Shown: piece by piece, positions 1 through 52,514 of the stretch
How the letters are laid out: each line of letters begins with the position of its first letter
How positions within the stretch are numbered: the first letter of the stretch is position 1
Assembly: GCA_020148145.1 (NCBI GenBank)
Contig: JAHCRE010000016.1
Location: forward strand, 228,827 to 281,340
Length of the DNA: 52,514 nucleotides
Source: Patescibacteria group bacterium
Lineage (GTDB): Bacteria > Patescibacteriota > Minisyncoccia > Minisyncoccales > JAHCRE01
Direction of reading: 5' to 3'
Translations under genes and position numbers: made by a program
The notes under the pieces: model-generated
Seen by the model: only the letters and a program-made list of their open reading frames with translations
Told to the model about the DNA's origin: nothing
The model's database searches: none

Positions 1-220
1 ATAGGCTGGAAGGTCGCTCCGCTCTCGAGGGGCCCGCCTGCGGGAGGGTGGCGGGAGGGTTGTAGTCTCGCCTTCGGCTCGAGCGCTCAGCCTTCGGCTT
101 TGCTTCGCCTCGCTCCTTAAAACCTTGCGGTTTTAATCTTTCCACCCTGGGGAAATACCCAGTTTCCCCATCGCTCTTTCTGAATTTTTGTTTCCCAAAA
201 ATTTAAAAACTCTCTGCAAC
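1..220 (-). ncRNA. Possible structured RNA or long leader, 5' part only
   Basis: A transcript started by the promoter at 226-254 would run leftward off the window. Its first 100 nt contain three successive perfect hairpins: 8-bp stem at 183-203 (loop GGAAA as read on minus), 7-bp stem at 149-169, and 8-bp stem at 117-136 closed by a GCAA tetraloop of the GNRA class. GC-rich repeat sequence follows. I see no convincing coding frame. It does not match the 5' ends of 16S, 23S, RNase P, SRP or tmRNA that I know. It could instead be the leader of a gene outside the window. Confidence 0.3.
23..70 (-). repeat. GC-rich dispersed element, GACTACAACCC family, copy 1
   Basis: Read on minus it has GACTACAACCC followed by C-rich sequence and a CCCGC/GCGGG hairpin, then GGGCCCCTC. 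Related copies are at 19519-19572, 38029-38071, 42224-42270 and 45143-45190. This copy lies in the putative RNA at the left edge and is flanked by further GC-rich palindromic sequence to about 118. Confidence 0.6.
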
Positions 221-225
221 TTTAT

Positions 226-254
226 ATTATAGTTTATTAAAATTAATTTGTCAA
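226..254 (-). promoter_or_regulatory. Consensus sigma70-type promoter
   Basis: On the minus strand TTGACA (249-254) is followed by exactly 17 nt and TATAAT (226-231), a perfect match to the housekeeping consensus. Transcription would start near 219 and run to the left into the hairpin-rich stretch. Nothing else in the window matches the consensus this well. Confidence 0.75.
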
Positions 255-280
255 GTTCTACGCTTAATTTATCTGATAGT

Positions 281-310
281 AAGTAGGTCAAAGTAGGCCA
301 AGGTAGGTCA
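281..310 (+). repeat. Three tandem decamers
   Basis: The 10-mer AAGTAGGTCA occurs three times head to tail (281-290, 291-300, 301-310) with one substitution each in the second and third copies. It lies between the minus-strand promoter and the mfd-like remnant. The function is unknown. It is iteron-like in form, but no DnaA box or initiator gene is visible nearby. Confidence 0.5.
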
Positions 311-317
311 AGATGCC

Positions 318-575
318 AAAAGAAAAAAAGAAGAAAATCTAAACTCGGCCCTGATTGTCAGTGTTATCCCCTACTTTTTGGAAAGGGATAATTTGTCGCT
401 CCGCTTCCTCTCGCCTTCAGCTCGAGCGCTCCTTCGGAGCTTCGCTCCGCTCCCCAGACACCTCTCGGTTTCTGGCGGCCGCTTCGCTTCCTGTTTTCCT
501 ACACGGGCCCCCACCTTCGCCCGCCGCCCTCCCGCAAGCGGGCCCCTCGCCCAGTTTTCCCGACCCCTTTTCTGA
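318..575 (+). pseudogene. Fragment resembling the mfd N-terminus, followed by GC-rich insertion
   Basis: The frame at 342-395 encodes SALIVSVIPYFLERDNL, which resembles LIVSILPYFIDKPNF of the mfd frame at about 640-684. Nucleotide differences fall mostly at third codon positions, as in diverged homologous coding sequence. From about 396 the frame enters GC-rich repeat-like DNA that shares a CTCGCCTTC-GCTCGAGCGCTC block with 67-90 and reads as low-complexity Arg/Pro/Ser/Leu peptide to a stop at 575. I read it as a broken duplicate or remnant of an mfd 5' end interrupted by an element. It could instead be a chance similarity of short length. Confidence 0.35.
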
Positions 576-594
576 AAATTTGGCTTATTAAATT

Positions 595-2583
595 ATGGGA
601 AAAACTCTTATTCAAGATAAAATTGATAAAATTTTAATCGTTAGTATTTTGCCTTATTTTATTGATAAGCCAAATTTTTGGTTTGAGAAAAATTTAAAAA
701 AAATTTTAGAGGCCAAGAAAACTCAGTCTTTTTTTGAAGACAATACCTTGTATTTTCAAAAAAACCAAATTTATAATTTTTCTCAATTTTTAAGAAAATT
801 GGATGAAATGGGCTATGAGAAAGTCCAAAAAATTTCAGAACCAGGAGAATTTTCCCAGCAAGGAGGAATAATCGATATTTTTCCTATAAATTTAAATTCC
901 GCTTTAAGAATTGATTTCTATGGGAATCAAATTGAAAATATTGAAAAATTACCAGTTGAAATCAGTGATGAAAAAGAGGTTAAAAAAAGATTAAAAAGAA
1001 AACTCAAATATCAAAAAATCTATTCTCAATTGAGCCACTTAAAACCAGGTGATTTTTTAGTCCATCTCGATCACGGAATAGGAATTTACAAACAAAAAAT
1101 AATTTATGATAAGAGAAAATATTATCTCCTTGAATATGCAGCTGGTGACAGATTATATGTGCCCTTCGGCCTAGAGAGAAAACTTTCTAGGTATATTGGG
1201 TTTTTGCAGCCAAAAATTTCAAGATTGGGTAGCCCCCTCTGGCAAAGGACAAAAAGAAAAGTAAGAGAGGAGGCAATTAAACTAGCTAAAGAGCTCCTGG
1301 AAATTTATGCTAAGAGAAAAATCGCCACTCGGCCTCCTTATCTGCCAGTTGATGAAATAGATTTCCAGTTAGCCTCCGGTTTCCAATATATTGAGACTCC
1401 AGATCAAATTCAGGCAATTGAAGAAATAAAAAAAGATTTAGAAAAGGAAAAGCCAATGGACAAATTAATCTGTGGTGATGTTGGTTTTGGAAAAACTGAG
1501 GTAGCTTTAAGAACGGCTGTTTCCGCAGTAAATTCTGGCTATCAGGTGGCAATGATTTGTCCAACCACAATTTTAGCCAACCAACATTTTCAAAATTTCA
1601 AAAAAAGATTGAAAAATCTTCCGATTAAAATTGGCTCACTGTCTCGGCTGCAATCCAAGAAAGAACAGAAAGAAGTAATTAAAGGTTTAAAAGAAGGTAA
1701 GATTGATATTGTAATTGGTACTCATAGGCTTCTTTCAAAAGACGTTGAATTTTCCACCTCCGCCGAAGGCTACGGCGGAAAAAACCTTGGATTATTAATT
1801 ATTGATGACGAGCAGAGATTTGGAGTTTTGCAAAAGGAAAAATTGAAAAAACTGAGAGCTTCTTTAGATATCTTATCTCTTTCTGCCACCCCTATTCCCA
1901 GAACCTTATATTTAGCTTTATCCACTCTAAAATCAATCAGTCTAATTCAGACTCCCCCGGTTGGAAGGTTACCAGTTAAAACCTTTATTTTGCCATGGTC
2001 AGAGAAAACTATTAAAGAAGCAATAAAAAAGGAAATTTCAAGGGGAGGTCAGGTATATTATTTACACAATAGAATTGAAACAATTAGGGCAGTCAAAAAT
2101 CTTTTGGAAAAACTTGTTCCTGAAGCAAAAATTGGTATTGCCCATGGGAGGTTAAAAGAAAAAGATTTAGTGAAAGTAATGACTGAATTTCAAAATAAAA
2201 TCATTGATGTTTTAATAGCAACAACTATAATTGAAAATGGTTTAGATTTTCCCAATGTTAATACTTTAATTGTTGCTGATGGAACGAGATTAGGTTTAGC
2301 TGAGGCTTATCAAATAAGAGGTAGAGTTGGGAGGTCTCATCAACAGGCCTTTGCCTATTTTCTCTATGGTCAAAATTTAAGAGATCGGGCGAAAATGAGG
2401 CTAACTTCTTTAAAAGAGGCAGAGGCTTTGGGGTCAGGATATAAGATTGCCTTAAAAGATTTGGAAATCCGAGGAGCAGGAAATATTCTGGGCAAAGAAC
2501 AATCTGGAAATATAAATCAGGTAGGGCTGAATCTCTATTGTCAAATGTTAAGCGAAGCCATCGAAAAATTAAAATCAAAATAA
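595..2583 (+). CDS. mfd: Transcription-repair coupling factor Mfd, short form
   Basis: A 662-residue Mfd-like translocase, against about 1,100 in typical Mfd. Visible in order: the end of the UvrB-like region (EPGEFSQQGGIIDIFPI, about 82-98), the CarD-like RNA polymerase-interacting domain (GDFLVHLDHGIGIY, about 152-165), Walker A GFGKT (297-301), DEQR box (405-408), SATPIPRT (430-437) and the GRVGRS arginine-finger motif, then the RecG-like translocation region. The N-terminal part of the UvrB-homology module and the C-terminal D7 domain are absent, so UvrA recruitment and its autoinhibition may differ. A palindrome at 1759-1779 adds an STSAEGYGG-type insert just before the DEQR strand. There is no clear Shine-Dalgarno site, and 20-40% of the expected N-terminus may have been lost upstream. 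Confidence 0.88.
   Translation: MGKTLIQDKIDKILIVSILPYFIDKPNFWFEKNLKKILEAKKTQSFFEDNTLYFQKNQIYNFSQFLRKLDEMGYEKVQKISEPGEFSQQGGIIDIFPINLNSALRIDFYGNQIENIEKLPVEISDEKEVKKRLKRKLKYQKIYSQLSHLKPGDFLVHLDHGIGIYKQKIIYDKRKYYLLEYAAGDRLYVPFGLERKLSRYIGFLQPKISRLGSPLWQRTKRKVREEAIKLAKELLEIYAKRKIATRPPYLPVDEIDFQLASGFQYIETPDQIQAIEEIKKDLEKEKPMDKLICGDVGFGKTEVALRTAVSAVNSGYQVAMICPTTILANQHFQNFKKRLKNLPIKIGSLSRLQSKKEQKEVIKGLKEGKIDIVIGTHRLLSKDVEFSTSAEGYGGKNLGLLIIDDEQRFGVLQKEKLKKLRASLDILSLSATPIPRTLYLALSTLKSISLIQTPPVGRLPVKTFILPWSEKTIKEAIKKEISRGGQVYYLHNRIETIRAVKNLLEKLVPEAKIGIAHGRLKEKDLVKVMTEFQNKIIDVLIATTIIENGLDFPNVNTLIVADGTRLGLAEAYQIRGRVGRSHQQAFAYFLYGQNLRDRAKMRLTSLKEAEALGSGYKIALKDLEIRGAGNILGKEQSGNINQVGLNLYCQMLSEAIEKLKSK
1759..1779. 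repeat. Palindromic element in mfd
   Basis: Perfect 7-bp arms TCCGCCG/CGGCGGA around a 7-nt centre. It is in frame and encodes part of an extra loop before helicase motif II. Confidence 0.7.
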
Positions 2584-2589
2584 AAAACC

Positions 2590-2622
2590 CCTGAAAATTA
2601 TTATCGTTTTCAGGAGCTATTT
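2590..2622. terminator. Bidirectional intrinsic terminator
   Basis: Perfect 8-bp stem CCTGAAAA/TTTTCAGG (2590-2614). T-rich sequence follows on the plus strand, and on the minus strand the stem is followed by six U (2582-2587). It ends mfd and the convergent CPBP gene. Confidence 0.8.
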
Positions 2623-3175
2623 TTATCAGCCCAGCGAAACAGGGTCATCCAAATTAGGTTCGGAAAAAGATGACAAGAAATTGAGGGAATAAGCGAGCCG
2701 CTTTCTATCACTAACCAGCTTAGAAAAACTCCAACTCCTAACTTGAAACAAAAGTCACGAAGAGAGAGTGTTTCACGAAAATGTGTGTATCCAAAGAGTA
2801 CTCCATCGACAATTGTTGCAAGAATCAAAATTAGCCAAGGGAATCTCAGAAACACCATAATATATAGAGGCCCTCGGAATAGTAGTTCTTCCATTAATGT
2901 TGCTGTGATAGCTTTAAGGCCCATTCTTTACTTTTTAGCATTTCACCAAGGCGATCTCCTTTTTCGACAGCAGTCGAAGGTTTTGATTTCAATAAATTTC
3001 TATTAAGAATTACACTGATTATACCGAGAATATCCATCCCGAACATCACTGCTACGCCTATTCCTGTTAGTCTTGCCATTTTGATTAAAGAGCACCCTCT
3101 AAAAAGAACGTCGAAGATCCCTAAAGATATATAGAGACTCACTGAACCAATCAACCATTTTTTTAATCTTTCCAA
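2610..3175 (-). pseudogene. CPBP-family intramembrane protease, split by a frameshift
   Basis: The C-terminal frame (2610-2924) shows the CPBP/CAAX-protease signature: EELLFRG, FGYTHF and HLFPN with hydrophobic segments. The family normally has several membrane helices before the EE motif. Those are found in an overlapping frame (2894-3175), which begins at a TTG preceded by AGGAGA and ends about 30 nt into the second frame. Together they give about 195 residues of a single protein, so I infer one gene with a frameshift near 2895-2910. Because the downstream frame has its own ATG, two overlapping genes cannot be excluded, but a 104-residue CPBP core alone would be unusually short. The substrate is unknown; the family acts in membranes, often in protein maturation or immunity. 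Confidence 0.6.
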
Positions 3176-3275
3176 TTTTTTCTCTCCTGTTTTTAAAAGA
3201 TACTATTTCTAAAATAATATTTTTAAATAAAAAGTCAAGTTTTTAAAAATTTGTAAATTTGAAATTTGGTGGTAA

Positions 3276-3306
3276 ACCCCGTTAGACAAAGTCTGTCTAG
3301 CGGGGT
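3276..3306. repeat. Long hairpin just upstream of dprA
   Basis: 13-bp stem (ACCCCGTTAGACA with TGTCTAGCGGGGT, one G-U pair) with a 5-nt loop, ending 12 nt before the dprA start. There is no U-run for plus transcripts, so it is a palindromic element or leader structure rather than a terminator. Confidence 0.6.
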
Positions 3307-3318
3307 AAACTTATTTCA

Positions 3319-4221
3319 ATGCTAGAGATAAAAACTATTTCAATTGAGGATAAAAATTATTCCAAACTCCTTAAAGAAATTAAAGACCCGCCAAAAATCC
3401 TCTATTATTTAGGTGAGATGAAAGCTGTCGCCCATTCGGGCGAACCTCGCTCAGAAGAGCGAGATGAGTCTTGTTTTGCAATTGTTGGAACAAGGAGATG
3501 TTCTATTTATGGAAAGCGGGTTGCCTTGGAAATTGCTGGGGATTTAGCTGAAGCCGGATTGACAATTGTTTCTGGATTTGCTCCAGGTATTGATACCTTT
3601 GCCCATCAGGCAGTGGTAGAAAGAAGAAAAAGGACAATTGCTATTTTGGGTACCGGCCTTGATGAAAAAAGTATTTATCCCAAATCAAATTTAAAATTAG
3701 TTAAAAAAATTTTAGAACTAGGGGGAACCTTAATTTCTGAGTACCCGCCAGGGACTCATGGTTCTGAGTTCACTTTCCCTCAAAGAAATCGAATAATTTC
3801 TGGAATTTCTTTAGGAATATTAGTAGTTGAGGCCAAAAAGAGAAGTGGGGCTTTAATTACGGCCAATTGGGCAATGATGCAAGGGAGAAAGATCTTTGCC
3901 ATTCCCGGACCAATTCATTCCTCAAATTCAAAAGGTTGTCATTTTTTAATCAAAAAGGGGGCGAAATTAGTTGAATCAGCTAACGATATTCTGAAAGAAT
4001 TGAATTTACCTTTAAAGAAAAAAGGTGAAGAATTGAAAGGTGAAACCCCGGAAGAAAATCTAATTTTAGAAGTTTTAAAAAAGGAGTCTTTATATATAGA
4101 TAAAATTACTCAAAAAACAAAATTATCAACAGCTACAGTGGCAAGCACCCTTGCTATTTTGGAAATAAAGGGTAAAGTAAGAAATTTAGGAGGAAACATA
4201 TATGCAATTAGTTCTCGTTGA
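3319..4221 (+). CDS. dprA: DNA processing protein DprA
   Basis: A 300-residue DprA/Smf protein, which loads RecA onto incoming single-stranded DNA during natural transformation. The extended Rossmann fold is clear: AIVGTRR (54-60), SGFAPGID (85-92), a GTGLD strand, SEYPPGT, and the PQRNRIISG and RSGALITA motifs. A C-terminal winged-helix domain (about 235-300) follows. Residues 36-51 (AVAHSGEPRSEERDES) are an insert absent from the family and correspond exactly to two back-to-back DNA hairpins at 3429-3463. The gene overlaps topA by 20 nt, so the two are likely co-transcribed and translationally coupled. DprA is among the few competence genes usually kept in reduced CPR genomes. Confidence 0.93.
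   Translation: MLEIKTISIEDKNYSKLLKEIKDPPKILYYLGEMKAVAHSGEPRSEERDESCFAIVGTRRCSIYGKRVALEIAGDLAEAGLTIVSGFAPGIDTFAHQAVVERRKRTIAILGTGLDEKSIYPKSNLKLVKKILELGGTLISEYPPGTHGSEFTFPQRNRIISGISLGILVVEAKKRSGALITANWAMMQGRKIFAIPGPIHSSNSKGCHFLIKKGAKLVESANDILKELNLPLKKKGEELKGETPEENLILEVLKKESLYIDKITQKTKLSTATVASTLAILEIKGKVRNLGGNIYAISSR
3429..3463. repeat. Double palindromic element in dprA
   Basis: Two perfect hairpins side by side: CGCCC/GGGCG (3429-3442) and CTCGCTC/GAGCGAG (3446-3463). Together they encode the extra 14-16 residues between the SAM-like start and the Rossmann domain. Confidence 0.7.
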
Positions 4222-6274
4222 ATCTCCTACTAAATCAAAAACTATCCAAAAATTTTTAGGCCAAAAATACAGGGTTTTTTCTTGTTATGGTCATGTTAGG
4301 GATTTGCCTAAGAATAAGCTTAGTGTGGATACTGAGCGTGATTTTAAACCAAAATATATCATCATTCCCAAGGCAAAAAAAACCATTCAATTTTTGAAAA
4401 AAGAGGCTAAAAAAGCTAAATTAATAATTTTAGCAACAGATGAAGATAGAGAAGGAGAGGCTATCGCCTGGCATCTAATTCAGATTTTAAATTTGAATGG
4501 AAAAAATCCTTATCAAAGGATTGTCTTTCACGAGATTACAAAATCAGCAATCAAAGAAGCTCTTTTAAATCCAAGAAAAATCGATCTGAATTTGGTTAAT
4601 GCCCAGCAGGCAAGAAGAGTTTTGGATAGAGTTGTTGGCTACAAATTATCCCCCTTTTTGTGGAAAAAGGTGGCTCGGGGATTATCAGCCGGAAGGGTTC
4701 AATCGATAGCAGTCAGATTGGTGGTGGAAAGGGAAAACGAAATTGAAAATTTTGTTCCTCAAGAATATTGGGCAATCGTCGCTTTACTTAAGAAAAAGGA
4801 GGTGGGGAAAAAGAAAAAAGAAAATGAATTCGAAGCGGTTTTAATTAAAAAAGCGGGAAAAACTATTCCAAAATTAGGAATTAAAACAAAAAAGGAGGCA
4901 GATAAAATTATTAAAGACTTAAAAGGGGCTTTATATAAAGTAAAAAACGTTGAGAAAAAAGAAACAAAAAGAAATCCCCTGCCTCCTTTCACCACCTCTA
5001 CCTTGCAACAAGAAGCCTGGCGAAGATTTAGATTTCCTGCTAAATTCACAATGCGAATTGCCCAAAACTTATATGAAAAAGGATTAATTACTTATCACCG
5101 AACAGATTCCTTAAATCTTTCAGATCAATCTTTATTTGCTACCAAAAAATTTATTACCAAAAATTATGGCAAAAATTATTGGGCAGGATTTTTGAGAAAG
5201 TACAAATCCAAAGGCAGGGTTCAAGAAGCTCACGAAGCAATAAGACCAACGGATCCCTTCAAGGATCCGTCCTCCGTAGCTTTAACGAAGGAGGACGAGA
5301 CCGCCTTCACCAAGGCTTCGACGGTTAAACTTTACGATCTTATCTGGCGAAGATTTATTGCCTGCCAAATGAGCCAGGCCATTTTTGATTCAACAACTGT
5401 TGATATTTCAGCTAAAAACTATACTTTTCGGGCTAAAGGTCAAATTCTAAAATTTGACGGCTTTTTAAAGGTTTATCCTCTGAGAATCGAGGAGGCCGAG
5501 CTTCCCCCTTTAGAGATTAGTGAAATTTTGAAACTTAAAAAACTAATACCTTCCCAGCATTTTACCCAACCTCCCCCAAGATATACCGAAGCTAGTTTAA
5601 TTAAGGCTTTGGAAGAAAATGGAATTGGCCGCCCCTCAACCTATGCCCCAATACTATCTACAATTCAAGAAAGAAATTACATTGAAAAAAATGAAAAAAA
5701 GAAATTTAGACCGACTGAAATCGGAACAGTAGTAAATGATCTTTTAGTTAAGCACTTTCCAACAATTGTCGATATTGGCTTCACCGCTGGGATGGAAGAA
5801 AATTTAGATAAAATTGCCCGGGGAAAAGAAAAATGGGTCAAGGTCTTAAGAGAATTTTATAATCCTTTTGAAGAAAATCTAAAACAAAAGGATAAAGAGG
5901 TTTCAAAAAAAGACTTAATTGAAAAAACTGAAAAAATCTGTCCTAAGTGCGGCTCACGATTGATAATAAGACTTGGAAAATTTGGAAGATTCTATGCCTG
6001 CCCCAAGTTCCCTAAGTGCAAATATACTGAACCCCTTGAAGAAAAAACTTTGGGAATTAAGTGTCCAAAATGTAAGGAAGGGGAAATAATCGAAAAACGG
6101 ACTAGAAAGAAAAAAATATTTTATGGCTGTAACAAATGGCCAGAATGTGATTTTGCTTTATGGAACAAACCAACCGGTGAAAAATGTCCGGAATGCAAAG
6201 CCCTTTTAGTCAAAACAAAAAGAGGTCAAATAAAGTGTTCAAATAAAGACTGCGATTTTAAATTGACAAAATAA
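4202..6274 (+). CDS. topA: DNA topoisomerase I
   Basis: A 690-residue type IA topoisomerase that relaxes negative supercoils. The TOPRIM domain has the Glu in LVLVESPTKSK (Glu7) and DEDREGEAIAWH (80-91). The catalytic tyrosine is Tyr298 in GLITYHRTD, and ENGIGRPSTYA marks the central toroid. The C-terminus carries three zinc-ribbon repeats with CPKC/CPKFPKC, CPKC/CNKWPEC and CPEC/CSNKDC pairs. Between the AIRPTD strand and KLYDLIW lies an altered loop encoded by two abutting palindromes at 5249-5296. The start overlaps the end of dprA by 20 nt; the preceding AGGAGGAAACAT gives a good ribosome site. Confidence 0.96.
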   Translation: MQLVLVESPTKSKTIQKFLGQKYRVFSCYGHVRDLPKNKLSVDTERDFKPKYIIIPKAKKTIQFLKKEAKKAKLIILATDEDREGEAIAWHLIQILNLNGKNPYQRIVFHEITKSAIKEALLNPRKIDLNLVNAQQARRVLDRVVGYKLSPFLWKKVARGLSAGRVQSIAVRLVVERENEIENFVPQEYWAIVALLKKKEVGKKKKENEFEAVLIKKAGKTIPKLGIKTKKEADKIIKDLKGALYKVKNVEKKETKRNPLPPFTTSTLQQEAWRRFRFPAKFTMRIAQNLYEKGLITYHRTDSLNLSDQSLFATKKFITKNYGKNYWAGFLRKYKSKGRVQEAHEAIRPTDPFKDPSSVALTKEDETAFTKASTVKLYDLIWRRFIACQMSQAIFDSTTVDISAKNYTFRAKGQILKFDGFLKVYPLRIEEAELPPLEISEILKLKKLIPSQHFTQPPPRYTEASLIKALEENGIGRPSTYAPILSTIQERNYIEKNEKKKFRPTEIGTVVNDLLVKHFPTIVDIGFTAGMEENLDKIARGKEKWVKVLREFYNPFEENLKQKDKEVSKKDLIEKTEKICPKCGSRLIIRLGKFGRFYACPKFPKCKYTEPLEEKTLGIKCPKCKEGEIIEKRTRKKKIFYGCNKWPECDFALWNKPTGEKCPECKALLVKTKRGQIKCSNKDCDFKLTK
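5249..5296. repeat. Double palindromic element in topA
   Basis: Perfect 8-bp arms ACGGATCC/GGATCCGT (5249-5270) abut perfect 7-bp arms GTCCTCC/GGAGGAC around GTAGCTTTAACGAA (5269-5296). The second is the same family as 42722-42747, 48160-48187 and 51423-51450. Confidence 0.65.
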
Positions 6275-6299
6275 ATATTTTTCGATAAATTAAAATTGA

Positions 6300-6382
6300 G
6301 CCGCGGTGGCGGAATGGATTACGCGTGCGACTCAAAATCGCATGAGGGCAACCTCATGTGGGTTCAACTCCCACCCGCGGCA
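6300..6382 (+). tRNA. tRNA-Leu (anticodon CAA)
   Basis: Complete class II cloverleaf. Acceptor arms GCCGCGG (6300-6306) and CCGCGGC (6375-6381) pair fully. The anticodon loop CTCAAAA gives anticodon CAA (reads UUG). There is a long variable arm with a TGAGG/CCTCA stem and a T-arm GTGGG/CCCAC around TTCAACT. CCA is not encoded, so a CCA-adding enzyme is required. It lies 26 nt after topA. Confidence 0.97.
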
Positions 6383-6388
6383 TCAAGA

Positions 6389-6419
6389 AAAAACTGGCTA
6401 AAAATCAAGGCCAGTTTTT
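6389..6419. terminator. Bidirectional terminator after tRNA-Leu and tsaC
   Basis: Perfect 10-bp stem AAAAACTGGC/GCCAGTTTTT. The stem itself supplies the T-tract on both strands, between the convergent tRNA-Leu and tsaC. Confidence 0.8.
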
Positions 6420-6431
6420 CATCTAAAAAAT

Positions 6432-7091
6432 TTAGAGGTTTTCTAATCTAATCAGTTTTTTAACTCTTATTTTCCCTGCTCCTTCTCTCAAAATTTTAGG
6501 TTTCTTGTTAGTTAAATCAATTACTGTTGAAGGCAAAGAGGGGTTTAAATTGCCAGTGTCTAAGATTAAATCAGGTTGCCCCCCAACATTCTTTGGTGGG
6601 GGGTTAAATTGATTTATTACTTTCTTAATTTTGGTTGAAGGAGGTTGACCTGAGATATTAGCTGAAGTTCCAGTTAAAGGAGAATTTAATTTCTCAAGTA
6701 AATCATTGAGTAATTTGTAATTAGGAATTCTTAAACCGACTGTTTGGATTCTGCCAAAAAGGGTTGCCGGAAGGCCACAATTTCCTCGACGTTTTAAAAC
6801 TGCGGTAACTTTTCCTGGCCAAATTTTTTGCAAAAATTTCTCTTGAGGTTTATTAATAAAAGCCAAATTTTTTGCCATTTTTATATCTCTGACAAAAATT
6901 GGAATTGGTTTTCTCTTTGACCGTTTTTTAATTTCAAAAATTCTCTTTACTGCCCTCTCATTTCTAGCATCAGTTAATAACCCATAAACTGTATCTGTTG
7001 GAAAAACTAAAACCTTACCCTCTTTAATCAATTTTATTACTATTCTTGCTACCGCTTTAGAATTCTTTGGAGAGACTTTTAGTATTTCCAT
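6432..7091 (-). CDS. tsaC: Threonylcarbamoyl-AMP synthase (TsaC/YwlC/Sua5 family)
   Basis: A 219-residue YrdC-domain protein. It makes threonylcarbamoyl-AMP from threonine, bicarbonate and ATP for the t6A37 modification of ANN-decoding tRNAs. Family motifs seen: FPTDTVYGLLTDA near residue 30, KRSKRKPIPIFV, WPGKVTAVL, VGLRIPN and TGTSANISG. The length fits TsaC or the short YwlC form; the full Sua5 extension is missing. A C-rich/G-rich palindrome at 6579-6603 encodes a Pro/Gly loop (NPPPKNVGGQP) not usual for the family. It stands alone, ending at the shared terminator downstream of tRNA-Leu. Confidence 0.92.
   Translation of the reverse strand: MEILKVSPKNSKAVARIVIKLIKEGKVLVFPTDTVYGLLTDARNERAVKRIFEIKKRSKRKPIPIFVRDIKMAKNLAFINKPQEKFLQKIWPGKVTAVLKRRGNCGLPATLFGRIQTVGLRIPNYKLLNDLLEKLNSPLTGTSANISGQPPSTKIKKVINQFNPPPKNVGGQPDLILDTGNLNPSLPSTVIDLTNKKPKILREGAGKIRVKKLIRLENL
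6579..6603. repeat. Palindromic element in tsaC
   Basis: Six C and six G flank an imperfect inner stem. It encodes a Pro/Gly-rich insert in the TsaC C-terminal half. Confidence 0.45.
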
Positions 7092-7126
7092 TTTTTATTT
7101 TAAACCCAGGACGACAACTTCGACAG

Positions 7127-7149
7127 GTGTTTTTCTGAAAGAAAAACAC
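7127..7149. repeat. Hairpin between tsaC and nagK-like gene
   Basis: Perfect 9-bp stem GTGTTTTTC/GAAAAACAC with loop TGAAA. It is not followed by a U-run, so it is not a canonical terminator. CTTCGACAGG next to it resembles the GTCGAAGGG-type palindromes elsewhere in the window. Confidence 0.4.
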
Positions 7150-7173
7150 AAAGTATTACTAAGAATTCAAGGA

Positions 7174-8142
7174 TTATTGGGAGGAGAAAGTCGAAGTTGC
7201 TCTACTGGGTAAATTTTCAATAGCCAATTTTATTGCCCCTATTACTGGTTCAACTTTTGGGCGAATAAATTTTACTTCAGGAGCAAATTTTTTAATTCGA
7301 GACGTAACCGTTTCTAAAATAAGTTCTGATTTAAACATGCCTCCGATTAAAACCAGAGGGAATCGCTTTTTCTGAAAGTTGAGATCTTGAATAACTGTTT
7401 TAGCTGCTAAAAACAATTCATCACCAGCCTCAATAAATAAACTTTGAGCAGTTTTATCCTTTTTTTGAACAATTTTATCAACTAGTAAAGCTAAAGAGGC
7501 AACTGTTTCTATAAGATTACTCCTAAGAAAAATTTTTCTTTTTAAATCCCCAGCTTTTTTAGCCTTAAATTTTTTTAAAAATAAATGGCTCATCAAGGTT
7601 TTTGGTCCACGACCATCCAAGTCTTTTAGAACTGCCTGATAAGCTTTCTGGCCTACCCAAAAAGCTGAACCTTCATCATTTAACCACCCCCAGCCACCTG
7701 CGTGAGCTTCTTTTTCTTTTCGCCATCCGTGAGCGGCAGAACCCGTACCAGAGATTAAAACAACCCCATCTTTTTTATCAGTTCCGCTTCTGAAGCCACT
7801 GAGTTGGTCGCTTCCGATTGTGACTTTGCCTTGAAAAATTCTGGAAATCTGCGGCTGCCTTAAAAGACTCTTCATTATAACTCCTCTCATTTCTTTATTT
7901 TCTTCCATAGCCGCTAAGCCAATGAAGGTTGAGAAAATTTTATCTCTTTTATTTTTTCTCAGAAGTTTCTCAATCGCCTTAGTAATATTAAAAACAGTCT
8001 CTTTAACCCCTACCTTTATAAAACTAGAAGGACCAGTTTTTGCTAATCTTAAAATTTTTCCAGTTAAATCGGCTAAAGCAGCTTCTGTTTTTGTCCCTCC
8101 CCCATCTATGCCAATTACATAATTTTTGCTTTTGTCTTTCAT
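7174..8142 (-). CDS. N-acetylglucosamine kinase-like protein (BadF/BadG/BcrA ATPase family)
   Basis: A sugar kinase of the ASKHA fold related to eukaryotic-type GlcNAc kinase. Visible are phosphate-1 YVIGIDGGGTKTEAAL at the start, the IGSDQLSG strand, the phosphate-2 loop LISGTGSAAHGW, GGWGWLNDEGSAFWVG and an adenosine loop VLIGGMFKSE. It probably phosphorylates an amino sugar, which fits the nagB and GlmU-like genes upstream, although muramyl or glucosamine kinase activity is also possible. I start at 8142 (MKDKSKNYVIG): the longer frame to 8184 would begin inside a terminator hairpin. There is no Shine-Dalgarno site. Confidence 0.8.
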   Translation of the reverse strand: MKDKSKNYVIGIDGGGTKTEAALADLTGKILRLAKTGPSSFIKVGVKETVFNITKAIEKLLRKNKRDKIFSTFIGLAAMEENKEMRGVIMKSLLRQPQISRIFQGKVTIGSDQLSGFRSGTDKKDGVVLISGTGSAAHGWRKEKEAHAGGWGWLNDEGSAFWVGQKAYQAVLKDLDGRGPKTLMSHLFLKKFKAKKAGDLKRKIFLRSNLIETVASLALLVDKIVQKKDKTAQSLFIEAGDELFLAAKTVIQDLNFQKKRFPLVLIGGMFKSELILETVTSRIKKFAPEVKFIRPKVEPVIGAIKLAIENLPSRATSTFSSQ

Positions 8143-8157
8143 TAGATTAATTTTAGC

Positions 8158-8192
8158 AAAAAAATAGGCGTTAAACCAATTCATTTAACGCC
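8158..8192 (-). terminator. Intrinsic terminator of the small gene at 8277
   Basis: On minus the perfect 9-bp stem GGCGTTAAA/TTTAACGCC (8167-8192) is followed by TATTTTTTT. Confidence 0.85.
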
Positions 8193-8276
8193 TTATCTCT
8201 AATAAAGATGAATTTGAAAAGAACTATTTTTTTGAAAGAGAAAAAAGGGGGGGGTTGGTTTGTTCTTTTGTCTCTC

Positions 8277-8474
8277 TTAATGCCGTGAGAGTAGTTCAAT
8301 CCTGTCGGACTCAGTTAGCTCTGCTAACACTTGTCTCTTGAGTTCTGGTGTAAATAAATCAAAGTTCTCTTTTGCCCCTTCTTTTGTCAACGCTATCTTC
8401 AGTCGTCCATCATTCCTCATCTTTTTTTCAGTCAAGTCGTCTTTTCCCTTCTTCCTTCGCTTCAGCGCATGCAT
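8277..8474 (-). CDS. Small charged protein, unknown function
   Basis: 65 residues, very rich in Lys/Arg in the first half and acidic in the second, with no membrane segment or cysteine pair. I do not recognise a family. It is supported as a real gene by its own promoter (8517-8544) and its own terminator (8158-8192), which make it a self-contained transcription unit of about 350 nt. The leader includes a small CGGTG/CACCG hairpin around 8493-8509 with GGTGGAG, a possible ribosome site that could be masked. The ATG sits in a palindromic ATGCATGGATGCAT stretch. A structured RNA with an incidental frame is an alternative. Confidence 0.5.
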   Translation of the reverse strand: MHALKRRKKGKDDLTEKKMRNDGRLKIALTKEGAKENFDLFTPELKRQVLAELTESDRIELLSRH

Positions 8475-8516
8475 CCATGCATAGCTATAGTCGGTGAATT
8501 CTCCACCGATACTTTA

Positions 8517-8544
8517 ATTTTAGCAAATTAAATTATTGAGTCAA
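8517..8544 (-). promoter_or_regulatory. Promoter of the small gene at 8277
   Basis: TTGACT (8539-8544), 16-nt spacer, TAAAAT (8517-8522) with an upstream TGC giving an extended -10. Confidence 0.6.
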
Positions 8545-8563
8545 GTGGAAAAGTCAATTTTCC

Positions 8564-8589
8564 AAAAATAAATTCTCCCCTAGGGAGAA
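8564..8589 (-). terminator. Terminator of the GlmU-like operon
   Basis: On minus the stem TTCTCCC/GGGAGAA is followed by TTTATTTTT. Confidence 0.8.
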
Positions 8590-8629
8590 GATTTTGGATA
8601 AAATATTAATTTTTTATCCTTTTTACATC

Positions 8630-9868
8630 TTATGTGAAAAAAATGGTATTGTCTTTGATGTTCTCAGATACTAAAGAAACAGGACCGATTTGGCAATCAG
8701 ATCCTATTAAAACTCCAGGCATTAAAGAAACATTTATTCCCATTTTTGTATTTTTCCCAACAATTACCCCCAAAGAATTAAGTCCAGTAGGAATCTTTTT
8801 TCTTTTAACTTTTACCATTATCTCACCCCTATCAATCCTAATATTGGCACAAATTGTTCCTGCTCCAATCTTACAATCTCTACCAAAAATTGAATCGCCA
8901 AAATAACCTGAATGAGCATGACAATCTTCTTGAAAAACAGATCTGGTAATCTCAGCCATTGCCCCAATTAAGACATTATCTTCTACATTAGTATATTCTC
9001 GAATTAAAGTATTATTTCCAATAATACAATTTCTGCCAATATAACAGGGTCCTTTAATTGTTACTCCCTCAAAAATTTTTGTATAACCTCCAATAAAAAC
9101 TTTACCTTGAATAGTTGCTTTTTTTGAAATCTTGGCGGTTTTGCTTATTTTTGAATTTAAATGTTTTTTGAATAAGTATTTACAGATTTCAAACAAATGC
9201 CAAGGATATTTTAAAGAGGGAGTATCCTTTTTTTCTTTTTTAAACAGGGTAGCTCTGACATCATTTTTTTTCATGTAAACAGAGAGGGCTTTTTCGAAAT
9301 CATAGTGTTCCTTTTTTACTTTCTGATAAATTTCAAAAAATTTAGGCGTTAATAAATAAATACCAATTACTTTAATGTTAGAAGGTTCTTTCCCTTTTTT
9401 CGGCTTCTCAACAATTTTTAAAACTTTATCTCCTTTAAGTTTCATTATTCCATAAAGCTCTGGGATTTCAGTTTTTTGACCAATCAACACACCTTGACAT
9501 CTTGTCTTTTGCTTTTTTTTAATAGCCAATTTAATTAATTCTCCGGCATCAATTCTTTCTGCATTCAAAACAAAAAATGGGCCTTTGAGAAATTTTCTTG
9601 CCTGAAATACCGCATTTCCCATTCCTCTTGGTTTTTTTTGGATTAGATATTTTATTTTCAATCCTGGAAATTTCTGATTTCCCAATTCCTTTTCCACGTC
9701 TTTTCTTAAATTTTGAACAATTATTACCTCTTTAATTCCTGTCTTTTTTAAACTATCTAAAGTGTACCAAATCAAAGGCTTTCCCATTATTTTAATAAGG
9801 CTTTTGTGACAATAATTTAATGGCCAGAGTCTTGAAGATAAGCCGGCAGCTAAAATTATAGCCTTCAT
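8630..9868 (-). CDS. Sugar nucleotidyltransferase with left-handed beta-helix (GlmU-like)
   Basis: 412 residues. The N-terminal nucleotidyltransferase domain starts with [16 protein letters not shown], then [12 protein letters not shown], and [11 protein letters not shown]. From about residue 235 a left-handed beta-helix of isoleucine-patch hexapeptides runs to the C-terminus ([20 protein letters not shown] and onward). This layout is that of bifunctional GlmU, in the compact form common in archaea and CPR: UTP + GlcNAc-1-P to UDP-GlcNAc, perhaps with acetylation of GlcN-1-P. Glucose-1-P thymidylyl or mannose-1-P guanylyl activity cannot be ruled out. The canonical GxGTRLxP loop reads GLSSRLWP. 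The start overlaps the yvcK stop by 4 nt (ATGA), so they are coupled. Confidence 0.82.
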
Positions 9869-10803
9869 AGATTTATTAATATTTTGACTACTTTTTTAGA
9901 ATCGTGTTCAATCGGCCCCTTTTTTAATAATAAATTTTTGCCAATGAATTTCCCTTTTGGGAGATTTTTATTAATTCTAACTAATTCTAATAATTCAGGG
10001 TGCTTTTTTTTGTAATTTTCTACTTTTCTTTTGGGAGGAAAAAAATTATTATAAATTACATAATTTAATTCACATCCAATATATTTTTCGATTTTATTTG
10101 TAAAATCTAAAACAGTAAAGTTATTAGTTTCACCATGCTTTGTCATCAAATTGCAGAGATAAACTTTTTTGGCTTTACTTTTTTTGATGGCTCCTGGTAT
10201 TCCCTGAGTTAATAAAATTTGAGAAAGGGTAGAATATAAATCACCTGGCCCTATAACTATTAAATCAGCTTTATCTATTGCCTCTTTAGCCTTAGGGTAG
10301 GCTTTAACTTTTGGTTTTAAATAAACTTTTTTAATTTTTAAATTTCCATTATGTTTGGGTCTATCAATATTTGTCTCACCTGAAATTATTTTTCCATTTT
10401 CTAAAACAGCATAAAGGTTTGCCTTATCGAGGGTGACAGGCAAAACCTGGTGGGGAATTCTTAAAAGCTTTTTTATCTCTTTAATGGTTTTTTCATAATC
10501 TTTGGTGGTAAGTTCTAAGGCAGTAATTAAGAGATTGGCAAAATTATGACCTTTTAATTCACCTACTTGAAAACGGTAATTAAAAAGGTTTTGGATTATT
10601 GGAGAAGTATTAGCAAGGGCGAAAAATGACCTCCGGATATCACCTGGAGATAAAATCTTATAATCTTTTCTCAATCTACCGGATGAACCTCCAGAATCTA
10701 ACATTGCACAAATTGCCGATATTTTAACCGGACATTTTTTAAGCCATTGTAAGACTGCCTTTGGCATGGCATTTCCTCCACCAAGACAAACAATTTTTTT
10801 CAT
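9865..10803 (-). CDS. yvcK: YvcK/CofD-like protein (gluconeogenesis factor family)
   Basis: 312 residues of the YvcK (UPF0052) family. The nucleotide-binding start is [14 protein letters not shown], and [15 protein letters not shown] and SPGDIRR are the family's most conserved blocks. [16 protein letters not shown] and [11 protein letters not shown] follow. In Bacillus this UDP-GlcNAc-binding protein links cell-wall precursor supply to carbon status. That fits its place in an operon with a GlmU-like enzyme downstream and nagB/ior upstream. CofD (coenzyme F420) activity is unlikely because no F420 genes are present here. The usual GGGTG reads GGGNA. Confidence 0.88.
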
Positions 10804-10857
10804 ACCTTAAATAACTTAGCTAAATTAAAGGTTTTTAATTTCGAGTGAAGCGAGAAA

Positions 10858-11433
10858 TCAAGGTTCTTGAGCGAGGCGAAAAGTTCTTATATTTAAATCT
10901 AAATATTTTTTGGGAATTACTTTTTTGATGGCCTTTAAAAGTGAATCAGATTTTAGCGGTATTAAATTTTTGAAACTGGCATAGCTTAAAAGAAAAATTC
11001 CAGCAGTAACAGCCTTCCCAATTTCTTTTTGGCAGATATCTGAGGCAGGGATTAAAATTATTTTTTTTGAAAATTTTTTAAGAATTTTTGAAATTTCCTT
11101 AATTTTGGGAGAAACTTGACCAGGAATCGATACTAAAAAATCATTAACTAAAAAAATACTTTCTTTTGAAGCGAAAGAACAAGCCCTTAAGGCCTCTTGA
11201 GCTTCCAAGGAAATTATTAAATCAGCATTTCCCTGTCTGACCAAGGGAGAAAAAATCTTTTTACCAAATCTAGCATGGACTTCCACCGAACCCCCTCTTT
11301 GGGAAAGCCCATGAAGTTCAGAAGTTTTAATATCATGACCTTCCATTAGAGAGGCCTGGGCAATAGTCTCCAAAAGAGTAAGCACTCCCTGACCACCTAC
11401 TCCAACAATGACAAGATTAAATTGTTTTTTCAT
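10858..11433 (-). CDS. iorB: Indolepyruvate ferredoxin oxidoreductase, beta subunit
   Basis: About 191 residues from the chosen start at 11433 (MKKQFNLVIVGVGGQG), 8 nt after the iorA stop; a longer frame to 11475 would overlap iorA by 35 nt. VGVGGQGVLT is the glycine-rich nucleotide site of the 2-oxoacid oxidoreductase gamma/beta domain, and SELHGLSQRGGSVEVHARFG is typical of IorB. With IorA it converts arylpyruvates to aryl-acetyl-CoA and reduces ferredoxin. The final codons lie in a palindromic GAGTGAAGCGAG stretch (10840-10858), so the C-terminus may have been rewritten by an element. Confidence 0.88.
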   Translation of the reverse strand: MKKQFNLVIVGVGGQGVLTLLETIAQASLMEGHDIKTSELHGLSQRGGSVEVHARFGKKIFSPLVRQGNADLIISLEAQEALRACSFASKESIFLVNDFLVSIPGQVSPKIKEISKILKKFSKKIILIPASDICQKEIGKAVTAGIFLLSYASFKNLIPLKSDSLLKAIKKVIPKKYLDLNIRTFRLAQEP

Positions 11434-11440
11434 ATTGAGT

Positions 11441-13084
11441 TTATTCTTTAAAAAATTTACAAGGCCTTTTAGCAATAATTACTGAGGCCTCTTTTTTATT
11501 TAAGAAATCTTTAACTGTTTTTTCGAATTCTTTCTGATTTATTGGATCAATAACTTTAAAATTTTTAACTCCACAGGCTTGAACGATTTCCTCAATCTTT
11601 ATTGCCCGAGTTTTCTCGCCCATTCCAGTCTTACCAACTCCGGGATGAGGTTGATGACCAGTCATTGCTGTTGTTCGATTATCTAAAATTATAATCAGGG
11701 GGTTAGATTTATTAAAGACTGTATTAATCAAAGCTGGAATTCCAGCATGGAAAAAACTAGAATCGCCGACAAAAGCAATCAATTTTTGATTGGTTGCCTT
11801 TTTAATCCCATGAGCAATTCCTATAGAAGATCCCATACAAGATAAATAATCTTGCATTTTAATTGGCGGATGGCGAAAGAGCATATAACAGCCAATACCA
11901 CCCCCAAAAATTACTTTTTTGGGATTGACCACTTTTTTAACAGCTGAGAGAACTAACCAATAAGGACAACCTGGGCAGAGCCGAGGCAATCTCTTTTTAG
12001 AAACCAAAGGGGTTTTTAAAGCCTTAGTTTTTCTGCCAGTAAATTTTGCCAGGGCTAAAATTACATCTTCAGGATGCAACTCCCCTACCTCAGAAATTAA
12101 ATTCTTGCCAAAAACCCTAAGTTTTGGATTTGTATCTTTGGCCAAGGCTAAAATTTCTTTTTCCAAATATCCTTCTAATTCTTCAACAATTAAAACCTTT
12201 TTTAAATTTTTAATAAATTTTTTAATTTTTCTTTCTGGTAAAGGATAAAAAAATCCTAATTTCAAAACTGGTAAATTTAAATTTAGTTCTTCTAGGGCCT
12301 CCCTTACATATAAATAAGAAACTCCTGAAGTAACAATGCCAGCAAAATTGTGCGAGGCTAAGCCTCGCATAATAAAGTTTATTTTGGATTTCTCGGAAAA
12401 TTCTTTTATTTTTTTAATTTTTGCCAAAAGTTCCTTTTTCATTTCCAAAACTCTTGGAGGCATGGTTGAAAATCTTTTTGGATTTTTAATGAATTTTCCT
12501 TTGATTTTTTTAATTTTGGGAATTTTTCCTAATAAAATCGGAGATTTCTGATGACTTGCTCTGGTAGTTGTTCTAATCATCACTGGAATTTTAAATTTCT
12601 TTGAGATTTTAAAGGCCAGCTTTGTAAAGTCTTTACATTCTTGGGCATCAGAAGGCTCCAGGGTCGGAATATGAGCTAAATAGGAGTAAGCCCTTGAACT
12701 TTCTTCTGACTGAGCAGAGCTCCAACAATTTGGATCATCGGCAACTGAAATAACCATTTCTCCTTTAGTTCCAATATAACAAAGAGGCATTAGAGCATCT
12801 GAAGCAACATTTAATCCAAAATGCTTCATAGAAACCAGGGTTTTTAAACCAGAAAAGCTGGCTCCAGTTCCTGCCTCCAAAGCCACTTTTTCATTAGTTG
12901 AAAATTCAAAGTAGACCCCAGCTTTTTTGGCAATTTTGGAAAAGACGTTTCCGATTTCTGAGGCTGGTGTGCCTGGGTAAGTAGAAACAAAATTAACCCC
13001 TGATTCCAGGGCTCCCCTAATAATTCCTTCGTTACCCAAAACAATTATTTTTTTACCGATTTTTTTTGAAAGAAGATCAATCAT
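11441..13084 (-). CDS. iorA: Indolepyruvate ferredoxin oxidoreductase, alpha subunit, lacking ferredoxin domain
   Basis: 547 residues. The N-terminal pyrimidine domain has GNEGIIRGALESGV and YPGTPASEIG, and the C-terminal thiamine-diphosphate domain has LCPGCPYW, GGGIGCYM and VGDSSFFHAGIPAL...LDNRTTAMTGHQPHPG. IorA proteins are usually about 600-640 residues and end in a 2[4Fe-4S] ferredoxin-like domain. Here the chain stops at IIAKRPCKFFKE, exactly where that domain would begin, so electron transfer must differ or involve a separate ferredoxin. A 19-bp palindrome at 12351-12369 encodes MRGLASHN. The gene lies 4 nt after nagB and 8 nt before iorB: one operon. Confidence 0.9.
   Translation of the reverse strand: MIDLLSKKIGKKIIVLGNEGIIRGALESGVNFVSTYPGTPASEIGNVFSKIAKKAGVYFEFSTNEKVALEAGTGASFSGLKTLVSMKHFGLNVASDALMPLCYIGTKGEMVISVADDPNCWSSAQSEESSRAYSYLAHIPTLEPSDAQECKDFTKLAFKISKKFKIPVMIRTTTRASHQKSPILLGKIPKIKKIKGKFIKNPKRFSTMPPRVLEMKKELLAKIKKIKEFSEKSKINFIMRGLASHNFAGIVTSGVSYLYVREALEELNLNLPVLKLGFFYPLPERKIKKFIKNLKKVLIVEELEGYLEKEILALAKDTNPKLRVFGKNLISEVGELHPEDVILALAKFTGRKTKALKTPLVSKKRLPRLCPGCPYWLVLSAVKKVVNPKKVIFGGGIGCYMLFRHPPIKMQDYLSCMGSSIGIAHGIKKATNQKLIAFVGDSSFFHAGIPALINTVFNKSNPLIIILDNRTTAMTGHQPHPGVGKTGMGEKTRAIKIEEIVQACGVKNFKVIDPINQKEFEKTVKDFLNKKEASVIIAKRPCKFFKE
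12351..12369. repeat. Palindromic element in iorA
   Basis: Perfect 9-bp arms TGCGAGGCT/AGCCTCGCA with a single central base, in frame in iorA. Confidence 0.65.
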
Positions 13085-13088
13085 AAAA

Positions 13089-13826
13089 TTAATATTTTGT
13101 TTTTAATTTTGAAGCAGCTTCTATATCTAAAATGATAACAGTATTTGGATGTCTTTGCAAAATTGAAGCAGGGACTTGAGGAGTGATTGGCTCTTCAATA
13201 AATCTTGCGCAGGCTTCAGCTTTCTTTGGACCTGAAGCCAAAAGAAGAATCATCTTTGTTTCAAAAATCGTGCCTAACCCCATAGTCATAGCAAACCTTG
13301 GTACATCTTCTTCTCGCTCAAAAAATCTAGAGTTATCTTTAATAGTCGATTCTGCCAGCTTGGCCAAATGAGTTCTCGAGGTAAGCAAAGTTCCGGGTTC
13401 ATTAAAACCAATATGGCCATCTGAACCTATACCTAAAATTTGAAGGTCAATTCCTCCCATCTTCTGAATTTTCTGTTCATATTCTTGACAGAAAATCTTA
13501 ACATCTTTTGGTTTTCCCTCTACAGGATATATATTTTGAGGATTAATATTAATGTGATTAAGAAGATTTTCATATAAATAAAAACTATAGCTTTGCTTAT
13601 GATCTCTTGATAAACCAAGATATTCGTCTAAGTTAAAAGTAATTATCTTTGAGAAATCTAACCCCTCTTCTTTATGCATCCGAATTAGTTCCTGATAAGT
13701 ACCGAGCGGAGTGCTTCCAGTAGCTAATCCTAAAACAAGGTTTGGCTTTTTTCGTATCCCTTCGCTAATTATCTTAGCAGCTTCTTTACTTAAATCTTCG
13801 TAAGTTTTTTTAATAATTATTTTCAT
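13089..13826 (-). CDS. nagB: Glucosamine-6-phosphate deaminase
   Basis: 245 residues, the full length for NagB. It interconverts glucosamine-6-phosphate with fructose-6-phosphate and ammonia. Conserved residues: phosphate loop GLATGSTPLG (33-42), Asp67/Glu68 in FNLDEYLG, IGSDGHIGFNEPG with Asp136, His138 and Glu143 (counterparts of Asp141/His143/Glu148 of the E. coli enzyme), and AMTMGLGTI. It is the first gene of a run nagB-iorA-iorB-yvcK-glmU-like. With the GlcNAc-kinase-like gene it suggests that amino sugars are salvaged as carbon and nitrogen or as wall precursors. A TATAAT lies only a few bases before the ATG, so the mRNA may be nearly leaderless. Confidence 0.95.
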   Translation of the reverse strand: MKIIIKKTYEDLSKEAAKIISEGIRKKPNLVLGLATGSTPLGTYQELIRMHKEEGLDFSKIITFNLDEYLGLSRDHKQSYSFYLYENLLNHININPQNIYPVEGKPKDVKIFCQEYEQKIQKMGGIDLQILGIGSDGHIGFNEPGTLLTSRTHLAKLAESTIKDNSRFFEREEDVPRFAMTMGLGTIFETKMILLLASGPKKAEACARFIEEPITPQVPASILQRHPNTVIILDIEAASKLKTKY

Positions 13827-13880
13827 AAAATTATATTATCTTTCATTTAACAAAATTACTTTTTATACTATCATTTGTTT

Positions 13881-13918
13881 CAAAAAAAGAAAAGAGGCGG
13901 TGGCAAGGCCACCGCCTC
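13881..13918 (-). terminator. leuS terminator
   Basis: Perfect 10-bp GC-rich stem GAGGCGGTGG/CCACCGCCTC with loop CAAGG (13894-13918). On minus it is followed by TTTTCTTTTTTT. It insulates leuS from nagB. Confidence 0.9.
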
Positions 13919-13970
13919 TAGTTGTTTTGTGTTTTAAAATCCAATTTTAAACATTTTTCATTTTTCCTCT

Positions 13971-16448
<2,478 letters not shown>

Positions 16449-16451
16449 TTT

Positions 16452-16967
16452 CTAAGTATATTTTGAAACTCTTTTTAGAGCAATTTTAAACCAGAATGTA
16501 TATTTTTTTGGATTTTCTTTTATATCTTTTTTTAATTTTTCAATATCAATCCATTTCCATTCACTTACCTCTTCTTCTGCCGGCTTTGGCTTTTGGTCAG
16601 ATTTTCCAAAAAATATGTGGTCAAATTCCCATTCACAAAGCCCATTTTCAAATTCAGCCTTATAAATAAAACTAAACTTTTCTTTTAAATTAGAATCAAG
16701 GCCCATCTCTTCTTTTAATCTTCTCTGGGCAGCTTCTTTTAATATTTCCCCTGGTTTGGGATGACCACAGCAAGTATTAGTCCAAAGATCACCGGAATGA
16801 TATTTTTTTTCAGCTCTTTTTTGAATTAATAATTCTCCTTTTGAGTTAAAAATAAATATGGAAACGCATCTGTGCAATTTTCCCCCTTTCTGATGGGCCT
16901 TCAATTTTTCCTCAAACCCAATCTCTCTGTCTTTTTCATCAACAAGAATTACTTTTTCTCTTGGCAT
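16452..16967 (-). CDS. idi: Isopentenyl-diphosphate delta-isomerase, type 1
   Basis: 171 residues of the Nudix-fold Idi-1 family, interconverting IPP and DMAPP. The Nudix-like helix is present (GEILKEAAQRRLKEEMGL) and the isomerase-specific block KYHSGDLWTNTCCGHP contains the catalytic Cys (position 67) and the metal His69; Glu114 in CEWEFDHIFF matches the acid of E. coli Idi. No other isoprenoid gene is present in the window, so precursors may come from elsewhere in the genome or from a host. It heads the transcript with leuS. Confidence 0.92.
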   Translation of the reverse strand: MPREKVILVDEKDREIGFEEKLKAHQKGGKLHRCVSIFIFNSKGELLIQKRAEKKYHSGDLWTNTCCGHPKPGEILKEAAQRRLKEEMGLDSNLKEKFSFIYKAEFENGLCEWEFDHIFFGKSDQKPKPAEEEVSEWKWIDIEKLKKDIKENPKKYTFWFKIALKRVSKYT

Positions 16968-17008
16968 ATTAATATTTTAACATAAAAATCAGTTTCAAAA
17001 TAATGTTA

Positions 17009-17050
17009 TAGCGAGCTTCGCTCGATATATCGCGCTTAAGGCGTTATAAT
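17009..17050. repeat. Palindromic cluster with a -10 box upstream of the HDAC-like gene
   Basis: CGAGC/GCTCG hairpin followed by CGCGCTTAAGGCG, and then TATAAT at 17045-17050, six bases before the ATG at 17057. The plus transcript would be leaderless or nearly so. No -35 is seen at the proper distance; the palindrome occupies that place. Confidence 0.4.
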
Positions 17051-17056
17051 AAATGA

Positions 17057-18157
17057 ATGAAAACTGCCTTAGTTTATAATCCAAAAGTTAAAGATTATAA
17101 TTTTGGCAAAGCTCACCCTTTTTTGGGGGAAAGATTTGAGATTTTTGTCAATTTTCTAAAAAAGAAACTACCAAGGTTTAGAGATTATTTTGAAGAAATT
17201 AAGCCAAATTCAGCTACTGAAAAAGGCTTAAAACTATTCCATGGCCAAAAATATATTGAAGTAATGATTAAGGCTTCAAAGGGAGTTATTTTTCCAAATA
17301 TTTTTCAGTATGCCACTATTGATAATTTAGACCCTCTAACTGGTTATTTACCAAGAGGAATTGAAGGGGCAGCCAGAATTATTGTCGGCACTTCTTTATT
17401 GGCTGGAGAATTGGTTCTTCAAGGAAAATTTAAAAAGGCAATAGCTATTGGCGGTGGTTTACATCATGCCAAAAGAGAAAGAGGAGAAGGATTTTGTATT
17501 TATAACGACATTGCCATTTGTGCCAAAAATTTACTTAATCAGGGTTTAAAGAAAATTTTAATCTTAGATACTGATGCCCATGCTGGCAACGGAACCTCAG
17601 AGGCCTTTTATGAAGAAAATCAGGTTTTATTTATTGATTTACACCAAGATCCAAGAACTTTATATCCTGGAACAGGTTTTATACATGAAACAGGTCAAGA
17701 AAAAGGAGAAGGTCTTACAATAAATATTCCTCTACCCCCTGAGGCTGGAGATTCTGCCTATCAATATGTTTTTGAAAAAATAGTTTTCCCAATAACTGAA
17801 GAATTTAAGCCAGAGATAATAATCAGAAATGGTGGCTCTGATCCTTATTTTGACGATGGACTAACAAATCTTGGTTTAACTTTAGCCGGATTTAAAATGA
17901 TTGGAGAAAATGTTAGAAAATTAGCTGATACAGTCTGCCAAGGAAAAGAAATTGATCTTATTGCCTCTGGCTACAATCAAGAAATTTTGCCATTGGCCTG
18001 GACAGCAATAATTACCGGTCTATTGGATATAGATATTAAATTAAAAGAGCCAAAAGAAAAATTAGTTCCACTAAAAGATTCAAAACTAGAGGAAACGAAA
18101 GAAGTAGTTAAGGAATTAAAAGAAATTCTTAAAAAATATTGGAAGTGTTTTCAATAA
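17057..18157 (+). CDS. Histone deacetylase family protein (AcuC/HDAC-like deacetylase)
   Basis: 366 residues with the arginase/deacetylase fold. Active-site features are kept: the His pair in GGGLHHA (136-137), the metal ligands in DTDAHAGNG (Asp173, His175) and Asp262 in GGSDPYFDDG, and Tyr306 in ASGYNQE. FCIYNDIAI is also typical. The usual DxDxHHGNG has Ala in place of the second His. Bacterial members deacetylate acetyl-CoA synthetase lysines (AcuC), acetylpolyamines or acetoin-related substrates; which applies is unknown. It is one of few plus-strand genes between 6 and 35 kb, is a single-gene unit, and ends in a strong terminator. Confidence 0.9.
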   Translation: MKTALVYNPKVKDYNFGKAHPFLGERFEIFVNFLKKKLPRFRDYFEEIKPNSATEKGLKLFHGQKYIEVMIKASKGVIFPNIFQYATIDNLDPLTGYLPRGIEGAARIIVGTSLLAGELVLQGKFKKAIAIGGGLHHAKRERGEGFCIYNDIAICAKNLLNQGLKKILILDTDAHAGNGTSEAFYEENQVLFIDLHQDPRTLYPGTGFIHETGQEKGEGLTINIPLPPEAGDSAYQYVFEKIVFPITEEFKPEIIIRNGGSDPYFDDGLTNLGLTLAGFKMIGENVRKLADTVCQGKEIDLIASGYNQEILPLAWTAIITGLLDIDIKLKEPKEKLVPLKDSKLEETKEVVKELKEILKKYWKCFQ

Positions 18158-18162
18158 AAAAT

Positions 18163-18184
18163 GCCAGCTAAGCTGGCTTTTTTA
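18163..18184 (+). terminator. Terminator of the HDAC-like gene
   Basis: Perfect 7-bp stem GCCAGCT/AGCTGGC with one central base, then six T. Confidence 0.85.
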
Positions 18185-18203
18185 AAAATAGACATTTAAA
18201 GAG

Positions 18204-18326
18204 CTATATAAGGTGTGCTAATCCCTTCTGCCTGCATTTTATGCATCGGACCTTAATCTGAGTTTGATGTCCTACAGCCTGAGGTCCTGCAAGCACCCAA
18301 TAATGATCGCGTTCTCCCTTACCCAT
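18204..18326 (-). CDS. 40-residue CxxC mini-protein
   Basis: A 40-codon frame with strong expression signals. It has AAGGAGG 9 nt before the ATG, one of the best ribosome sites in the window, and its own promoter at 18350-18378. The peptide starts MGKGERDHYWVLAGPQ and carries a single CIKC pair in a basic context (VRCIKCRQK), reminiscent of half a zinc ribbon that could pair in a dimer. I do not recognise a family. It is convergent with the HDAC-like gene, whose terminator may also serve it. Its promoter -35 overlaps the stop codon of mtaD. Confidence 0.7.
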   Translation of the reverse strand: MGKGERDHYWVLAGPQAVGHQTQIKVRCIKCRQKGLAHLI

Positions 18327-18349
18327 TTTGTAGTTCCTCCTTATATTTT

Positions 18350-18378
18350 TCTTTATCAAATTTTAAAAATTTTGTCAA
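18350..18378 (-). promoter_or_regulatory. Promoter of the CxxC mini-protein
   Basis: TTGACA (18373-18378), 17-nt spacer, TAAAGA (18350-18355). The -35 overlaps the TGA of the upstream gene. Confidence 0.6.
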
Positions 18379-19679
18379 CGTTCTATCAATTCTTTGGCCC
18401 TTTTGGTTGCTTTTTTAATAATTTCTTTTTCTCTTTCGATTTTTCTTTCCCTCATAATTGCTTTTCCATTGCAAATCATATCAGAGACACAATTTCCAGA
18501 GGCGGAATAAACAATATCTGAAATAAAATTGTGACCTGGCTTCAAACTAACTTGATTCAAATCAATTAAAATAAGGTCAGCTAACTTCCCTTCTTTAATT
18601 TTTCCAGTATTTATTTTTAAAGCTTTTGCTCCATTTTGAGTCGCTATTTTTATTACCTCTTTTGCCGGCAAAACTGTCGGATTTTTTTCTTGGTGCTTCT
18701 GCAAAAGACTAGCAGTTTTCATTTCTAAAAACATATCCAAACTATTATTTGAGGCTGGTCCATCTGTTCCCAAACAAACATTGACTTTATTTTCTTTAAA
18801 TTTTTTATAAGGGAAAATTTGACCTACTGCCAATTTTAAATTAGAACAAGGGTTATAAACGACACTACATTTTCTCTTTTTTAAAATTTCAATCTCTTTA
18901 TCGTTTAACCAAACTGAATGGACTAAAACACAATTTTTTCCTAAAAAGCCAATTTTTTCCAAATATTCAACTGGCCTTAGATGATATTTTTTCAAACAAT
19001 CTTTTATTTCTTTTTCAGTTTCTGAAAGATGGATATGTAAAATTAGATTATTTTTTTTAGCAAAATTTTTTACCCAAATTAAATTTTCTTTAGAAACAGT
19101 ATAAATTGAATGGGGGGTAACAGCCAATTTAATTAAATCTGATTTTTCTGACTTAAAATTTCGATATATTCTTTCAAAGTTTTTCAAACTTCCTCTTTCA
19201 TCAAAATCGATAATTAAGGGACCAACCACTGCTCTTATACCTATTTCTTTTGTGGCCTCAATTACTACTTCTGAATACCAATACATATCATTAAAAAAAG
19301 TTGTTCCGGTTTTTATCATCTCGAGGCAGGCTAATTTTGTTCCCCAATAAATGTCTTCTTCATTCAGTTTTTTTTCCAAAGGCCAGATTTTCTTTTCCAA
19401 CCAATCTTTTAAAGGCAAATCATCACCATATCCCCGAAAAAGAGTCATAGCAGCATGAGTATGACAATTAATTAAACCAGGAATTACCGCCTTTTCTCCT
19501 TTTCCATCAATTATAGAGGCCCGTTCCGAGCAAAGCGAGGAACGGGAGGATGCGGTGGGTGGGTTGTAGTCTTTTGCCTTAAAATTCAAATTTTTGCCAA
19601 TCTTTTTGATTTTTTTTCCCTCAATATAAATATCCTGTTTTTTTCCTTTTAAAATAATATTTTTGATTAAAAGGCTCAC
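18375..19679 (-). CDS. mtaD: S-adenosylhomocysteine / 5'-methylthioadenosine deaminase-type amidohydrolase
   Basis: 434 residues of the metal-dependent amidohydrolase superfamily, TrzN/MtaD/SSNA branch. Metal motifs: PGLINCHTHAAMTLFRG, HIHLSETEKE, a conserved His in VLVHSVWLND, and GTDGPASNNSLDMF. The closest functional type is SAH/MTA deaminase, which deaminates adenosine-containing by-products of methylation. A cytosine or guanine deaminase role is less likely. Around residues 36-56 a GC-rich element (19519-19572) encodes an insert (NPPTASSRSSLCSERAS) in the N-terminal beta-sandwich. The stop is 1 nt from tatD, so they share a transcript. Confidence 0.85.
   Translation of the reverse strand: MSLLIKNIILKGKKQDIYIEGKKIKKIGKNLNFKAKDYNPPTASSRSSLCSERASIIDGKGEKAVIPGLINCHTHAAMTLFRGYGDDLPLKDWLEKKIWPLEKKLNEEDIYWGTKLACLEMIKTGTTFFNDMYWYSEVVIEATKEIGIRAVVGPLIIDFDERGSLKNFERIYRNFKSEKSDLIKLAVTPHSIYTVSKENLIWVKNFAKKNNLILHIHLSETEKEIKDCLKKYHLRPVEYLEKIGFLGKNCVLVHSVWLNDKEIEILKKRKCSVVYNPCSNLKLAVGQIFPYKKFKENKVNVCLGTDGPASNNSLDMFLEMKTASLLQKHQEKNPTVLPAKEVIKIATQNGAKALKINTGKIKEGKLADLILIDLNQVSLKPGHNFISDIVYSASGNCVSDMICNGKAIMRERKIEREKEIIKKATKRAKELIER
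19519..19572 (-). repeat. GC-rich dispersed element, GACTACAACCC family, copy 2 (in mtaD)
   Basis: Read on minus: GACTACAACCCACCCACCG, then perfect 8-bp arms CCCGTTCC/GGAACGGG with a nested GAGC-AAAG-CGAG centre. It is in frame in the coding sequence. Confidence 0.75.
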
Positions 19680-19680
19680 T

Positions 19681-20565
19681 TTAATTTATTTTAAATAATT
19701 CTTTAGCATTTTTGGTTGTTATCTTAGCTACTTTTTTAAAATTTATATTTTTTATTTTGGCAATTTCTTGGGCAATATATTTCACATATAAAGGTTCATT
19801 TCTTTGATCTTTAAATTGAGGAGGCGAAAGATAAGGACAGTCGGTTTCAATCAAAATTTTCTCTAAAGGAGTTTTTTTAATTATTTCATCGAGATCTAAT
19901 TTAAAAATTATTCCATTAAAACCAAGGTAAAGTCCTATTTCTAAAAATTTTTGAGCCTGTTTCCAATTTCCGGTAAAACAATGAACCACTCCCGAGACCT
20001 GACCGCGATTTCTACGATCGTAGAAATCGCGGTCCTGATTGATTAAGATTTCTATTAAATCATGGTGGGCCATTCGGCAATGAAAAATTACTGGCAAGTT
20101 AAATTCTTTTGCTAGCTGCAATTGTTTTAAAAGTAAGTCTTTTTGTTTTTGAAAAAATAACTCTTTTTTTCTAGTAGTTTTGGGTTTCCAATAATAATCC
20201 AAGCCAATTTCGCCAATGGCAATTACTTTAGGTGACTTTACTAATTCCTTGTATTTTTCATAATCAAATTCTTTTTCAAAATGAACCCCCTCTCTTTCAC
20301 TTGCCCCGTGAGTTTTCTCTGAAAATTCTGCGGGGTCAACTTTTAATTTTATTAGGCCAGTATCTAAATTTATTGGATGAAGCCCAATAGCAGCATAGAT
20401 TCCTTTTTTATATCTCTCGGCAATCTCCAGGGCTTTTTTACTTGTTTGATAATTTGTCCCAATGTTTATTATCCAGGAATTGTGTTTCAAGCATCTTTTT
20501 ATAACTCCTTCTCTGTCTTTATCAAAAGCGGTGAAATTTAAATGGGCATGGGTATCAATTAACAT
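19681..20565 (-). CDS. tatD: TatD family metal-dependent DNase
   Basis: 294 residues; TatD proteins are usually about 255-265. Motifs: IDTHAHLNF, GLHP, IGEIGLDYYW, VIFHCRMAHHDLIE, VVHCFTGN and LIETDCPYLSPP. The family has 3'-5' exonuclease or D-aminoacyl-tRNA-type hydrolase activity. The extra length is explained by two in-frame palindromic elements: one encoding NQDRDFYDRRNRGQV (20001-20034) before VVHCFTG, and one encoding DPAEFSEKTHGASEREG (about 20290-20340) before the YYW region. The start overlaps the metG stop by 11 nt. Confidence 0.92.
   Translation of the reverse strand: MLIDTHAHLNFTAFDKDREGVIKRCLKHNSWIINIGTNYQTSKKALEIAERYKKGIYAAIGLHPINLDTGLIKLKVDPAEFSEKTHGASEREGVHFEKEFDYEKYKELVKSPKVIAIGEIGLDYYWKPKTTRKKELFFQKQKDLLLKQLQLAKEFNLPVIFHCRMAHHDLIEILINQDRDFYDRRNRGQVSGVVHCFTGNWKQAQKFLEIGLYLGFNGIIFKLDLDEIIKKTPLEKILIETDCPYLSPPQFKDQRNEPLYVKYIAQEIAKIKNINFKKVAKITTKNAKELFKIN
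20001..20034. repeat. Perfect 34-bp palindrome in tatD
   Basis: GACCGCGATTTCTACGA is followed directly by its exact reverse complement with no loop. It is in frame, encodes DRDFYDRRNRG, and is the longest perfect palindrome seen in the window. Confidence 0.85.
20303..20336. repeat. Second, imperfect palindromic insert in tatD
   Basis: CCCCG/CGGGG outer arms around an imperfect AGTTTTC/GAAAATT centre, in frame. Confidence 0.5.
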
Positions 20566-22048
20566 TTTTTATTTTCGGAAATAAAGTTTCGGCCTCTTTT
20601 TCTTTAATTTGTTTAAATATTTTTCCTGATGTTTCTGGTAAAAAAGGCTGAAGCATTTGAGCAATATTGGATAGGGTAAATAATAAATTATTTAGTATAG
20701 GCTTTATTTTTTGACTTTTTAACAACTCCCAGGGGCGCTTTTTCTCGATATATTTATCGCAAAAACTAATTAAATTCCAAATTGAAATTAGGACTTCATT
20801 AAATTTAAAGTCATTTAAATCTTTTCTATATTTTTTCCAAGTGACATCAATAATTTTTTTAAATTCTTGGTTTTGAATTCCATTTTTTACTTTTAATTTT
20901 TGCTTTTTCGCCAAAGTTATTACTCTAGCCACCAAATTCCCAAGCCCAGCCGCTAAATCTGAGTTATATCTCTTTTTAAATTTTTCGTAGGTAAAATCTC
21001 CGTCCTCAGTAGGAGGAATTTCCCTTAAAAGAAAATAACGAACAGCATCTGTTCCATATTTTTTAACTAATTCAAAAGGGTCAATAACATTTCTTAAACT
21101 CTTTGACATTTTTTGACCACCAGAAGTAATAAAGCCGTGCACAAAAATAGTTTTAGGCAATGGTAATTTTAAAGATAAAAGCATTCCTGGCCAAATTACA
21201 CAATGGAATTTTAAAATATCTTTCCCGATAAAATGGATGTCAGTGGGCCAATATTTTTTCATTTTCTTCCCGTTTTTAGCATAACCAAGGGCAGAAATAT
21301 AATTTGCCAGAGCATCGCTCCAGACATATATAGTCTGGTTTTCGTCATCTGGAACTGGAATTCCCCATTTTAAATTCTTTCTTAATCGAGAAAAACTAAT
21401 ATCTCCTAACCCCTGTTTAATGAAATTTAAAATTTCATTTTTTCGGCTTTTCGGGATTATTTTAATTTTGTTTTTTTCAATTAGTTTTTTAATTTCTTTT
21501 GAATATTTTGAAAGTCTAAAAAAATAATTCTCCTCTTCGATTATCTCCGGCTTTTTCTGGTGGATAACACATTTTCCATTCCTTGAATCTTTTTTTGTTA
21601 TAAATGCCTCACAACCTAAACAATAGAGTCCTCTATATTTCTTTTTATAAATATCACCATTCTCTTTTAGTTTTAGCCAAACTTTTTCAACTGCCGGCCA
21701 ATGTCTTCTTTTATCAGTAGTCCTTATAAAATCATTATTAGATAAATTTAAAATTTCTTTTAAGGCTCTAACTTTTTTTGAAATTTCATCTACAAATTCT
21801 TTTGGATTTTTCCTTTCTTCCTCTGCGGCCCTGGCAACCTTTGCCCCATGCTCATCTGTTCCAGTTAAAAAATAAACGTCTTTGCCCAAAAGTCGATGGT
21901 ATCTGGCCAAAACATCGGCCTGAATAGACTCTAAGGCAAACCCTATATGGGGAGGAGTATTAGTATAAACTATACTAGTTGTAATATAAAAACCTTTCGT
22001 CTTTGACTCAAGAACTTTGTTTTTCTTCGAAAAATAAAATTTTTCCAT
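20555..22048 (-). CDS. metG: Methionyl-tRNA synthetase
   Basis: 497 residues, a short MetRS without the C-terminal tRNA-binding EMAP domain. Class I motif is TPPHIGFALESIQADV (HIGH reads HIGF), followed by FLTGTDEHGAKV, a connective peptide with CLGCEAF and a second Cys region, a VWSDALANYIS strand, and KMSKSLRNVIDPFELV. The C-terminal helical domain binds the CAU anticodon. It lies between rsmI (9-nt gap) and tatD (11-nt overlap), forming a translation/RNA-processing operon. Confidence 0.96.
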   Translation of the reverse strand: MEKFYFSKKNKVLESKTKGFYITTSIVYTNTPPHIGFALESIQADVLARYHRLLGKDVYFLTGTDEHGAKVARAAEEERKNPKEFVDEISKKVRALKEILNLSNNDFIRTTDKRRHWPAVEKVWLKLKENGDIYKKKYRGLYCLGCEAFITKKDSRNGKCVIHQKKPEIIEEENYFFRLSKYSKEIKKLIEKNKIKIIPKSRKNEILNFIKQGLGDISFSRLRKNLKWGIPVPDDENQTIYVWSDALANYISALGYAKNGKKMKKYWPTDIHFIGKDILKFHCVIWPGMLLSLKLPLPKTIFVHGFITSGGQKMSKSLRNVIDPFELVKKYGTDAVRYFLLREIPPTEDGDFTYEKFKKRYNSDLAAGLGNLVARVITLAKKQKLKVKNGIQNQEFKKIIDVTWKKYRKDLNDFKFNEVLISIWNLISFCDKYIEKKRPWELLKSQKIKPILNNLLFTLSNIAQMLQPFLPETSGKIFKQIKEKEAETLFPKIKNVN

Positions 22049-22057
22049 TGATATATC

Positions 22058-22738
22058 TTATTTTATTGACCTATTTACAGCTATAACAAACTCACCTTTG
22101 ATTTTACCTTTCTCAATTTCTTTTATTACCTCATTAATTTTTCCTCTATAAATTGTCTCAAATTTTTTTGTTAATTCTCTAGCTACAACTATTCTTAATT
22201 CATGATTCATGCCTTTCAATTCATTTAAAGTTTTCAAAATCCGATAAGGTGATTCATAAAAAACTACTGGGTATTTTGATTCTATCACTTCTTTAAAAAA
22301 CTTTTTTCTTTTCCTCTTTTTTGGAGGAAAACCAAAAAATAAAAACTTACCCATCGGAAATCCAGAAGCTGAGGCTGCAGAAATAACTGCTGAAGGGCCA
22401 GGTATAGGAACTATTTTTACTTGATCATTCAACTCATCCACCACTTTTTCTATCAATTTATTTCCTGGGTCAGAAATTCCCGGAGTTCCGCTATCTGTAA
22501 CCAAGGCTAAAATTTTGCCCTTTTTTAAAAGTTCTAAAATATAATTTACTTTTTTTAAACGGCTATGCTCATGATAACTTAGAGTTTTAGTTTTTACATT
22601 GTAATAATCTAATAATTTCTTAGTCACTCTTGTATCTTCAGCCAAAATTAAATCGACCTCCTTTAAAATTCGGAGGGCACGAAATGAAAAATCCTCTAAA
22701 TTCCCAATTGGGGTCGCAACGACATATAAAATAGCCAT
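22058..22738 (-). CDS. rsmI: 16S rRNA (cytidine1402-2'-O)-methyltransferase
   Basis: 226 residues of the tetrapyrrole-methylase fold. Landmarks: VVATPIGNLEDFSFRAL, LAEDTRVTKKLL, LVTDSGTPGISDPG, PIPGPSAVISAASASG and FGFPPKKRKRKK. It methylates the 2'-OH of C1402 in the ribosomal P-site of 16S rRNA with SAM. It lacks the C-terminal extension found in some enterobacterial homologues, as is common for small genomes. It is co-transcribed with metG downstream; AI-2E permease gene 10 nt upstream. Confidence 0.95.
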   Translation of the reverse strand: MAILYVVATPIGNLEDFSFRALRILKEVDLILAEDTRVTKKLLDYYNVKTKTLSYHEHSRLKKVNYILELLKKGKILALVTDSGTPGISDPGNKLIEKVVDELNDQVKIVPIPGPSAVISAASASGFPMGKFLFFGFPPKKRKRKKFFKEVIESKYPVVFYESPYRILKTLNELKGMNHELRIVVARELTKKFETIYRGKINEVIKEIEKGKIKGEFVIAVNRSIK

Positions 22739-22747
22739 TTAAAAATC

Positions 22748-23767
22748 CTAAAGGATTGAGGTTCTTCTTTTTTCTAAAAACTCTTTTAAAAATTCAAATA
22801 AAATCCCGAAAAAAGGAATGGCTAAAATTGCCCCCCAAAATCCCCATAAAATCCCTCCGACTGTTAAGGCTAATAAGACTACAACAGGTGGTAAGCCCAC
22901 AATTTTTTTTGTCAAAACTGGCAAGAGAATATTGTTTTCAATCTGCTGGATTAAAATAAAAGTAATTAAGACAAAAACTGCTCGCCAAAAATTCTCTAAG
23001 ACAACTATTATAAAAATAATAATTCCAGTTATAACCGGGCCTATTATTGGGAGGAAGTTAAGAGTGCCAGATAGGAGCGCCAACGAAAAGGGATATTTTG
23101 TATTAAAGAGCAAAAAAGAAAAATAAGAAAGAAGGCCAACAAAAAGACAACCCAAAACCCTTGATAAAAACCAACCTGAAACTCTAATTCTACATCTTGA
23201 CCAGAGATCTAATAAGAAAGCTTCATATTTTTTTGGAAAAACGAGACTTAAAGTTCTCTCAATTGGTTTTTCTTCTAAAGAAAGAAAAAGGGAAATAGAA
23301 AAAATGGAAAAGGTGGCCAGAATTCCTCCAAAAATGGCAGCTATGGCATTAAAAATAGTGGCTGCCATTTGCTCCAAACTTTTGCTTAATAAACTCATAA
23401 ACTCTTCGATACTCTCAAAGGCCTGAAGGCCAAGTGCTTTCAGGGGCGGAGAAATTTTTTCAAAATATTGAGGTAAGTTTTTTGAGAATTCTTGAATTTC
23501 AGAAGCAAATAAAGGAAAGGTTAAATAAATTAAAAGGGAAATCAGGCCAAAGACAATAAAATAGATAAGGACAACCGAAATTAATCTAGGAATTCTTCGT
23601 TTTTGTAAAAAATCAATCAGAGGTTCAAATAAAACTGAAATTATTATAGCGAAAAGAAACCAAACTAAAATATTTTTGAGCAAATAGAGAAGGTAAAGGC
23701 AGATAATGGCAAGAGAGATTTTAAAAATTGTTTCCCAGGAAACATCTAAGATTTTTTCTTGATTCAT
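22748..23767 (-). CDS. AI-2E family transporter (PerM-like membrane protein)
   Basis: 339 residues with about seven or eight membrane helices, arranged as two near the N-terminus, a central soluble stretch (about 85-125), and a C-terminal block with the family motif-rich segment PFSLALLSGTLNFLPIIGPVITG and the VGLPPVVVLLALTVGG...LWGFWGAILAIPFFGI region. This family (UPF0118) includes TqsA/YdgG exporters and Na+/H+ antiporter-like members; the substrate here is unknown. It overlaps the M16 peptidase gene by 4 nt. No other quorum-sensing gene is visible, so the AI-2 name should not be read as a function. Confidence 0.9.
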   Translation of the reverse strand: MNQEKILDVSWETIFKISLAIICLYLLYLLKNILVWFLFAIIISVLFEPLIDFLQKRRIPRLISVVLIYFIVFGLISLLIYLTFPLFASEIQEFSKNLPQYFEKISPPLKALGLQAFESIEEFMSLLSKSLEQMAATIFNAIAAIFGGILATFSIFSISLFLSLEEKPIERTLSLVFPKKYEAFLLDLWSRCRIRVSGWFLSRVLGCLFVGLLSYFSFLLFNTKYPFSLALLSGTLNFLPIIGPVITGIIIFIIVVLENFWRAVFVLITFILIQQIENNILLPVLTKKIVGLPPVVVLLALTVGGILWGFWGAILAIPFFGILFEFLKEFLEKRRTSIL

Positions 23768-25029
23768 AATTTTAGTATTTTTTTAAATTTTTCTTTTTCC
23801 TTAAATGGCCCTATTAAAGCTAAATTTAATTTTTGAGGTTGAAAGATTTCTTTTGCTACTTTTAAAATATCATTTTGGGAAATTTTATCAATCTTAGCGC
23901 ATTCTTTTTCAGGAGTTAAAATTTTTCTTCTTAAAATTTCCTGCCCTCCAAGGTAACTGGCCCAGGCATCAGAAGTTTCCAGTCCTAAATAAAGACGACC
24001 CTTAATATTATCTTTAGCTTTTTTAAGTTCTTCTTTAGAAATTTTTTTTGTTTTAAGATTTTTATATTCTTTTAAAATAATTTTTATAGCGTCTTTAACT
24101 TTTTTGTTATCTATTCCGGCATGGGTTACTAAATAACCGGTGTCAGTATAATGTTTGGAGGAAGTTCTAATATAATAGGCCAGACCTCTTTTTTCCCGGA
24201 CCTGAATAAAAAGCCGAGAGCTCATAATCCCCCCTAACAAAACCGCAATTACTGCCAGAAGATATCTTTCTGGTCTAAAAAGATTATATGTTCTCACTCC
24301 TAGACAAAGGTGGGTCTGGTCAGTTTTTTTAAAATTAAGTAAAACTTGAGGTATTTTTTGGCGTTCAATTGTCGTTTTTTTAGAAAAAGGTTTTGTTTTT
24401 TTAAACTTTCCAAAAAAATGTTTAATTTTTGAGACAGCCTCTTTTTCTCTGAAATCTCCAGCCAAAGAAATAACAACATTAGTTGGCGCAAATTGATTTT
24501 TAAAATAACTTAAAATATCTTTTCTGGAAATTTTTTTTAGAGTTTCTTTTTCCCCAGCAATCATCCAGCCAGCCGGCTGGTCACCATATAATAGTTTTTC
24601 CCACAGTTCTAAAATATATCCTGAAGGATTATCTTTCATCATATTGATTTCTTCAAGGATTACCCTTTTTCCCTTTTTAATTTCTCCTTCTTTAAATAAA
24701 GAGTTAAAAATCATATCTGATAGGACATCGGTGGCTAAATTAAAATGTGTTGCATTAACCTTTACCCAAAATCCTATCAATTCTTTATCAGTGAAGGCAT
24801 TGAAGATACCACCGACCATGTCTAGCTCTTTGGCTATATCTTGGGTTTTAGGCCTCTTTTTTGTTCCCTTAAAGGCCATGTGCTCTAATAAATGAGAAAT
24901 TCCATTGATTTCTTTTTTTTCATATTTTGAGCCAGTACCGACCAAAACCAAAAGGGTCAATGCCTGGGTGTTTTTCATTGGAAAAGTAATAATCCTTAAG
25001 CCATTTTTAAATGTAGCTTTTTTGAACAT
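23764..25029 (-). CDS. M16 family zinc peptidase
   Basis: 421 residues, one M16B-type subunit with two homologous halves. The inverted zinc motif is HLLEH (46-50) in GISHLLEHMAFKGTKKR, with the third ligand in the VILEEINMMKDNP helix; the C-terminal half carries the REKRGLAYYIRTSS block typical of processing-peptidase-like enzymes. It likely degrades peptides or processes exported proteins. There is no signal peptide. On minus a TATAAT (25040-25045) lies 10 nt before the ATG, so the message is probably leaderless, separated from pyrH by two terminators. Confidence 0.93.
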   Translation of the reverse strand: MFKKATFKNGLRIITFPMKNTQALTLLVLVGTGSKYEKKEINGISHLLEHMAFKGTKKRPKTQDIAKELDMVGGIFNAFTDKELIGFWVKVNATHFNLATDVLSDMIFNSLFKEGEIKKGKRVILEEINMMKDNPSGYILELWEKLLYGDQPAGWMIAGEKETLKKISRKDILSYFKNQFAPTNVVISLAGDFREKEAVSKIKHFFGKFKKTKPFSKKTTIERQKIPQVLLNFKKTDQTHLCLGVRTYNLFRPERYLLAVIAVLLGGIMSSRLFIQVREKRGLAYYIRTSSKHYTDTGYLVTHAGIDNKKVKDAIKIILKEYKNLKTKKISKEELKKAKDNIKGRLYLGLETSDAWASYLGGQEILRRKILTPEKECAKIDKISQNDILKVAKEIFQPQKLNLALIGPFKEKEKFKKILKL

Positions 25030-25057
25030 GATTAATTTAATTATAGTTTAAAATCTT

Positions 25058-25122
25058 TAGAATAAAAAGCGCCACGTCAGACGCGGCACATAAAAAATCT
25101 CGTCAAAATAAACGAGATTGAA
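25058..25122 (-). terminator. Tandem terminators after pyrH
   Basis: On minus: AATCTCGT/ACGAGATT (8-bp perfect stem, 25099-25122) followed by TTTTTTA, then GCCGCGTC/GACGTGGC (one G-U pair, about 25070-25088) followed by GCTTTTTATT. Confidence 0.8.
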
Positions 25123-25151
25123 TAGTTCAAAAGTTGTTCTCAGACTACTTA

Positions 25152-25838
25152 TTAAAATATAATTGTTCCCTTAAACTTTTTTCCTCTCAGTAAATTATCA
25201 AGATTTTTAAAATTTTTCCCATTAACAACAATTACTCTCATTTTTTCTTTTTGAGCCAATCTTGTGGCTAAAGGGTCAAAGGGGAAATTTAAACCAGCTT
25301 CCCATTTCTGCTTTCCTATTTTCGAGAAATCAGAAAAAGAAATATTAAAGAAAACTTTTGCATCCTTGAATTTCTTCGGATCTTTATCGTAAACATAATC
25401 TACATTTGTCAAATTGATAATCTCTTTTATTTTGTTTTTTTTGGCAAAAATTACAGAGTCATAATCTGTAGACCGGCCAGGCCTCCAACCACCCCCAACA
25501 ATTATTTTCTTATTTTTCCTTATTTTTTTAGTCGGATCTTTGATAATGTCTTCTGAAACTAATTTATCAAAGAGAGATTTAATTAAAAAAGCATTTAAAT
25601 AAGTTGCATAAATTCCGAGCCAATCTAAAATATCTTTATTTTTAATCTTTAATTTTTTAGCAGTTTTTTGAAAATTTCTTGCCAATTTTCCTCCCCCAAC
25701 AAAAATTACAAATTTTTTTCCTCTCTTTAGCCATTTTAAAATAAACTTTCTAAATCTTTTTAAAAAAACTACATCAATTTCATCAGGGAAAACCAATGAA
25801 CCTCCTAAAGAAAAAATTATCCAGTTTTTATTTTCCAT
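25152..25838 (-). CDS. pyrH: UMP kinase, archaeal-type
   Basis: 228 residues of the amino-acid-kinase fold. Start FSLGGSLVFP, then FVGGGKLARNF, VGGGWRPGRSTDYDSVIFA and NLTNVDYVYDKDPKKF, ending with a substrate loop FPFDPLATRLA. The GGW-PG-STD segment and length resemble archaeal UMP kinases more than the bacterial GTP-activated hexamer, an inference from pattern only. It phosphorylates UMP to UDP and is essential for pyrimidine nucleotides. It lies 1 nt after glyS and is followed by two terminators. Confidence 0.87.
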   Translation of the reverse strand: MENKNWIIFSLGGSLVFPDEIDVVFLKRFRKFILKWLKRGKKFVIFVGGGKLARNFQKTAKKLKIKNKDILDWLGIYATYLNAFLIKSLFDKLVSEDIIKDPTKKIRKNKKIIVGGGWRPGRSTDYDSVIFAKKNKIKEIINLTNVDYVYDKDPKKFKDAKVFFNISFSDFSKIGKQKWEAGLNFPFDPLATRLAQKEKMRVIVVNGKNFKNLDNLLRGKKFKGTIIF

Positions 25839-25839
25839 T

Positions 25840-27168
25840 TTAAAGAGACAATTTTTCTTTTAAGACCTCAATTAAATCTTTAATTTTCACTCTTTCTTGT
25901 TTCATTGTGTCGCGATCTCTAATTGTTACATCTTGTTTTTTTAAGGTCTCAAAGTCAATAGTTAAGGCAAAAGGCGTACCTATCTCATCCTGGCGGCGAT
26001 AACGCCGGCCAATTGAGTTAAGTTCGTCATATTGGCAAATAAAATGAGGTTTTAACAATTGATAAACTTCTTTAGCTTTTTTAACAATTTCTGGTTTATT
26101 TCTAACTAAAGGTAAAACTGCTACTTTAATTGGAGCTAATTTTTTATCTAATTTTAATAAGACTTCTATTTCCTTTGTTGATTCTGTTGTTTTTGTCCTT
26201 CCTCCTTTTATTTCTTGATAAGCATCGCATAAAAAAGCAAAGAGGGATCTCTCTACCCCTACCGAGGTCTCAACAATATGGGGGAAATATTTTTCTTTAG
26301 TTTCCTCATCATAATATCTTAAATCTTCCCCTGAATATTTTGCGTGATTTGATAAATCCCAATCTCCCCGGTTGTGAATTCCCTCAATCTCCCCCCAACC
26401 AAAAGGAAAGCGATATTCAAGGTCTACCTGCCTTCTTGCATAATGAGCCCTTTCTTTAGCCGGAATCTCTTCAGCTCTCAAATTTTCTTTTTTAATCCCG
26501 AGGTTTTTGTACCATTTTATTCTTTCCTTTTTCCAGAATTCAAACCATCTATCAGCTTCTTTAGGATGACAAAACCATTGCATTTCCATTTGTTCAAATT
26601 CCCGGGTTCGAAAAATAAAATTTTTGGGATTAATTTCATTACGAAAAGCTTTACCAATCTGAGCAATACCAAAAGGAAGCTTGAGTCTCATTGATTTTAA
26701 GACATTTTCGAAATTCATATAGATTCCCTGACATGTCTCAGCTCTTAAATAAGTAGCTGCGGCTTCTTCTTCTACCGGACCAACAAAGGCTTTCATCATT
26801 AAATTAAATTTTTTAGGTTTGGTTAATTCTCCCCCACATTCTGGACAACCACTCTTTTTTATCTCATCTTTTTTAAATCTTTTATGACACTTCTTACATT
26901 CCATCAATGTATCAGCAAAGCCAGCAGTTAAGTGCCCCGATGCCTGCCAGACTTTAGGCGACATCAAAATCGCTGCATCTAAGCCAACAACATTCTCATG
27001 ATTTTTTATCATCTCCAACCACCAGGCTCGCTTAAGATTTTGCTTCATCTCAACCCCTAAGGGTCCAAAATCATAACCTGATTCAAAGCCACCGTAAATT
27101 TCTGAAGAGGGAAAAATAAATCCTCTTCTTTTAGCTAAAGATACAATTTTTGCCGTTAAATCTTGCAT
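25840..27168 (-). CDS. glyS: Glycyl-tRNA synthetase (dimeric alpha2 type)
   Basis: 442 residues, class II GlyRS of the archaeal/Gram-positive alpha2 form. Start: KIVSLAKRRGFIFPSSEIYGG, typical of the family. A Cys4 zinc knuckle (CKKC...CPECGG) is followed by AETCQGIYMNF, motif 2 QIGKAFRNEINPKNFIFRTREFEQMEMQWF, and motif 3 ETSVGVERSLFAFL. The C-terminal anticodon domain includes VAVLPLVRN and DEIGTPFALTIDFETL. It is co-transcribed with pyrH. The insert between zinc knuckle and catalytic core is short. Confidence 0.96.
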   Translation of the reverse strand: MQDLTAKIVSLAKRRGFIFPSSEIYGGFESGYDFGPLGVEMKQNLKRAWWLEMIKNHENVVGLDAAILMSPKVWQASGHLTAGFADTLMECKKCHKRFKKDEIKKSGCPECGGELTKPKKFNLMMKAFVGPVEEEAAATYLRAETCQGIYMNFENVLKSMRLKLPFGIAQIGKAFRNEINPKNFIFRTREFEQMEMQWFCHPKEADRWFEFWKKERIKWYKNLGIKKENLRAEEIPAKERAHYARRQVDLEYRFPFGWGEIEGIHNRGDWDLSNHAKYSGEDLRYYDEETKEKYFPHIVETSVGVERSLFAFLCDAYQEIKGGRTKTTESTKEIEVLLKLDKKLAPIKVAVLPLVRNKPEIVKKAKEVYQLLKPHFICQYDELNSIGRRYRRQDEIGTPFALTIDFETLKKQDVTIRDRDTMKQERVKIKDLIEVLKEKLSL

Positions 27169-27183
27169 ATTTTCAAATTTATG

Positions 27184-28830
27184 TTATTGCACTTTACCAT
27201 TTTCCTCGCTTACCGTTGGATCATCTGGCAAAGTGGTATCCACTGCTCCGGCTCTCGTTTCTAATGTTGATTCTGTCCACTGGTCTTCGCCTGAAATTTT
27301 CGCTTCATTAATTAAAGTTACTATTTGACCCTTTTGATCAGAAATTGGAGTAAAGGCAACCTGGAAGGCAACATTTGGTCCAGGGCCTGAAACTCCCTGA
27401 CCAGCCTCCAAATCTCCAACTTCCCAAACCATTTCCCCTGACTCAGAATCAAAGGTAATTTTTGTCTCTTCAGGAAAAATCTCCCCGGTTAATCTTACCC
27501 AATCTGGCAAAATTGCTCTGACCTTGACATTTTTTAAACCATTGTAAAAATTTTTAACCTGCCACATTATTGTATAGGTTGTAGTCTCTCCAACTCTGGG
27601 AGGAAGAGGGCCTGAATTTCCAAAAATTTCATCTTGAAAATATCCTTTTTGTAGAATCTCCAATTTCGAATTGATCTTAGTCACAAACTTTTCCTCTATT
27701 CCGTCTAAACTAATCGAGTTTTTAATTTCCGGATTTTGAATAAAAGGGAAGTCATCTTTCACTTTTACCCAAAATTCAATTCTTCCTTCTTCCATTGGTA
27801 ATAATTTTTTGAGTTCAGAAATTTTGGTATAATCCCAAACAATAGTTTTTTCTTCTTTTTCAAATCGGCCAAATCCAACCTTAAGGGTATCGTAATCTAA
27901 GGCTTCGCTTTCTAATTTAACAACTAGTAATAAATTTTCGGAAGTTCTCTCCCCAATATTTTTAAAAGAGATTTCATAATCCAAGAGGTCTCCGGGATTA
28001 GCAATATATTGAGGGTTTTTATTAATCTGCTGGAAAATATATAAAGAGGGTTTAACAATCTCTATTCCTCGTAAAACTTCTTTTAATAAAACAAATTCTC
28101 CATCTCGCCAGCTACCAATTTCAGCCCGAAAAACTTTTAATTCTCCAATTTCTCCCTGTATTTTACCCAAAATTTCAATTCTTCCTCCCTCAGCTCTATT
28201 TAAAAGACCAATTTCCCATTCGGTTTTTTCTAAGCCCTGAGGTTTGGATTCCAAAAATTCAAAACCAAAAGGATATTCAATTTTTATCCATAAATCGGAA
28301 AGAGGATAATTTAGATTGGAAAAATAATTTAACCTAAATCGAATTTCTTTTCCCGGCAAAATTTTTGAAGGAAGATCGAATTCGAAAGTCAAAGGAACCT
28401 CCTTTATTAAAGTAGTTAGGGAAGTCTCTGACTCATAACGAGCTTTTAAATTCTTTGGCCGATAACTCAACCAGGCCTTAGCTATTTTAGCCTCATCTTC
28501 TCTTCCAAATAATCTGGTTTTAAAATTGAGGATTTTTTCTTCTCCCGGATAAATATCACCCAGGGATATTTCCTGCCTCAATCCGTTTTCTGGCACTATT
28601 GAATGTTCTGGATATTCAAAAATAAGTTTTGCTTCCTCTAATCTGACATCACCATTGTTTTTATATTTCACCAAATATTCAACTTCATCAGTTAATTCTA
28701 TTTCTGTTGGCCCCAAAATTTCCAATTTTAAAACCTCTTTTGAGAAAATTTGTTTTTGGTAATACCAAAAACCGGCAATTCCAATAGCCAGAGCCAAAAT
28801 TACAACAAAAAAAGTGAATCTCCTTTTCAT
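27184..28830 (-). CDS. DUF11-repeat surface protein with N-terminal membrane anchor
   Basis: 548 residues. One N-terminal hydrophobic helix (FTFFVVILALAIGIAGFWYY, 5-24) acts as an uncleaved anchor. The rest is a chain of Ig-like beta-sandwich repeats of the DUF11/CARDB kind, seen in recurring blocks such as YKNNGDVRLEEAKLIFEYP, YSNIG-type asparagine turns and WEVGDLEAGQG. No enzymatic motif is visible. Such proteins in CPR bacteria are taken to be cell-surface stalk or adhesion components facing a partner cell, which is inference. A TATAAT lies 15 nt before the ATG. It precedes glyS by 15 nt, so transcription may continue into it. Confidence 0.82.
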   Translation of the reverse strand: MKRRFTFFVVILALAIGIAGFWYYQKQIFSKEVLKLEILGPTEIELTDEVEYLVKYKNNGDVRLEEAKLIFEYPEHSIVPENGLRQEISLGDIYPGEEKILNFKTRLFGREDEAKIAKAWLSYRPKNLKARYESETSLTTLIKEVPLTFEFDLPSKILPGKEIRFRLNYFSNLNYPLSDLWIKIEYPFGFEFLESKPQGLEKTEWEIGLLNRAEGGRIEILGKIQGEIGELKVFRAEIGSWRDGEFVLLKEVLRGIEIVKPSLYIFQQINKNPQYIANPGDLLDYEISFKNIGERTSENLLLVVKLESEALDYDTLKVGFGRFEKEEKTIVWDYTKISELKKLLPMEEGRIEFWVKVKDDFPFIQNPEIKNSISLDGIEEKFVTKINSKLEILQKGYFQDEIFGNSGPLPPRVGETTTYTIMWQVKNFYNGLKNVKVRAILPDWVRLTGEIFPEETKITFDSESGEMVWEVGDLEAGQGVSGPGPNVAFQVAFTPISDQKGQIVTLINEAKISGEDQWTESTLETRAGAVDTTLPDDPTVSEENGKVQ

Positions 28831-28870
28831 TTTAATTACAATTTTATTATATCAAATAGATTGAAAAATA

Positions 28871-29593
28871 CTAAAAAGACGATTTTATAAGAGAGAGGTA
28901 ATTTTCAGAAACATCTTTTAATTCCTTTTTAAAAGGTCTTTCAATTTTAATTCTTTTTAGAGTATTCCAGTCTTTTTTTAAAATTAGTCTTAAAATTTTA
29001 ACAATATTTAAGTCAATTTTTTTAATTTTTTTTTCCTTTTTAAAACAATGGGGGCAAATTATTCCTCCTTCTTCTGGGCTAAAATAGAGAGTTTCTGGCT
29101 TTATTTTTTTTTGACAAAGAGTGCAATTATAAAGTTGGGGTTCGTATCCTAAAATAGAAAAAAAATTCCAAAAGAAATAATAATATAGCAGTGACAAAAG
29201 ATTTTTACTTACCAGATTATTTAACTTCAAAAAAATATCATTTAATAATTCCCACAAATTTTCATCTTTTTCCTCACCTTTTAAAAAATCGTTTAGAATT
29301 TCAGCAATCAGGTTAGCAATTTTTAATCTTTCTAAATTCTTTCTTATATTTTTAAAATTATCAATTAAGGAAGTATCGGTTAAGGTTTTGTAAGTTTTCC
29401 CTTGAATAAACTCAATATCTGTTAAATAAAAAAGTTCAAGACCAGCTCTTAGTTTTGATTTAATCTTCCTTTCTCCCCTAGCTAAAAGTTCTAATTTACC
29501 AAAATCCCTTGTGAAGAAAGTAAAAACACGATCAGCTTCTCTTAAATCTTCTTTTTTTAGAATAATACCTTGGGTCCGATAGTGAATTGCCAT
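28871..29593 (-). CDS. recO: DNA repair protein RecO
   Basis: 240 residues, the standard RecO length. The N-terminal OB fold begins YRTQGIILKKEDLREADRVFTFFTRDFGKLELLARG, which is diagnostic. The C-terminal zinc site has CTLC and CPHC pairs separated by about 22 residues. RecO with RecR loads RecA on SSB-coated single-stranded DNA in gap repair and plasmid transformation, fitting DprA elsewhere in the window. It is 1 nt from the small gene upstream, so it is the distal gene of ileS-29917-29595-recO. Confidence 0.93.
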   Translation of the reverse strand: MAIHYRTQGIILKKEDLREADRVFTFFTRDFGKLELLARGERKIKSKLRAGLELFYLTDIEFIQGKTYKTLTDTSLIDNFKNIRKNLERLKIANLIAEILNDFLKGEEKDENLWELLNDIFLKLNNLVSKNLLSLLYYYFFWNFFSILGYEPQLYNCTLCQKKIKPETLYFSPEEGGIICPHCFKKEKKIKKIDLNIVKILRLILKKDWNTLKRIKIERPFKKELKDVSENYLSLIKSSF

Positions 29594-29594
29594 T

Positions 29595-29900
29595 TTAAAT
29601 TTCTCCTAGTTTCTTCAAAAATCTAATTTTTCGATCAATCTTTAACTTTTCATTAAAGGTTTTTGTCTTTTGCTTTGCCTCTTTTAAGTCCTTAAGGGCT
29701 TTTTTGTATTCTTTTTTCTCAATGTAGTGACCGTATTTCCTAAAAATTTCTTTTTCCATCGCCACTCTTTCTTTTTTTCTAAATAGCTTGCCACCAGAAC
29801 CGGGAATAAAAGGCGAAGCTCTTCTCAATCTTTCTCTAAATTTTCTTCTACTAAGATATCCTCTTTTCCCAAAAAAATTTTCTTTTGGTTTTTTCTTCAT
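29595..29900 (-). CDS. Small basic protein, paralogue of 29917-30207
   Basis: 101 residues, about one-third Lys/Arg, predicted helical, no cysteine or membrane segment. It shares with its neighbour an ordered motif: RRKFRERLRRASPFIPGSGGK, then KERVAMEKEIF and a C-terminal RKIRFLKKLGEI. I do not know a characterised family. The strong basicity and the place between ileS and recO suggest a nucleic-acid or ribosome-associated role, which is inference. A tandem duplication with divergence explains the pair. Confidence 0.75.
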   Translation of the reverse strand: MKKKPKENFFGKRGYLSRRKFRERLRRASPFIPGSGGKLFRKKERVAMEKEIFRKYGHYIEKKEYKKALKDLKEAKQKTKTFNEKLKIDRKIRFLKKLGEI

Positions 29901-29916
29901 AAAATATTGTTAACTT

Positions 29917-30207
29917 TTATATTCCTCCTAATTTTTTTAAAAATCTCATTTTTTTACTTATTACTTCCCTCTCTGGGCCAGGATGTTTTTTATATTTAGC
30001 CTTTCCAATTTCCCGAATGAGTTTTTTATATTTTTCTTTAGAAGTAAACGCATCAAGTTTTTTCCCGAATAATTTCTTTTCCATTTCAACTCTTTCTGGT
30101 AGGCCAAACATCTTGCGACTAGTACCAGGGACAATAGGATTAGATTTTCTTAAAATCTCTCTAAATTCTTTTCTTGAAATTTGTTGTTCTTTTTTAAATA
30201 ATGGCAT
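29917..30207 (-). CDS. Small basic protein, paralogue of 29595-29900
   Basis: 96 residues with the same motif order as the downstream gene: SRKEFREILRKSNPIVPGTSRK, PERVEMEKKLFG, then KKMRFLKKLGGI at the C-terminus. Roughly 40% of the aligned positions are identical by eye. The PG-S/T turn after a basic helix looks like the most conserved element. It lies 11 nt downstream of ileS and 16 nt upstream of its paralogue, all on one transcript. The function is unknown. Confidence 0.75.
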   Translation of the reverse strand: MPLFKKEQQISRKEFREILRKSNPIVPGTSRKMFGLPERVEMEKKLFGKKLDAFTSKEKYKKLIREIGKAKYKKHPGPEREVISKKMRFLKKLGGI

Positions 30208-30218
30208 ATAAATTTAAT

Positions 30219-33200
30219 TTATTTTAATTTTTTAATTGCCAACCATAATTTTTCTCGATTGATTTTGGGATTTTCTTCAATATCAAAAGTTAATTTAGAC
30301 TTTTTGCCAAATTGAAGTCCTTTTGCCTTAGTTTTTTTCAAAATAAAATCTTTATTTTCAACCAAAATTTTATTTAAATTAGGATATCCTAAAAAATAAA
30401 CTAAGATCCTGTCTTTTGGTTTTAAGCCAGCCTTTTTTCTCATTTCCTGTAAGTTTCGAATAACTTCTCTGACCATCCCCTTTTCTCTAAGTTTTGGTGA
30501 AATTTTAATATTTAAAGCAATTTTTATTTTACCTTCGCTTTCTAAAATCCAATTTTTCTCTTTTTTAATATTCCTTACAATTTTAATTTCTCTAATATTC
30601 AATTCTTCCTTTATCAAGTTTAGTAATTTTTTATCAATTTTTAATTTTGGTTTTTGAATCTTCAACTTTGTTAAAGGCTGTCTTACTTTTATTTTAGCCC
30701 TCATCCGGGATCTGAGCCCTAGACTAACAATTTTTCGGACCTGATCCATTTTTTTATTTAAAGTTTTATCAATCAATCTTTTATCTCCTTTTGGCCAGTC
30801 GGAAAGATGAACGCTTTGGAGTTTTGCCTGCCCCATAGGAAGCCGGAGGCTTTCCTTCGAGGACTTTTGATCCCGTACCAGAAACTTTGTTTCGGTACGG
30901 GGCATGCTTTTAATCTTTTGATAAATTTCTTCACTTAAAAAAGGAATAAAGGGAGCGGTTAATTTAGTTAAGGTTAAGAGTAAATAACCCAGGGTGGCTG
31001 AAGCTTCTTTTAGTTCCTCTTTTTTTTCTGGATGATGAAATCTTTTTCGCGACCTTCTGATATACCACTGAGAAAAATCTTCAATAACAAACTTTTCTAT
31101 ATTTCTGGCAGCTGAGGTTACGTCAAAATCTTCTAAATTCTTGGTAACTACTTGAATTAATTCATTTAATCTTAAAATAGCCCATCTATCTAAAACATTT
31201 CTACTTCTCCTGGACCACAATTCCCACGATCGTGAGAATCGCAGCCCACCATAAGTGTTGAAAAAAACAGAGCAGTTCCAAAAAGTCATAATAAATCTTT
31301 TTAGAGAATCTTGGATTTCTCTTTCAGAAAAACATTTTGCTTCCCCTGGTTGATTAACAGTGAAAAAGTACCAACGGAGAGTATCTGAACCGTACTTTTT
31401 AAAAATTTGCCAAGGATCAACCATATTCCCTTTTGATTTTGACATTTTCTCCCCTTTTTCATCTAAAACAAGGCCCAAAGATATAACATTTTTATAAGAA
31501 GGGCCAAGCCCAAGTAAAGTTGAAATTGCCAACAAAGTATAAAACCACCCTCTGGTTTGATCGATGGCTTCGGCAATATAATCTGCTGGGAACTGTTTTT
31601 TTTGATCGATTAATTTTTTATTTTCAAAAGGATAATGATATTGAGCAAGAGGCATTGACCCGGCATCAAACCAACAATCAATAACTTCTAGAACTCTTTT
31701 CATTAAACCCCGGCATTTGGGGCAGAAAAATTTAACCTCATCAATATAAGGTCGGTGGAAATCTAATTCTCCTTTCTCATTTAAAGGCACTGAACTGAAT
31801 TTTATTTTTCTCAATTCCCCTGTTTCTATTATTTTTCCCTGAAGTTTTTGCCTTATCAAATTTTCATTAGATAACCCTTTTAATATTCCTTCCAAAAGCC
31901 ACAAAGGATCTCCGTGGCTAATAATTAAAATAGTTTTCCCTTTGTGTCTTCTATCAATCTTTTTTATAAGACTAATCATCCTTTTTCTACAATCTGACCA
32001 ACTCTCTCCATTTTTCGGTCTTTTGTAAAACCTCTCTTTTATATCTATAAAAATTTTATAAAATTCTTCTATTTTACATCCTTGATAAATTCCGAAGTTC
32101 ATATCCCTAAGCTTTGAGCTAAAATTTATTTTAAGGCCGAGTTCTTTAGCCACAATTTTAGCGGTTTGACGAGCTCTTAAAGAATCTGAAGAATAAATTA
32201 GATCGATTTCTCCTTTCCTTAATTTTTTAGCTAAAGATTCTATCTCTTTTTTTCCTTTTTTAGTCAGAGGATAAGAAGAAAATCCTGGCCAATCATATAT
32301 TATCCCTTTCTTTTTTGTTTGATGAAACGTTTCGCCGTGTCTTAAAATAAAATATTTATTTTCACTAAATTTTTGAGAAATCAAATCTTTTTTTGAACTA
32401 ATGACTTCTAAATTTCCACATCTTTTGCATTGCCAAATGGGCAAAGGAGTACCCCAATACCTTTCCCGAGAGAGTGCCCAATCTTTAACTTCTTTTAACC
32501 ATTCGCCAAATCTCCCTTTTTTTATATGAGCTGGAATCCAATTTATTTTCTGATTGTTTTTAATCAAATCTTTTTTAATCTTCTGCATATTTATAAACCA
32601 GCTCTCTTTGGCGTAATACAGAAGGGGAGATTTACATCGCCAGCAAAAAGGATAATCATGCTCATATTGTTCTTCCTTAAAAACGAGATTTCTTTTTTTA
32701 AGATCTTCAGAAATTTCAGGATCAGCGTCCTTAACAAACATTCCTGCCCATTTTTTTACCTCCGGTTTAAACTTTCCTTCTTCATCAACGGTTAATAAAA
32801 TTGGTAAGTTATTTTCTTTTCCTACAATCATATCCTCTACTCCAAAAGCCGGAGCAATATGGACCAAACCGGTCCCTTCTTCTAATGAAACGAAACCACC
32901 GGCAATAACAAAGTAGGCCTTTTTCTCTGGTTTTATAAATCTAAAGAGAGGTTTGTATTGCAAATTAAGTAGTTCTTTGCCTTTAATTTTCCTAAGAATT
33001 TTGTAATCTCGGCCCAAAACCTTTAATCTTCCTTTAGCTAAAATTAAATCTTCTCTACCTACCCTTGCTTTAATATAAGTGAAATTTGGGTTCACAGCTA
33101 TTGCCACATTACCTGGTAATGTCCAGGGAGTAGTTGTCCAAATCAGTAAATAAGTATTTTTTTGATTTTTAACGGGGAGTTTTACATACAGGGCTGGTTC

Positions 33201-33788
33201 TTTAATTTTCTTATATCCCAAAGCTACCTCATGGCTAGATAAACTTGTTCCACATCTTGGGCAATAAGGAACAACTTTGTAATCTTTGTATAATAATCCT
33301 TTTTTGTAAATTTGTTTTATAATCCACCAGATGGTTTCGATATAATCTGTCTCGTAAGTGATATAGGGGTCTTCCATATCAACCCAATAACCGATTTTCT
33401 CGGTAAAATCCTTGAACAAAGGAATATATTTTTGAACATTCTTTTTGCAAGCCCGGTTAAAGCCAGCTATTCCGTATTTTTTAATATCCTTTTTGGTTTT
33501 AAAACCCAATTCTTTCTCTACCTCCAATTCAACCGGGAGTCCATGGGTATCCCAACCATTTTTCCTTTCAACACGAAATCCCCGCATGGTTTTAAATCGG
33601 GGAATTATATCTTTGAAAATCCGGGATAAAGCATGGTGGATTCCGGGGAGAGCGTTAACTGTGATTGGACCATCGTAAAATACGAAATTCTTGGCCTTTT
33701 TTCGCTGCAAAATTGATTTTTCGAAAATCTTATTCTTTTTCCAAAACCTCAAAATCTTTTCTTCAATTTTTGGAAAACCTATCTCCAT
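30219..33788 (-). CDS. ileS: Isoleucyl-tRNA synthetase with inserted histidine-phosphatase domain
   Basis: 1189 residues, about 150-200 more than comparable IleRS. Class I core: GPITVNALPGIHHALSRIF (HIGH-equivalent GIHH, 49-52), CP1 editing domain with TTTPWTLPGNVA and GTGLVHIAPAFG, GWDTHGLP, and KMSKS at 781-785. Between GTPLPIWQCKRCGNLEV and LDFHRPYIDEVKFFCPKC, where other IleRS have a short linker, lies a complete phosphoglycerate-mutase-like domain (about 475-670): FILRHGET with His484, YSSDSLRARQTA, LRDMNFGIYQG and ISHGDP with His625. Two palindromic elements add further loops near the C-terminal domain (30838-30901 and 31220-31239). The anticodon domain ends normally. Confidence 0.95.
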   Translation of the reverse strand: MEIGFPKIEEKILRFWKKNKIFEKSILQRKKAKNFVFYDGPITVNALPGIHHALSRIFKDIIPRFKTMRGFRVERKNGWDTHGLPVELEVEKELGFKTKKDIKKYGIAGFNRACKKNVQKYIPLFKDFTEKIGYWVDMEDPYITYETDYIETIWWIIKQIYKKGLLYKDYKVVPYCPRCGTSLSSHEVALGYKKIKEPALYVKLPVKNQKNTYLLIWTTTPWTLPGNVAIAVNPNFTYIKARVGREDLILAKGRLKVLGRDYKILRKIKGKELLNLQYKPLFRFIKPEKKAYFVIAGGFVSLEEGTGLVHIAPAFGVEDMIVGKENNLPILLTVDEEGKFKPEVKKWAGMFVKDADPEISEDLKKRNLVFKEEQYEHDYPFCWRCKSPLLYYAKESWFINMQKIKKDLIKNNQKINWIPAHIKKGRFGEWLKEVKDWALSRERYWGTPLPIWQCKRCGNLEVISSKKDLISQKFSENKYFILRHGETFHQTKKKGIIYDWPGFSSYPLTKKGKKEIESLAKKLRKGEIDLIYSSDSLRARQTAKIVAKELGLKINFSSKLRDMNFGIYQGCKIEEFYKIFIDIKERFYKRPKNGESWSDCRKRMISLIKKIDRRHKGKTILIISHGDPLWLLEGILKGLSNENLIRQKLQGKIIETGELRKIKFSSVPLNEKGELDFHRPYIDEVKFFCPKCRGLMKRVLEVIDCWFDAGSMPLAQYHYPFENKKLIDQKKQFPADYIAEAIDQTRGWFYTLLAISTLLGLGPSYKNVISLGLVLDEKGEKMSKSKGNMVDPWQIFKKYGSDTLRWYFFTVNQPGEAKCFSEREIQDSLKRFIMTFWNCSVFFNTYGGLRFSRSWELWSRRSRNVLDRWAILRLNELIQVVTKNLEDFDVTSAARNIEKFVIEDFSQWYIRRSRKRFHHPEKKEELKEASATLGYLLLTLTKLTAPFIPFLSEEIYQKIKSMPRTETKFLVRDQKSSKESLRLPMGQAKLQSVHLSDWPKGDKRLIDKTLNKKMDQVRKIVSLGLRSRMRAKIKVRQPLTKLKIQKPKLKIDKKLLNLIKEELNIREIKIVRNIKKEKNWILESEGKIKIALNIKISPKLREKGMVREVIRNLQEMRKKAGLKPKDRILVYFLGYPNLNKILVENKDFILKKTKAKGLQFGKKSKLTFDIEENPKINREKLWLAIKKLK
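30838..30901. repeat. Palindromic elements in ileS (C-terminal region)
   Basis: GGAAGCC/GGCTTTCC (30838-30855) followed by perfect 8-bp arms CCCGTACC/GGTACGGG (30872-30901) with an inner GAAAC/GTTTC stem. They encode RTETKFLVRDQKSSKESLRL. Confidence 0.65.
31220..31239. repeat. 20-bp palindrome in ileS
   Basis: ATTCCCACGATCGTGAGAAT, self-complementary except one pair. It encodes SRSWELW within an insert before WAILRLNELIQ. Confidence 0.6.
31773..32369 (-). other. Histidine-phosphatase (PGM-like) domain inside ileS
   Basis: About 200 codons in frame within ileS. Phosphohistidine motif RHGE (483-486), second catalytic His in SHGD (624-627), and an ExNFG-type acid strand. All known catalytic positions of the superfamily appear to be kept, so it may be an active phosphatase. 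Confidence 0.85.
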
Positions 33789-33801
33789 ATTATTTAAAAT
33801 A

Positions 33802-34047
33802 TCATTTTAGCCGGTTTTTTTCAAATAAAAAGGCAGAGTTTTGATTTTCTGCCATATTGCTTTTTTCTTTTTCTGCGCTGAATATCGTCACTTTTATACC
33901 CACTCCTTTTAAAAGGACTATTAATTGTTCTCTTAGGGGAAGTTTAAGTATTTTTTCGTCTTTTAAAAGAGCTATAAATTGTTTTTCTTCTGATTGTTTT
34001 TCTTTGAGAGTTAATTCAGGTATTCTTTCACCAATATCCGGGCTCAT
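33802..34047 (-). CDS. Small hypothetical protein between argS and ileS
   Basis: 81 residues, charged, without membrane segments or cysteines. It has an AAGGTG ribosome site 7 nt before its ATG, which favours a real gene in a region where most genes lack one. The middle KLPLREQLIVLLKGVGIKVTIF looks like a helix-strand unit. A hairpin GGCAGA/TCTGCC followed by TTTTTATTT at 33829-33855 lies inside the last 20 codons and would terminate argS-side transcripts before ileS. The 3' end may therefore be coding plus terminator. No family is recognised. Confidence 0.5.
   Translation of the reverse strand: MSPDIGERIPELTLKEKQSEEKQFIALLKDEKILKLPLREQLIVLLKGVGIKVTIFSAEKEKSNMAENQNSAFLFEKNRLK
33825..33855 (-). 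terminator. Possible terminator inside the small gene
   Basis: GGCAGA/TCTGCC stem with a 10-nt loop, followed on minus by TTTTTATTTG. It overlaps coding sequence. Confidence 0.45.
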
Positions 34048-34094
34048 TCTTTCACCTTATTTTTCTTCTTAACATATTTTTTGAGAAACGTTAA

Positions 34095-35684
34095 CTACAT
34101 TCTTTCGGGAGCTGAAATTCCCATTAAATTTAAAGTATTTTTAATTACTGTTTTGGTGGCCAGAATTAATCCTAAACGGGCCTCACGCAATCCTTTGACT
34201 TCGCTCAGGACTTTACAGTCTCGATAAAATTGATGAAATGCAGTAGCTAAATCTATTGCATATTGGGGAATTCTCTGAACCTGATAATCCTTAGTAGTAT
34301 CCTCAATAATCTCTGGAAATCTAATAAGTTGTTTAATTAAAGTTAATTCGCTGGGATGAGTAAGCAATTCTAAATTTTTCACCTTCTTACTCTTGATTTT
34401 TGCCTTTTTAAAAATACTACAAATTCTAGCATGGGCATATTGGACATAATAAACAGGGTTCTTCTCAGACTGCTCTCTGGCTAAAGAAAGATTAAAATTC
34501 AGGTGAGTATTAGTTGATTTTTGTAAGAAAAAGAATCTAGTAACATCAGAACCTACTTTATCAAGTAACTCATCCATAGCCACATAAATACCTGCTCTTT
34601 TTGACATCTTTAGTTTTTCTCCTTTTTCAAAAATAGTAACAAATTGCAGAAGAATAATGTCAAGTTTACCCTTATGACCGAGAGCCTGAACTCCAGCCTG
34701 TAACCCAGCAACATCTCCTGCATGATCAGCTCCCCAGATATCAATCACTTTATCAAATTTTTTCTTCTCAAATTTATATCTGTGAAGCGCGATATCTCCA
34801 GCTAAATAAGTTTTCCAGTCATCTTTTTTAACAACCACCCTGTCTCGCTCATCGCCAAATTTTGAGGACTTAAACCACAAAGCACCTTCTTTTTGGCAGA
34901 TTAAGCCTTCTTTTTTTAATAATTCTAAAGCTTGATCGACGGCACCAGATCGATGGAGGCTTGTTTCTGAAATCCATTCATCATATTTAATACCTATTCT
35001 ATCGGTCGTTTTCTTAATCATCTCTTTAACAATAACTTGGGCCGCCCGCTCACCTGCCTTGTAGGGATCTTTTTCTTTAATTTTTTTATTTAAATAATCG
35101 ATGTATTTACCTTTGTATTTTGCCTCACTATCTTTTAAAACAGAATGGCCTAAGGTTAAAACCTGCATCCCATAGTCATTAATATAATAAGCTTTTTCCA
35201 CTTTAAAACCGGCCCTTTTAAGAATGTTACCTAAAACATCACCAAGTGGACCTCCTCTGGCATTACCAACAGTTAAGGGCCCTGTTGGATTGGCTGAGAT
35301 AAATTCAACTTGAATTTTTTTACCTTTGCCAAGATTTAATTCTCCAAATTTTTCTCCGCTCTTTAAAATCTCTAAAAGCTCTTTTTGTAAATATTCCTTT
35401 GAAAGAAAAAAATTAACAAATCCCGGCTTGGCAATTTCAACCTTTTCAAACATTTTTGATTTTTGATCTTTGAGCTTTAATCTTATTATCTTTGCTATTT
35501 CCACTGGTTTCTTTTTTACTTCTTTTGCAATCTGGAAAGCGATATTGGTTGAATAGTCACCGTGTATTTTTTCTTCTGAATGCTCAATTTGAATTTCAGG
35601 AATTTTAAATTTAGGAAAAACTTTTTCCTTTTGAAGTTCTTTTATTGAGTCTTTTATTAAATTAGCTATTTCTTGTCTTATCAT
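34095..35684 (-). CDS. argS: Arginyl-tRNA synthetase
   Basis: 529 residues. The N-terminal Arg-specific domain is followed by the class I signature VEFISANPTGPLTVGNARGGPLGD and the insert YINDYGMQVLTLG. It continues with DIWGADHAGDVAGLQAGVQALG, MSKRAG in place of KMSKS and the DALRON anticodon-binding domain, ending in TLNLMGISAPERM, as in most ArgRS. A palindromic element near 34191-34210 encodes SEVKGLREA within the C-terminal helices. It runs divergently from smpB with only 60 nt between them. Confidence 0.97.
   Translation of the reverse strand: MIRQEIANLIKDSIKELQKEKVFPKFKIPEIQIEHSEEKIHGDYSTNIAFQIAKEVKKKPVEIAKIIRLKLKDQKSKMFEKVEIAKPGFVNFFLSKEYLQKELLEILKSGEKFGELNLGKGKKIQVEFISANPTGPLTVGNARGGPLGDVLGNILKRAGFKVEKAYYINDYGMQVLTLGHSVLKDSEAKYKGKYIDYLNKKIKEKDPYKAGERAAQVIVKEMIKKTTDRIGIKYDEWISETSLHRSGAVDQALELLKKEGLICQKEGALWFKSSKFGDERDRVVVKKDDWKTYLAGDIALHRYKFEKKKFDKVIDIWGADHAGDVAGLQAGVQALGHKGKLDIILLQFVTIFEKGEKLKMSKRAGIYVAMDELLDKVGSDVTRFFFLQKSTNTHLNFNLSLAREQSEKNPVYYVQYAHARICSIFKKAKIKSKKVKNLELLTHPSELTLIKQLIRFPEIIEDTTKDYQVQRIPQYAIDLATAFHQFYRDCKVLSEVKGLREARLGLILATKTVIKNTLNLMGISAPERM
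34191..34210. repeat. Palindromic element in argS
   Basis: TCCTTTGACTTCGCTCAGGA (TCCT/AGGA arms), closely matching the CCCTGAGC-GTCGAAGGG unit at 48126-48146. Confidence 0.5.
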
Positions 35685-35744
35685 TACTTTTAGTTTATCT
35701 TATTTCGCTTAAAAATTAAAGGATTTAATGTTAAACTAAAAGTG

Positions 35745-36191
35745 ATGAAAGTCTTAGCTGAAAACAAAAAAGCTTTCTTTATTTACCAAATCCTGGAAAA
35801 ATTTGAGGCAGGAATGATTTTAATAGGCCAGGAGGTAAAATCAATAAAGTCAGGAAGAATAAATTTAGCCGGGTCTTATGTCGTTTTAAAAGATAAAGAA
35901 GTTTATTTAATTGGCTGTCATATTCCTCCCTACCAGCCAAAAAATATTTCTCCTGATTACAATCCAGAACGTTCTCGAAAGCTTCTTTTAAAAAAATCAG
36001 AAATCAAATATTTGATCGGGAAAGCGAAACAAAAAGGCTTGACATTAATACCTTTAAAAGTTTATACTAGAAGAGGTAAAATAAAGATTGAGTTTGCTAT
36101 TGCTAAAGGAAGAAGAAAAGTTGATAAAAGAGAATTAATCAAAAAAAGAGAAGTAGAAAGAGAAATAAGAAAGGCCTTAAAAAAATATTAA
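35745..36191 (+). CDS. smpB: SsrA-binding protein SmpB
   Basis: 148 residues. SmpB binds the tRNA-like domain of tmRNA and takes it to stalled ribosomes. Seen: NKKAFFIYQILEKFEAGMILIGQEVKSIKSG, the family's hallmark strand; CHIPPYQP; RSRKLLLKKSEI; and the basic tail that folds in the mRNA channel, KGRRKVDKRELIKKREVEREIRKALKKY. I start at the ATG at 35745; a GTG lies directly before it. The partner tmRNA follows 48 nt downstream, then infC-rpmI-rplT. No Shine-Dalgarno site is visible. Confidence 0.96.
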   Translation: MKVLAENKKAFFIYQILEKFEAGMILIGQEVKSIKSGRINLAGSYVVLKDKEVYLIGCHIPPYQPKNISPDYNPERSRKLLLKKSEIKYLIGKAKQKGLTLIPLKVYTRRGKIKIEFAIAKGRRKVDKRELIKKREVEREIRKALKKY

Positions 36192-36238
36192 GGAATCAAA
36201 AGAGCGAAACGAGCGAACGCAGTGAGCGAGGCAACTAA

Positions 36239-36585
36239 GGGGGTGAAAGGAATCGACAGAAATTTAACTAAGGTAGGCAAGCCGAGTATTCTGAAAACTC
36301 GTTAAACTTTCAGAAAAAGAATAAACGCCAATTTATTCAGAAAACCTGCTTTAGTTTACGTTTAAAGCAGCGCTAACTTTAGCCATTCTCGATAACTAAA
36401 GTTGGTGTCATATTATTGAGATAGGTAGCTCTTTTTAGATCCGAAAAGGCTATTGAATCAAAAAGGGTCAAAGGTAGAGAGATTTTGCTCAATTTTAACT
36501 TTCTACTTTTCTTCAAATTGGGCTAAGCCTGTAGATCTATCTTTAGAAGAATTTCTGGATGCGAGTCCAATTCTCGCCACCTCCA
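36239..36585 (+). ncRNA. ssrA: tmRNA (SsrA RNA)
   Basis: About 347 nt. The 5' acceptor strand GGGGGTG (36239-36245) pairs with CACCTCC (36578-36584), including the usual G-U pair. The start GGGGGTGAAAGGAATCGACA and the T-arm GCGAG-TCCAATT-CTCGC are diagnostic. Pseudoknot-rich sequence fills the middle. The resume codon is probably GCC at 36327, after ATAAAC, giving tag A-N-L-F-R-K-P-A-L-V-Y-V and stop TAA (36363-36365). CCA is not encoded. Confidence 0.95.
36327..36365 (+). other. tmRNA tag reading frame
   Basis: GCC AAT TTA TTC AGA AAA CCT GCT TTA GTT TAC GTT TAA. The tag ends ALVYV instead of the common ALAA that ClpXP recognises. The position after ATAAAC matches other tmRNAs, but the resume codon is inferred. 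Confidence 0.65.
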
Positions 36586-36592
36586 CTAAGAA

Positions 36593-37114
36593 ATTTTTAA
36601 AAATATCCTCAGAAAACCATTAGTCAACAACAGAATAAGGGCTTCTCAGGTTAGGGTAATTGATGAAACCGGAAAGCAGTTGGGAGTTATGACTTTAAAA
36701 GAAGCGCTCCAGATAACCAGGGAGCGCAATTTAGATTTAATTCAGGTTACTAAGAGGATTGAACCACCAGTTTGTAAAATAATGGATTATGGCAAATATC
36801 TCTACTCGCTTCAAAAGAAAGAAAAACAAACCAAAGCGAAGAGAACCGGCCAAATCAAAGGAATAAGACTCTCTTTTAAAATCTCTTTACATGATATGGA
36901 GACTAGAGTTCATTTAGCAGAGAAATTCTTAAAAAAAGGAAATAAAGTTAGAGTAGAGATGAAATTAAGAGGAAGAGAAAAAGCCCTTCCAAATTTTGCT
37001 AAAGAAAAAATAGGTAAATTTCTTGAAATGTTAAGAGAATCAGTTCCGATAAAGATTGAGAGGGAATTAAAAAGAGCGCCAAGAGGCTTTACAATAATTA
37101 TTTCAAAAAAATGA
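36593..37114 (+). CDS. infC: Translation initiation factor IF-3, non-ATG start
   Basis: IF-3 binds the 30S subunit and checks initiator tRNA pairing. The body is clear: LGVMTLKEALQITRERNLDLIQV, PPVCKIMDYGKYLY and the C-terminal domain KISLHDMETRVHLAEKFLKKGNKVRVEMKLRGRE. The family's N-terminal block VNNRIRASQVRVIDETGKQ lies upstream of the first TTG (36680). Back to the in-frame stop at 36587 there is no ATG, GTG or TTG, so initiation must use ATT (36593), ATC (36605) or similar. Start codon AUU in E. coli infC mediates autoregulation. I give the ATT; ATC is equally possible. It begins 8 nt after tmRNA. Confidence 0.9.
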   Translation: MFKNILRKPLVNNRIRASQVRVIDETGKQLGVMTLKEALQITRERNLDLIQVTKRIEPPVCKIMDYGKYLYSLQKKEKQTKAKRTGQIKGIRLSFKISLHDMETRVHLAEKFLKKGNKVRVEMKLRGREKALPNFAKEKIGKFLEMLRESVPIKIERELKRAPRGFTIIISKK

Positions 37115-37296
37115 AAACAAGGAAATCTATCTTAAAAAGATTCAAAATTACCAGAACTGGAAAAATTTTAAGAAGGTCGACCGGCCTTGATCATTATCGA
37201 GCAAAGAAATCAGGAAAAAAAATAAGAAAAAGTCGAAAATGGATTAAACTTTCAAAGGCCGAAGCTAAAAAAATAAAAAAACTATTGTATGGTTAG
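37111..37296 (+). CDS. rpmI: 50S ribosomal protein L35
   Basis: 61 residues, very basic, with the L35 pattern KSILKRFKITRTGKILRRSTGLDHYRAKKS and a C-terminal KLLYG. It overlaps the infC stop by 4 nt (ATGA) and the rplT start by 8 nt, keeping the classical infC-rpmI-rplT order. In other bacteria L20 represses this operon; no leader structure for that is evident here, since tmRNA lies directly upstream. Confidence 0.96.
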   Translation: MKTRKSILKRFKITRTGKILRRSTGLDHYRAKKSGKKIRKSRKWIKLSKAEAKKIKKLLYG

Positions 37297-37636
37297 AGTG
37301 AAAAGAGGAAAAATTGCCCATAAAAGAAGAAAGCATTTATTGAAATATACGAAAGGTTTTCGTTGGGGAAGAAAGTCAAAATACCGAGCAGCAAAGGTAG
37401 CAATATATCATGCCTGGACACACGCTTATCAAGATAGAAAAAGAAAAAAGAGAGAAAGACGAGCGCTCTGGCAAATTCAAATTAATGCCGCCTGCCGCCA
37501 GCATGGCCTATCTTATAATAAATTTATCCATGGCCTAAAACAAAAAAAGGTCGAACTCGACCGAAAAATCTTAGCTGAATTGGGAAAAAATCATCCCAAA
37601 ATTTTTGAAAAAATTGTAGAAGAAGTTAAAAGTTAA
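37289..37636 (+). CDS. rplT: 50S ribosomal protein L20
   Basis: 115 residues, the normal length. Conserved: VKRGKIAHKRRKHLLKYTKGFRWGRKSKYRAAK, the long basic helix that enters 23S rRNA, then RRALWQIQINAACRQHGLSYNKFIHGL. It is an early assembly protein of the large subunit and a translational repressor of its operon in some bacteria. It starts within the end of rpmI (8-nt overlap) and ends at a terminator shared with the convergent ogt-like gene. Confidence 0.97.
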   Translation: MVRVKRGKIAHKRRKHLLKYTKGFRWGRKSKYRAAKVAIYHAWTHAYQDRKRKKRERRALWQIQINAACRQHGLSYNKFIHGLKQKKVELDRKILAELGKNHPKIFEKIVEEVKS

Positions 37637-37662
37637 TTTTAAAATTTTATATTAAAATTACA

Positions 37663-37938
37663 TCAAAGGGGTAAAATTTTACCCTTTTTTATTTTAATTC
37701 CTTCTCTTTTAAGTAAAATTATCTTTTTCCTTTTACCAAGATTATAGCCACCTACCTTTCCATTCGATTTTATTACTCGGTGGCAGGGAATTTTAAGATT
37801 TTTGTTTTTATTTAAAATGTTTCCGACCGCTCTCCAGGCCCTTGGCGAACCTGCTGTTTTAGCAACTTCGGCATAGGTCATAACTTTTCCTTTTGGAATC
37901 TTCTTAACAACTTTGAAAACTTTTTTCTCAAACCTCAT
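37663..37938 (-). CDS. MGMT/Ogt-type DNA-binding domain protein
   Basis: 91 residues corresponding to the C-terminal domain of O6-alkylguanine-DNA alkyltransferases. Helix-turn-helix with the arginine finger (VAKTAGSPRAWRAVGNILNKN) and the acceptor motif IPCHRVIKSNGKVGGY, so the reactive cysteine is kept, unlike alkyltransferase-like proteins, which have Trp there. It lacks the N-terminal ribonuclease-H-like domain. It probably repairs or flags alkylated guanine. The start overlaps the stop of the PP-loop gene by 4 nt, giving an operon with the Nudix and polX genes: a repair cluster. Confidence 0.9.
   Translation of the reverse strand: MRFEKKVFKVVKKIPKGKVMTYAEVAKTAGSPRAWRAVGNILNKNKNLKIPCHRVIKSNGKVGGYNLGKRKKIILLKREGIKIKKGKILPL
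37665..37690. terminator. Bidirectional terminator between rplT and the ogt-like gene
   Basis: AAAGGG-TAAAA/TTTTA-CCCTTT stem with one bulged G, then TTTTTT on plus and U-rich sequence on minus. It overlaps the last codons of the minus gene. Confidence 0.75.
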
Positions 37939-38912
37939 TTTACCTCAATTATTATTTCCTCGGGTATCTTTTTGGAATAATTTAATAAAAGCTCAGTGGC
38001 CCTAATAATTATTTCTTTTTTTATTTTAGGGGCCCGCCGAAGGCGGGAGGGTGGTGGGTGGGTTGGAGTCCCAAAGTCTCTAATCAAAACTGTTGGCCCT
38101 GGAAAATTTTCAGGTTCTAATATTAAATCTCCTCTTTTCTCAGATTTTCTTAATTCTTTATTTTCTTTTTCATTTCTTCCTACTAAAATTAAAAATTTAT
38201 TTTCTCCGCCTTCGGCAAGGCTTCGGCGGACGAGCCAAAAAACCCTTCCTTTTCTCAAAATCTGGGCATCATTTCCATCAAAATCTGGAAATTCTTTAAA
38301 AAGAATTTTTAATCTTTTTGAATATTGTGGGTCTGTTAAAATACAACCCCCAGCCGGACTAGGGAATTTTTTAATTTTAAATTTTTTGGCTAATTTAATT
38401 TGAGGTTTTCTTGATTTTCCTCGAATTGAAAATAACTTTTCTCTATTTACAAAATCTTTTTTTTCATAAATTGTTTCTGGCAATAATTTAGTAGAAAGTG
38501 GTCTTAAAATTTGATTTATGAGATTGGCCTCTTTTTCAATTAATTTAAATGTGCTTTTATTTTGGGAAAAAGGTCTTTCCCCTAAAACTTCACCAGTTGC
38601 CAAAATATCAAATTTCCCTTTTTTCATTATTTTTTTTGCTTCTTTAATCATTAATAAATGACAATCAATACAGGGATTAAAGCCTTTTCCATAACCGAAG
38701 CCGGGATTTTTTAAAATTTTCAAATGCTCTTTACTGAAATCGATAATTTTTAATTTCAATTTTAATTTTTTAGCCGATTTTTTAGCTAAACTACAATCAA
38801 AAAAATAACTTCTAAAACAAATTGGGGTAACTTTAATTTTCTGCTCCAATAAAATTTTTGCAGCTAAAATAGAATCCAATCCTCCAGAAAAAAGCAAAAG
38901 GCATTTTTTCAT
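37935..38912 (-). CDS. PP-loop ATPase, tRNA thiolation-like (ThiI/MnmA-related)
   Basis: 325 residues. An ATP-pyrophosphatase loop opens the protein (LLFSGGLDSILAAKIL), followed by NPCIDCHLLMIKEA (CxxC) and a conserved PSPAGGCILTDPQYS block. This architecture is shared with proteins annotated as tRNA 4-thiouridine or 2-thiouridine synthase-like, lacking THUMP and rhodanese domains. The exact modification is not certain. Two palindromic elements (38029-38071, 38205-38230) encode THPPPSRLRRAP and VRRSLAEGGEN in the C-terminal part, which is otherwise poorly conserved. It overlaps genes on both sides by 4 nt. Confidence 0.78.
   Translation of the reverse strand: MKKCLLLFSGGLDSILAAKILLEQKIKVTPICFRSYFFDCSLAKKSAKKLKLKLKIIDFSKEHLKILKNPGFGYGKGFNPCIDCHLLMIKEAKKIMKKGKFDILATGEVLGERPFSQNKSTFKLIEKEANLINQILRPLSTKLLPETIYEKKDFVNREKLFSIRGKSRKPQIKLAKKFKIKKFPSPAGGCILTDPQYSKRLKILFKEFPDFDGNDAQILRKGRVFWLVRRSLAEGGENKFLILVGRNEKENKELRKSEKRGDLILEPENFPGPTVLIRDFGTPTHPPPSRLRRAPKIKKEIIIRATELLLNYSKKIPEEIIIEVK
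38029..38071 (-). repeat. GC-rich dispersed element, GACTACAACCC family, copy 3 (in PP-loop gene)
   Basis: Read on minus: GACTCCAACCCACCCACC, then CCCGCC-TTC-GGCGGG hairpin and GCCCC. It is nearly identical to the copy at 45143-45190 but lies in coding sequence. Confidence 0.75.
38205..38230. repeat. Second palindrome in the PP-loop gene
   Basis: TCCGCC/GGCGGA arms with a CTTCGG-type centre. It encodes LAEGGEN. Confidence 0.6.
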
Positions 38913-39322
38913 AAATTTTTTAAAAAATTATTTGCTTTTTCTAAAACTTCTTTTGCATTTTTAAAAGTAAGCTGCTCTAAAGCTTCCTCATAAGGTAGCC
39001 ACTTGTATCCAATATGCTCAAAAGATGTTCTAACCTCTTTTGTTTTTGTTTCTGCTAAATAAAATGTAACAATCTTAAAAATTGTTTTGTCTTTTAATTT
39101 AAAAAAATATTTTATATTTTCTTTAAATCCAGGAGTAAATTCGATATCTTCAATTCCAGTTTCTTCTTTAATCTCACGCCTAGCTGTATCTTGGGGTTTT
39201 TCATCTCTGTTAATAACCCCTTTGGGGAAACTCCACCCAGCTTGAGATTCTAATAAAAGATAATAGGTTTTATTTCTTTCTTGGCGGAAAATTACTGCTC
39301 CGGCTGATTTCTCAAATGGCAT
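38909..39322 (-). CDS. Nudix hydrolase, Ap4A-hydrolase-like
   Basis: 137 residues. The Nudix box GVINRDEKPQDTARREIKEETGIED follows WSFPKG, the pattern of asymmetrical diadenosine-tetraphosphate hydrolases. The N-terminal AGAVIFRQERNKTYYLLLESQAG and the Tyr-rich KYFFKLKDKTIFKIVTFYLAE agree. The likely role is cleaving Ap4A or similar signalling or damaged nucleotides. It overlaps the PP-loop gene by 4 nt and follows polX by 3 nt. No divergence in key Glu residues. Confidence 0.88.
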   Translation of the reverse strand: MPFEKSAGAVIFRQERNKTYYLLLESQAGWSFPKGVINRDEKPQDTARREIKEETGIEDIEFTPGFKENIKYFFKLKDKTIFKIVTFYLAETKTKEVRTSFEHIGYKWLPYEEALEQLTFKNAKEVLEKANNFLKNL

Positions 39323-39325
39323 AAT

Positions 39326-41080
39326 TTACTTAAAAAATTTTAATAACCTCTTGAGAGAATGCGTATTGATTATATCTTTTTTCTCGGCCCAACCCCTCCG
39401 CGCTTGAGCAATTCCAAATTCAATAAATCTCAGTTGGTCTTTGCGATGGGAATCTGTATTAATTGCCATTTTTACTCCAGCTCCCTTTGCCCTCCTGATA
39501 TTTTGATCATTTAAATCTAATCTTTCAGGATAAGAATTAATTTCTAAAATCACTTGGAATTCTTTTGCCGCTCTTAAAATTCTGTCAAAATCAATTTGAT
39601 ATTCATCCCTTCTTTTCAAAATTCTTCCTGTTGGGTGAGAAATAATTTTAATATAAGGATTTTTCATTGCTTTAATTATTCTTTGGGTCATTTTTTCTTT
39701 TGGCATTTTAAAACTAGAATGAATCCCAGCAATGGCATAATCTAATTTTTTCAGAGCCTCGTCATTTATATCAATTGAGCCATCGTTTAAAATATTAGTT
39801 TCTGCTCCTTGTAAAAGTCTAAATTTTATTTTTTTTCTTTTAAATTTTTCATTTAATTTATCTATTTCTTTTCTTTGTAAAACCAATTGCTTTTCATTTA
39901 ACCCATGCTCGATTCTTAAAAATTTTGTATGATCAGAAATCCCTAAATATTCATATCCCATTTTAATTGCCGCTTGAGCCATTTCTTCGATTGTGTTTAC
40001 TCCCCCATTCCACTTTGAATGACAATGTAAATCACCTTTAATGTCATTGTAATCAATCAATTTTGGCAATTTTTTAACAAGGGCAACCTCAATCTCTCCT
40101 TGGTTTTCTCTCAATTCAGGTGGAACCCATTGCATCCCAAGAGTTTTGTAAATTTCTTTTTCAGTTTTTCCAGCAATCATTCTTGAGCCCTTAAATAAGC
40201 CATATTCTGAAAGTTTTAACCCTTTATTAATAGCAATTTTTCTTAAATTAATATTATGCTCTTTTGAGCCAGTAAAATATTGTAAGGCTGAACCATATGA
40301 TTTTTTTGGTAAAACTCTCAAATCCATATCAAAGCCCTGATTCATTCTAACTGAAGACTTAGTTGTTCCCTTTCCCCAGATTTTTACAACTCCGGGTAAA
40401 GAAACAAAAAAATCCATTATTTTATCCGCCGAAGCTTTAGCGGAGGCAGACTTTTTGGATTCTTTGCTAATAACTAAAAAGTCAACATCCCCAATCGTTT
40501 CTTTCATTCTTCTGACCGAGCCGGCTACATTAATTTTCTTAACTTCTTTTAAGCCTTTTAATTTTTGATAAACTTCTTTTACTACCGGTATTATCTCTCC
40601 CAATAGAAATCTCCCCCTTGATCTTTTAAAAAATTTGATTCCCTCTAAAATATTTTTTTCGGTTTTCTCTCCAAAACCAAAAAGGGGGGCAATCTTTCCA
40701 CCCTTAGCTTTTTTTTCTAAATCTTTTAAGGTTTTAATTCTCAGCTTCTCATAAAGAACTTTTGCTTTCCTTGGCCCCATTCCTTCAATAGAAATTATTT
40801 CACTTAAATCAATTGGAATTTTCTTTTTGAATTTTTCGTAATATTTAATTTTTCCGGTCTTTAAGTATTCTTCAATTTTCAAAGCAATGCTTACTCCTAT
40901 TCCTGGAATTTTTTTAAGAGCCTTAATTCCTCCTTTTTTATAAATTTCCCCAACATCTTCTTCTAAAGTTTCCAAGGCAATGGCTGCCTTCTGATAGGCA
41001 TAAGGTTTAAAAGATATCCTTTCCATTTCAAGATAATCAGCAATTTCATAAAAGATTTTTGCAATTTCCCTATTTTTCAT
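39326..41080 (-). CDS. polX: PolX: family X DNA polymerase with PHP exonuclease domain
   Basis: About 584 residues from MKNREIAKIFYEIADYLEM at 41080; a longer frame to 41140 would overlap the MFS gene. Helix-hairpin-helix 8-kDa domain (KIPGIGVSIALKIEEYL), palm with GSVRRMKETIGDVDFLV (Asp pair) and FDMDLRVL (third Asp), and a C-terminal PHP phosphoesterase (GDLHCHSKWNGG, GISDHTK, EINSYP, NTDSH). It fills short gaps in base-excision repair with 3'-5' editing. An in-frame palindrome (40425-40450) inserts SASAKASADK in the palm. It is 4 nt after the MFS-like gene. Confidence 0.95.
   Translation of the reverse strand: MKNREIAKIFYEIADYLEMERISFKPYAYQKAAIALETLEEDVGEIYKKGGIKALKKIPGIGVSIALKIEEYLKTGKIKYYEKFKKKIPIDLSEIISIEGMGPRKAKVLYEKLRIKTLKDLEKKAKGGKIAPLFGFGEKTEKNILEGIKFFKRSRGRFLLGEIIPVVKEVYQKLKGLKEVKKINVAGSVRRMKETIGDVDFLVISKESKKSASAKASADKIMDFFVSLPGVVKIWGKGTTKSSVRMNQGFDMDLRVLPKKSYGSALQYFTGSKEHNINLRKIAINKGLKLSEYGLFKGSRMIAGKTEKEIYKTLGMQWVPPELRENQGEIEVALVKKLPKLIDYNDIKGDLHCHSKWNGGVNTIEEMAQAAIKMGYEYLGISDHTKFLRIEHGLNEKQLVLQRKEIDKLNEKFKRKKIKFRLLQGAETNILNDGSIDINDEALKKLDYAIAGIHSSFKMPKEKMTQRIIKAMKNPYIKIISHPTGRILKRRDEYQIDFDRILRAAKEFQVILEINSYPERLDLNDQNIRRAKGAGVKMAINTDSHRKDQLRFIEFGIAQARRGWAEKKDIINTHSLKRLLKFFK
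40425..40450. repeat. Palindromic element in polX
   Basis: TCCGC/GCGGA arms around CGAAGCTTTA, then GGCAGA. It encodes SASAKASADK and shares the GAAGCTTTAGCG core with 48160-48187 and 51423-51450. Confidence 0.7.
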
Positions 41081-41084
41081 AAAA

Positions 41085-41723
41085 TTAGAATGGCGTTCTA
41101 AATGGAGGGAACCGGGGGAAAAGGTGATCTCTAGGAGCAATTTCTTTGTGAATCAACAGAAGAAGGCCGGCTGAAATTATTGTGAAAATTCCCACTAAAA
41201 TAAAAATAACCTTGAAACCGAAAACAGCAACAAAAATTCCGCCAATAGCTCCGGCAATTCCAGCACCAAATCCTAAAAAAGTACTATCAAGTCCCCATTC
41301 AAAAGCTTCTTTTCCTTTATCAATATGTCTCGTAAAAATAGCTGACCAGGAAGGAATAACCATTGCCATACCAATAGCATGTATGATTTGGAAACCATAA
41401 ATGTGCAGGGGCTGAGAAGCAATTAGGTATCCAAACGGAGCGAGCCCAGCCAAAAATGTCCCTAAAACCATAGACCAGAAATCATCTTTCTCCCCGTGAT
41501 TTTTATCAAGGTATCTACCAATCGGGATTTGAAGACTAGATTTTACAATCCAATAAATCAGTGAAGCAAAACCAGCTATTTTAGCACCTTCGACAGCGTT
41601 TCCAGCCGCAATTTTCTGAACAATAAATATGGCAAAAATAGGCCCAAGCAAGCCCCAGGCGCTATTCAAGGCAAGATCACTGGCTATTAAAATTTTTATA
41701 ACTTTGTTAACAGGTTTAGACAT
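41085..41723 (-). CDS. Half-length MFS-like membrane protein
   Basis: 212 residues with about six membrane helices, half of a typical 12-helix major facilitator. It shows GPIFAIFIV, then the loop IGRYLDKNHGEKDD (matching the G-RxxDRxG loop between helices 2 and 3 of MFS) and paired glycines in FGAGIAGAIGGIFVAVFG. The second half does not follow; polX begins 4 nt later. It may act as a dimer of half-transporters or be a degraded carrier. The end of the frame (residues 195-212) is hydrophilic and rich in Pro/Arg. Substrate unknown. Confidence 0.75.
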   Translation of the reverse strand: MSKPVNKVIKILIASDLALNSAWGLLGPIFAIFIVQKIAAGNAVEGAKIAGFASLIYWIVKSSLQIPIGRYLDKNHGEKDDFWSMVLGTFLAGLAPFGYLIASQPLHIYGFQIIHAIGMAMVIPSWSAIFTRHIDKGKEAFEWGLDSTFLGFGAGIAGAIGGIFVAVFGFKVIFILVGIFTIISAGLLLLIHKEIAPRDHLFPRFPPFRTPF

Positions 41724-41734
41724 AAATTATTCCT

Positions 41735-42142
41735 CTATTGAGCAGATATACATTTCACAATAATTTCTCTATTTCTTGGTCTATTATCAAAATCTAAAAA
41801 AACAATCTGCTGCCAGGTTCCTAAAGCTAATTTTCCTCCTTCAACCGGAACTGCTAAAAATGGTTTTAATAAAGCCGATCTAATATGAGCGTAAGCATTG
41901 CAATCTCCCCATTTTTTACAATGCTCATAACTATCTTTCATCGGAGCTATTCTTTCTAAAACTTTTTTTAAATCTTTGATTAAACCACTTTCATATTCAA
42001 TCGTTGTTAAACCACAAGTCGAACCAGGACAAGAAATCAGACAAGCCCCATCTTTTACCTTAGACTTTTCCAGAATTTCAGAAACCTGGTCAGTAATATC
42101 AATAATATCATTAAATCCTTTTGTGCTAATTGAAAATCTCAT
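41735..42142 (-). CDS. yjbQ: YjbQ family protein (UPF0047, secondary thiamine-phosphate synthase-like)
   Basis: 135 residues, the full family length. Conserved: GLTTIEYESGLIKDL (usually a GH-type acid motif), NAYAHIRSALL with the invariant His, and GTWQQIVFLDFDNRPRNREIIV near the end. Members have weak thiamine-phosphate synthase activity, but the physiological function is not settled. It is 11 nt upstream of the MFS-like gene on the same strand. Another common position, ENxDP-V in relatives, is not evident here. Confidence 0.88.
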   Translation of the reverse strand: MRFSISTKGFNDIIDITDQVSEILEKSKVKDGACLISCPGSTCGLTTIEYESGLIKDLKKVLERIAPMKDSYEHCKKWGDCNAYAHIRSALLKPFLAVPVEGGKLALGTWQQIVFLDFDNRPRNREIIVKCISAQ

Positions 42143-42213
42143 ATTGGTTAATTATACTAAACCCTTGTTTAATCTCAAATTTCAGCAAATCGGTAAAGTG
42201 GTATCTATAATAT

Positions 42214-42276
42214 AAAAAGCCCGAGACTACAATCCACCCACCTCTTTCCCGTAGGTGGATCCCTAAACTCTCGGGT
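42214..42276 (-). terminator. Terminator with GC-rich element in its loop (GACTACAACCC family, copy 4)
   Basis: Outer stem CCCGAGA/TCTCGGG (42220-42226 with 42269-42275), followed on minus by CTTTTTAT. The loop contains GACTACAATCCACCC and a CCACCT/AGGTGG stem. It ends the Cys-rich gene at 42339. Confidence 0.75.
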
Positions 42277-42338
42277 AGTAGATCTGGGGGCTGGAGGATA
42301 TTAGAATCTCTCTTTAGTAGAATCTTTCTTTAATTTAA

Positions 42339-42599
42339 TTACTGTGTAGGAATATAAGGCGCGCAAGCTGGCACTTGGCTAAGGGCGGTTAACGCATCTT
42401 GGCATGCTTGAGCTACAGCCGTGCACTCATCTAATCCAGCCTTATACTGATCTAATCCCGCTCCGCACTCTTTCAATTTAGCTCCTAAATCTGTTGCTGT
42501 TGCCTTGCATTCCATTGCACCAGAGTATAAATTATAAGTGAAAACTGCCAAAATAATCAATACCAGAATTAAAATAACTATTACAATATCTTTTGCCAC
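42339..42599 (-). CDS. Small membrane-anchored Cys-rich protein
   Basis: 86 residues. An N-terminal hydrophobic helix (IVIVILILVLIILAVFTYNLY) is followed by an external segment with five cysteines (ECKATA, KECGAG, DECTA, QACQDA, PACAPY) in a roughly regular spacing of 8-14, suggesting disulfides outside the membrane. The start is GTG. The signal could be a cleaved or an uncleaved anchor; no lipobox is evident. I do not recognise a family. It is a single-gene unit with its own terminator. Confidence 0.65.
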   Translation of the reverse strand: MAKDIVIVILILVLIILAVFTYNLYSGAMECKATATDLGAKLKECGAGLDQYKAGLDECTAVAQACQDALTALSQVPACAPYIPTQ

Positions 42600-42681
42600 C
42601 GTTTTTAATTTCTTTTTTAATATTAAAAAAACTTTATCGATCTTTAATATTTATTTTAACTTATTTACCGCTAAAACAAAA

Positions 42682-42702
42682 CCCCGAGAAAAACCCTCGG
42701 GG
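42682..42702 (-). terminator. Terminator of the PAS gene (CCCGAG-GTTTTT-CTCGGG type)
   Basis: Perfect 7-bp stem CCCCGAG/CTCGGGG. On minus it is followed by TTTTGTTTT. The same sequence type recurs at 43448, 45665 and 47630. Confidence 0.85.
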
Positions 42703-42757
42703 CGGCGTGGATGATATTACCTGTCCTCCGTAATCTTAATGAAGGAAGAGAACCTAT

Positions 42758-43339
42758 TTAGCCTTTCTCTGATTTTTTTTCTAGTTCCTCAATCTTCTTT
42801 TTTAATTCAATCATCTTCAGTTCCCTCCCCACCGCTAATTTATGAAATCTTTCAAGTTCTTCGTTTTTCTTTCTTAATTCTTCTTCGACCCTCTTGCGCT
42901 CGGTGATGTCACGGGCACTTCCTAAAACTAAAATTCGGCCCTTAAATCTTACTATATTTCCAGTGACCTCTGTTAGAACTCGACTGCCGTCTTTCCTAAT
43001 TAGTTCTATCTCCTCAGCTCCCACAGATTTACCCAAGGCATGTTGAACTAAACGCTTAGCTACTTTCGGGATCTGATCCTTAGGTAGAATTTTTGCCCTC
43101 AACATATTCTTTCCAATTAATTCTTCCTTTTTGTAGCCAATTATTTTTTCTGCGGCTTTATTACTGTCAATAAAGTTTCCCTTTAGATCGTTCAGAAAAT
43201 AGCCGTCTGGTGCGTTTTCAAATAATATCTTAAGTAGCTCCTGTGATTCCTTGAGCTTTTTCTCTATATCTTTTTGTTTGGCAAGTTGTTCTTCAAGTTC
43301 TTTTATCTTTTTATTTAATTGATCTATTTTTTTATCCAT
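42758..43339 (-). CDS. PAS-domain protein flanked by coiled coils
   Basis: 193 residues. A coiled coil (1-38, Lys/Glu heptads) leads to a PAS domain (about 40-150: LFENAPDGYFLNDLKGNFIDSNKAAEKIIGYKKEELIGKN and LGSARDITERKRVEEEL, the PAC end), then a second coiled coil (152-193). No kinase, cyclase or other output domain is present, so it probably acts as a stand-alone sensor that changes dimer state or binds a partner. No two-component genes are nearby. A ligand (heme, flavin) cannot be told from sequence alone. Confidence 0.88.
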   Translation of the reverse strand: MDKKIDQLNKKIKELEEQLAKQKDIEKKLKESQELLKILFENAPDGYFLNDLKGNFIDSNKAAEKIIGYKKEELIGKNMLRAKILPKDQIPKVAKRLVQHALGKSVGAEEIELIRKDGSRVLTEVTGNIVRFKGRILVLGSARDITERKRVEEELRKKNEELERFHKLAVGRELKMIELKKKIEELEKKSEKG

Positions 43340-43447
43340 AAGAATATTTTTCTAAATATTTAGATATTTGATATTAGAATTCTAAAAACTAAAGATGATT
43401 AGATGAAGCCTTTATTTAATTATACTCCATAATTGCGAAATAAAAAA

Positions 43448-43466
43448 CCCGAGAAAAACTCTCAGG
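43448..43466 (-). terminator. Terminator of 43579-44322
   Basis: CCTGAGA-GTTTT-TCTCGGG on minus with one G-U pair, followed by TTTTTTATTT. Confidence 0.85.
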
Positions 43467-43578
43467 CGGGAATAACTCGCCCTAGTGGATAATGTTAGAG
43501 CTAGTTTAATAGAATTACTTACTCCAGAAATCAAAAATCAAAAAGGATTTAGTTGAAAATTTCATAAAATTAACCTTC

Positions 43579-44322
43579 CTATCCAGCACAGGACTCCTCT
43601 ATCTCATCTAAAAAAATTCCATCTATTTTATTTTTAATTGGATCAATGATTATAGCTCCTTGAAAGATATTAAGGCATATTGAACCAAGCTTCTCCCAGC
43701 TTTCAACCCCGCTCCCATGTATCGCTACTACAAGTTTAGGTCTAAAAGGAATCCACTCATAGCTAAATCTGGTGAATTTTTCTCCATAAAAACCTAAACA
43801 CGCTGTTAATTTGATTGGTTCTCCTTCTCTTTCTTTATTAATAAAATCCTCTATTTTTGGACAAACAGAAGAAAGCTGGCCTGCAATATCTTTTATTTCT
43901 TTTCCTTCATATATAATTTCATGTCCAAGTATTTCTGCGTCACTACAAGTATCTTCTTTTACCTTGATTATTTTAGCTTTTGCCTCAATTACTGAATCTT
44001 CAGGAACATCTATTTTTTCTTTAAAACAAATACTATTCTGTGGCCACCTAATGCTTTTACCCCAATAAGCGCCTTCTACCCACATAGTTTCATTCTCTTC
44101 TAGTGAGATTAAATATGTGGCCGGGATATCCATGAATTGTGTTGGATAAATCTGGACACCTGGTTCCGATACTTGATAAACAGGAATTCCATTAATTTCT
44201 CCGGCTACTGGAGGCGGGATATAAGGAGTTCTTCTATTCGCCATCCACCACTGCAAAAATAAAATCCCTCCAACAATAAGGAGAATTAAAATCACTAAAC
44301 TTAAGACGTATTTAAAATTCAT
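43579..44322 (-). CDS. Membrane-anchored protein, unknown function
   Basis: 247 residues. An N-terminal transmembrane segment (VLSLVILILLIVGGILFLQWW) is followed by a Pro-rich linker (TPYIPPPVAGEI) and an extracytoplasmic domain rich in beta strands, with six Cys (FKEKI-preceding C, DTCSD, SSVCPK, TACLG, GSICLN, EESCAG) that may form disulfides. No known motif. The gene is flanked by intergenic repeats on both sides and stands alone. I do not recognise the family. Confidence 0.65.
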   Translation of the reverse strand: MNFKYVLSLVILILLIVGGILFLQWWMANRRTPYIPPPVAGEINGIPVYQVSEPGVQIYPTQFMDIPATYLISLEENETMWVEGAYWGKSIRWPQNSICFKEKIDVPEDSVIEAKAKIIKVKEDTCSDAEILGHEIIYEGKEIKDIAGQLSSVCPKIEDFINKEREGEPIKLTACLGFYGEKFTRFSYEWIPFRPKLVVAIHGSGVESWEKLGSICLNIFQGAIIIDPIKNKIDGIFLDEIEESCAG

Positions 44323-44477
44323 AATCTATATTTGTTATTTTTTCCTTAACGACCTGTCATTTTTATATTATCACCAAAAAATTTTTTAAGCAACCGAGTC
44401 TCGGGAAAAACTCTCAGGATGGGGACTCCCCTTATACGACGATTGGATGCTGCTTTTTAGGATAATCACTATTTGAA

Positions 44478-45076
44478 TTACCACTTTACCAAAAATTCAT
44501 GATATTCGTTGTCTCGGTGAACACATTTTATCTCTTCACAGATTACTGGCTTTCCTATTGCCACCTAGAAAGTGCTAGAAAGAAATCCTATGATAGTGTG
44601 ACATATAATTGGATAAGTCTTAAAATTTTCAATCCTTAAAGTCACAGATTTTTTTCTTGATTGCGCTCTACTATTTTAAGATCTCCGATAGAAAAATACT
44701 TCCGCCACATCTTTGGAGCTTCTTTAAGTAATTTCTCCAGAGAAACAAAATATTTCAGAAAGATTCTAATAATTATAGAAGACTTAGATTCAAATTCTCC
44801 CATTTCCTGAAACTTTTTATCATCAAAGTTAAAAAGTCTTTTACTAATTAATAGAGTAAGAGTAGTAAGGTGCAAAGGATAATAATCCGTTGATTTTATT
44901 TTTCTATAATTGATTGGGTAACCAAGCTTTGTCATTGCATCTCTTACTTTTTTCATTCCCTCTTCCCCCTTTTCTTTGACAAGATATTCTCTTGCAGCCT
45001 TAATTATTCTCCCACTTATCTCTCCTTTTATCTTCATCAATTCATTAATTTCTTCTTTTGAAACTATTTGTTCCAT
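44478..45076 (-). pseudogene. Decayed paralogue of the V4R-like gene at 46233
   Basis: The frame 44642-45076 (144 residues) matches the first 145 residues of the 46233-46844 protein: same start EEI-MKIKGE, LGYPINYRKIKSTDYYPLHL against LGYPIKYKEMKAMGFHPIGL, FNFDDKKFQEMGEFESK against FNFDDEKIKELGTFGSK. It then stops. Homology continues in a second frame (VTLRIENFKTYPIICHTIIGFL, matching AILRLENFNLHPIFCCFLGGYF) and in a third (KPVICEEIKCVHRDNEYHEFLVKW, matching QITFEETKCTFRGDEYHEYLLKW), ending at a TAA at 44478. At least two frameshifts have therefore broken it. Possible function as a truncated 144-residue protein cannot be excluded. Confidence 0.8.
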
Positions 45077-45139
45077 AATTTTTCCTAATAAAAATACTAT
45101 ATTACTATTTTAGCAAAAATATTCTAAAAATTAAACCCA

Positions 45140-45194
45140 CGAGACTACAACCCACCCACCACCCTCCCGCCTTCGGCGGGCCCCTAAACTCTCG
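45140..45194 (-). repeat. GC-rich dispersed element, GACTACAACCC family, copy 5
   Basis: Outer CGAGA/TCTCG stem (45140-45144 with 45190-45194), with the GACTACAACCCACCCACC sequence and CCCGCC-TTC-GGCGGG hairpin (45166-45180) in the loop. It has the same layout as 42214-42276 but lies upstream of the pseudogene. Confidence 0.75.
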
Positions 45195-45206
45195 GGCGGG
45201 CGGAAA

Positions 45207-45233
45207 TAAAAAAAGGGCATTTGAATATGCCCT
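45207..45233 (-). terminator. Terminator of 45272-45607
   Basis: AGGGCAT/ATGCCCT stem (45214-45233). On minus it is followed by TTTTTTTATTT. Confidence 0.85.
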
Positions 45234-45271
45234 AAAAAGATTTCTGGAGTTATTGAATATACGGAGTATCT

Positions 45272-45607
45272 CTAACCCAGTACTAAATCCTTTAGACCAG
45301 CCTTCACCAGCTCGGGACGTTCACCTTGGCTTACGAAAAGTATCTTTCCATTTCTTTCGAAACAGACTACATCTGCACCAGATAGCTCTGAAGAAACCGT
45401 GTCTACTGCCATTCTTCTCACTATTACCGTGTCATAAATGACACGAGGTTGCGGTTCAATGCCAGCAGAATTGAAAAATCGTTTTAAGATGCTTCTCAAA
45501 AATACATTTGACTCTACTTCGCCAACTTTGCTTTCACAGACAAATACGACTGTCTTTTTGAGTTCAGGAACCGTCCATACTGCCATCTCGCCAAATTTTT
45601 CTTTCAT
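45272..45607 (-). CDS. Small soluble protein, unknown function
   Basis: 111 residues, predicted alpha/beta (VVFVCESKVGEVESNVFLRSILKRFF; VIYDTVIVRRMAVDTVSSELSGADVVCFERNGKILFVS). A good ribosome site, GAGGAG, precedes the ATG by about 12 nt. Two cysteines sit in otherwise hydrophobic strands. I do not recognise a family. Its own terminator (45207-45233) shows an independent transcription unit. Codon usage is slightly richer in GC than the housekeeping genes, as in several accessory genes here, which may hint at transfer. Confidence 0.65.
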   Translation of the reverse strand: MKEKFGEMAVWTVPELKKTVVFVCESKVGEVESNVFLRSILKRFFNSAGIEPQPRVIYDTVIVRRMAVDTVSSELSGADVVCFERNGKILFVSQGERPELVKAGLKDLVLG

Positions 45608-45664
45608 TTTCCATCACTCCTCAAAGAACTATTACTATTCTATCAAACTCTCTAAAAAAGTCAA

Positions 45665-45706
45665 CCCCGAGAAAAACCCTCGCCGCGCTATGCGCGGCAA
45701 GGGTGA
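45665..45706 (-). terminator. Terminator with palindromic extension, after the MTH1-like gene
   Basis: On minus ACCCTTG-CCGCGC-ATA-GCGCGG-CGAGGGT, followed by TTTTCTCGGGG and a U-rich tract. The CCGCGC/GCGCGG palindrome sits inside the CCCTCG...CGAGGG stem. Confidence 0.7.
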
Positions 45707-45716
45707 AAATAACTTT

Positions 45717-46211
45717 TTAAATATTTTTCACGAATTTAATATTGTGTTTTTCTACAACTTCTTCTCTGTCAAAAATAAAGTCTGCTTTTAATTTCTTACC
45801 CTTCAAAATATGGAGGAGCCAGAATTTATCATCTGACCACATCTCGTTAAATGGAATTTCTGATTCTTTAAACCATTTTGGGGTCATTTCTTTAGTCTCG
45901 ACAGGTTTTCCTTCCCAATTTTTAACTAAGAACACATGGACTTCTTGATCCCACCTTTGCTCTTTGGCAATATTGGGGAAATAAAAATTTAAAATAGCTA
46001 CTTTTTCTAATTCCTTTATTTTGACCCCAATTTCTTCTTTAGTTTCTCGAATAGCAGCATCAAAGATATTTTCATCTCCTTTTTTGGGGTTTAATTTTCC
46101 TCCAACCCCATTCCATTTCCCAGCCCCAAAACCCTTCTTTTTCATAGCTAAAAGTATTTCCTTGCTCCCTTGATTTTCTTTAACTAATAAACACAAAGTC
46201 GCCTTTTTCAC
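45717..46211 (-). CDS. 8-oxo-dGTP diphosphatase, MTH1-like Nudix
   Basis: 164 residues. It resembles animal MTH1 (NUDT1) more than E. coli MutT: the segment KKKGFGAGKWNGVGGKLNPKKG aligns with human [20 protein letters not shown], and the rear EEMTPKWF...IPFNEMWSDDKFWL aligns with DEMRPCWF...IPFKDMWPDDSYWF. The Nudix box GDENIFDAAIRETKEEIGVKI is complete. It should hydrolyse oxidised purine nucleotides (8-oxo-dGTP, perhaps 2-OH-dATP). It is followed 21 nt upstream by the V4R-like gene. A good ribosome site is not obvious. Confidence 0.9.
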   Translation of the reverse strand: MKKATLCLLVKENQGSKEILLAMKKKGFGAGKWNGVGGKLNPKKGDENIFDAAIRETKEEIGVKIKELEKVAILNFYFPNIAKEQRWDQEVHVFLVKNWEGKPVETKEMTPKWFKESEIPFNEMWSDDKFWLLHILKGKKLKADFIFDREEVVEKHNIKFVKNI

Positions 46212-46232
46212 ATTTTTAAATTGGAGCTTCCT

Positions 46233-46844
46233 TTACTCCCATTTTAATAAATATTCGTGATATTCATCTCCTCGGAAAGTACATTTAGTTTCTTCAAAAG
46301 TTATTTGAGAAGACCTTACTAACATTTGCACAACTCCACAAAAATAACCTCCCAAAAAACAACAGAAAATAGGATGGAGATTGAAATTTTCCAATCTTAA
46401 AATGGCATATTTTTTCTCTTCGCTAAGTTCAACTGGAACCAGTTCGCCTATAGCGTAGTGCTTTTTCCAGATTTTTGGGGCTTCTTCAAAAAAAACTCTT
46501 TGAGCAGAAAGAAAATATCTTATAAAAAGTTTAAGAATAAAGGAAACCTTAGATCCGAAAGTCCCTAATTCCTTAATCTTTTCGTCATCAAAATTGAAAA
46601 CTTTCTTAATAGCTAATAGAGAGATGGCTCTTAGACCTATTGGATGAAAGCCCATAGCCTTCATTTCTTTGTATTTTATAGGATAACCTAATCTTTCTAG
46701 TTCATCTTCCAATTTTTTTAGCCCCTCCTCACCCTCCTCTTTTAAAATATATTCCCGGTCAATTTCAAAAACTACCCCCCTTGTTTCGCCCTTAATCTCC
46801 ATTAACTTTTTAGCAATTTCTTCTGTAAGAATCTCTTTTTCCAT
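46233..46844 (-). CDS. V4R-like sensor protein, intact paralogue
   Basis: 203 residues. The C-terminal part (LRLENFNLHPIFCCFLGGYFCGVVQML...ETKCTFRGDEYHEYLLKW) has the pattern of V4R (4-vinyl-reductase) or related ligand-binding domains: hydrophobic GG loop, then a conserved Cys with a GD turn and aromatic end. The N-terminal half is helical. An alternative is another heme-NO-binding-like fold. Small hydrophobic ligands are the usual targets, which is inference. A broken paralogue lies 1.2 kb downstream (44478-45076), so the family has duplicated and one copy is decaying. Confidence 0.7.
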   Translation of the reverse strand: MEKEILTEEIAKKLMEIKGETRGVVFEIDREYILKEEGEEGLKKLEDELERLGYPIKYKEMKAMGFHPIGLRAISLLAIKKVFNFDDEKIKELGTFGSKVSFILKLFIRYFLSAQRVFFEEAPKIWKKHYAIGELVPVELSEEKKYAILRLENFNLHPIFCCFLGGYFCGVVQMLVRSSQITFEETKCTFRGDEYHEYLLKWE

Positions 46845-46887
46845 ATTTTTTGTTTCACCTCCGACTAAGAGTTAATTAAAAATAGAG

Positions 46888-47100
46888 CTAACGCAATAGG
46901 GATATAACTTGGATAATAAAACCAAAAGCAATAAGAATTAAAGCAAAATATCTTTTTATCCGGTAGCTTCTAATAATCTTTGCTCTTGAAGTTCCTTTCT
47001 TGTCATGAATTTTTTCATTCATCATTGCCGGATCTGAAAATAATAGTAGAGTTACCACCCCTGAAAAATCAATAATTAAACCGTATAGTTGTAGTTCCAT
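46888..47100 (-). CDS. Small two-helix membrane protein
   Basis: 70 residues. Two hydrophobic helices (LYGLIIDFSGVVTLLLFS and RYFALILIAFGFIIQVISLL) flank a basic cytoplasmic loop (NEKIHDKKGTSRAKIIRSYRIKR). No family recognised. It may be a holin-like or regulatory mini-protein, a guess only. It lies about 30 nt downstream of a repeated hairpin and extended -10 module (47131-47160), which probably drives its transcription. Confidence 0.6.
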   Translation of the reverse strand: MELQLYGLIIDFSGVVTLLLFSDPAMMNEKIHDKKGTSRAKIIRSYRIKRYFALILIAFGFIIQVISLLR

Positions 47101-47130
47101 ATTTTATTTCCATTAGTTTCGCTTTTTATT

Positions 47131-47160
47131 ATTCTACCAAAAAATCGCCCGAAGGGCGAT
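47131..47160 (-). promoter_or_regulatory. Hairpin plus extended -10 module, upstream of 46888-47100
   Basis: On minus: ATCGCCC/GGGCGAT stem (47144-47160), U-rich TTTTTT, then TGGTAGAAT (extended -10, 47131-47139). One of a repeated set; see the findings. Confidence 0.65.
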
Positions 47161-47179
47161 TGGCGGCGGGGCGGGCGGA

Positions 47180-47208
47180 AATAAAAAAGCCAGGCGTTAA
47201 AAACCCGG
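47180..47208 (-). terminator. Terminator of 47242-47511
   Basis: On minus GCCGGG-TTTTTAACG-CCTGGC (one G-U pair) followed by TTTTTTATTT. Confidence 0.75.
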
Positions 47209-47241
47209 CATAGGTTGTAGGTTATTTTGTTTTTACAACCT

Positions 47242-47511
47242 CTATTCTCGAGAGACAAATTTTATGATAAAGTTCTTGGCCCCAGCTATTAAACCTAAAC
47301 CTGGGAATCCAGCCGAAGCTAGAAAGTGTCCTACGACATCTTTAGTCTTAATAGCAACTGTGAATCTTCTTGGATTAAGCCCACTTCTTACTACAAATTT
47401 ACTAAGTTTTTCGTCGAGTCGCTCTTTAAAGTCCTCGGGGGTTGGGTACTGTTCTGAGGAGTACCAAACCAAGAAAATCTCTCTCTGTACTACTTGTACC
47501 TTTTGTTTCAT
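47242..47511 (-). CDS. Small protein, unknown function, with an upstream overlapping frame
   Basis: 89 residues, mixed alpha/beta (REIFLVWYSSEQYPTPEDFKERLDEKLSKFVV; FTVAIKTKDVVGHFLASAGFPGLGLIAGA). The ATG at 47511 has no Shine-Dalgarno sequence. The strong AGGAGG of the transcript sits 50 nt upstream and instead serves a GTG frame (47426-47554, 42 codons) that overlaps this start in another frame. Translation may be coupled through that frame, or the GTG frame may be the real product. No family recognised. Confidence 0.5.
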   Translation of the reverse strand: MKQKVQVVQREIFLVWYSSEQYPTPEDFKERLDEKLSKFVVRSGLNPRRFTVAIKTKDVVGHFLASAGFPGLGLIAGAKNFIIKFVSRE

Positions 47512-47554
47512 AAATAACCTCTATCAGGGCTGGGACGCAATACTGAGGGTCCAC
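47426..47554 (-). CDS. Possible 42-codon leader or alternative ORF with strong Shine-Dalgarno site
   Basis: GTG start 8 nt after a perfect AGGAGG (47563-47568), from a promoter of its own (47582-47610). It overlaps 47242-47511 by about 86 nt out of frame and ends TAA at 47426. The peptide begins VDPQYCVPALIEVIYETKG. Either a coupling leader for the 89-residue protein or a chance frame; I favour coupling weakly. Confidence 0.3.
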   Translation of the reverse strand: MDPQYCVPALIEVIYETKGTSSTERDFLGLVLLRTVPNPRGL

Positions 47555-47581
47555 TCTCTTTACCTCCTTTGTACTAGTAGC

Positions 47582-47610
47582 AGTATAGGGTTTAATTTAA
47601 GACTTGTCAA
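47582..47610 (-). promoter_or_regulatory. Promoter of the 47242 unit
   Basis: TTGACA (47605-47610), 17-nt spacer, TATACT (47582-47587). Near-consensus, followed by AGGAGG in the leader. Confidence 0.7.
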
Positions 47611-47629
47611 GCGTTGGTCAATCAAAACC

Positions 47630-47668
47630 CCCGAGAAAAACCCTCGCCGCGCTATGCGCGGCGAGGGC
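47630..47668 (-). terminator. Terminator with CCGCGC palindrome, after the DUF2061 gene
   Basis: On minus CCCTCG-CCGCGC-ATA-GCGCGG-CGAGGG followed by TTTTTCTCGGGGGTTTT. It is very similar to 45665-45706, and the reverse-orientation relative is at 48047-48078. Confidence 0.7.
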
Positions 47669-47682
47669 GAAAAATAAAAATT

Positions 47683-47730
47683 GCCCAGCCCCGCACCGTA
47701 CGGTGCGGGGCCCCAGCGACGGGCTTTTTT
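47683..47730 (+). repeat. Terminator-like GCCC-AGCGAC-GGGC unit carrying a palindromic insert
   Basis: The unit GCCCAGC...AGCGACGGGC TTTTTT contains a 25-bp insert (47690-47714) with CCCGCACCG/CGGTGCGGG arms. The same unit without the insert is at 48092-48105. AGC is repeated at both sides, as a short target-site duplication would give. Confidence 0.75.
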
Positions 47731-47786
47731 AAATTCCCTTTAACTCCGCCCTAAATATCTTTCTTTAGTTGGAAAATGTCAGTATT

Positions 47787-47996
47787 TTAAACTCGGAGTC
47801 GTCCCCAACTAGTCCTATTCCATAACCGCTCGTGAATATAGTAAAGAATTAGTTTTAAAATTACTTCAAAGAAACCAACTCCAAAAGAAAGCAGAATCTC
47901 TCCTGTAAAAATAAATACTATTATCATCGTTGTCAACGTTGCGAGAAATCTCCAGCTTATTGATTTTATAATACTTCTTCGATGATTAGCTTTCAT
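47787..47996 (-). CDS. DUF2061 membrane protein
   Basis: 69 residues. It shows the full DUF2061 pattern: RRSIIKSISWRFLATLTTMIIVFIFTGE, then GVGFFEVILKLILYYIHERLWNR. Two membrane helices with a conserved cytoplasmic start and the E-x-K-x-x-YY-HER end. The family is sometimes found next to sulfate-assimilation genes, but no such genes are here, so the function is open. It is a single-gene unit followed by the terminators at 47630-47730. Confidence 0.9.
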   Translation of the reverse strand: MKANHRRSIIKSISWRFLATLTTMIIVFIFTGEILLSFGVGFFEVILKLILYYIHERLWNRTSWGRLRV

Positions 47997-48046
47997 ATTT
48001 TTTGTCTTTAACCTTTAACGGATTATACCAAATTAAAGCTTCGATA

Positions 48047-48110
48047 AGAACCCCGCCGCGCATAGCACGGCGAGGGTAAAAAATAAAAATTGCCCAGCGA
48101 CGGGCTTTTG
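48047..48110 (-). terminator. Compound terminator downstream of the PlsY-like gene
   Basis: On minus: GCCCGTCGCTGGGC stem (48092-48105), then AATTTTTATTTTTTA, then CCCTCGCCG-TGCTATG-CGCGGCGGGG. This is the uninterrupted version of the 47640-47730 arrangement. Confidence 0.65.
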
Positions 48111-48125
48111 GTTTAAATTTCCCTT

Positions 48126-48146
48126 GCCCTGAGCTTGTCGAAGGGC
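48126..48146. repeat. GTCGAAGGG-type palindromic element
   Basis: GCCCT/AGGGC arms around GAGCTTGTCGA. It interrupts an AAATTTCCCT|CAACTTCG unit that is continuous at 51401-51418. Confidence 0.7.
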
Positions 48147-48159
48147 TCAACTTCGGCTC

Positions 48160-48187
48160 GCCGTCCGGAGCTTTAGCGAAGGACGGC
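48160..48187. repeat. GCCGTCC-type palindromic element, copy 1
   Basis: Perfect 7-bp arms GCCGTCC/GGACGGC around GGAGCTTTAGCGAA. It is identical to 51423-51450, and both are inserted in AACTTCG|CTAAATTTT units. Confidence 0.75.
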
Positions 48188-48201
48188 CTAAATTTTGTCG
48201 A

Positions 48202-48870
48202 TTAACCGTCAGAGGTCCGTCCTCTGTTTTTTAATAAATGGCCTCGTCTTTTTAGGGTGTCTCTATCTAGAAAGAATCGATATAAAATTATTTTTTTATC
48301 TTTTATCTTCCATAGGCTTCCTGGCTTTCCCAAAACCCGTTGCAAGAGGACTAAGAATAGAGCTGGAATAGAAAATATATAAACCGATTCAATTTCAAAA
48401 TAAAATCCTAATATTATTGCCGAGATTGGAAAAAGAAGCATTCCTATTGATGATCCTTTGTCCCGGGAGATAATTTTGCAAAGGAGCCACAAAGCAGCTG
48501 AAATGAGAAGAATTTTCCAAGATAATATTGAAAGCACTCCAATCAACACTGATCCTCCTCTTCCTCCCCAAAAATTCAAAAAAAGTGGCCACATCTGACC
48601 ACAAAGAGCAAAGACACCAGCTAAAGCCTGAAAAGCTATTGAAAGGCCCAGTGTCTGGGCTCCAAAAACAGCCAGCACTCCTTTAAAAACATCAAGCACT
48701 CCCGAAAGTAATCCCGGCAGCATTCCCACATTCTGGATAATATTTGAACCGCTAAGCTTTTGATAACCCAATTTTCGAATATCCTTTCCACTCATCCACT
48801 TTGTAATCAAATAACCATTGGGAATGGAGGCAAAAAGATAAGAAAATAAAATCCAAAGAAATTCAATCAT
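48202..48870 (-). CDS. plsY: PlsY-like glycerol-3-phosphate acyltransferase, divergent
   Basis: 222 residues with about six membrane helices. The three PlsY motifs are partly visible: SIPNGYLITKW (motif 1), SGSNIIQNVGM in place of GSGN-GATN (motif 2), and GQMWPLFLNFWGGRGGS in place of GHxxPVFLxFKGGKG (motif 3). It should move acyl from acyl-phosphate to glycerol-3-phosphate for phospholipids. The Arg for Lys and lost Thr/Asn make activity uncertain, so a lipid-related paralogue is possible. The end (residues 200-222) is a basic, Arg/Lys-rich tail that overlaps repeat DNA. Confidence 0.78.
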   Translation of the reverse strand: MIEFLWILFSYLFASIPNGYLITKWMSGKDIRKLGYQKLSGSNIIQNVGMLPGLLSGVLDVFKGVLAVFGAQTLGLSIAFQALAGVFALCGQMWPLFLNFWGGRGGSVLIGVLSILSWKILLISAALWLLCKIISRDKGSSIGMLLFPISAIILGFYFEIESVYIFSIPALFLVLLQRVLGKPGSLWKIKDKKIILYRFFLDRDTLKRRGHLLKNRGRTSDG

Positions 48871-48926
48871 ATAGTTATTTTAACATATTTTTACTTTTGC
48901 CATGCAATTTTTATCTTTTTTCAATT

Positions 48927-48955
48927 AAATTTCTCTCAACTTCGCCCTAAATTTT
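48927..48955 (+). repeat. Intergenic AAATTT-CAACTTCG-CTAAATTTT unit, empty copy
   Basis: Continuous AAATTTCTCTCAACTTCG-CC-CTAAATTTT, the form without insertion. Filled relatives lie at 48117-48193 and 51401-51458; shorter forms at 47737-47755 and 50820-50838. Confidence 0.65.
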
Positions 48956-48986
48956 GGTGATTTTTTTGACGATGTTAGGACCCGTT

Positions 48987-49496
48987 TTATCCCATAATTT
49001 GGTTTATTATTTGCTCTGGTGATTGGTTTGCGCCAATAAAAGGCATTTTCAACTCTGCTGCCTGCCGACGTATAGTTTCCATGTATTTAATCACTAAATC
49101 TGTTTGTTCTTTTGTTTTTCCCATTGGGTTTAATCTGCTTTGGTTTTTGAGACGCTTTTTTATCTCTGCGGGGCTAATATCTAAATAATAAACCTCGTCG
49201 AATAAATCTAGCATACTAAAACAATTTCCTGAAAACCCAAAGATTATAGCTGGTTCATTTTCTTTAATGAATTTTTGCAACACCTCTCGATCCCAAAGAA
49301 ACTCATGTTCGTCCAACCATTTCTTATCAGCGTTCTTTGGAAATTCAACAGGCTTTTTATCCCAGCCGAACCAATCAGAAAGATCTTGAATTTCATCAGA
49401 ATCATAGATAAATGGATATTTATTTTTTAGTTTTTTTACAATGTATGTTTTTCCTGAGCCAGAAATACCAATCACAAGTATGTTTTTATTCTTCAT
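48987..49496 (-). CDS. P-loop NTPase/kinase of the AAA_33 or adenylate-kinase type
   Basis: 169 residues. The Walker A motif opens the protein (VIGISGSGKTYIVKKL). A middle block FPKNADKKWLDEHEFLWDREVLQKF and the SPAEIKKRLKNQSRLNPMGK lid-like segment recall small nucleoside or metabolite kinases with an Arg-rich lid. The substrate is unknown. It could phosphorylate a nucleotide, shikimate-like compound or tRNA end. A hairpin and TGGTAAAAT module (49503-49530) stands directly upstream, and the ATG follows it by 6 nt. Confidence 0.75.
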   Translation of the reverse strand: MKNKNILVIGISGSGKTYIVKKLKNKYPFIYDSDEIQDLSDWFGWDKKPVEFPKNADKKWLDEHEFLWDREVLQKFIKENEPAIIFGFSGNCFSMLDLFDEVYYLDISPAEIKKRLKNQSRLNPMGKTKEQTDLVIKYMETIRRQAAELKMPFIGANQSPEQIINQIMG

Positions 49497-49502
49497 ATTT
49501 TT

Positions 49503-49530
49503 ATTTTACCAAAAAACCGCCCTCTTGGCG
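49503..49530 (-). promoter_or_regulatory. Hairpin plus extended -10 module, upstream of 48987-49496
   Basis: On minus CGCC/GGCG stem, TTTTTT, then TGGTAAAAT (49503-49511), 6 nt before the ATG. Confidence 0.6.
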
Positions 49531-49552
49531 ATGCGGCGGGGCGGGCGGAAAT

Positions 49553-49575
49553 AAAAAAGAGAGTATTAGTCTCTC
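49553..49575 (-). terminator. Terminator overlapping the stop of 49566-49757
   Basis: On minus GAGAG-ACTAATA-CTCTC followed by TTTTTTATTT. The stop codon TAA lies in the loop. Confidence 0.8.
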
Positions 49576-49757
49576 CTATATTCTTTAAAACACTTTTTAC
49601 ATAAATGAATTTCACATTTAAATCCCTTATAATCAAACCAGATGTGCCAAGCTTTACGCATATATCTTTGGCAGTTAGCACAGTGAAAACCTCTATATTC
49701 TGGCTTTTGGTTTATATTCCAAGATTGAACAGTTTTTAATAATTTTTCTTTATTCAT
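49566..49757 (-). CDS. Small zinc-ribbon protein
   Basis: 63 residues. Two CxxC pairs, FHCANCQRYM and IHLCKKCFKEY, about 30 residues apart, form a typical zinc-ribbon or treble-clef unit; a Trp/Tyr-rich centre (KAWHIWFDYKGFKCEI) lies between them. It is likely a nucleic-acid- or protein-binding zinc finger. I do not know the family. It has its own module promoter (49764-49802) and a terminator that overlaps the stop codon. Confidence 0.7.
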   Translation of the reverse strand: MNKEKLLKTVQSWNINQKPEYRGFHCANCQRYMRKAWHIWFDYKGFKCEIHLCKKCFKEYRRD

Positions 49758-49763
49758 TCTTTC

Positions 49764-49802
49764 ATTCTACCAAGAAATCGCCTTTCAGGCGATTTCTTGG
49801 TA
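49764..49802 (-). promoter_or_regulatory. Hairpin plus extended -10 module, upstream of 49566-49757
   Basis: The longest version: 15-bp arms TACCAAGAAATCGCC/GGCGATTTCTTGGTA (49768-49802). TGGTAGAAT follows on minus (49764-49772), 6-7 nt before the ATG. Confidence 0.7.
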
Positions 49803-49845
49803 ACCTCCAAAGAAAAATTCTCGGCGGGGTAGAGAAAAATAAAAA

Positions 49846-49872
49846 AACGGATGCGTGACCCGTTATTTTTTT
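49846..49872. terminator. Terminator of the membrane protein at 49882
   Basis: AACGG/CCGTT stem with T-tract on both strands (TTTTTTT on minus). Confidence 0.75.
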
Positions 49873-49881
49873 GTAGCTACG

Positions 49882-50199
49882 TTATGAGAGGGGATAGATA
49901 TTTGTTCCAAAAATTACACCGGTTATAAAAGTGAAAAGACCGAACAAGGCAACAGCCACTAGGATTGTGATTATTGAGCCCTTGGTGCACAAATCTTCCC
50001 ATAACTTTGCAACAGTGAAAGAGCCTAGTAGTGCTATTGTGACGCTTGGGATTACTGTAAAGATTAGTATTGCCCCTATTTTTTCGTTAGGGCATGAAAA
50101 GACAAAGTATTCAATTGTTACCATACACGCTATCAACGAAAGCCATACTTTCAGCCATTTTACAAAGATCTGTCTTTCGCTCCATGTAAATATCCTCAT
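49882..50199 (-). CDS. Small polytopic membrane protein
   Basis: About 105 residues from MRIFTWSERQIFVKWLKVWL, start at 50199, chosen because GGAGG lies 11 nt before it and the upstream frame (to 50250) falls within the promoter. Three to four hydrophobic helices follow (LSLIACMVTIEYFVF; GAILIFTVIPSVTIALLGSF; IITILVAVALFGLFTFITGVIF). No family recognised and no charged motif that would suggest a transporter. It forms a unit with promoter 50222-50250. Confidence 0.65.
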   Translation of the reverse strand: MRIFTWSERQIFVKWLKVWLSLIACMVTIEYFVFSCPNEKIGAILIFTVIPSVTIALLGSFTVAKLWEDLCTKGSIITILVAVALFGLFTFITGVIFGTNIYPLS

Positions 50200-50221
50200 G
50201 CAGTGTTTTACCTCCAAAATC

Positions 50222-50250
50222 AAACTATCACAGATTCCAATAATTGTCAA
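50222..50250 (-). promoter_or_regulatory. Promoter of the membrane protein at 49882
   Basis: TTGACA (50245-50250), 17-nt spacer, TAGTTT (50222-50227). A GGAGG follows in the leader. Confidence 0.55.
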
Positions 50251-50262
50251 AATCCTAAGAAT

Positions 50263-50287
50263 AGAAATCGCCCAAAGGGCGATTTCT
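50263..50287 (-). terminator. Hairpin of the ATCGCC family, terminator of the SRPBCC gene
   Basis: Perfect 11-bp stem AGAAATCGCCC/GGGCGATTTCT with AAA loop. On this copy the -10 that follows in others is replaced by a TTGACA promoter. Confidence 0.55.
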
Positions 50288-50335
50288 CTTGGCTCTGAAC
50301 CGTGGGCAATTTTAGAAGTTGGCTTGGTTATAATA

Positions 50336-50779
50336 TCATTTCTCTAGCATCTCTTTTAACTTATCTATAACAGCACGCTTCCAGAAACGCATCGCATACC
50401 ATTCTATCAGAACCCTACCGAAAATGCGAAAAAATGGATTTTTTAATTCAACATCATAAGTATAGTTAATTTTTGTGCCCTCTGGTACTTCTTCCATCAG
50501 AAACTCTTCATGCCCGGCAGTGCCGATAGCACTTTTATTATCTGACACATAGCCAGCTGGCGGACGAAGCTGCGTTTCCATATGCACTGGAATAACCCGA
50601 CCGAATGTTTTAGCTTTAGCTTCTATTGTAAGATTATTGCCTTCTCTTTTAACTATACGGAGCGATTGGGCAACAGCCGGAAAATTCTTTGGCATGTTTT
50701 CAAAATCAGTCATTATTTTGTAAATTTCTTCACGCGGCGCTTTAATAATCCATGAACCTTTTAGGCGTATTTTCTTCAT
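50336..50779 (-). CDS. SRPBCC (START-like) domain protein
   Basis: 147 residues of the polyketide-cyclase/RatA/COQ10 fold. Starts with IRLKGSWIIKAPREEIYKIMTDFENMPKNFPAVAQSLRIVKREGNNLTIEAKA, the classical first strand and helix, and ends with a long C-terminal helix (RFWKRAVIDKLKEMLEK). Such proteins bind lipids, quinones or ring compounds in a hydrophobic pocket, or act as RatA-like regulators. The ligand is unknown. Short beta strands in the middle (VPEGTKINYTYDVEL) complete the sheet. A module promoter (50786-50815) stands 7 nt before the ATG. Confidence 0.85.
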   Translation of the reverse strand: MKKIRLKGSWIIKAPREEIYKIMTDFENMPKNFPAVAQSLRIVKREGNNLTIEAKAKTFGRVIPVHMETQLRPPAGYVSDNKSAIGTAGHEEFLMEEVPEGTKINYTYDVELKNPFFRIFGRVLIEWYAMRFWKRAVIDKLKEMLEK

Positions 50780-50785
50780 ACTTTA

Positions 50786-50815
50786 ATCCTATCAAGAAAT
50801 CGCCTTTCCGGCGAT
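50786..50815 (-). promoter_or_regulatory. Hairpin plus extended -10 module, upstream of 50336-50779
   Basis: On minus ATCGCC-GGAAA-GGCGAT, then TTTCT and TGATAGGAT in place of TGGTAGAAT, 6-7 nt before the ATG. Confidence 0.6.
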
Positions 50816-50850
50816 AGAAAATTTTCAAATTCGGTCTAAATTTTTGTCCC

Positions 50851-50882
50851 GTAGTGAGCGCGAAGCGCTCTACTTCGGGATT
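50851..50882. repeat. CCCG-TAGTGAGCGC palindromic element
   Basis: Long imperfect stem, CCCGTAGTGAGCGC with GCGCTCTACTTCGGG, loop GAA. It interrupts the TTTTTGTC region of the intergenic unit. Confidence 0.6.
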
Positions 50883-50893
50883 AGTGAAGGATA

Positions 50894-51142
50894 TTAGGGC
50901 CCGTTTTTTCTCGTTAATAAGAGAGTCTTAAGAGCGATTATCGCCCAAACTATATTTAAAGCCATTGCTGGCCAAGCTTTTTGAACAAAAGTATTCCAAA
51001 CAATACCAATGGCTCCAAACAAATTTAGAAGTTGATAAGACTGAGACTCGCCAGTGACTTTTTTTGTTGAAACAAGATAATAAGCAATAAGAATAAACGC
51101 CATTCCAATCCAACCAGCAATTGTCGGTGAAATATTTTCCAT
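50894..51142 (-). CDS. CBU_0592-like membrane protein
   Basis: 82 residues with three hydrophobic segments. The series GWIGMAFILIAYYLVSTKKVTGES, YQLLNLFGAIGIVWNTF and WPAMALNIVWAIIALKTLL matches the CBU_0592 domain family by pattern. The conserved YQLLNLxGAxG and ALNxxWxxIA motifs are intact. Its biochemical role is not known. A GAGG ribosome site lies 6 nt before the ATG, downstream of a TGGTAGAAT module. Confidence 0.85.
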   Translation of the reverse strand: MENISPTIAGWIGMAFILIAYYLVSTKKVTGESQSYQLLNLFGAIGIVWNTFVQKAWPAMALNIVWAIIALKTLLLTRKNGP

Positions 51143-51150
51143 ATTACCTC

Positions 51151-51180
51151 ATTCTACCAAAAAATCGCCTTTCCGGCGAT
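51151..51180 (-). promoter_or_regulatory. Hairpin plus extended -10 module, upstream of 50894-51142
   Basis: On minus ATCGCC-GGAAA-GGCGAT, TTTTTT, TGGTAGAAT (51151-51159), then GAGG and the ATG. Confidence 0.7.
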
Positions 51181-51187
51181 AAAAAAT

Positions 51188-51203
51188 TGTCCAGCGATGG
51201 ACA
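51188..51203 (-). terminator. Terminator of the mini membrane protein
   Basis: GTCC-ATCGCT-GGAC on minus followed by AATTTTTTA. It is the same unit as GCCCAGCGACGGGC (48092) with compensating base changes in the stem. Confidence 0.65.
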
Positions 51204-51205
51204 GT

Positions 51206-51370
51206 TTATTTTTTAGATATTTTCTTCTTTAACCATTTAAATAAATAATTGAATCCAACCGGAAGCAATCCAACAATTAAGACTATAGTCCATAACCACC
51301 AAAGCGGTTTTATGGTATAAGTCCAAATTCCTTTTATTAATTCTAAAGTAGAGACATCTATTATCTTCAT
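51206..51370 (-). CDS. 54-residue mini membrane protein
   Basis: A 54-codon frame starting MKIIDVSTLELIKGIW. One membrane helix (LWWLWTIVLIVGLLPVGFNYLF) and a basic tail (KWLKKKISKK) give an N-out, C-in topology by the positive-inside rule. It fills the space between the phosphatase gene and the CBU_0592-like gene, ends right before a terminator, and has no competing frame. No family recognised. A Shine-Dalgarno site is not visible, so confidence is moderate. Confidence 0.55.
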   Translation of the reverse strand: MKIIDVSTLELIKGIWTYTIKPLWWLWTIVLIVGLLPVGFNYLFKWLKKKISKK

Positions 51371-51422
51371 GTAAAATTTTCGTATAAATCAACTCAAATT
51401 AAATTTCCCTCAATTTCGGCTC

Positions 51423-51450
51423 GCCGTCCGGAGCTTTAGCGAAGGACGGC
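51423..51450. repeat. GCCGTCC-type palindromic element, copy 2
   Basis: Identical to 48160-48187. It lies in an AAATTTCCCTCAATTTCG|CTAAATTTTT unit and splits it cleanly. Confidence 0.75.
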
Positions 51451-51469
51451 CTAAATTTTTGTTTAAATT

Positions 51470-51994
51470 TCAAAAATTATATTCCCAATAGGGTTGCCAC
51501 TTAAAAGGTTCGCTTAAACATTCTTCAAGAGTTTTGCCACCGACAAGTGTATCCAAACCATATTGAGTAGCACGATGACCAACAACTAAAACTATTTTGG
51601 TTGGATATTTTTCTTTTAATTCTTTGTAAAAATCGTGAACTCTCGCCATTGCCTGTTCATAACTCTCACCATTCGGAAAAGGTTCTTTAATATGCTCTTT
51701 TTCCATTGGACTTACTATATTGCTTGGTTTACCATTGTAATCTCCGTAATTTACCTCTCTTAATCTTTTATCAACGATGGTGGGTATTTTATCTCCAAAT
51801 GCTATTTTAACTGTATCAACTGCTCTTTTTAAATCAGAGCAACAAATTAAATCTATTTTTATATCTTTGAATCTCTCTCCTAATTCTTTGGATTGTTCAA
51901 CTCCTAACCCAGAAAGCTCTACATCTTTCCAACCAGAAGATAATCCCTCTTCGTTATCCTTACTTGTTGCGTGAGCGGAAAAGTATATTTTCAT
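51470..51994 (-). CDS. Histidine phosphatase family protein, altered active site
   Basis: 174 residues of the phosphoglycerate-mutase-like fold. The usual RHGE reads SAHAT at residues 6-10, so the first His is kept but the following Gly and the preceding Arg that bind phosphate are changed. ICCSDLKRAVDTV, LREVNYGDYNG and VVGHRATQYGLDTL (second His) are normal. It may be a phosphatase of reduced or changed specificity. It is a separate gene from the phosphatase domain inside ileS. The ATG is 15 nt from the end of the next gene upstream. Confidence 0.85.
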   Translation of the reverse strand: MKIYFSAHATSKDNEEGLSSGWKDVELSGLGVEQSKELGERFKDIKIDLICCSDLKRAVDTVKIAFGDKIPTIVDKRLREVNYGDYNGKPSNIVSPMEKEHIKEPFPNGESYEQAMARVHDFYKELKEKYPTKIVLVVGHRATQYGLDTLVGGKTLEECLSEPFKWQPYWEYNF

Positions 51995-52008
51995 AGATTT
52001 TAAAAATT

Positions 52009-52440
52009 TTATCTAATTTTAGCCAAATCACCATTAAGAATTATCGGTTGCATTGCTTTAATTTCATCTTCATAAAGCATATCGGGAATTTCGTTTAGCA
52101 AAAAGATTTTCTTGCCAAAAACATAGGCAAATCCCATTTCAAGAAAGACATTACCACCGATATAACCCCTAATTCCATTTTTCTCGAAATTTAAAACTAA
52201 AATAGCATCGACTCCTTTAATTCTTTCAAAGTAATATTTAAGAGAGTTTTGTTTTATTGCTCTCTTTGAGATTTCACCGTTTTCTTTCTCTTTCATAATC
52301 TGCTCAAAGGCTACTTCACCATTCAGAATCATTTCAACAGTTTGGGGTAGAATTACCTCGTGACCCTGCTCGGTAAGATTATTTGCTATATCTCTTATTT
52401 GATTGGTGAAATCTAAACTGACACAGATTGCAATTTTCAT
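52009..52440 (-). CDS. Nucleoside 2-deoxyribosyltransferase-like protein
   Basis: 143 residues, alpha/beta Rossmann-like. MKIAICVSLDFTNQIRDIANNLTEQGHEVILP starts like a flavodoxin-type strand-loop. The block GVDAILVLNFEKNGIRGYIGGNVFLEMGFAYVFGKKIFLLNEIP has the GG-x-E-x-A pattern (GGNVFLEMGFA) of the deoxyribosyltransferase/YtoQ family, in which the Glu is catalytic. It may shuffle nucleobases or act on NAD-like molecules. A module promoter (52449-52478) is 8 nt before the ATG. Confidence 0.72.
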   Translation of the reverse strand: MKIAICVSLDFTNQIRDIANNLTEQGHEVILPQTVEMILNGEVAFEQIMKEKENGEISKRAIKQNSLKYYFERIKGVDAILVLNFEKNGIRGYIGGNVFLEMGFAYVFGKKIFLLNEIPDMLYEDEIKAMQPIILNGDLAKIR

Positions 52441-52448
52441 ACTTTCTT

Positions 52449-52478
52449 ATTCTACCAAGAAATCGCCTTTCCGGCGAT
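52449..52478 (-). promoter_or_regulatory. Hairpin plus extended -10 module, upstream of 52009-52440
   Basis: On minus ATCGCC-GGAAA-GGCGAT (52462-52478), TTTCT, TGGTAGAAT (52449-52457), then the ATG at 52440. Confidence 0.7.
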
Positions 52479-52514
52479 AGAAAATTTTTAACTTCGGTTT
52501 GCCGTAGGGTCGCC

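Follow-up and report, generated by a model that had tools for sequence, protein, structure and literature searches.

The window, by which we mean the whole 52,514-nt stretch of Patescibacteria DNA analysed here, carries copies of a short sequence, the GACTACAACCC element, within an mtaD-like deaminase gene and a PP-loop gene, in a repeat cluster at its left edge and in the loops of terminator-like hairpins. The relevant features are listed below, with A-type and G-type denoting the two subtypes of the element and ^ the point of insertion.

29..65, minus strand: A-type copy within the left-edge repeat cluster
19516..19569, minus strand: A-type copy, 54 nt long, lying in the sense orientation and reading frame of the mtaD-like deaminase gene (ORF 18378-19685, minus strand)
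38029..38068, minus strand: G-type copy (GGA^CTCC), likewise in-frame and sense-oriented, within the PP-loop gene (ORF 37938-38927, minus strand)
42214..42276, plus strand: terminator-like hairpin CCCGAGA...TCTCGGG whose loop holds a diverged copy of the element; the T-run lies on the minus strand
42227..42263, plus strand: A-type copy GACTACAATCC, CTACAATCC...GGATCCC, after the target AGA; one mismatch to the motif given by the sequence-only reading
42682..42700, plus strand: empty terminator with the same GAGA stem, CCCCGAGAAAAACCCTCGG, which serves as a model of the empty site
43448..43465, plus strand: empty terminator with the same GAGA stem, CCCGAGAAAAACTCTCAG
45140..45194, plus strand: terminator-like hairpin CGAGA...TCTCG whose loop holds a consensus copy of the element
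45145..45184, plus strand: A-type consensus copy CTACAACCCACCCACCACCCTCCCGCCTTCGGCGGGCCCC, after AGA

The two element-enclosing hairpins (42214-42276 and 45140-45194) are present as an earlier, sequence-only reading of this DNA had described them, as are the element-free terminators of the same stem that it had placed at 42682 and 43448, and the further copies it had reported in mtaD, the PP-loop gene and the left-edge repeat were all located. Its proposal that the element enters both coding sequence and terminator loops is borne out, the element being dispersed, hairpin-bearing and presumably mobile. The window additionally contains a 51-nt repeat (CTCAACTTCGGCTCGCCGTCCGGAGC...) at 48146-48196 and 51409-51459, the two occurrences being 98% identical, and six terminator-like repeats (ACCAAGAAATCGCC...GGCGAT) between 47125 and 52478.

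Searches of this 809-kb, 26-contig Patescibacteria genome and its relatives revealed that the GACTACAACCC element is a dispersed family rather than a single-locus motif. With GACTACAACCCACC as the pattern and at most 2 mismatches allowed, 31 matches were recovered in the 809-kb genome, as against 1 for the reversed control. A longer pattern, for which control matches were near 0, detected the element in 18 of 100 relatives from the order, with a patchy distribution, and the copies per genome ranged from 8 to 27 in G000, G001, G002, G016, G030 and G048. When 85,000 named species genomes were queried with a 26-letter pattern, 33 stretches were matched, all from Patescibacteria and chiefly from Ca. 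Nealsonbacteria. The viral contigs that we searched yielded 0 matches, comparison with Rfam placed no family on the element, and the literature that was searched contains no mention of its peptide or DNA motif. Combining 80 fetched stretches with the loci from these searches gave a set of 133 distinct copies, 98 of which have a clear right end. Given that the copies were picked by pattern, positions inside it look somewhat more conserved than they are; the target base x (of xGA) was absent from every search pattern, and M (A or C) was permitted at base 3 of the element.

The element is 36-60 nt long and conforms to the consensus RGA^CT[A/C]CAACCC.CCC.CC.CCCT-hairpin-CCCC(T). Along the C-rich strand the target RGA is followed by CT[A/C]CAACCC.CCC.CC.C(C or AT)CCT, a hairpin of the form CCCn..n'GGG, and then CCCC and usually T. 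The C-rich left end (CTyCAACCC) is constant throughout the 133 copies, and the right end is formed by the hairpin, with freely varying yet paired arms, and the CCCC(T) beyond it. At pair 4 of the hairpin, for example, we counted G-C 43 times, A-T 28 times, C-G 8 times and T-A 3 times; this co-variation of the arms indicates that the hairpin is maintained as a structure. Two subtypes can be distinguished, namely an A-type with an AGA target and A at position y, and a G-type with a GGA target and C at that position. Some copies comprise the left part without the hairpin, and their ends often share the pattern CCC..CAAGG. In 61 of the 98 full copies the complement fits the G-quadruplex pattern GGGAGGGTGGTGGGTGGG, the G runs being conserved and the linkers variable; an obligatory G-quadruplex was rejected, as just these 61 copies match.

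Empty homologous loci, nested copies and repeat arrays all place the insertion directly 3' of a pre-existing RGA, in either orientation relative to genes, and every well-resolved insertion site is an RGA. The empty site AAGA^AAAAGTTACC (L170; AAGA^AAAA) corresponds to the filled site AAGA[42]TAAAATTGCC (L097), and the empty TTGGA^TATT (L119) to the filled TTGGA[39]TTTT (L080), with further filled/empty pairs in L077/L024, L035/L128 and, for NifS, L095/L014. In terminators, the empty CCCCGAGA^AAAACTCTCGGG is matched by the filled CCCCGAGA[..]TAAACTCTCGGG (pairs L005/L029 and L006/L005), and other terminator copies have the right junction TAAACTCTCGGG in common. The nested copies L031, L049, L070 and L071 (GGGA^GGG) and the GGAATTTGG-type arrays of L064, L079 and L094 agree on insertion after a pre-existing RGA. 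The right junction is imprecise, in that the base after GA often becomes T and 0-3 nt may be lost, and duplication of the target was not above control overall. Two hairpin-less copies with the CCC..CAAGG end, L014 (NifS) and L114 (ValRS), apparently adjoin an 11-14-nt duplication, now diverged, of the upstream target, the duplications reading KIYLD/KIYMD and DVLD/DVLD. The arrays and nested copies had also suggested that inserts have lengths divisible by 3 in every case, including those outside genes, a rule that we dropped because the boundaries can be placed only to within 0-2 nt and certain non-coding copies depart from it.

The target base at -3 is tied to the element base at +3, the combinations being A/A in 84 copies, G/C in 31, A/C in 2 and G/A in 0 (Fisher P=3e-26). 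The mutual information of this pair of positions is 0.79 bits, as against 0.02 after shuffling and 0.23 for the next best pair. Since both subtypes are present in each of the seven richest genomes, the coupling is not a lineage effect. This behaviour bears on whether transposition needs to be invoked at all, as the copies might have been spread by recombination or by microhomology-mediated template switching during replication. The very small size of the element, the failure to find an enzyme, the microhomology at the xGA junction and the imprecise right end are all consistent with such a process, and the terminator copies could be products of conversion. However, the left junction is always GA^CT even though the element offers other microhomologies (CCC, ACC), and each of the two subtypes has its own target in all of the rich genomes; we consider spread of this kind unlikely.

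The sequence-only reading had further suggested that insertion is guided by structure rather than sequence, which would recall group IIC-type target choice, and had called for a survey of insertion sites. At 63 coding sites the flanking stem of the empty site was no better than that at RGA sites drawn at random (means of 7.5 and 7.7, respectively; P=0.84), and here the survey lent no support to a preference for hairpins. A part of the suggestion did stand outside genes, with strong stems at 5 of 35 non-coding sites as opposed to 8 of 267 controls (P=0.01), an excess that largely reflects one family of terminators whose stem ends in GAGA. This genome (G000) has about 50 near-identical GAGA-stem terminators (CCGAGAAAAACTCTCGG), including 22 exact copies, which themselves resemble a dispersed family. 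The element is found in 8 of the GAGA terminators of this genome, where far fewer than 1 would be expected from the approximately 58,500 RGA sites in the genome, a figure scaled from the window. Four of the 8 have the same nested 42-nt insert within unrelated outer flanks, which implies either that terminators are favoured or that conversion among terminators spread the copies; conversion between these near-identical sequences may have multiplied some of the copies in terminators. The nested insert is a GC-rich palindrome (AAGGACGGGGCGTTTCGC...GCGTCCCGACC) seen in L002, L003, L005 and L018 (G000:C16 31.3k, 42.1k, 188.6k, 25.6k). Inverted repeats also flank the copies L084 and L098. Insertion into hairpin loops could account for these repeats, the non-coding stem excess and the 8 terminator copies. 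As a general rule it is contradicted by the coding sites, the RGA sequence together with the -3/+3 coupling accounts for the target, and conversion is possible for the four copies with a common nested insert, leaving structure-directed insertion a very improbable explanation. The target is a sequence and not a hairpin structure. Entry into terminator loops would be due to the GAGA at the end of their 5' arm and to the loop's tolerance of an insertion.

Most copies lie within open genes, to which they add about 14 residues. Among the 90 copies in clear ORFs, 77 are in the sense and 13 in the antisense orientation, an excess that can be explained if selection acts against the peptide encoded by antisense copies or against G-rich mRNA, and that is not evidence of a bias in insertion. 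In NifS the insert appears as a clean 14-residue gap in the comparison with solved homologues, and in-frame inserts opposite gaps in solved homologues were also observed in uL3, ValRS and RpoC, the RpoC copy being antisense and situated inside a GGATTTTGG array. Other host genes include RecA, SerRS and GatB. The PP-loop gene of the relative G002 is devoid of the insertion seen in the window but has others elsewhere. The phase of insertion that gives DYNPP accounts for 65% of cases, compared with 44% for random RGA sites in the same ORFs, a skew that is expected if the peptides differ in how well they are tolerated. Translational bypass or removal of the insert from the RNA is superfluous, given that the reading frame stays open through the coding copies, whichever of the three frames they occupy. 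Insertions that keep the frame probably persist, with the coding copies translated as Pro-rich inserts and the sense excess arising from selection. Several further observations concern particular sites. The GGATTTTGG/GGAATTTGG repeat arrays, which occur in frame in essential genes as well as near genes, are favoured landing sites of the G-type (L094 in GatB, L118 in RpoC, L064 and L079). In L041 and L046 the same gene from two families contains the element at sites separated by about 7 residues, and the hairpin is the same in both; this suggests that this region of the gene is tolerant or favoured. In L065 and L090 the element is located in the D-arm of 5' parts of tRNA genes, and in L065 the 3' part of apparently the same tRNA was found past a second, intact tRNA gene.

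A mobilising enzyme was sought by domain searches. The genome has 0 genes for Y1 transposases (TnpA-REP/RAYT), Y1 genes showed no co-occurrence with the element among the 100 relatives (6 of 9 rich vs 46 of 91 other genomes, P=0.49), and none of the rich relatives that were examined has element copies flanking RAYT-like genes; the REP/RAYT-type target choice envisaged by the sequence-only reading is not supported by these results. In the 20 genomes that were checked, Y2_Tnp is present in 1 and does not track the element, and neither does TnpB, of which there is none in the genome itself. The RVT_1 domain gave no match in this genome or in the rich relatives G001, G016, G030 and G038, and its absence from the genome and most of the rich relatives argues against the group IIC-type insertion that had been proposed as well.

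The same searches bear on target-primed reverse transcription, whereby a small G-rich RNA, corresponding to the complement strand with a 3' end ...GUUGUAGUCU or ...GUUGGAGUCC, would pair with a nicked xGA target and be copied onward to leave a left end that is constant and a right end that varies. Such a process would fit the two ends as observed, the copies that have the left part but no hairpin, the match of the target to the family-specific end over 3 nt, and the possible 11-14-nt duplications in L014 and L114. Against it, RVT_1 is unmatched in the five genomes named above, the hairpin-less copies often end in CCC..CAAGG and so are not random truncations, and duplication is not general; we judge it rather improbable.

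With moderate confidence, we interpret the GACTACAACCC element as a tiny non-autonomous insertion element of Nealsonbacteria-type Patescibacteria, which would be inserted as a single strand in a guide-like manner and whose in-frame copies persist. The target may be chosen through contact or pairing of the target base with the left end of the element, by analogy with single-strand (HUH-type) transposition, in which the cleavage site is picked by a guide that the element itself carries. In IS608 a guide within the element selects the target (PMC5934647), and for TnpA-REP the published rule is that GTAG selects CT or CA and GTGG selects CC (PMC8266576). Read on the complement strand, the A-type gives GTAG-T-CT and the G-type GGAG-T-CC, which fits the TnpA-REP rule. 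Counting against single-strand insertion are the failure of HUH genes to track the element, the imprecision of the right junction by 0-3 nt, unlike in IS608, the position of the covarying base, which is 3 nt away from the junction and separated by about 18 nt from the hairpin instead of adjoining its foot as in IS608 and REPs, and the apparent 11-14-nt duplications of L014 and L114, which single-strand insertion would not make. More tentatively, the elements could constitute a family unique to Patescibacteria in which the element's own base 3 acts as a one-base guide dictating the trinucleotide entered, and which, by means of an enzyme of unrecognised type, repeatedly adds short peptides to essential proteins.

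The in-frame invasion of essential genes by tiny hairpin elements is best known from Rickettsia, and the present family constitutes a parallel case in another phylum, in small-genome and probably host-dependent bacteria. Its signature is much sharper than that of the Rickettsia case, with a fixed trinucleotide target, two subtypes and a one-base code between target and element. Nested copies and orthologous empty sites define the junctions to near base level, making the mechanism, a question since 2000, directly testable. It should also be cautioned that many Nealsonbacteria proteins contain foreign inserts of 12-18 residues.

The Rickettsia palindromic elements (RPEs) were reportedly described by Ogata et al. 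in 2000. They are small, non-autonomous hairpin repeats of ~150 bp, found in frame in unrelated and often essential protein genes as well as between genes (PMC10969869). The present elements are likewise non-autonomous hairpin repeats found in the reading frame of unrelated protein genes and in intergenic positions too, but they are 36-60 nt long and asymmetric, with a C-rich left arm and one hairpin, have a strict RGA target with base coupling, and reside in Patescibacteria. REPs are 20-40-nt hairpin elements mobilised by TnpA-REP/RAYT, and some of them lie in genes (PMC3733652, PMC8266576). Our elements resemble them in the short palindrome with compensatory changes in its arms, in the many copies per genome (tens, fewer than is typical of REPs), in a tetranucleotide-like tag (GTAG on the A-type complement) and in a CT/CC step fitting the cross-complementarity rule. 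They differ from REPs in having GTAG or GGAG about 18 nt from the hairpin instead of a GTAG/CGTC tag at the foot of the palindrome, in the want of a Y1 gene, be it in the genome (0) or, among the rich relatives examined, flanked by the repeats, and in the location of their copies, which are mostly inside genes and not intergenic. As in the IS200/IS605 family (IS608), there is no target duplication, insertion occurs 3' of a short fixed target that is kept at the left flank, the choice of target is tied to a base of the left end, and a subterminal hairpin is present. Unlike in that family, the right junction varies by 0-3 nt in place of a precise end that has a cleavage site and guide of its own, TnpA (Y1) and TnpB are absent from the genome, the element has one hairpin only, and the base tied to the target is 3 nt away from the junction instead of at the foot of the hairpin. 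Group IIC introns combine an RT/maturase with insertion at terminator structures, in contrast to which the genome has no RVT_1 and the sites follow sequence. Taken together, the elements most resemble the RPEs in behaviour and the REPs in build.

Follow-up and report, generated by a model that had tools for sequence, protein, structure and literature searches.

Why does one short arrangement of hairpin, T-run, and promoter-like hexamer recur just ahead of so many different genes at the end of a Patescibacteria contig? The window we analyzed, a stretch of 52,514 nucleotides, is the final 52.5 kb of a 281-kb contig belonging to an 809-kb genome (26 contigs, 96% complete). The original prediction placed six copies of a terminator joined to an extended -10 at 47131, 49503, 49764, 50786, 51151, and 52449, as well as a variant at 50263 in which a TTGACA promoter takes over. 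All six copies lie where they were placed, and the variant is as described. The best reading of the repeated sequence, and a probable one judging from its sequence features, is a unidirectional element in which an intrinsic terminator and an extended -10 sigma70 promoter are fused and use common bases. The copies in the window, all on the minus strand, are listed here with the evidence for each.

Element 1, 52440..52478, minus strand (sequence, pattern matches, terminator scan): hairpin 52462-52478; -35-like TCGCCG 52472-52477; T-run; extended -10 TGGTAGAAT 52449-52457; -10 to ATG 8 nt, first base of ATG 52440; ORF 52009-52440.
Element 2, 51142..51180, minus strand (sequence, pattern matches, terminator scan): hairpin 51164-51180; -35-like TCGCCG 51174-51179; -10 TGGTAGAAT 51151-51159; -10 to ATG 8 nt; ORF 50894-51142.
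Element 3, 50779..50815, minus strand (sequence, pattern match, Pfam search, terminator scan): hairpin 50799-50815; degenerate -10 TGATAGGAT 50786-50794; -10 to ATG 6 nt; ORF 50336-50779, SRPBCC/polyketide-cyclase fold.
Variant, not a fused element, 50199..50287, minus strand (sequence, pattern match): hairpin 50267-50283; separate TTGACA promoter 50245-50250; leader bearing GGAGG; ATG at about 50199.
Element 4, 49757..49797, minus strand (sequence, pattern matches, comparison with genome L152): extended palindrome 49773-49797; hairpin core 49777-49793; -10 TGGTAGAAT 49764-49772; -10 to ATG 6 nt; ORF 49566-49757.
Element 5, 49496..49532, minus strand (sequence, pattern match, Pfam search, promoter scan): hairpin ATCGCC-AAGAG-GGCGGT 49516-49532; -35-like TCGCCA 49526-49531; -10 TGGTAAAAT 49503-49511; -10 to ATG 6 nt; ORF 48987-49496, AAA/kinase-like.
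Element 6, leadered class, 47100..47161, minus strand (sequence, pattern matches, terminator scan): hairpin ATCGCC-CTTCG-GGCGAT 47144-47160; -10 TGGTAGAAT 47131-47139; -10 to ATG 30 nt; ORF 46888-47100.

Each hairpin reads ATCGCC-N5-GGCGAT or ends in GGCGGT instead. The hairpins are well above chance, with six pattern matches in the window against 0.06 expected from shuffles; these six include the variant at 50267, and the copy at 49516 falls outside the pattern. Their predicted folding energies range from -7.8 to -15.5 kcal/mol (-11.0 kcal/mol for the consensus). The terminator scan recovered 5/6 copies, with the copy at 49777 absent from its list, and the promoter scan read Element 5 as TCGCCA-17-TAAAAT with TG. 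Two details of the predicted unit need adjustment. The predicted distance of 5-10 nt from -10 to start codon holds for five copies, at 6-8 nt, but not for the copy at 47131, which has the 30-nt leader, and the GGAAA loop is present in three window copies and differs in the others. A second terminator, TGTCCATCGCTGGACA, lies at 51188-51203, just upstream of Element 2. Elsewhere in the window, away from the elements, one sub-threshold Rfam 15 match was seen at 47634-47711.

A genome-wide motif search, suggested along with the prediction, gave about 26 copies in the home genome at ≤2 mismatches and 0 for a reversed control pattern. The consensus is an A-tract, TCGCC-N5-GGCGR, T6, and GGTAGAAT, which together make a module of ∼36 bp whose parts are held at nearly fixed spacing. 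In an alignment of 194 copies, conservation begins ∼6 nt 5′ of the hairpin, in the A-tract, and peaks up to TAGAAT, with a logo of AAAAA TCGCC aagaa GGCGR TTTTTT GG TAGAAT, in which the -10 is predominantly TAGAAT and not TATAAT. Because this logo was shaped by the search pattern, we also made less biased checks. In the home genome, these recover the same -10 consensus, TGGTAGAAT, with TGn ahead of a TAnnnT hexamer. We listed 117 intergenic terminators in a 433-kb sample of the home genome that includes the window; a -10 follows at once after 10/13 of the TCGCC class, compared to 8/104 others. Likewise, most intergenic TCGCC-N5-GGCGR hairpins in the 433-kb sample have a T-run and a -10, once the reverse reading of palindromes is set aside.

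What the original prediction overlooked is the position of the hairpin's 5′ arm. TCGCCA starts exactly 23 bp upstream of TAGAAT and thus, at a spacing of 17 bp, occupies the place of a -35, so that the terminator and promoter have bases in common and are fused, beyond mere adjacency. TCGCCA is identical to TTGACA at just 4/6 positions, and three observations on sequence argue that it may work as a -35. First, leaderless-type promoters of the home genome that do not have the consensus element (n = 45, including a handful of degenerate composites) have T as the first base of the -35 in 80% of cases; their third position is mostly T or G. Second, the -35 T is constrained in fused elements built on other hairpins, with different stems and loops. 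We examined 121 distinct sites of the bare anchor, TTTTTTGGTAGAAT, of which 55 have a TCGCC/TTGCC hairpin and 66 do not. Among the 66, some of which probably match by chance within coding sequence, the -35 T is present in 73%, and among the 24 with a different clear hairpin it is present in 20/24 against a background of 0.21 (P = 1.5e-10, a value that is too small because several of these alternative hairpins are related to one another). Third, plain terminators of the home genome (n = 73) have T at the corresponding position, measured from the T-run, in only 25% of cases.

The pairing side of the hairpin also looks constrained, judging from substitutions in the stem. At one base pair, joint C-G to T-A changes occur on both sides (P = 2e-4), and opposite the fixed left T stand A or G in about equal shares. 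This evidence is weaker than that for the -35, because a partner-shuffle covariation test over all near-consensus stems gave no signal.

If the hairpin ends transcripts, it should lie downstream of a codirectional gene, and it does so at 131/147 copies. The other 16/147 have a divergent neighbor, partly because of spurious ORFs; the two divergent cases in the window are opposite-strand ORFs that overlap a better codirectional gene. Another terminator-like hairpin lies within 200 nt upstream at only 21/178 copies. The U-run, six T followed by GG, would be only moderate as a terminator feature. The home genome, at 96% completeness, yielded no Rho protein, and no match reached the Rho family cut-off across 40 genomes from the order; the matches below it are open frames of about 450-541 amino acids, which we read as related ATPases. 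A weak or divergent Rho, or one encoded in the missing 4% of the home genome, may have escaped these searches. With no Rho detected, intrinsic termination is probably the main route by which transcripts end in these genomes. This fits a fused terminator-promoter, without proving what caused the fusion.

On the promoter side, an ATG stands 6-9 nt past the -10 in 99/194 copies, with no Shine-Dalgarno sequence, and the remaining copies are leadered. Since transcription usually starts 7 nt from the -10, the first class is predicted to produce leaderless mRNA. Genes of the home genome in general show a similar pattern, with peaks in the -10-to-ATG distance at 6 and 8 nt. The leadered class has leaders of ∼13-78 nt, and in 16/67 of these copies AAAGGTC or a close form lies near the expected 5′ end, compared to 0.7 in shuffles. 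The home genome encodes three proteins with sigma70 region 2, one RpoD-sized and two ECF-sized, and the main sigma factor would presumably be the one that uses the module. The predicted combination of terminator hairpin and U-run, extended -10, and near-leaderless start thus finds support at the sequence level, in the 10/13 versus 8/104 comparison and the ATG peak at 6-9 nt. On this reading, RNA would both end and start at the module, and about half of the copies would lead into leaderless translation.

How far does the module extend beyond this genome? Of 80 relatives, nearly all from the same order and spanning dozens of families, 53 carry it at ≤2 mismatches, and the control pattern occurs in 0/80; the bare anchor is present in 50/80. 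In a sample of the phylum (n = 145, ≤1 mismatch), matches were found only in the home genome and five others, one copy each. In that sample minus the home genome, the anchor was near the control level (11 matches in 8 genomes, compared to 5 control matches). Across 84,980 species, exact matching returned 95 stretches, where the chance expectation from the specified positions is well under one. Titles that name a group are all Patescibacteria except one “uncultured proteobacterium,” and many say just “bacterium.” Module-bearing contigs elsewhere are labeled Nealsonbacteria, Gribaldobacteria, Parcubacteria, or Patescibacteria, and these labels are our basis for placing the home genome in Patescibacteria. 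One viral contig has a match. The module therefore appears to be specific to the order and nearly absent elsewhere in the phylum.

It is tempting to see the elements as boundaries of mobile cassettes, i.e., junctions at which integron-like or homologous recombination between copies captures genes along with their own promoter, and the original prediction suggested modular gene capture. The copies are clustered and co-oriented in the genome. Element 4 and its gene share 82% DNA identity with L152, a genome of the same family, up to 49799, and the sequence farther upstream is not conserved. For a few genes whose proteins are ∼95% identical across families, the common sequence runs from the 3′ arm of the hairpin into the gene, indicating that the module can move together with its gene. 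In addition, none of 53 element pairs shared homologues on both sides (1/31 in a stricter run). However, other gaps of ≥60 nt, used as controls, shared homologues on both sides in only 7/101 cases, which is not clearly different from 1/31 and removes the appearance of cassette shuffling. A gene would be expected to bring its promoter along when it moves, and core genes bear the element too. The genome has two tyrosine recombinases, but their TIGR02249 scores of 91.4 and 29.1 bits are far under the cut-off of 265, so neither is an integron integrase. Gene capture is thus very unlikely to explain the module, whose flanking genes show no clearly freer assortment than those at other boundaries. 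A separate intergenic repeat, GGTTCTAACATCGTCC, which occurs upstream of some elements, was considered as a recombination site and rejected, because only 25/187 elements have it within 150 nt.

Could the palindrome instead be the DNA site of a regulator, with the genes behind it controlled jointly? It covers the -35 and spacer, a usual place for a regulator, and the primary sequence of its arms is conserved between families. But the genes behind it are functionally unrelated. In the window, Pfam identifies one SRPBCC protein and one AAA-kinase protein, and four genes had no match. Elsewhere, downstream genes encode NUDIX, CYTH, PD-(D/E)XK, Maf, exonuclease VII, MgsA, and rubrerythrin proteins, among others, as well as what we take, from reading the sequences, to be EngB and ObgE. 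Most homologues of element-led genes do not have the element, with 15 element-element pairs versus 75 element-other pairs even though the loci were biased toward elements. The fixed left T with A or G opposite is more in line with RNA pairing than with a symmetric operator, and fused elements with quite different hairpins occur. A shared operator is therefore very unlikely. The suggestion of a coregulated set is not supported on the same grounds, with core genes among the scattered functions.

Chance abutment of a strong terminator and a promoter in short gaps, with copies alike through common ancestry, is disfavored and just as improbable: the genomes are compact, both parts are of known kinds, and some copies are clearly of common descent, but the home genome's other terminators rarely have an immediate -10, the geometry is nearly fixed, the -35 T is retained across different hairpins and not in plain terminators, and almost all other genomes of the phylum lack the module. 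A DNA uptake signal (arms not overrepresented; ATCGCC 161 seen versus 154 expected) and a known RNA family (no match at any window element among Rfam 15 curated covariance models) were both rejected.

The fused terminator-promoter resembles several known systems in part. Like intrinsic (Rho-independent) terminators, it has a G+C-rich hairpin with a direct T-run downstream of a codirectional gene, but its stem sequence is nearly fixed, its loop is 5 nt, it repeats across an order, and it is joined to the next promoter. Like extended -10 sigma70 promoters, it has TGnTAnAAT and a -35-like hexamer at 17 bp, but here the -35 and spacer are built from a terminator hairpin and U-run, and TAGAAT predominates over TATAAT. 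Leaderless genes are known in bacteria (survey, PMC3160421; mycobacteria, PMC3898074), and module genes share with them a -10 directly ahead of the start codon and no Shine-Dalgarno sequence; the difference is the tie to a terminator hairpin, and the starts here are predicted from sequence. Uptake signal sequences within terminators of Neisseria and Pasteurellaceae also place one short sequence repeatedly in a genome's terminator hairpins, but these number ∼a thousand or more per genome (PMC1852404), compared to ∼26 copies of the module.

Phages and viruses offer further parallels. Cluster K mycobacteriophages carry start-associated sequences that lie a few bases ahead of the start codon in varied genes, about half with an upstream inverted repeat, and the 13-bp repeat has been proposed to act in translation initiation (PMC3203893). 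The module is similarly close to start codons, but it differs in sequence and hosts, and the cluster K sequences have no terminator-fused -10. Intergenic repeats of halovirus HF2 carry promoters by reporter assay, of the archaeal TATA/BRE type (PMC8707807); these too are intergenic and promoter bearing, but they have no fused terminator. As far as the searched literature goes, a set poor in subscription journals, we found no description of the module; the fusion and its clade-wide use appear undescribed, and each component is of a known kind.

How would such a module work? The upstream gene's RNA would fold the UCGCC-N5-GGCGR hairpin, followed by U6, and be released. The same DNA would double as the next promoter: TCGCCA, made up of the 5′ arm and the first base of the loop, would be the -35, the 3′ arm and T-run would supply the remainder of the 17-bp spacer, and TGGTAGAAT would be the extended -10. 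The downstream gene would then be transcribed from a point ∼7 nt farther along, coinciding with or next to the ATG, so that about half of the copies would yield leaderless mRNA. In this way, the module would insulate single-gene units, mostly leaderless, in compact genomes in which Rho was not detected. A further possibility is functional coupling, in which polymerase freed at the U-run lands on the next promoter and restarts, giving a relay in place of operons. In vitro, Escherichia coli polymerase can diffuse after intrinsic termination and restart at a nearby promoter, and the authors expect such recycling to depend on terminator-promoter distance (PMC6978380). Recycling is a mechanism, whereas the module is a sequence element, known here from its sequence, in which that distance is zero. 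We consider coupling doubtful, though somewhat less so than gene capture. If true, transcription of one gene would feed the next while their mRNAs remain separate.

To our knowledge, there is little experimental knowledge of gene expression signals in Patescibacteria, a group that is mostly uncultured. If the fused terminator-promoter reading is correct, gene calling in these genomes would improve, because one short motif would flag where transcripts end, where they start, and, for half of the copies, which start codons are genuine. The module would also provide a natural example of bases shared between terminator and promoter, in genomes with no detected Rho, and could readily be used to test whether a terminated polymerase restarts at a promoter zero distance away.

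The element, a repeated module that probably fuses a terminator with a promoter, is accompanied by a leader motif of its own in many of the copies in which a leader separates the -10 from the ATG. AAAGGTC or a near form opens the leader in 16 of these 67 leadered copies (0.7 expected from shuffles). Many stop codons have directly 3' of them a second repeat of the intergenic DNA, in which a GGAGC-like stretch comes after GGTTCTAACATCGTCC. Its pattern gives 76 matches in the relative loci, where the reversed control pattern gives 5; in the sample of the home genome the two counts are 15 and 5. These repeats are located as follows, with further recurrent sequences of the window.

First 3-12 nt past the -10: AAAGGTC-type leader start, at loci including L232, L242, L120, L099, L161, L020, L091 and L183
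48970-48985, minus strand: GGTTCTAACATCGTCC repeat; also at L199, L202, L206, L207 and the relative loci
48092-48105 and 51188-51203: GCCC(A/G)TCGCTGGGC terminators; also at L190, L193, L199, L203 and L207
45673-45725, 47637-47689 and 48046-48098: large hairpin CCCTCGCCGCGC-nnn-GCGCGGCGAGGG
48146-48196 and 51409-51459: 51-nt direct repeat

The GCCC(A/G)TCGCTGGGC sequences, which carry a T-rich tail, form a second recurrent terminator family and at times stand immediately 5' of the element. Rho was found above the family cut-off in none of the 40 genomes of the order (the home genome and 39 relatives). The three large hairpins include both orientations, and the direct repeat, whose two intergenic copies are 98% identical, contains a GCCGTCC/GGACGGC stem.

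The exact element is also present on one contig titled "uncultured proteobacterium" and on one viral-collection contig (L124 and L189), both of which are possibly misassigned Patescibacteria DNA. A small contig of the home genome (L052, G000:C24) has ORFs for a DNA cytosine methyltransferase-like protein, an ATPase-like protein and a tyrosine recombinase of 352 aa, and resembles a defence island or a mobile one.

Follow-up and report, generated by a model that had tools for sequence, protein, structure and literature searches.

A dispersed terminator-like repeat of Patescibacteria occurs in a short form and a long form with a nested palindrome

Two copies of a terminator-like unit in the 52,514-nt stretch of Patescibacteria DNA analysed here (the window) most likely represent a single repeat in its long and its short version, and each of them may have been inherited in that form. 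Their assignment to one repeat, already proposed in a sequence-only reading of the window, is borne out by relatives, in which both the long and the short form recur. The window pair itself gives no direction of change. Taken together with the folding predictions described below, these units would document an order-wide terminator repeat of Patescibacteria with two length variants, whose hairpins are predicted to differ greatly in strength.

Results and discussion

Anatomy of the window pair

The sequences of the two copies are as first described: positions 48092-48105 read GCCCAGCGACGGGC, and positions 47683-47724 read GCCCAGC followed by the 25-nt CCCGCACCGTACGGTGCGGGGCCCC and by AGCGACGGGC. 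The flanking AAAAATAAAAATT and the T-tract are also identical between the copies, as had been claimed, but the shared stretch extends beyond the limits originally given, a neighbouring palindrome preceding each copy (Table 1). The pair therefore represents two copies of a composite spacer.

The long copy does carry an extra palindrome, but not of the 25 bp proposed: the perfect palindrome has 24 bp, and it lies within a net length difference of 28 bp between the two units. Similarly, a direct repeat is indeed present at both ends of the insert, but the 3-bp AGC that had been read as a target-site duplication is only part of it. The full bounding repeat is CCCAGC (6 bp), which rules out a 3-bp AGC duplication and leaves seven equivalent breakpoints. 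When 28 bp are removed from the long unit, exactly the short unit remains; the breakpoint slack of 6 bp corresponds to CCCAGC.

At up to three mismatches, the window contains three matches to the unit against 0.33 expected, a number reached in 2 of 100 shuffles, and the unit matches thus exceed chance. The 21-nt palindrome has a single match in the window at the same threshold, with 0 expected.

Table 1. Coordinates of the units, their parts and neighbouring genes in the window, and of long units in two relatives
Feature	Location	Strand	Description
Long ("filled") unit	47672..47730		A/T-rich arm, left GCCC arm, extra palindrome, right GGGC arm, T-tract
Left CCCAGC direct repeat	47684..47689	+	
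Right CCCAGC direct repeat	47712..47717	+	
Perfect 24-bp palindrome GCCCCGCACCGTACGGTGCGGGGC	47688..47711		inside long unit
Short ("empty") unit	48081..48109		AAATAAAAATT-GCCCAGCGACGGGC-TTTT
Separate dispersed palindrome (ACCCTCGCCGCGC...)	47640..47667		28 bp, adjoins long unit
Second copy of the ACCCTCGCCGCGC... palindrome	48050..48077		28 bp, adjoins short unit
Third, diverged short unit	51184..51207		arms altered yet still paired (GTCC...GGAC)
DUF2061 gene	47787-47996	minus	long unit at its 3' end
89-aa ORF	47242-47511	minus	other neighbour of long unit
PlsY-like gene	48202-48870	minus	short unit at its 3' end
Long forms of G002	G002:C15:5977-6033 and 31861-31917		covariance model
Long forms of G172	G172:C31:6131-6187 and 2664-2720		covariance model

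The short unit and its predicted fold

Patescibacteria carry the short unit as a dispersed repeat, which by its sequence resembles a bidirectional terminator and has the consensus AAATAAAAATT-GCCCAGCGAYGGGC-TTTTT. In the window genome (809 kb in 26 contigs; the relatives are Patescibacteria as well), the 14-nt core has 10 matches at up to one mismatch, one of which corresponds to the right-hand portion of the long unit. A first pattern scan of the order missed short forms through its gap limit, and a separate short-form scan was therefore performed; the gapped-pattern matches of the first scan, apart from those in G000 and G002, were set aside as unrelated. The short unit is present in 28 of 247 genomes of the order, distributed over 18 families, with no match for the reversed-pattern control, and no short unit was found in viral contigs. 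Among the fetched loci, a set assembled for their similarity to the unit, 66 copies have perfect arms. Both tracts, A and T, are conserved in this set, and the most frequent loop is AGCGAT (30 copies), followed by AGCGAC (10).

The short unit folds as a small hairpin followed by a T-run on both strands. It has the G+C-rich hairpin with a 3' T-run and a 5' A-run that characterises bidirectional intrinsic terminators, and a terminator scan lists both window copies. We infer from this anatomy that the unit may act as a bidirectional intrinsic terminator. The predicted minimum free energies on the two strands are -30.2 and -31.7 kcal/mol for the long form vs -7.5 and -7.6 kcal/mol for the short form. 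As its hairpin is much stronger in folding, the long form would be expected to terminate more strongly, if the units terminate transcription at all.

Long forms in four families

A covariance model was built from three long copies and run with Infernal's stricter filters over 243 genomes. Each species was represented by a single genome, in most cases a draft. The model splits the two forms, with long forms at 69-87 bits (87 bits for the window long unit) and short forms at no more than 39 bits; two longer-looped relatives in G037 and G026 score about 32 bits, overlap the short-form range and were therefore recognised by eye. Altogether, seven clear long forms were found at unlinked loci in four families, namely the window copy, two in G002, two in G172 and one each in G037 and G026, or eight including a divergent insert in G022. 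In this last case (G022:C9:83068-83136), a nested palindrome of unrelated sequence (CGTAAAG...CTTTACG) interrupts the unit at a comparable position in the loop.

Long forms are rarer than short ones and are mostly flanked by short direct repeats, and their palindromes differ between families. Those of G172 are perfect, yet unlike the window palindrome at paired positions. Compensatory changes amount to two pairs among five sequences, which is not above shuffles (112 of 500), so that conservation of the hairpin is suggestive at most. A further copy, in G091, was ruled out as an independent long form, as its contig of 24.7 kb matches part of G002:C15 over its entire length at 99.97-100% identity; G091 belongs to another family, and the contig reflects either shared DNA through recent transfer or a binning error. 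A short repeated stretch lies at the junction of this contig (G091:C22) with respect to G002:C15. A model match in G217 was set aside as unrelated.

The extra palindrome was also searched for outside the unit. In the whole 809-kb window genome, its 14-nt core (up to two mismatches) occurs at one place, inside the long unit, and nowhere else. In a sample of 60 genomes from which G002 was left out, the sole near-match outside the unit lies close to a tRNA gene of G022 and is an ordinary hairpin. The same element at unrelated target sites was thus found neither in the window genome nor in this sample. A scan of genome contigs recovered only the G002 record (JAHCRH010000002.1). Viral carriers were ruled out, since neither the single exact palindrome match, in a viral contig rich in G+C, nor any of the six gapped-pattern matches has a related sequence context.

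Direct repeats and orthologous sites

The breakpoint slack is 7-8 bp in the G172 copies and 5 bp in the G037 copy. Single substitutions masked the slack of the two G002 copies in the scoring of the breakpoint script; read directly, these copies have CCCAGC/CCCAGT and TCCAGC/CCCAGC at their two ends. Direct repeats of 5-8 bp, as in the window, G172 and G037 copies, are predicted alike by target duplication and by slippage deletion.

The sequence-only reading had suggested searching relatives for both forms at orthologous positions, and one such long/short pair was found. Downstream of orthologous 77-aa genes (95% amino acid identity), G002 has a long form where its congener G001 has a short form, GCCCATCACCGAGC in gene orientation, within collinear flanks of 81-88% nucleotide identity. 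The site is therefore occupied in one genome and empty in the other, which gives no direction by itself. More distant orthologues of the 77-aa gene in G017, G012 and G013 have no unit at the locus, and the pair is thus not polarised. No unit adjoins the G002 orthologue (75% identity) of DUF2061, the gene at the window long site. The same holds in G171 for the orthologue (75%) of a small membrane-protein-like gene (L181:6223-6525) that lies beside a long form in G172. The G002 DUF2061 orthologue (G002:C20, ~22090-22296) is flanked on both sides by another dispersed hairpin (CCCGAGAGTTTTTCTCGGG), which parallels the flanking of the window DUF2061 gene by the unit composite.

Loss or gain of the nested hairpin

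The window pair had been taken as direct evidence that copying of the unit came first and insertion of the palindrome second. This does not follow, since the 6-bp repeat equally suits a slippage deletion across the hairpin. Moreover, long forms stand at unlinked loci in four families, so that each window copy was perhaps inherited in its present state, and in the window genome the palindrome was found nowhere beyond the unit.

We lean, with some reserve, towards a repeat in two forms in which the long form gives rise to the short one by slippage. The unit in either form occupies many unlinked intergenic sites. The short form has a hairpin of 4-5 bp, GCCC(A)/(T)GGGC, flanked by an A-tract on one side and a T-tract on the other; in the long form, a second hairpin of ~10 bp, bounded by CCCAGC, is nested between these arms and strengthens the predicted hairpin on both strands. 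Such a hairpin between direct repeats is prone to deletion, and its precise removal through slippage of the polymerase is probably the most frequent step at present. Loss of hairpins flanked by direct repeats through slippage has been documented both in vitro and in vivo (PMC4134008); the two cases share a hairpin enclosed by two repeats and a precise removal of the hairpin with one of them, whereas in the Patescibacteria unit the process is deduced from comparison alone. If the model is true, one slip could change the strength of a terminator. Against it stands the great excess of short forms over long ones. Being far commoner, the short form is the more parsimonious starting state across the order. 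Nor does the filled form appear ancestral in all relatives, the one finding that the sequence-only reading had held to speak against insertion, as short forms are far more widespread.

Site-specific insertion is a possible, though more tentative, explanation. A palindromic element of ~22 bp, moved by some enzyme, would enter the loop of the short hairpin and duplicate GCCCAG or CCCAG (5-6 bp), and the window pair would be a true filled and empty site. The order-wide occurrence of the short form agrees with this, as does the shared insertion point in the long units of four families, most of which have short terminal direct repeats. More than one palindrome is found at this point: besides CCCYGYACCGTACGGTRCRGGG and CCCCCACACC...GGTGTGGGGG, G022 has yet another. 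In addition, insertion sequences (IS) provide a precedent, as they target palindromic REP repeats, in one case with a 6-bp duplication (PMC1525189). However, the piece is too short for a gene or for the usual ends of a known element, and the confinement of its core to the unit in the window genome, together with the ordinary nature of the near-match among the 60 genomes, argues against a mobile element. We know of no enzyme or longer parental element for the ~22-bp palindrome. Doubtful in our view is the specific proposal that a tiny Patescibacteria palindrome of ~22 bp inserts solely in one class of terminator-hairpin loops, with 5-6 bp duplicated, and thereby switches terminators between weak and strong forms.

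It is distinctly unlikely that the long form is the ancestral full element everywhere and every short form a deletion product. Deletion does reproduce the short consensus, and the long forms have diverged between families and hence are not recent; but short forms are known from 18 families vs four for long forms, and most families with short units have no long form in the same scans. It is highly improbable that two unrelated terminator hairpins came together by chance to form the long unit, or that this unit is an error of assembly: similar GC-rich hairpins do occur alone, as near the G022 tRNA gene, but the same long arrangement recurs with matching unit borders in separate genomes of four families.

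Returning to the slippage model and the insertion alternative, paired orthologous sites with a long and a short form make gain vs loss of the hairpin directly testable in series of strains.

Comparison with known repeats

The unit resembles bidirectional Rho-independent terminators, among them the repeated-motif terminators of Neisseria and Pasteurellaceae (PMC1852404), in its G+C-rich hairpin with A- and T-tracts and in a conserved sequence at many gene ends. Unlike them, it has a short and a nested long form. Uptake signals number at least 1,000 copies, compared to ~10 copies of the unit in 0.8 Mb; with 10 core matches in 809 kb, far below ~1,000 per genome, a DNA uptake signal is ruled out. 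REP/BIME repeats and the IS elements that insert into REP (PMC1525189) likewise involve palindromes scattered between genes, some of them broken at a constant position with short direct repeats, but here the interrupting piece is a palindrome of ~22 bp that lacks a transposase gene. REPINs and MITEs are likewise short, non-coding, palindromic and dispersed; the extra piece differs from them in being confined to the unit in the window genome. No earlier description of such a Patescibacteria repeat was found in the literature searched, which lay largely outside subscription papers.

Gene context

The units sit at gene ends or between convergent genes, the latter exemplified by a G172 long form. 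In the window, the PlsY-like and DUF2061 genes are consecutive on the minus strand and have the short and the long unit at their respective 3' ends. An Rfam scan of the window found a tmRNA and one tRNA, and nothing else.

Positions 44500-52514 of the window contain small minus-strand genes encoding NUDIX, DUF2061, PlsY-like, AAA kinase, polyketide-cyclase-like, histidine phosphatase and unknown proteins, and this array resembles a gene-cassette array. Several of its genes are preceded by a repeated module, GGCGATTTTTTGGTAGAAT, which consists of a hairpin, a T-run and then an extended -10-like TGGTAGAAT. Units alternate with modules in G002:C15 and G001:C12 too. A further palindromic repeat, CCGTCCGGAGCTTTAGCGAAGGACGG, has identical 26-bp copies at window positions 48161-48186 and 51424-51449, and the 51-bp stretches around them are 98% alike.
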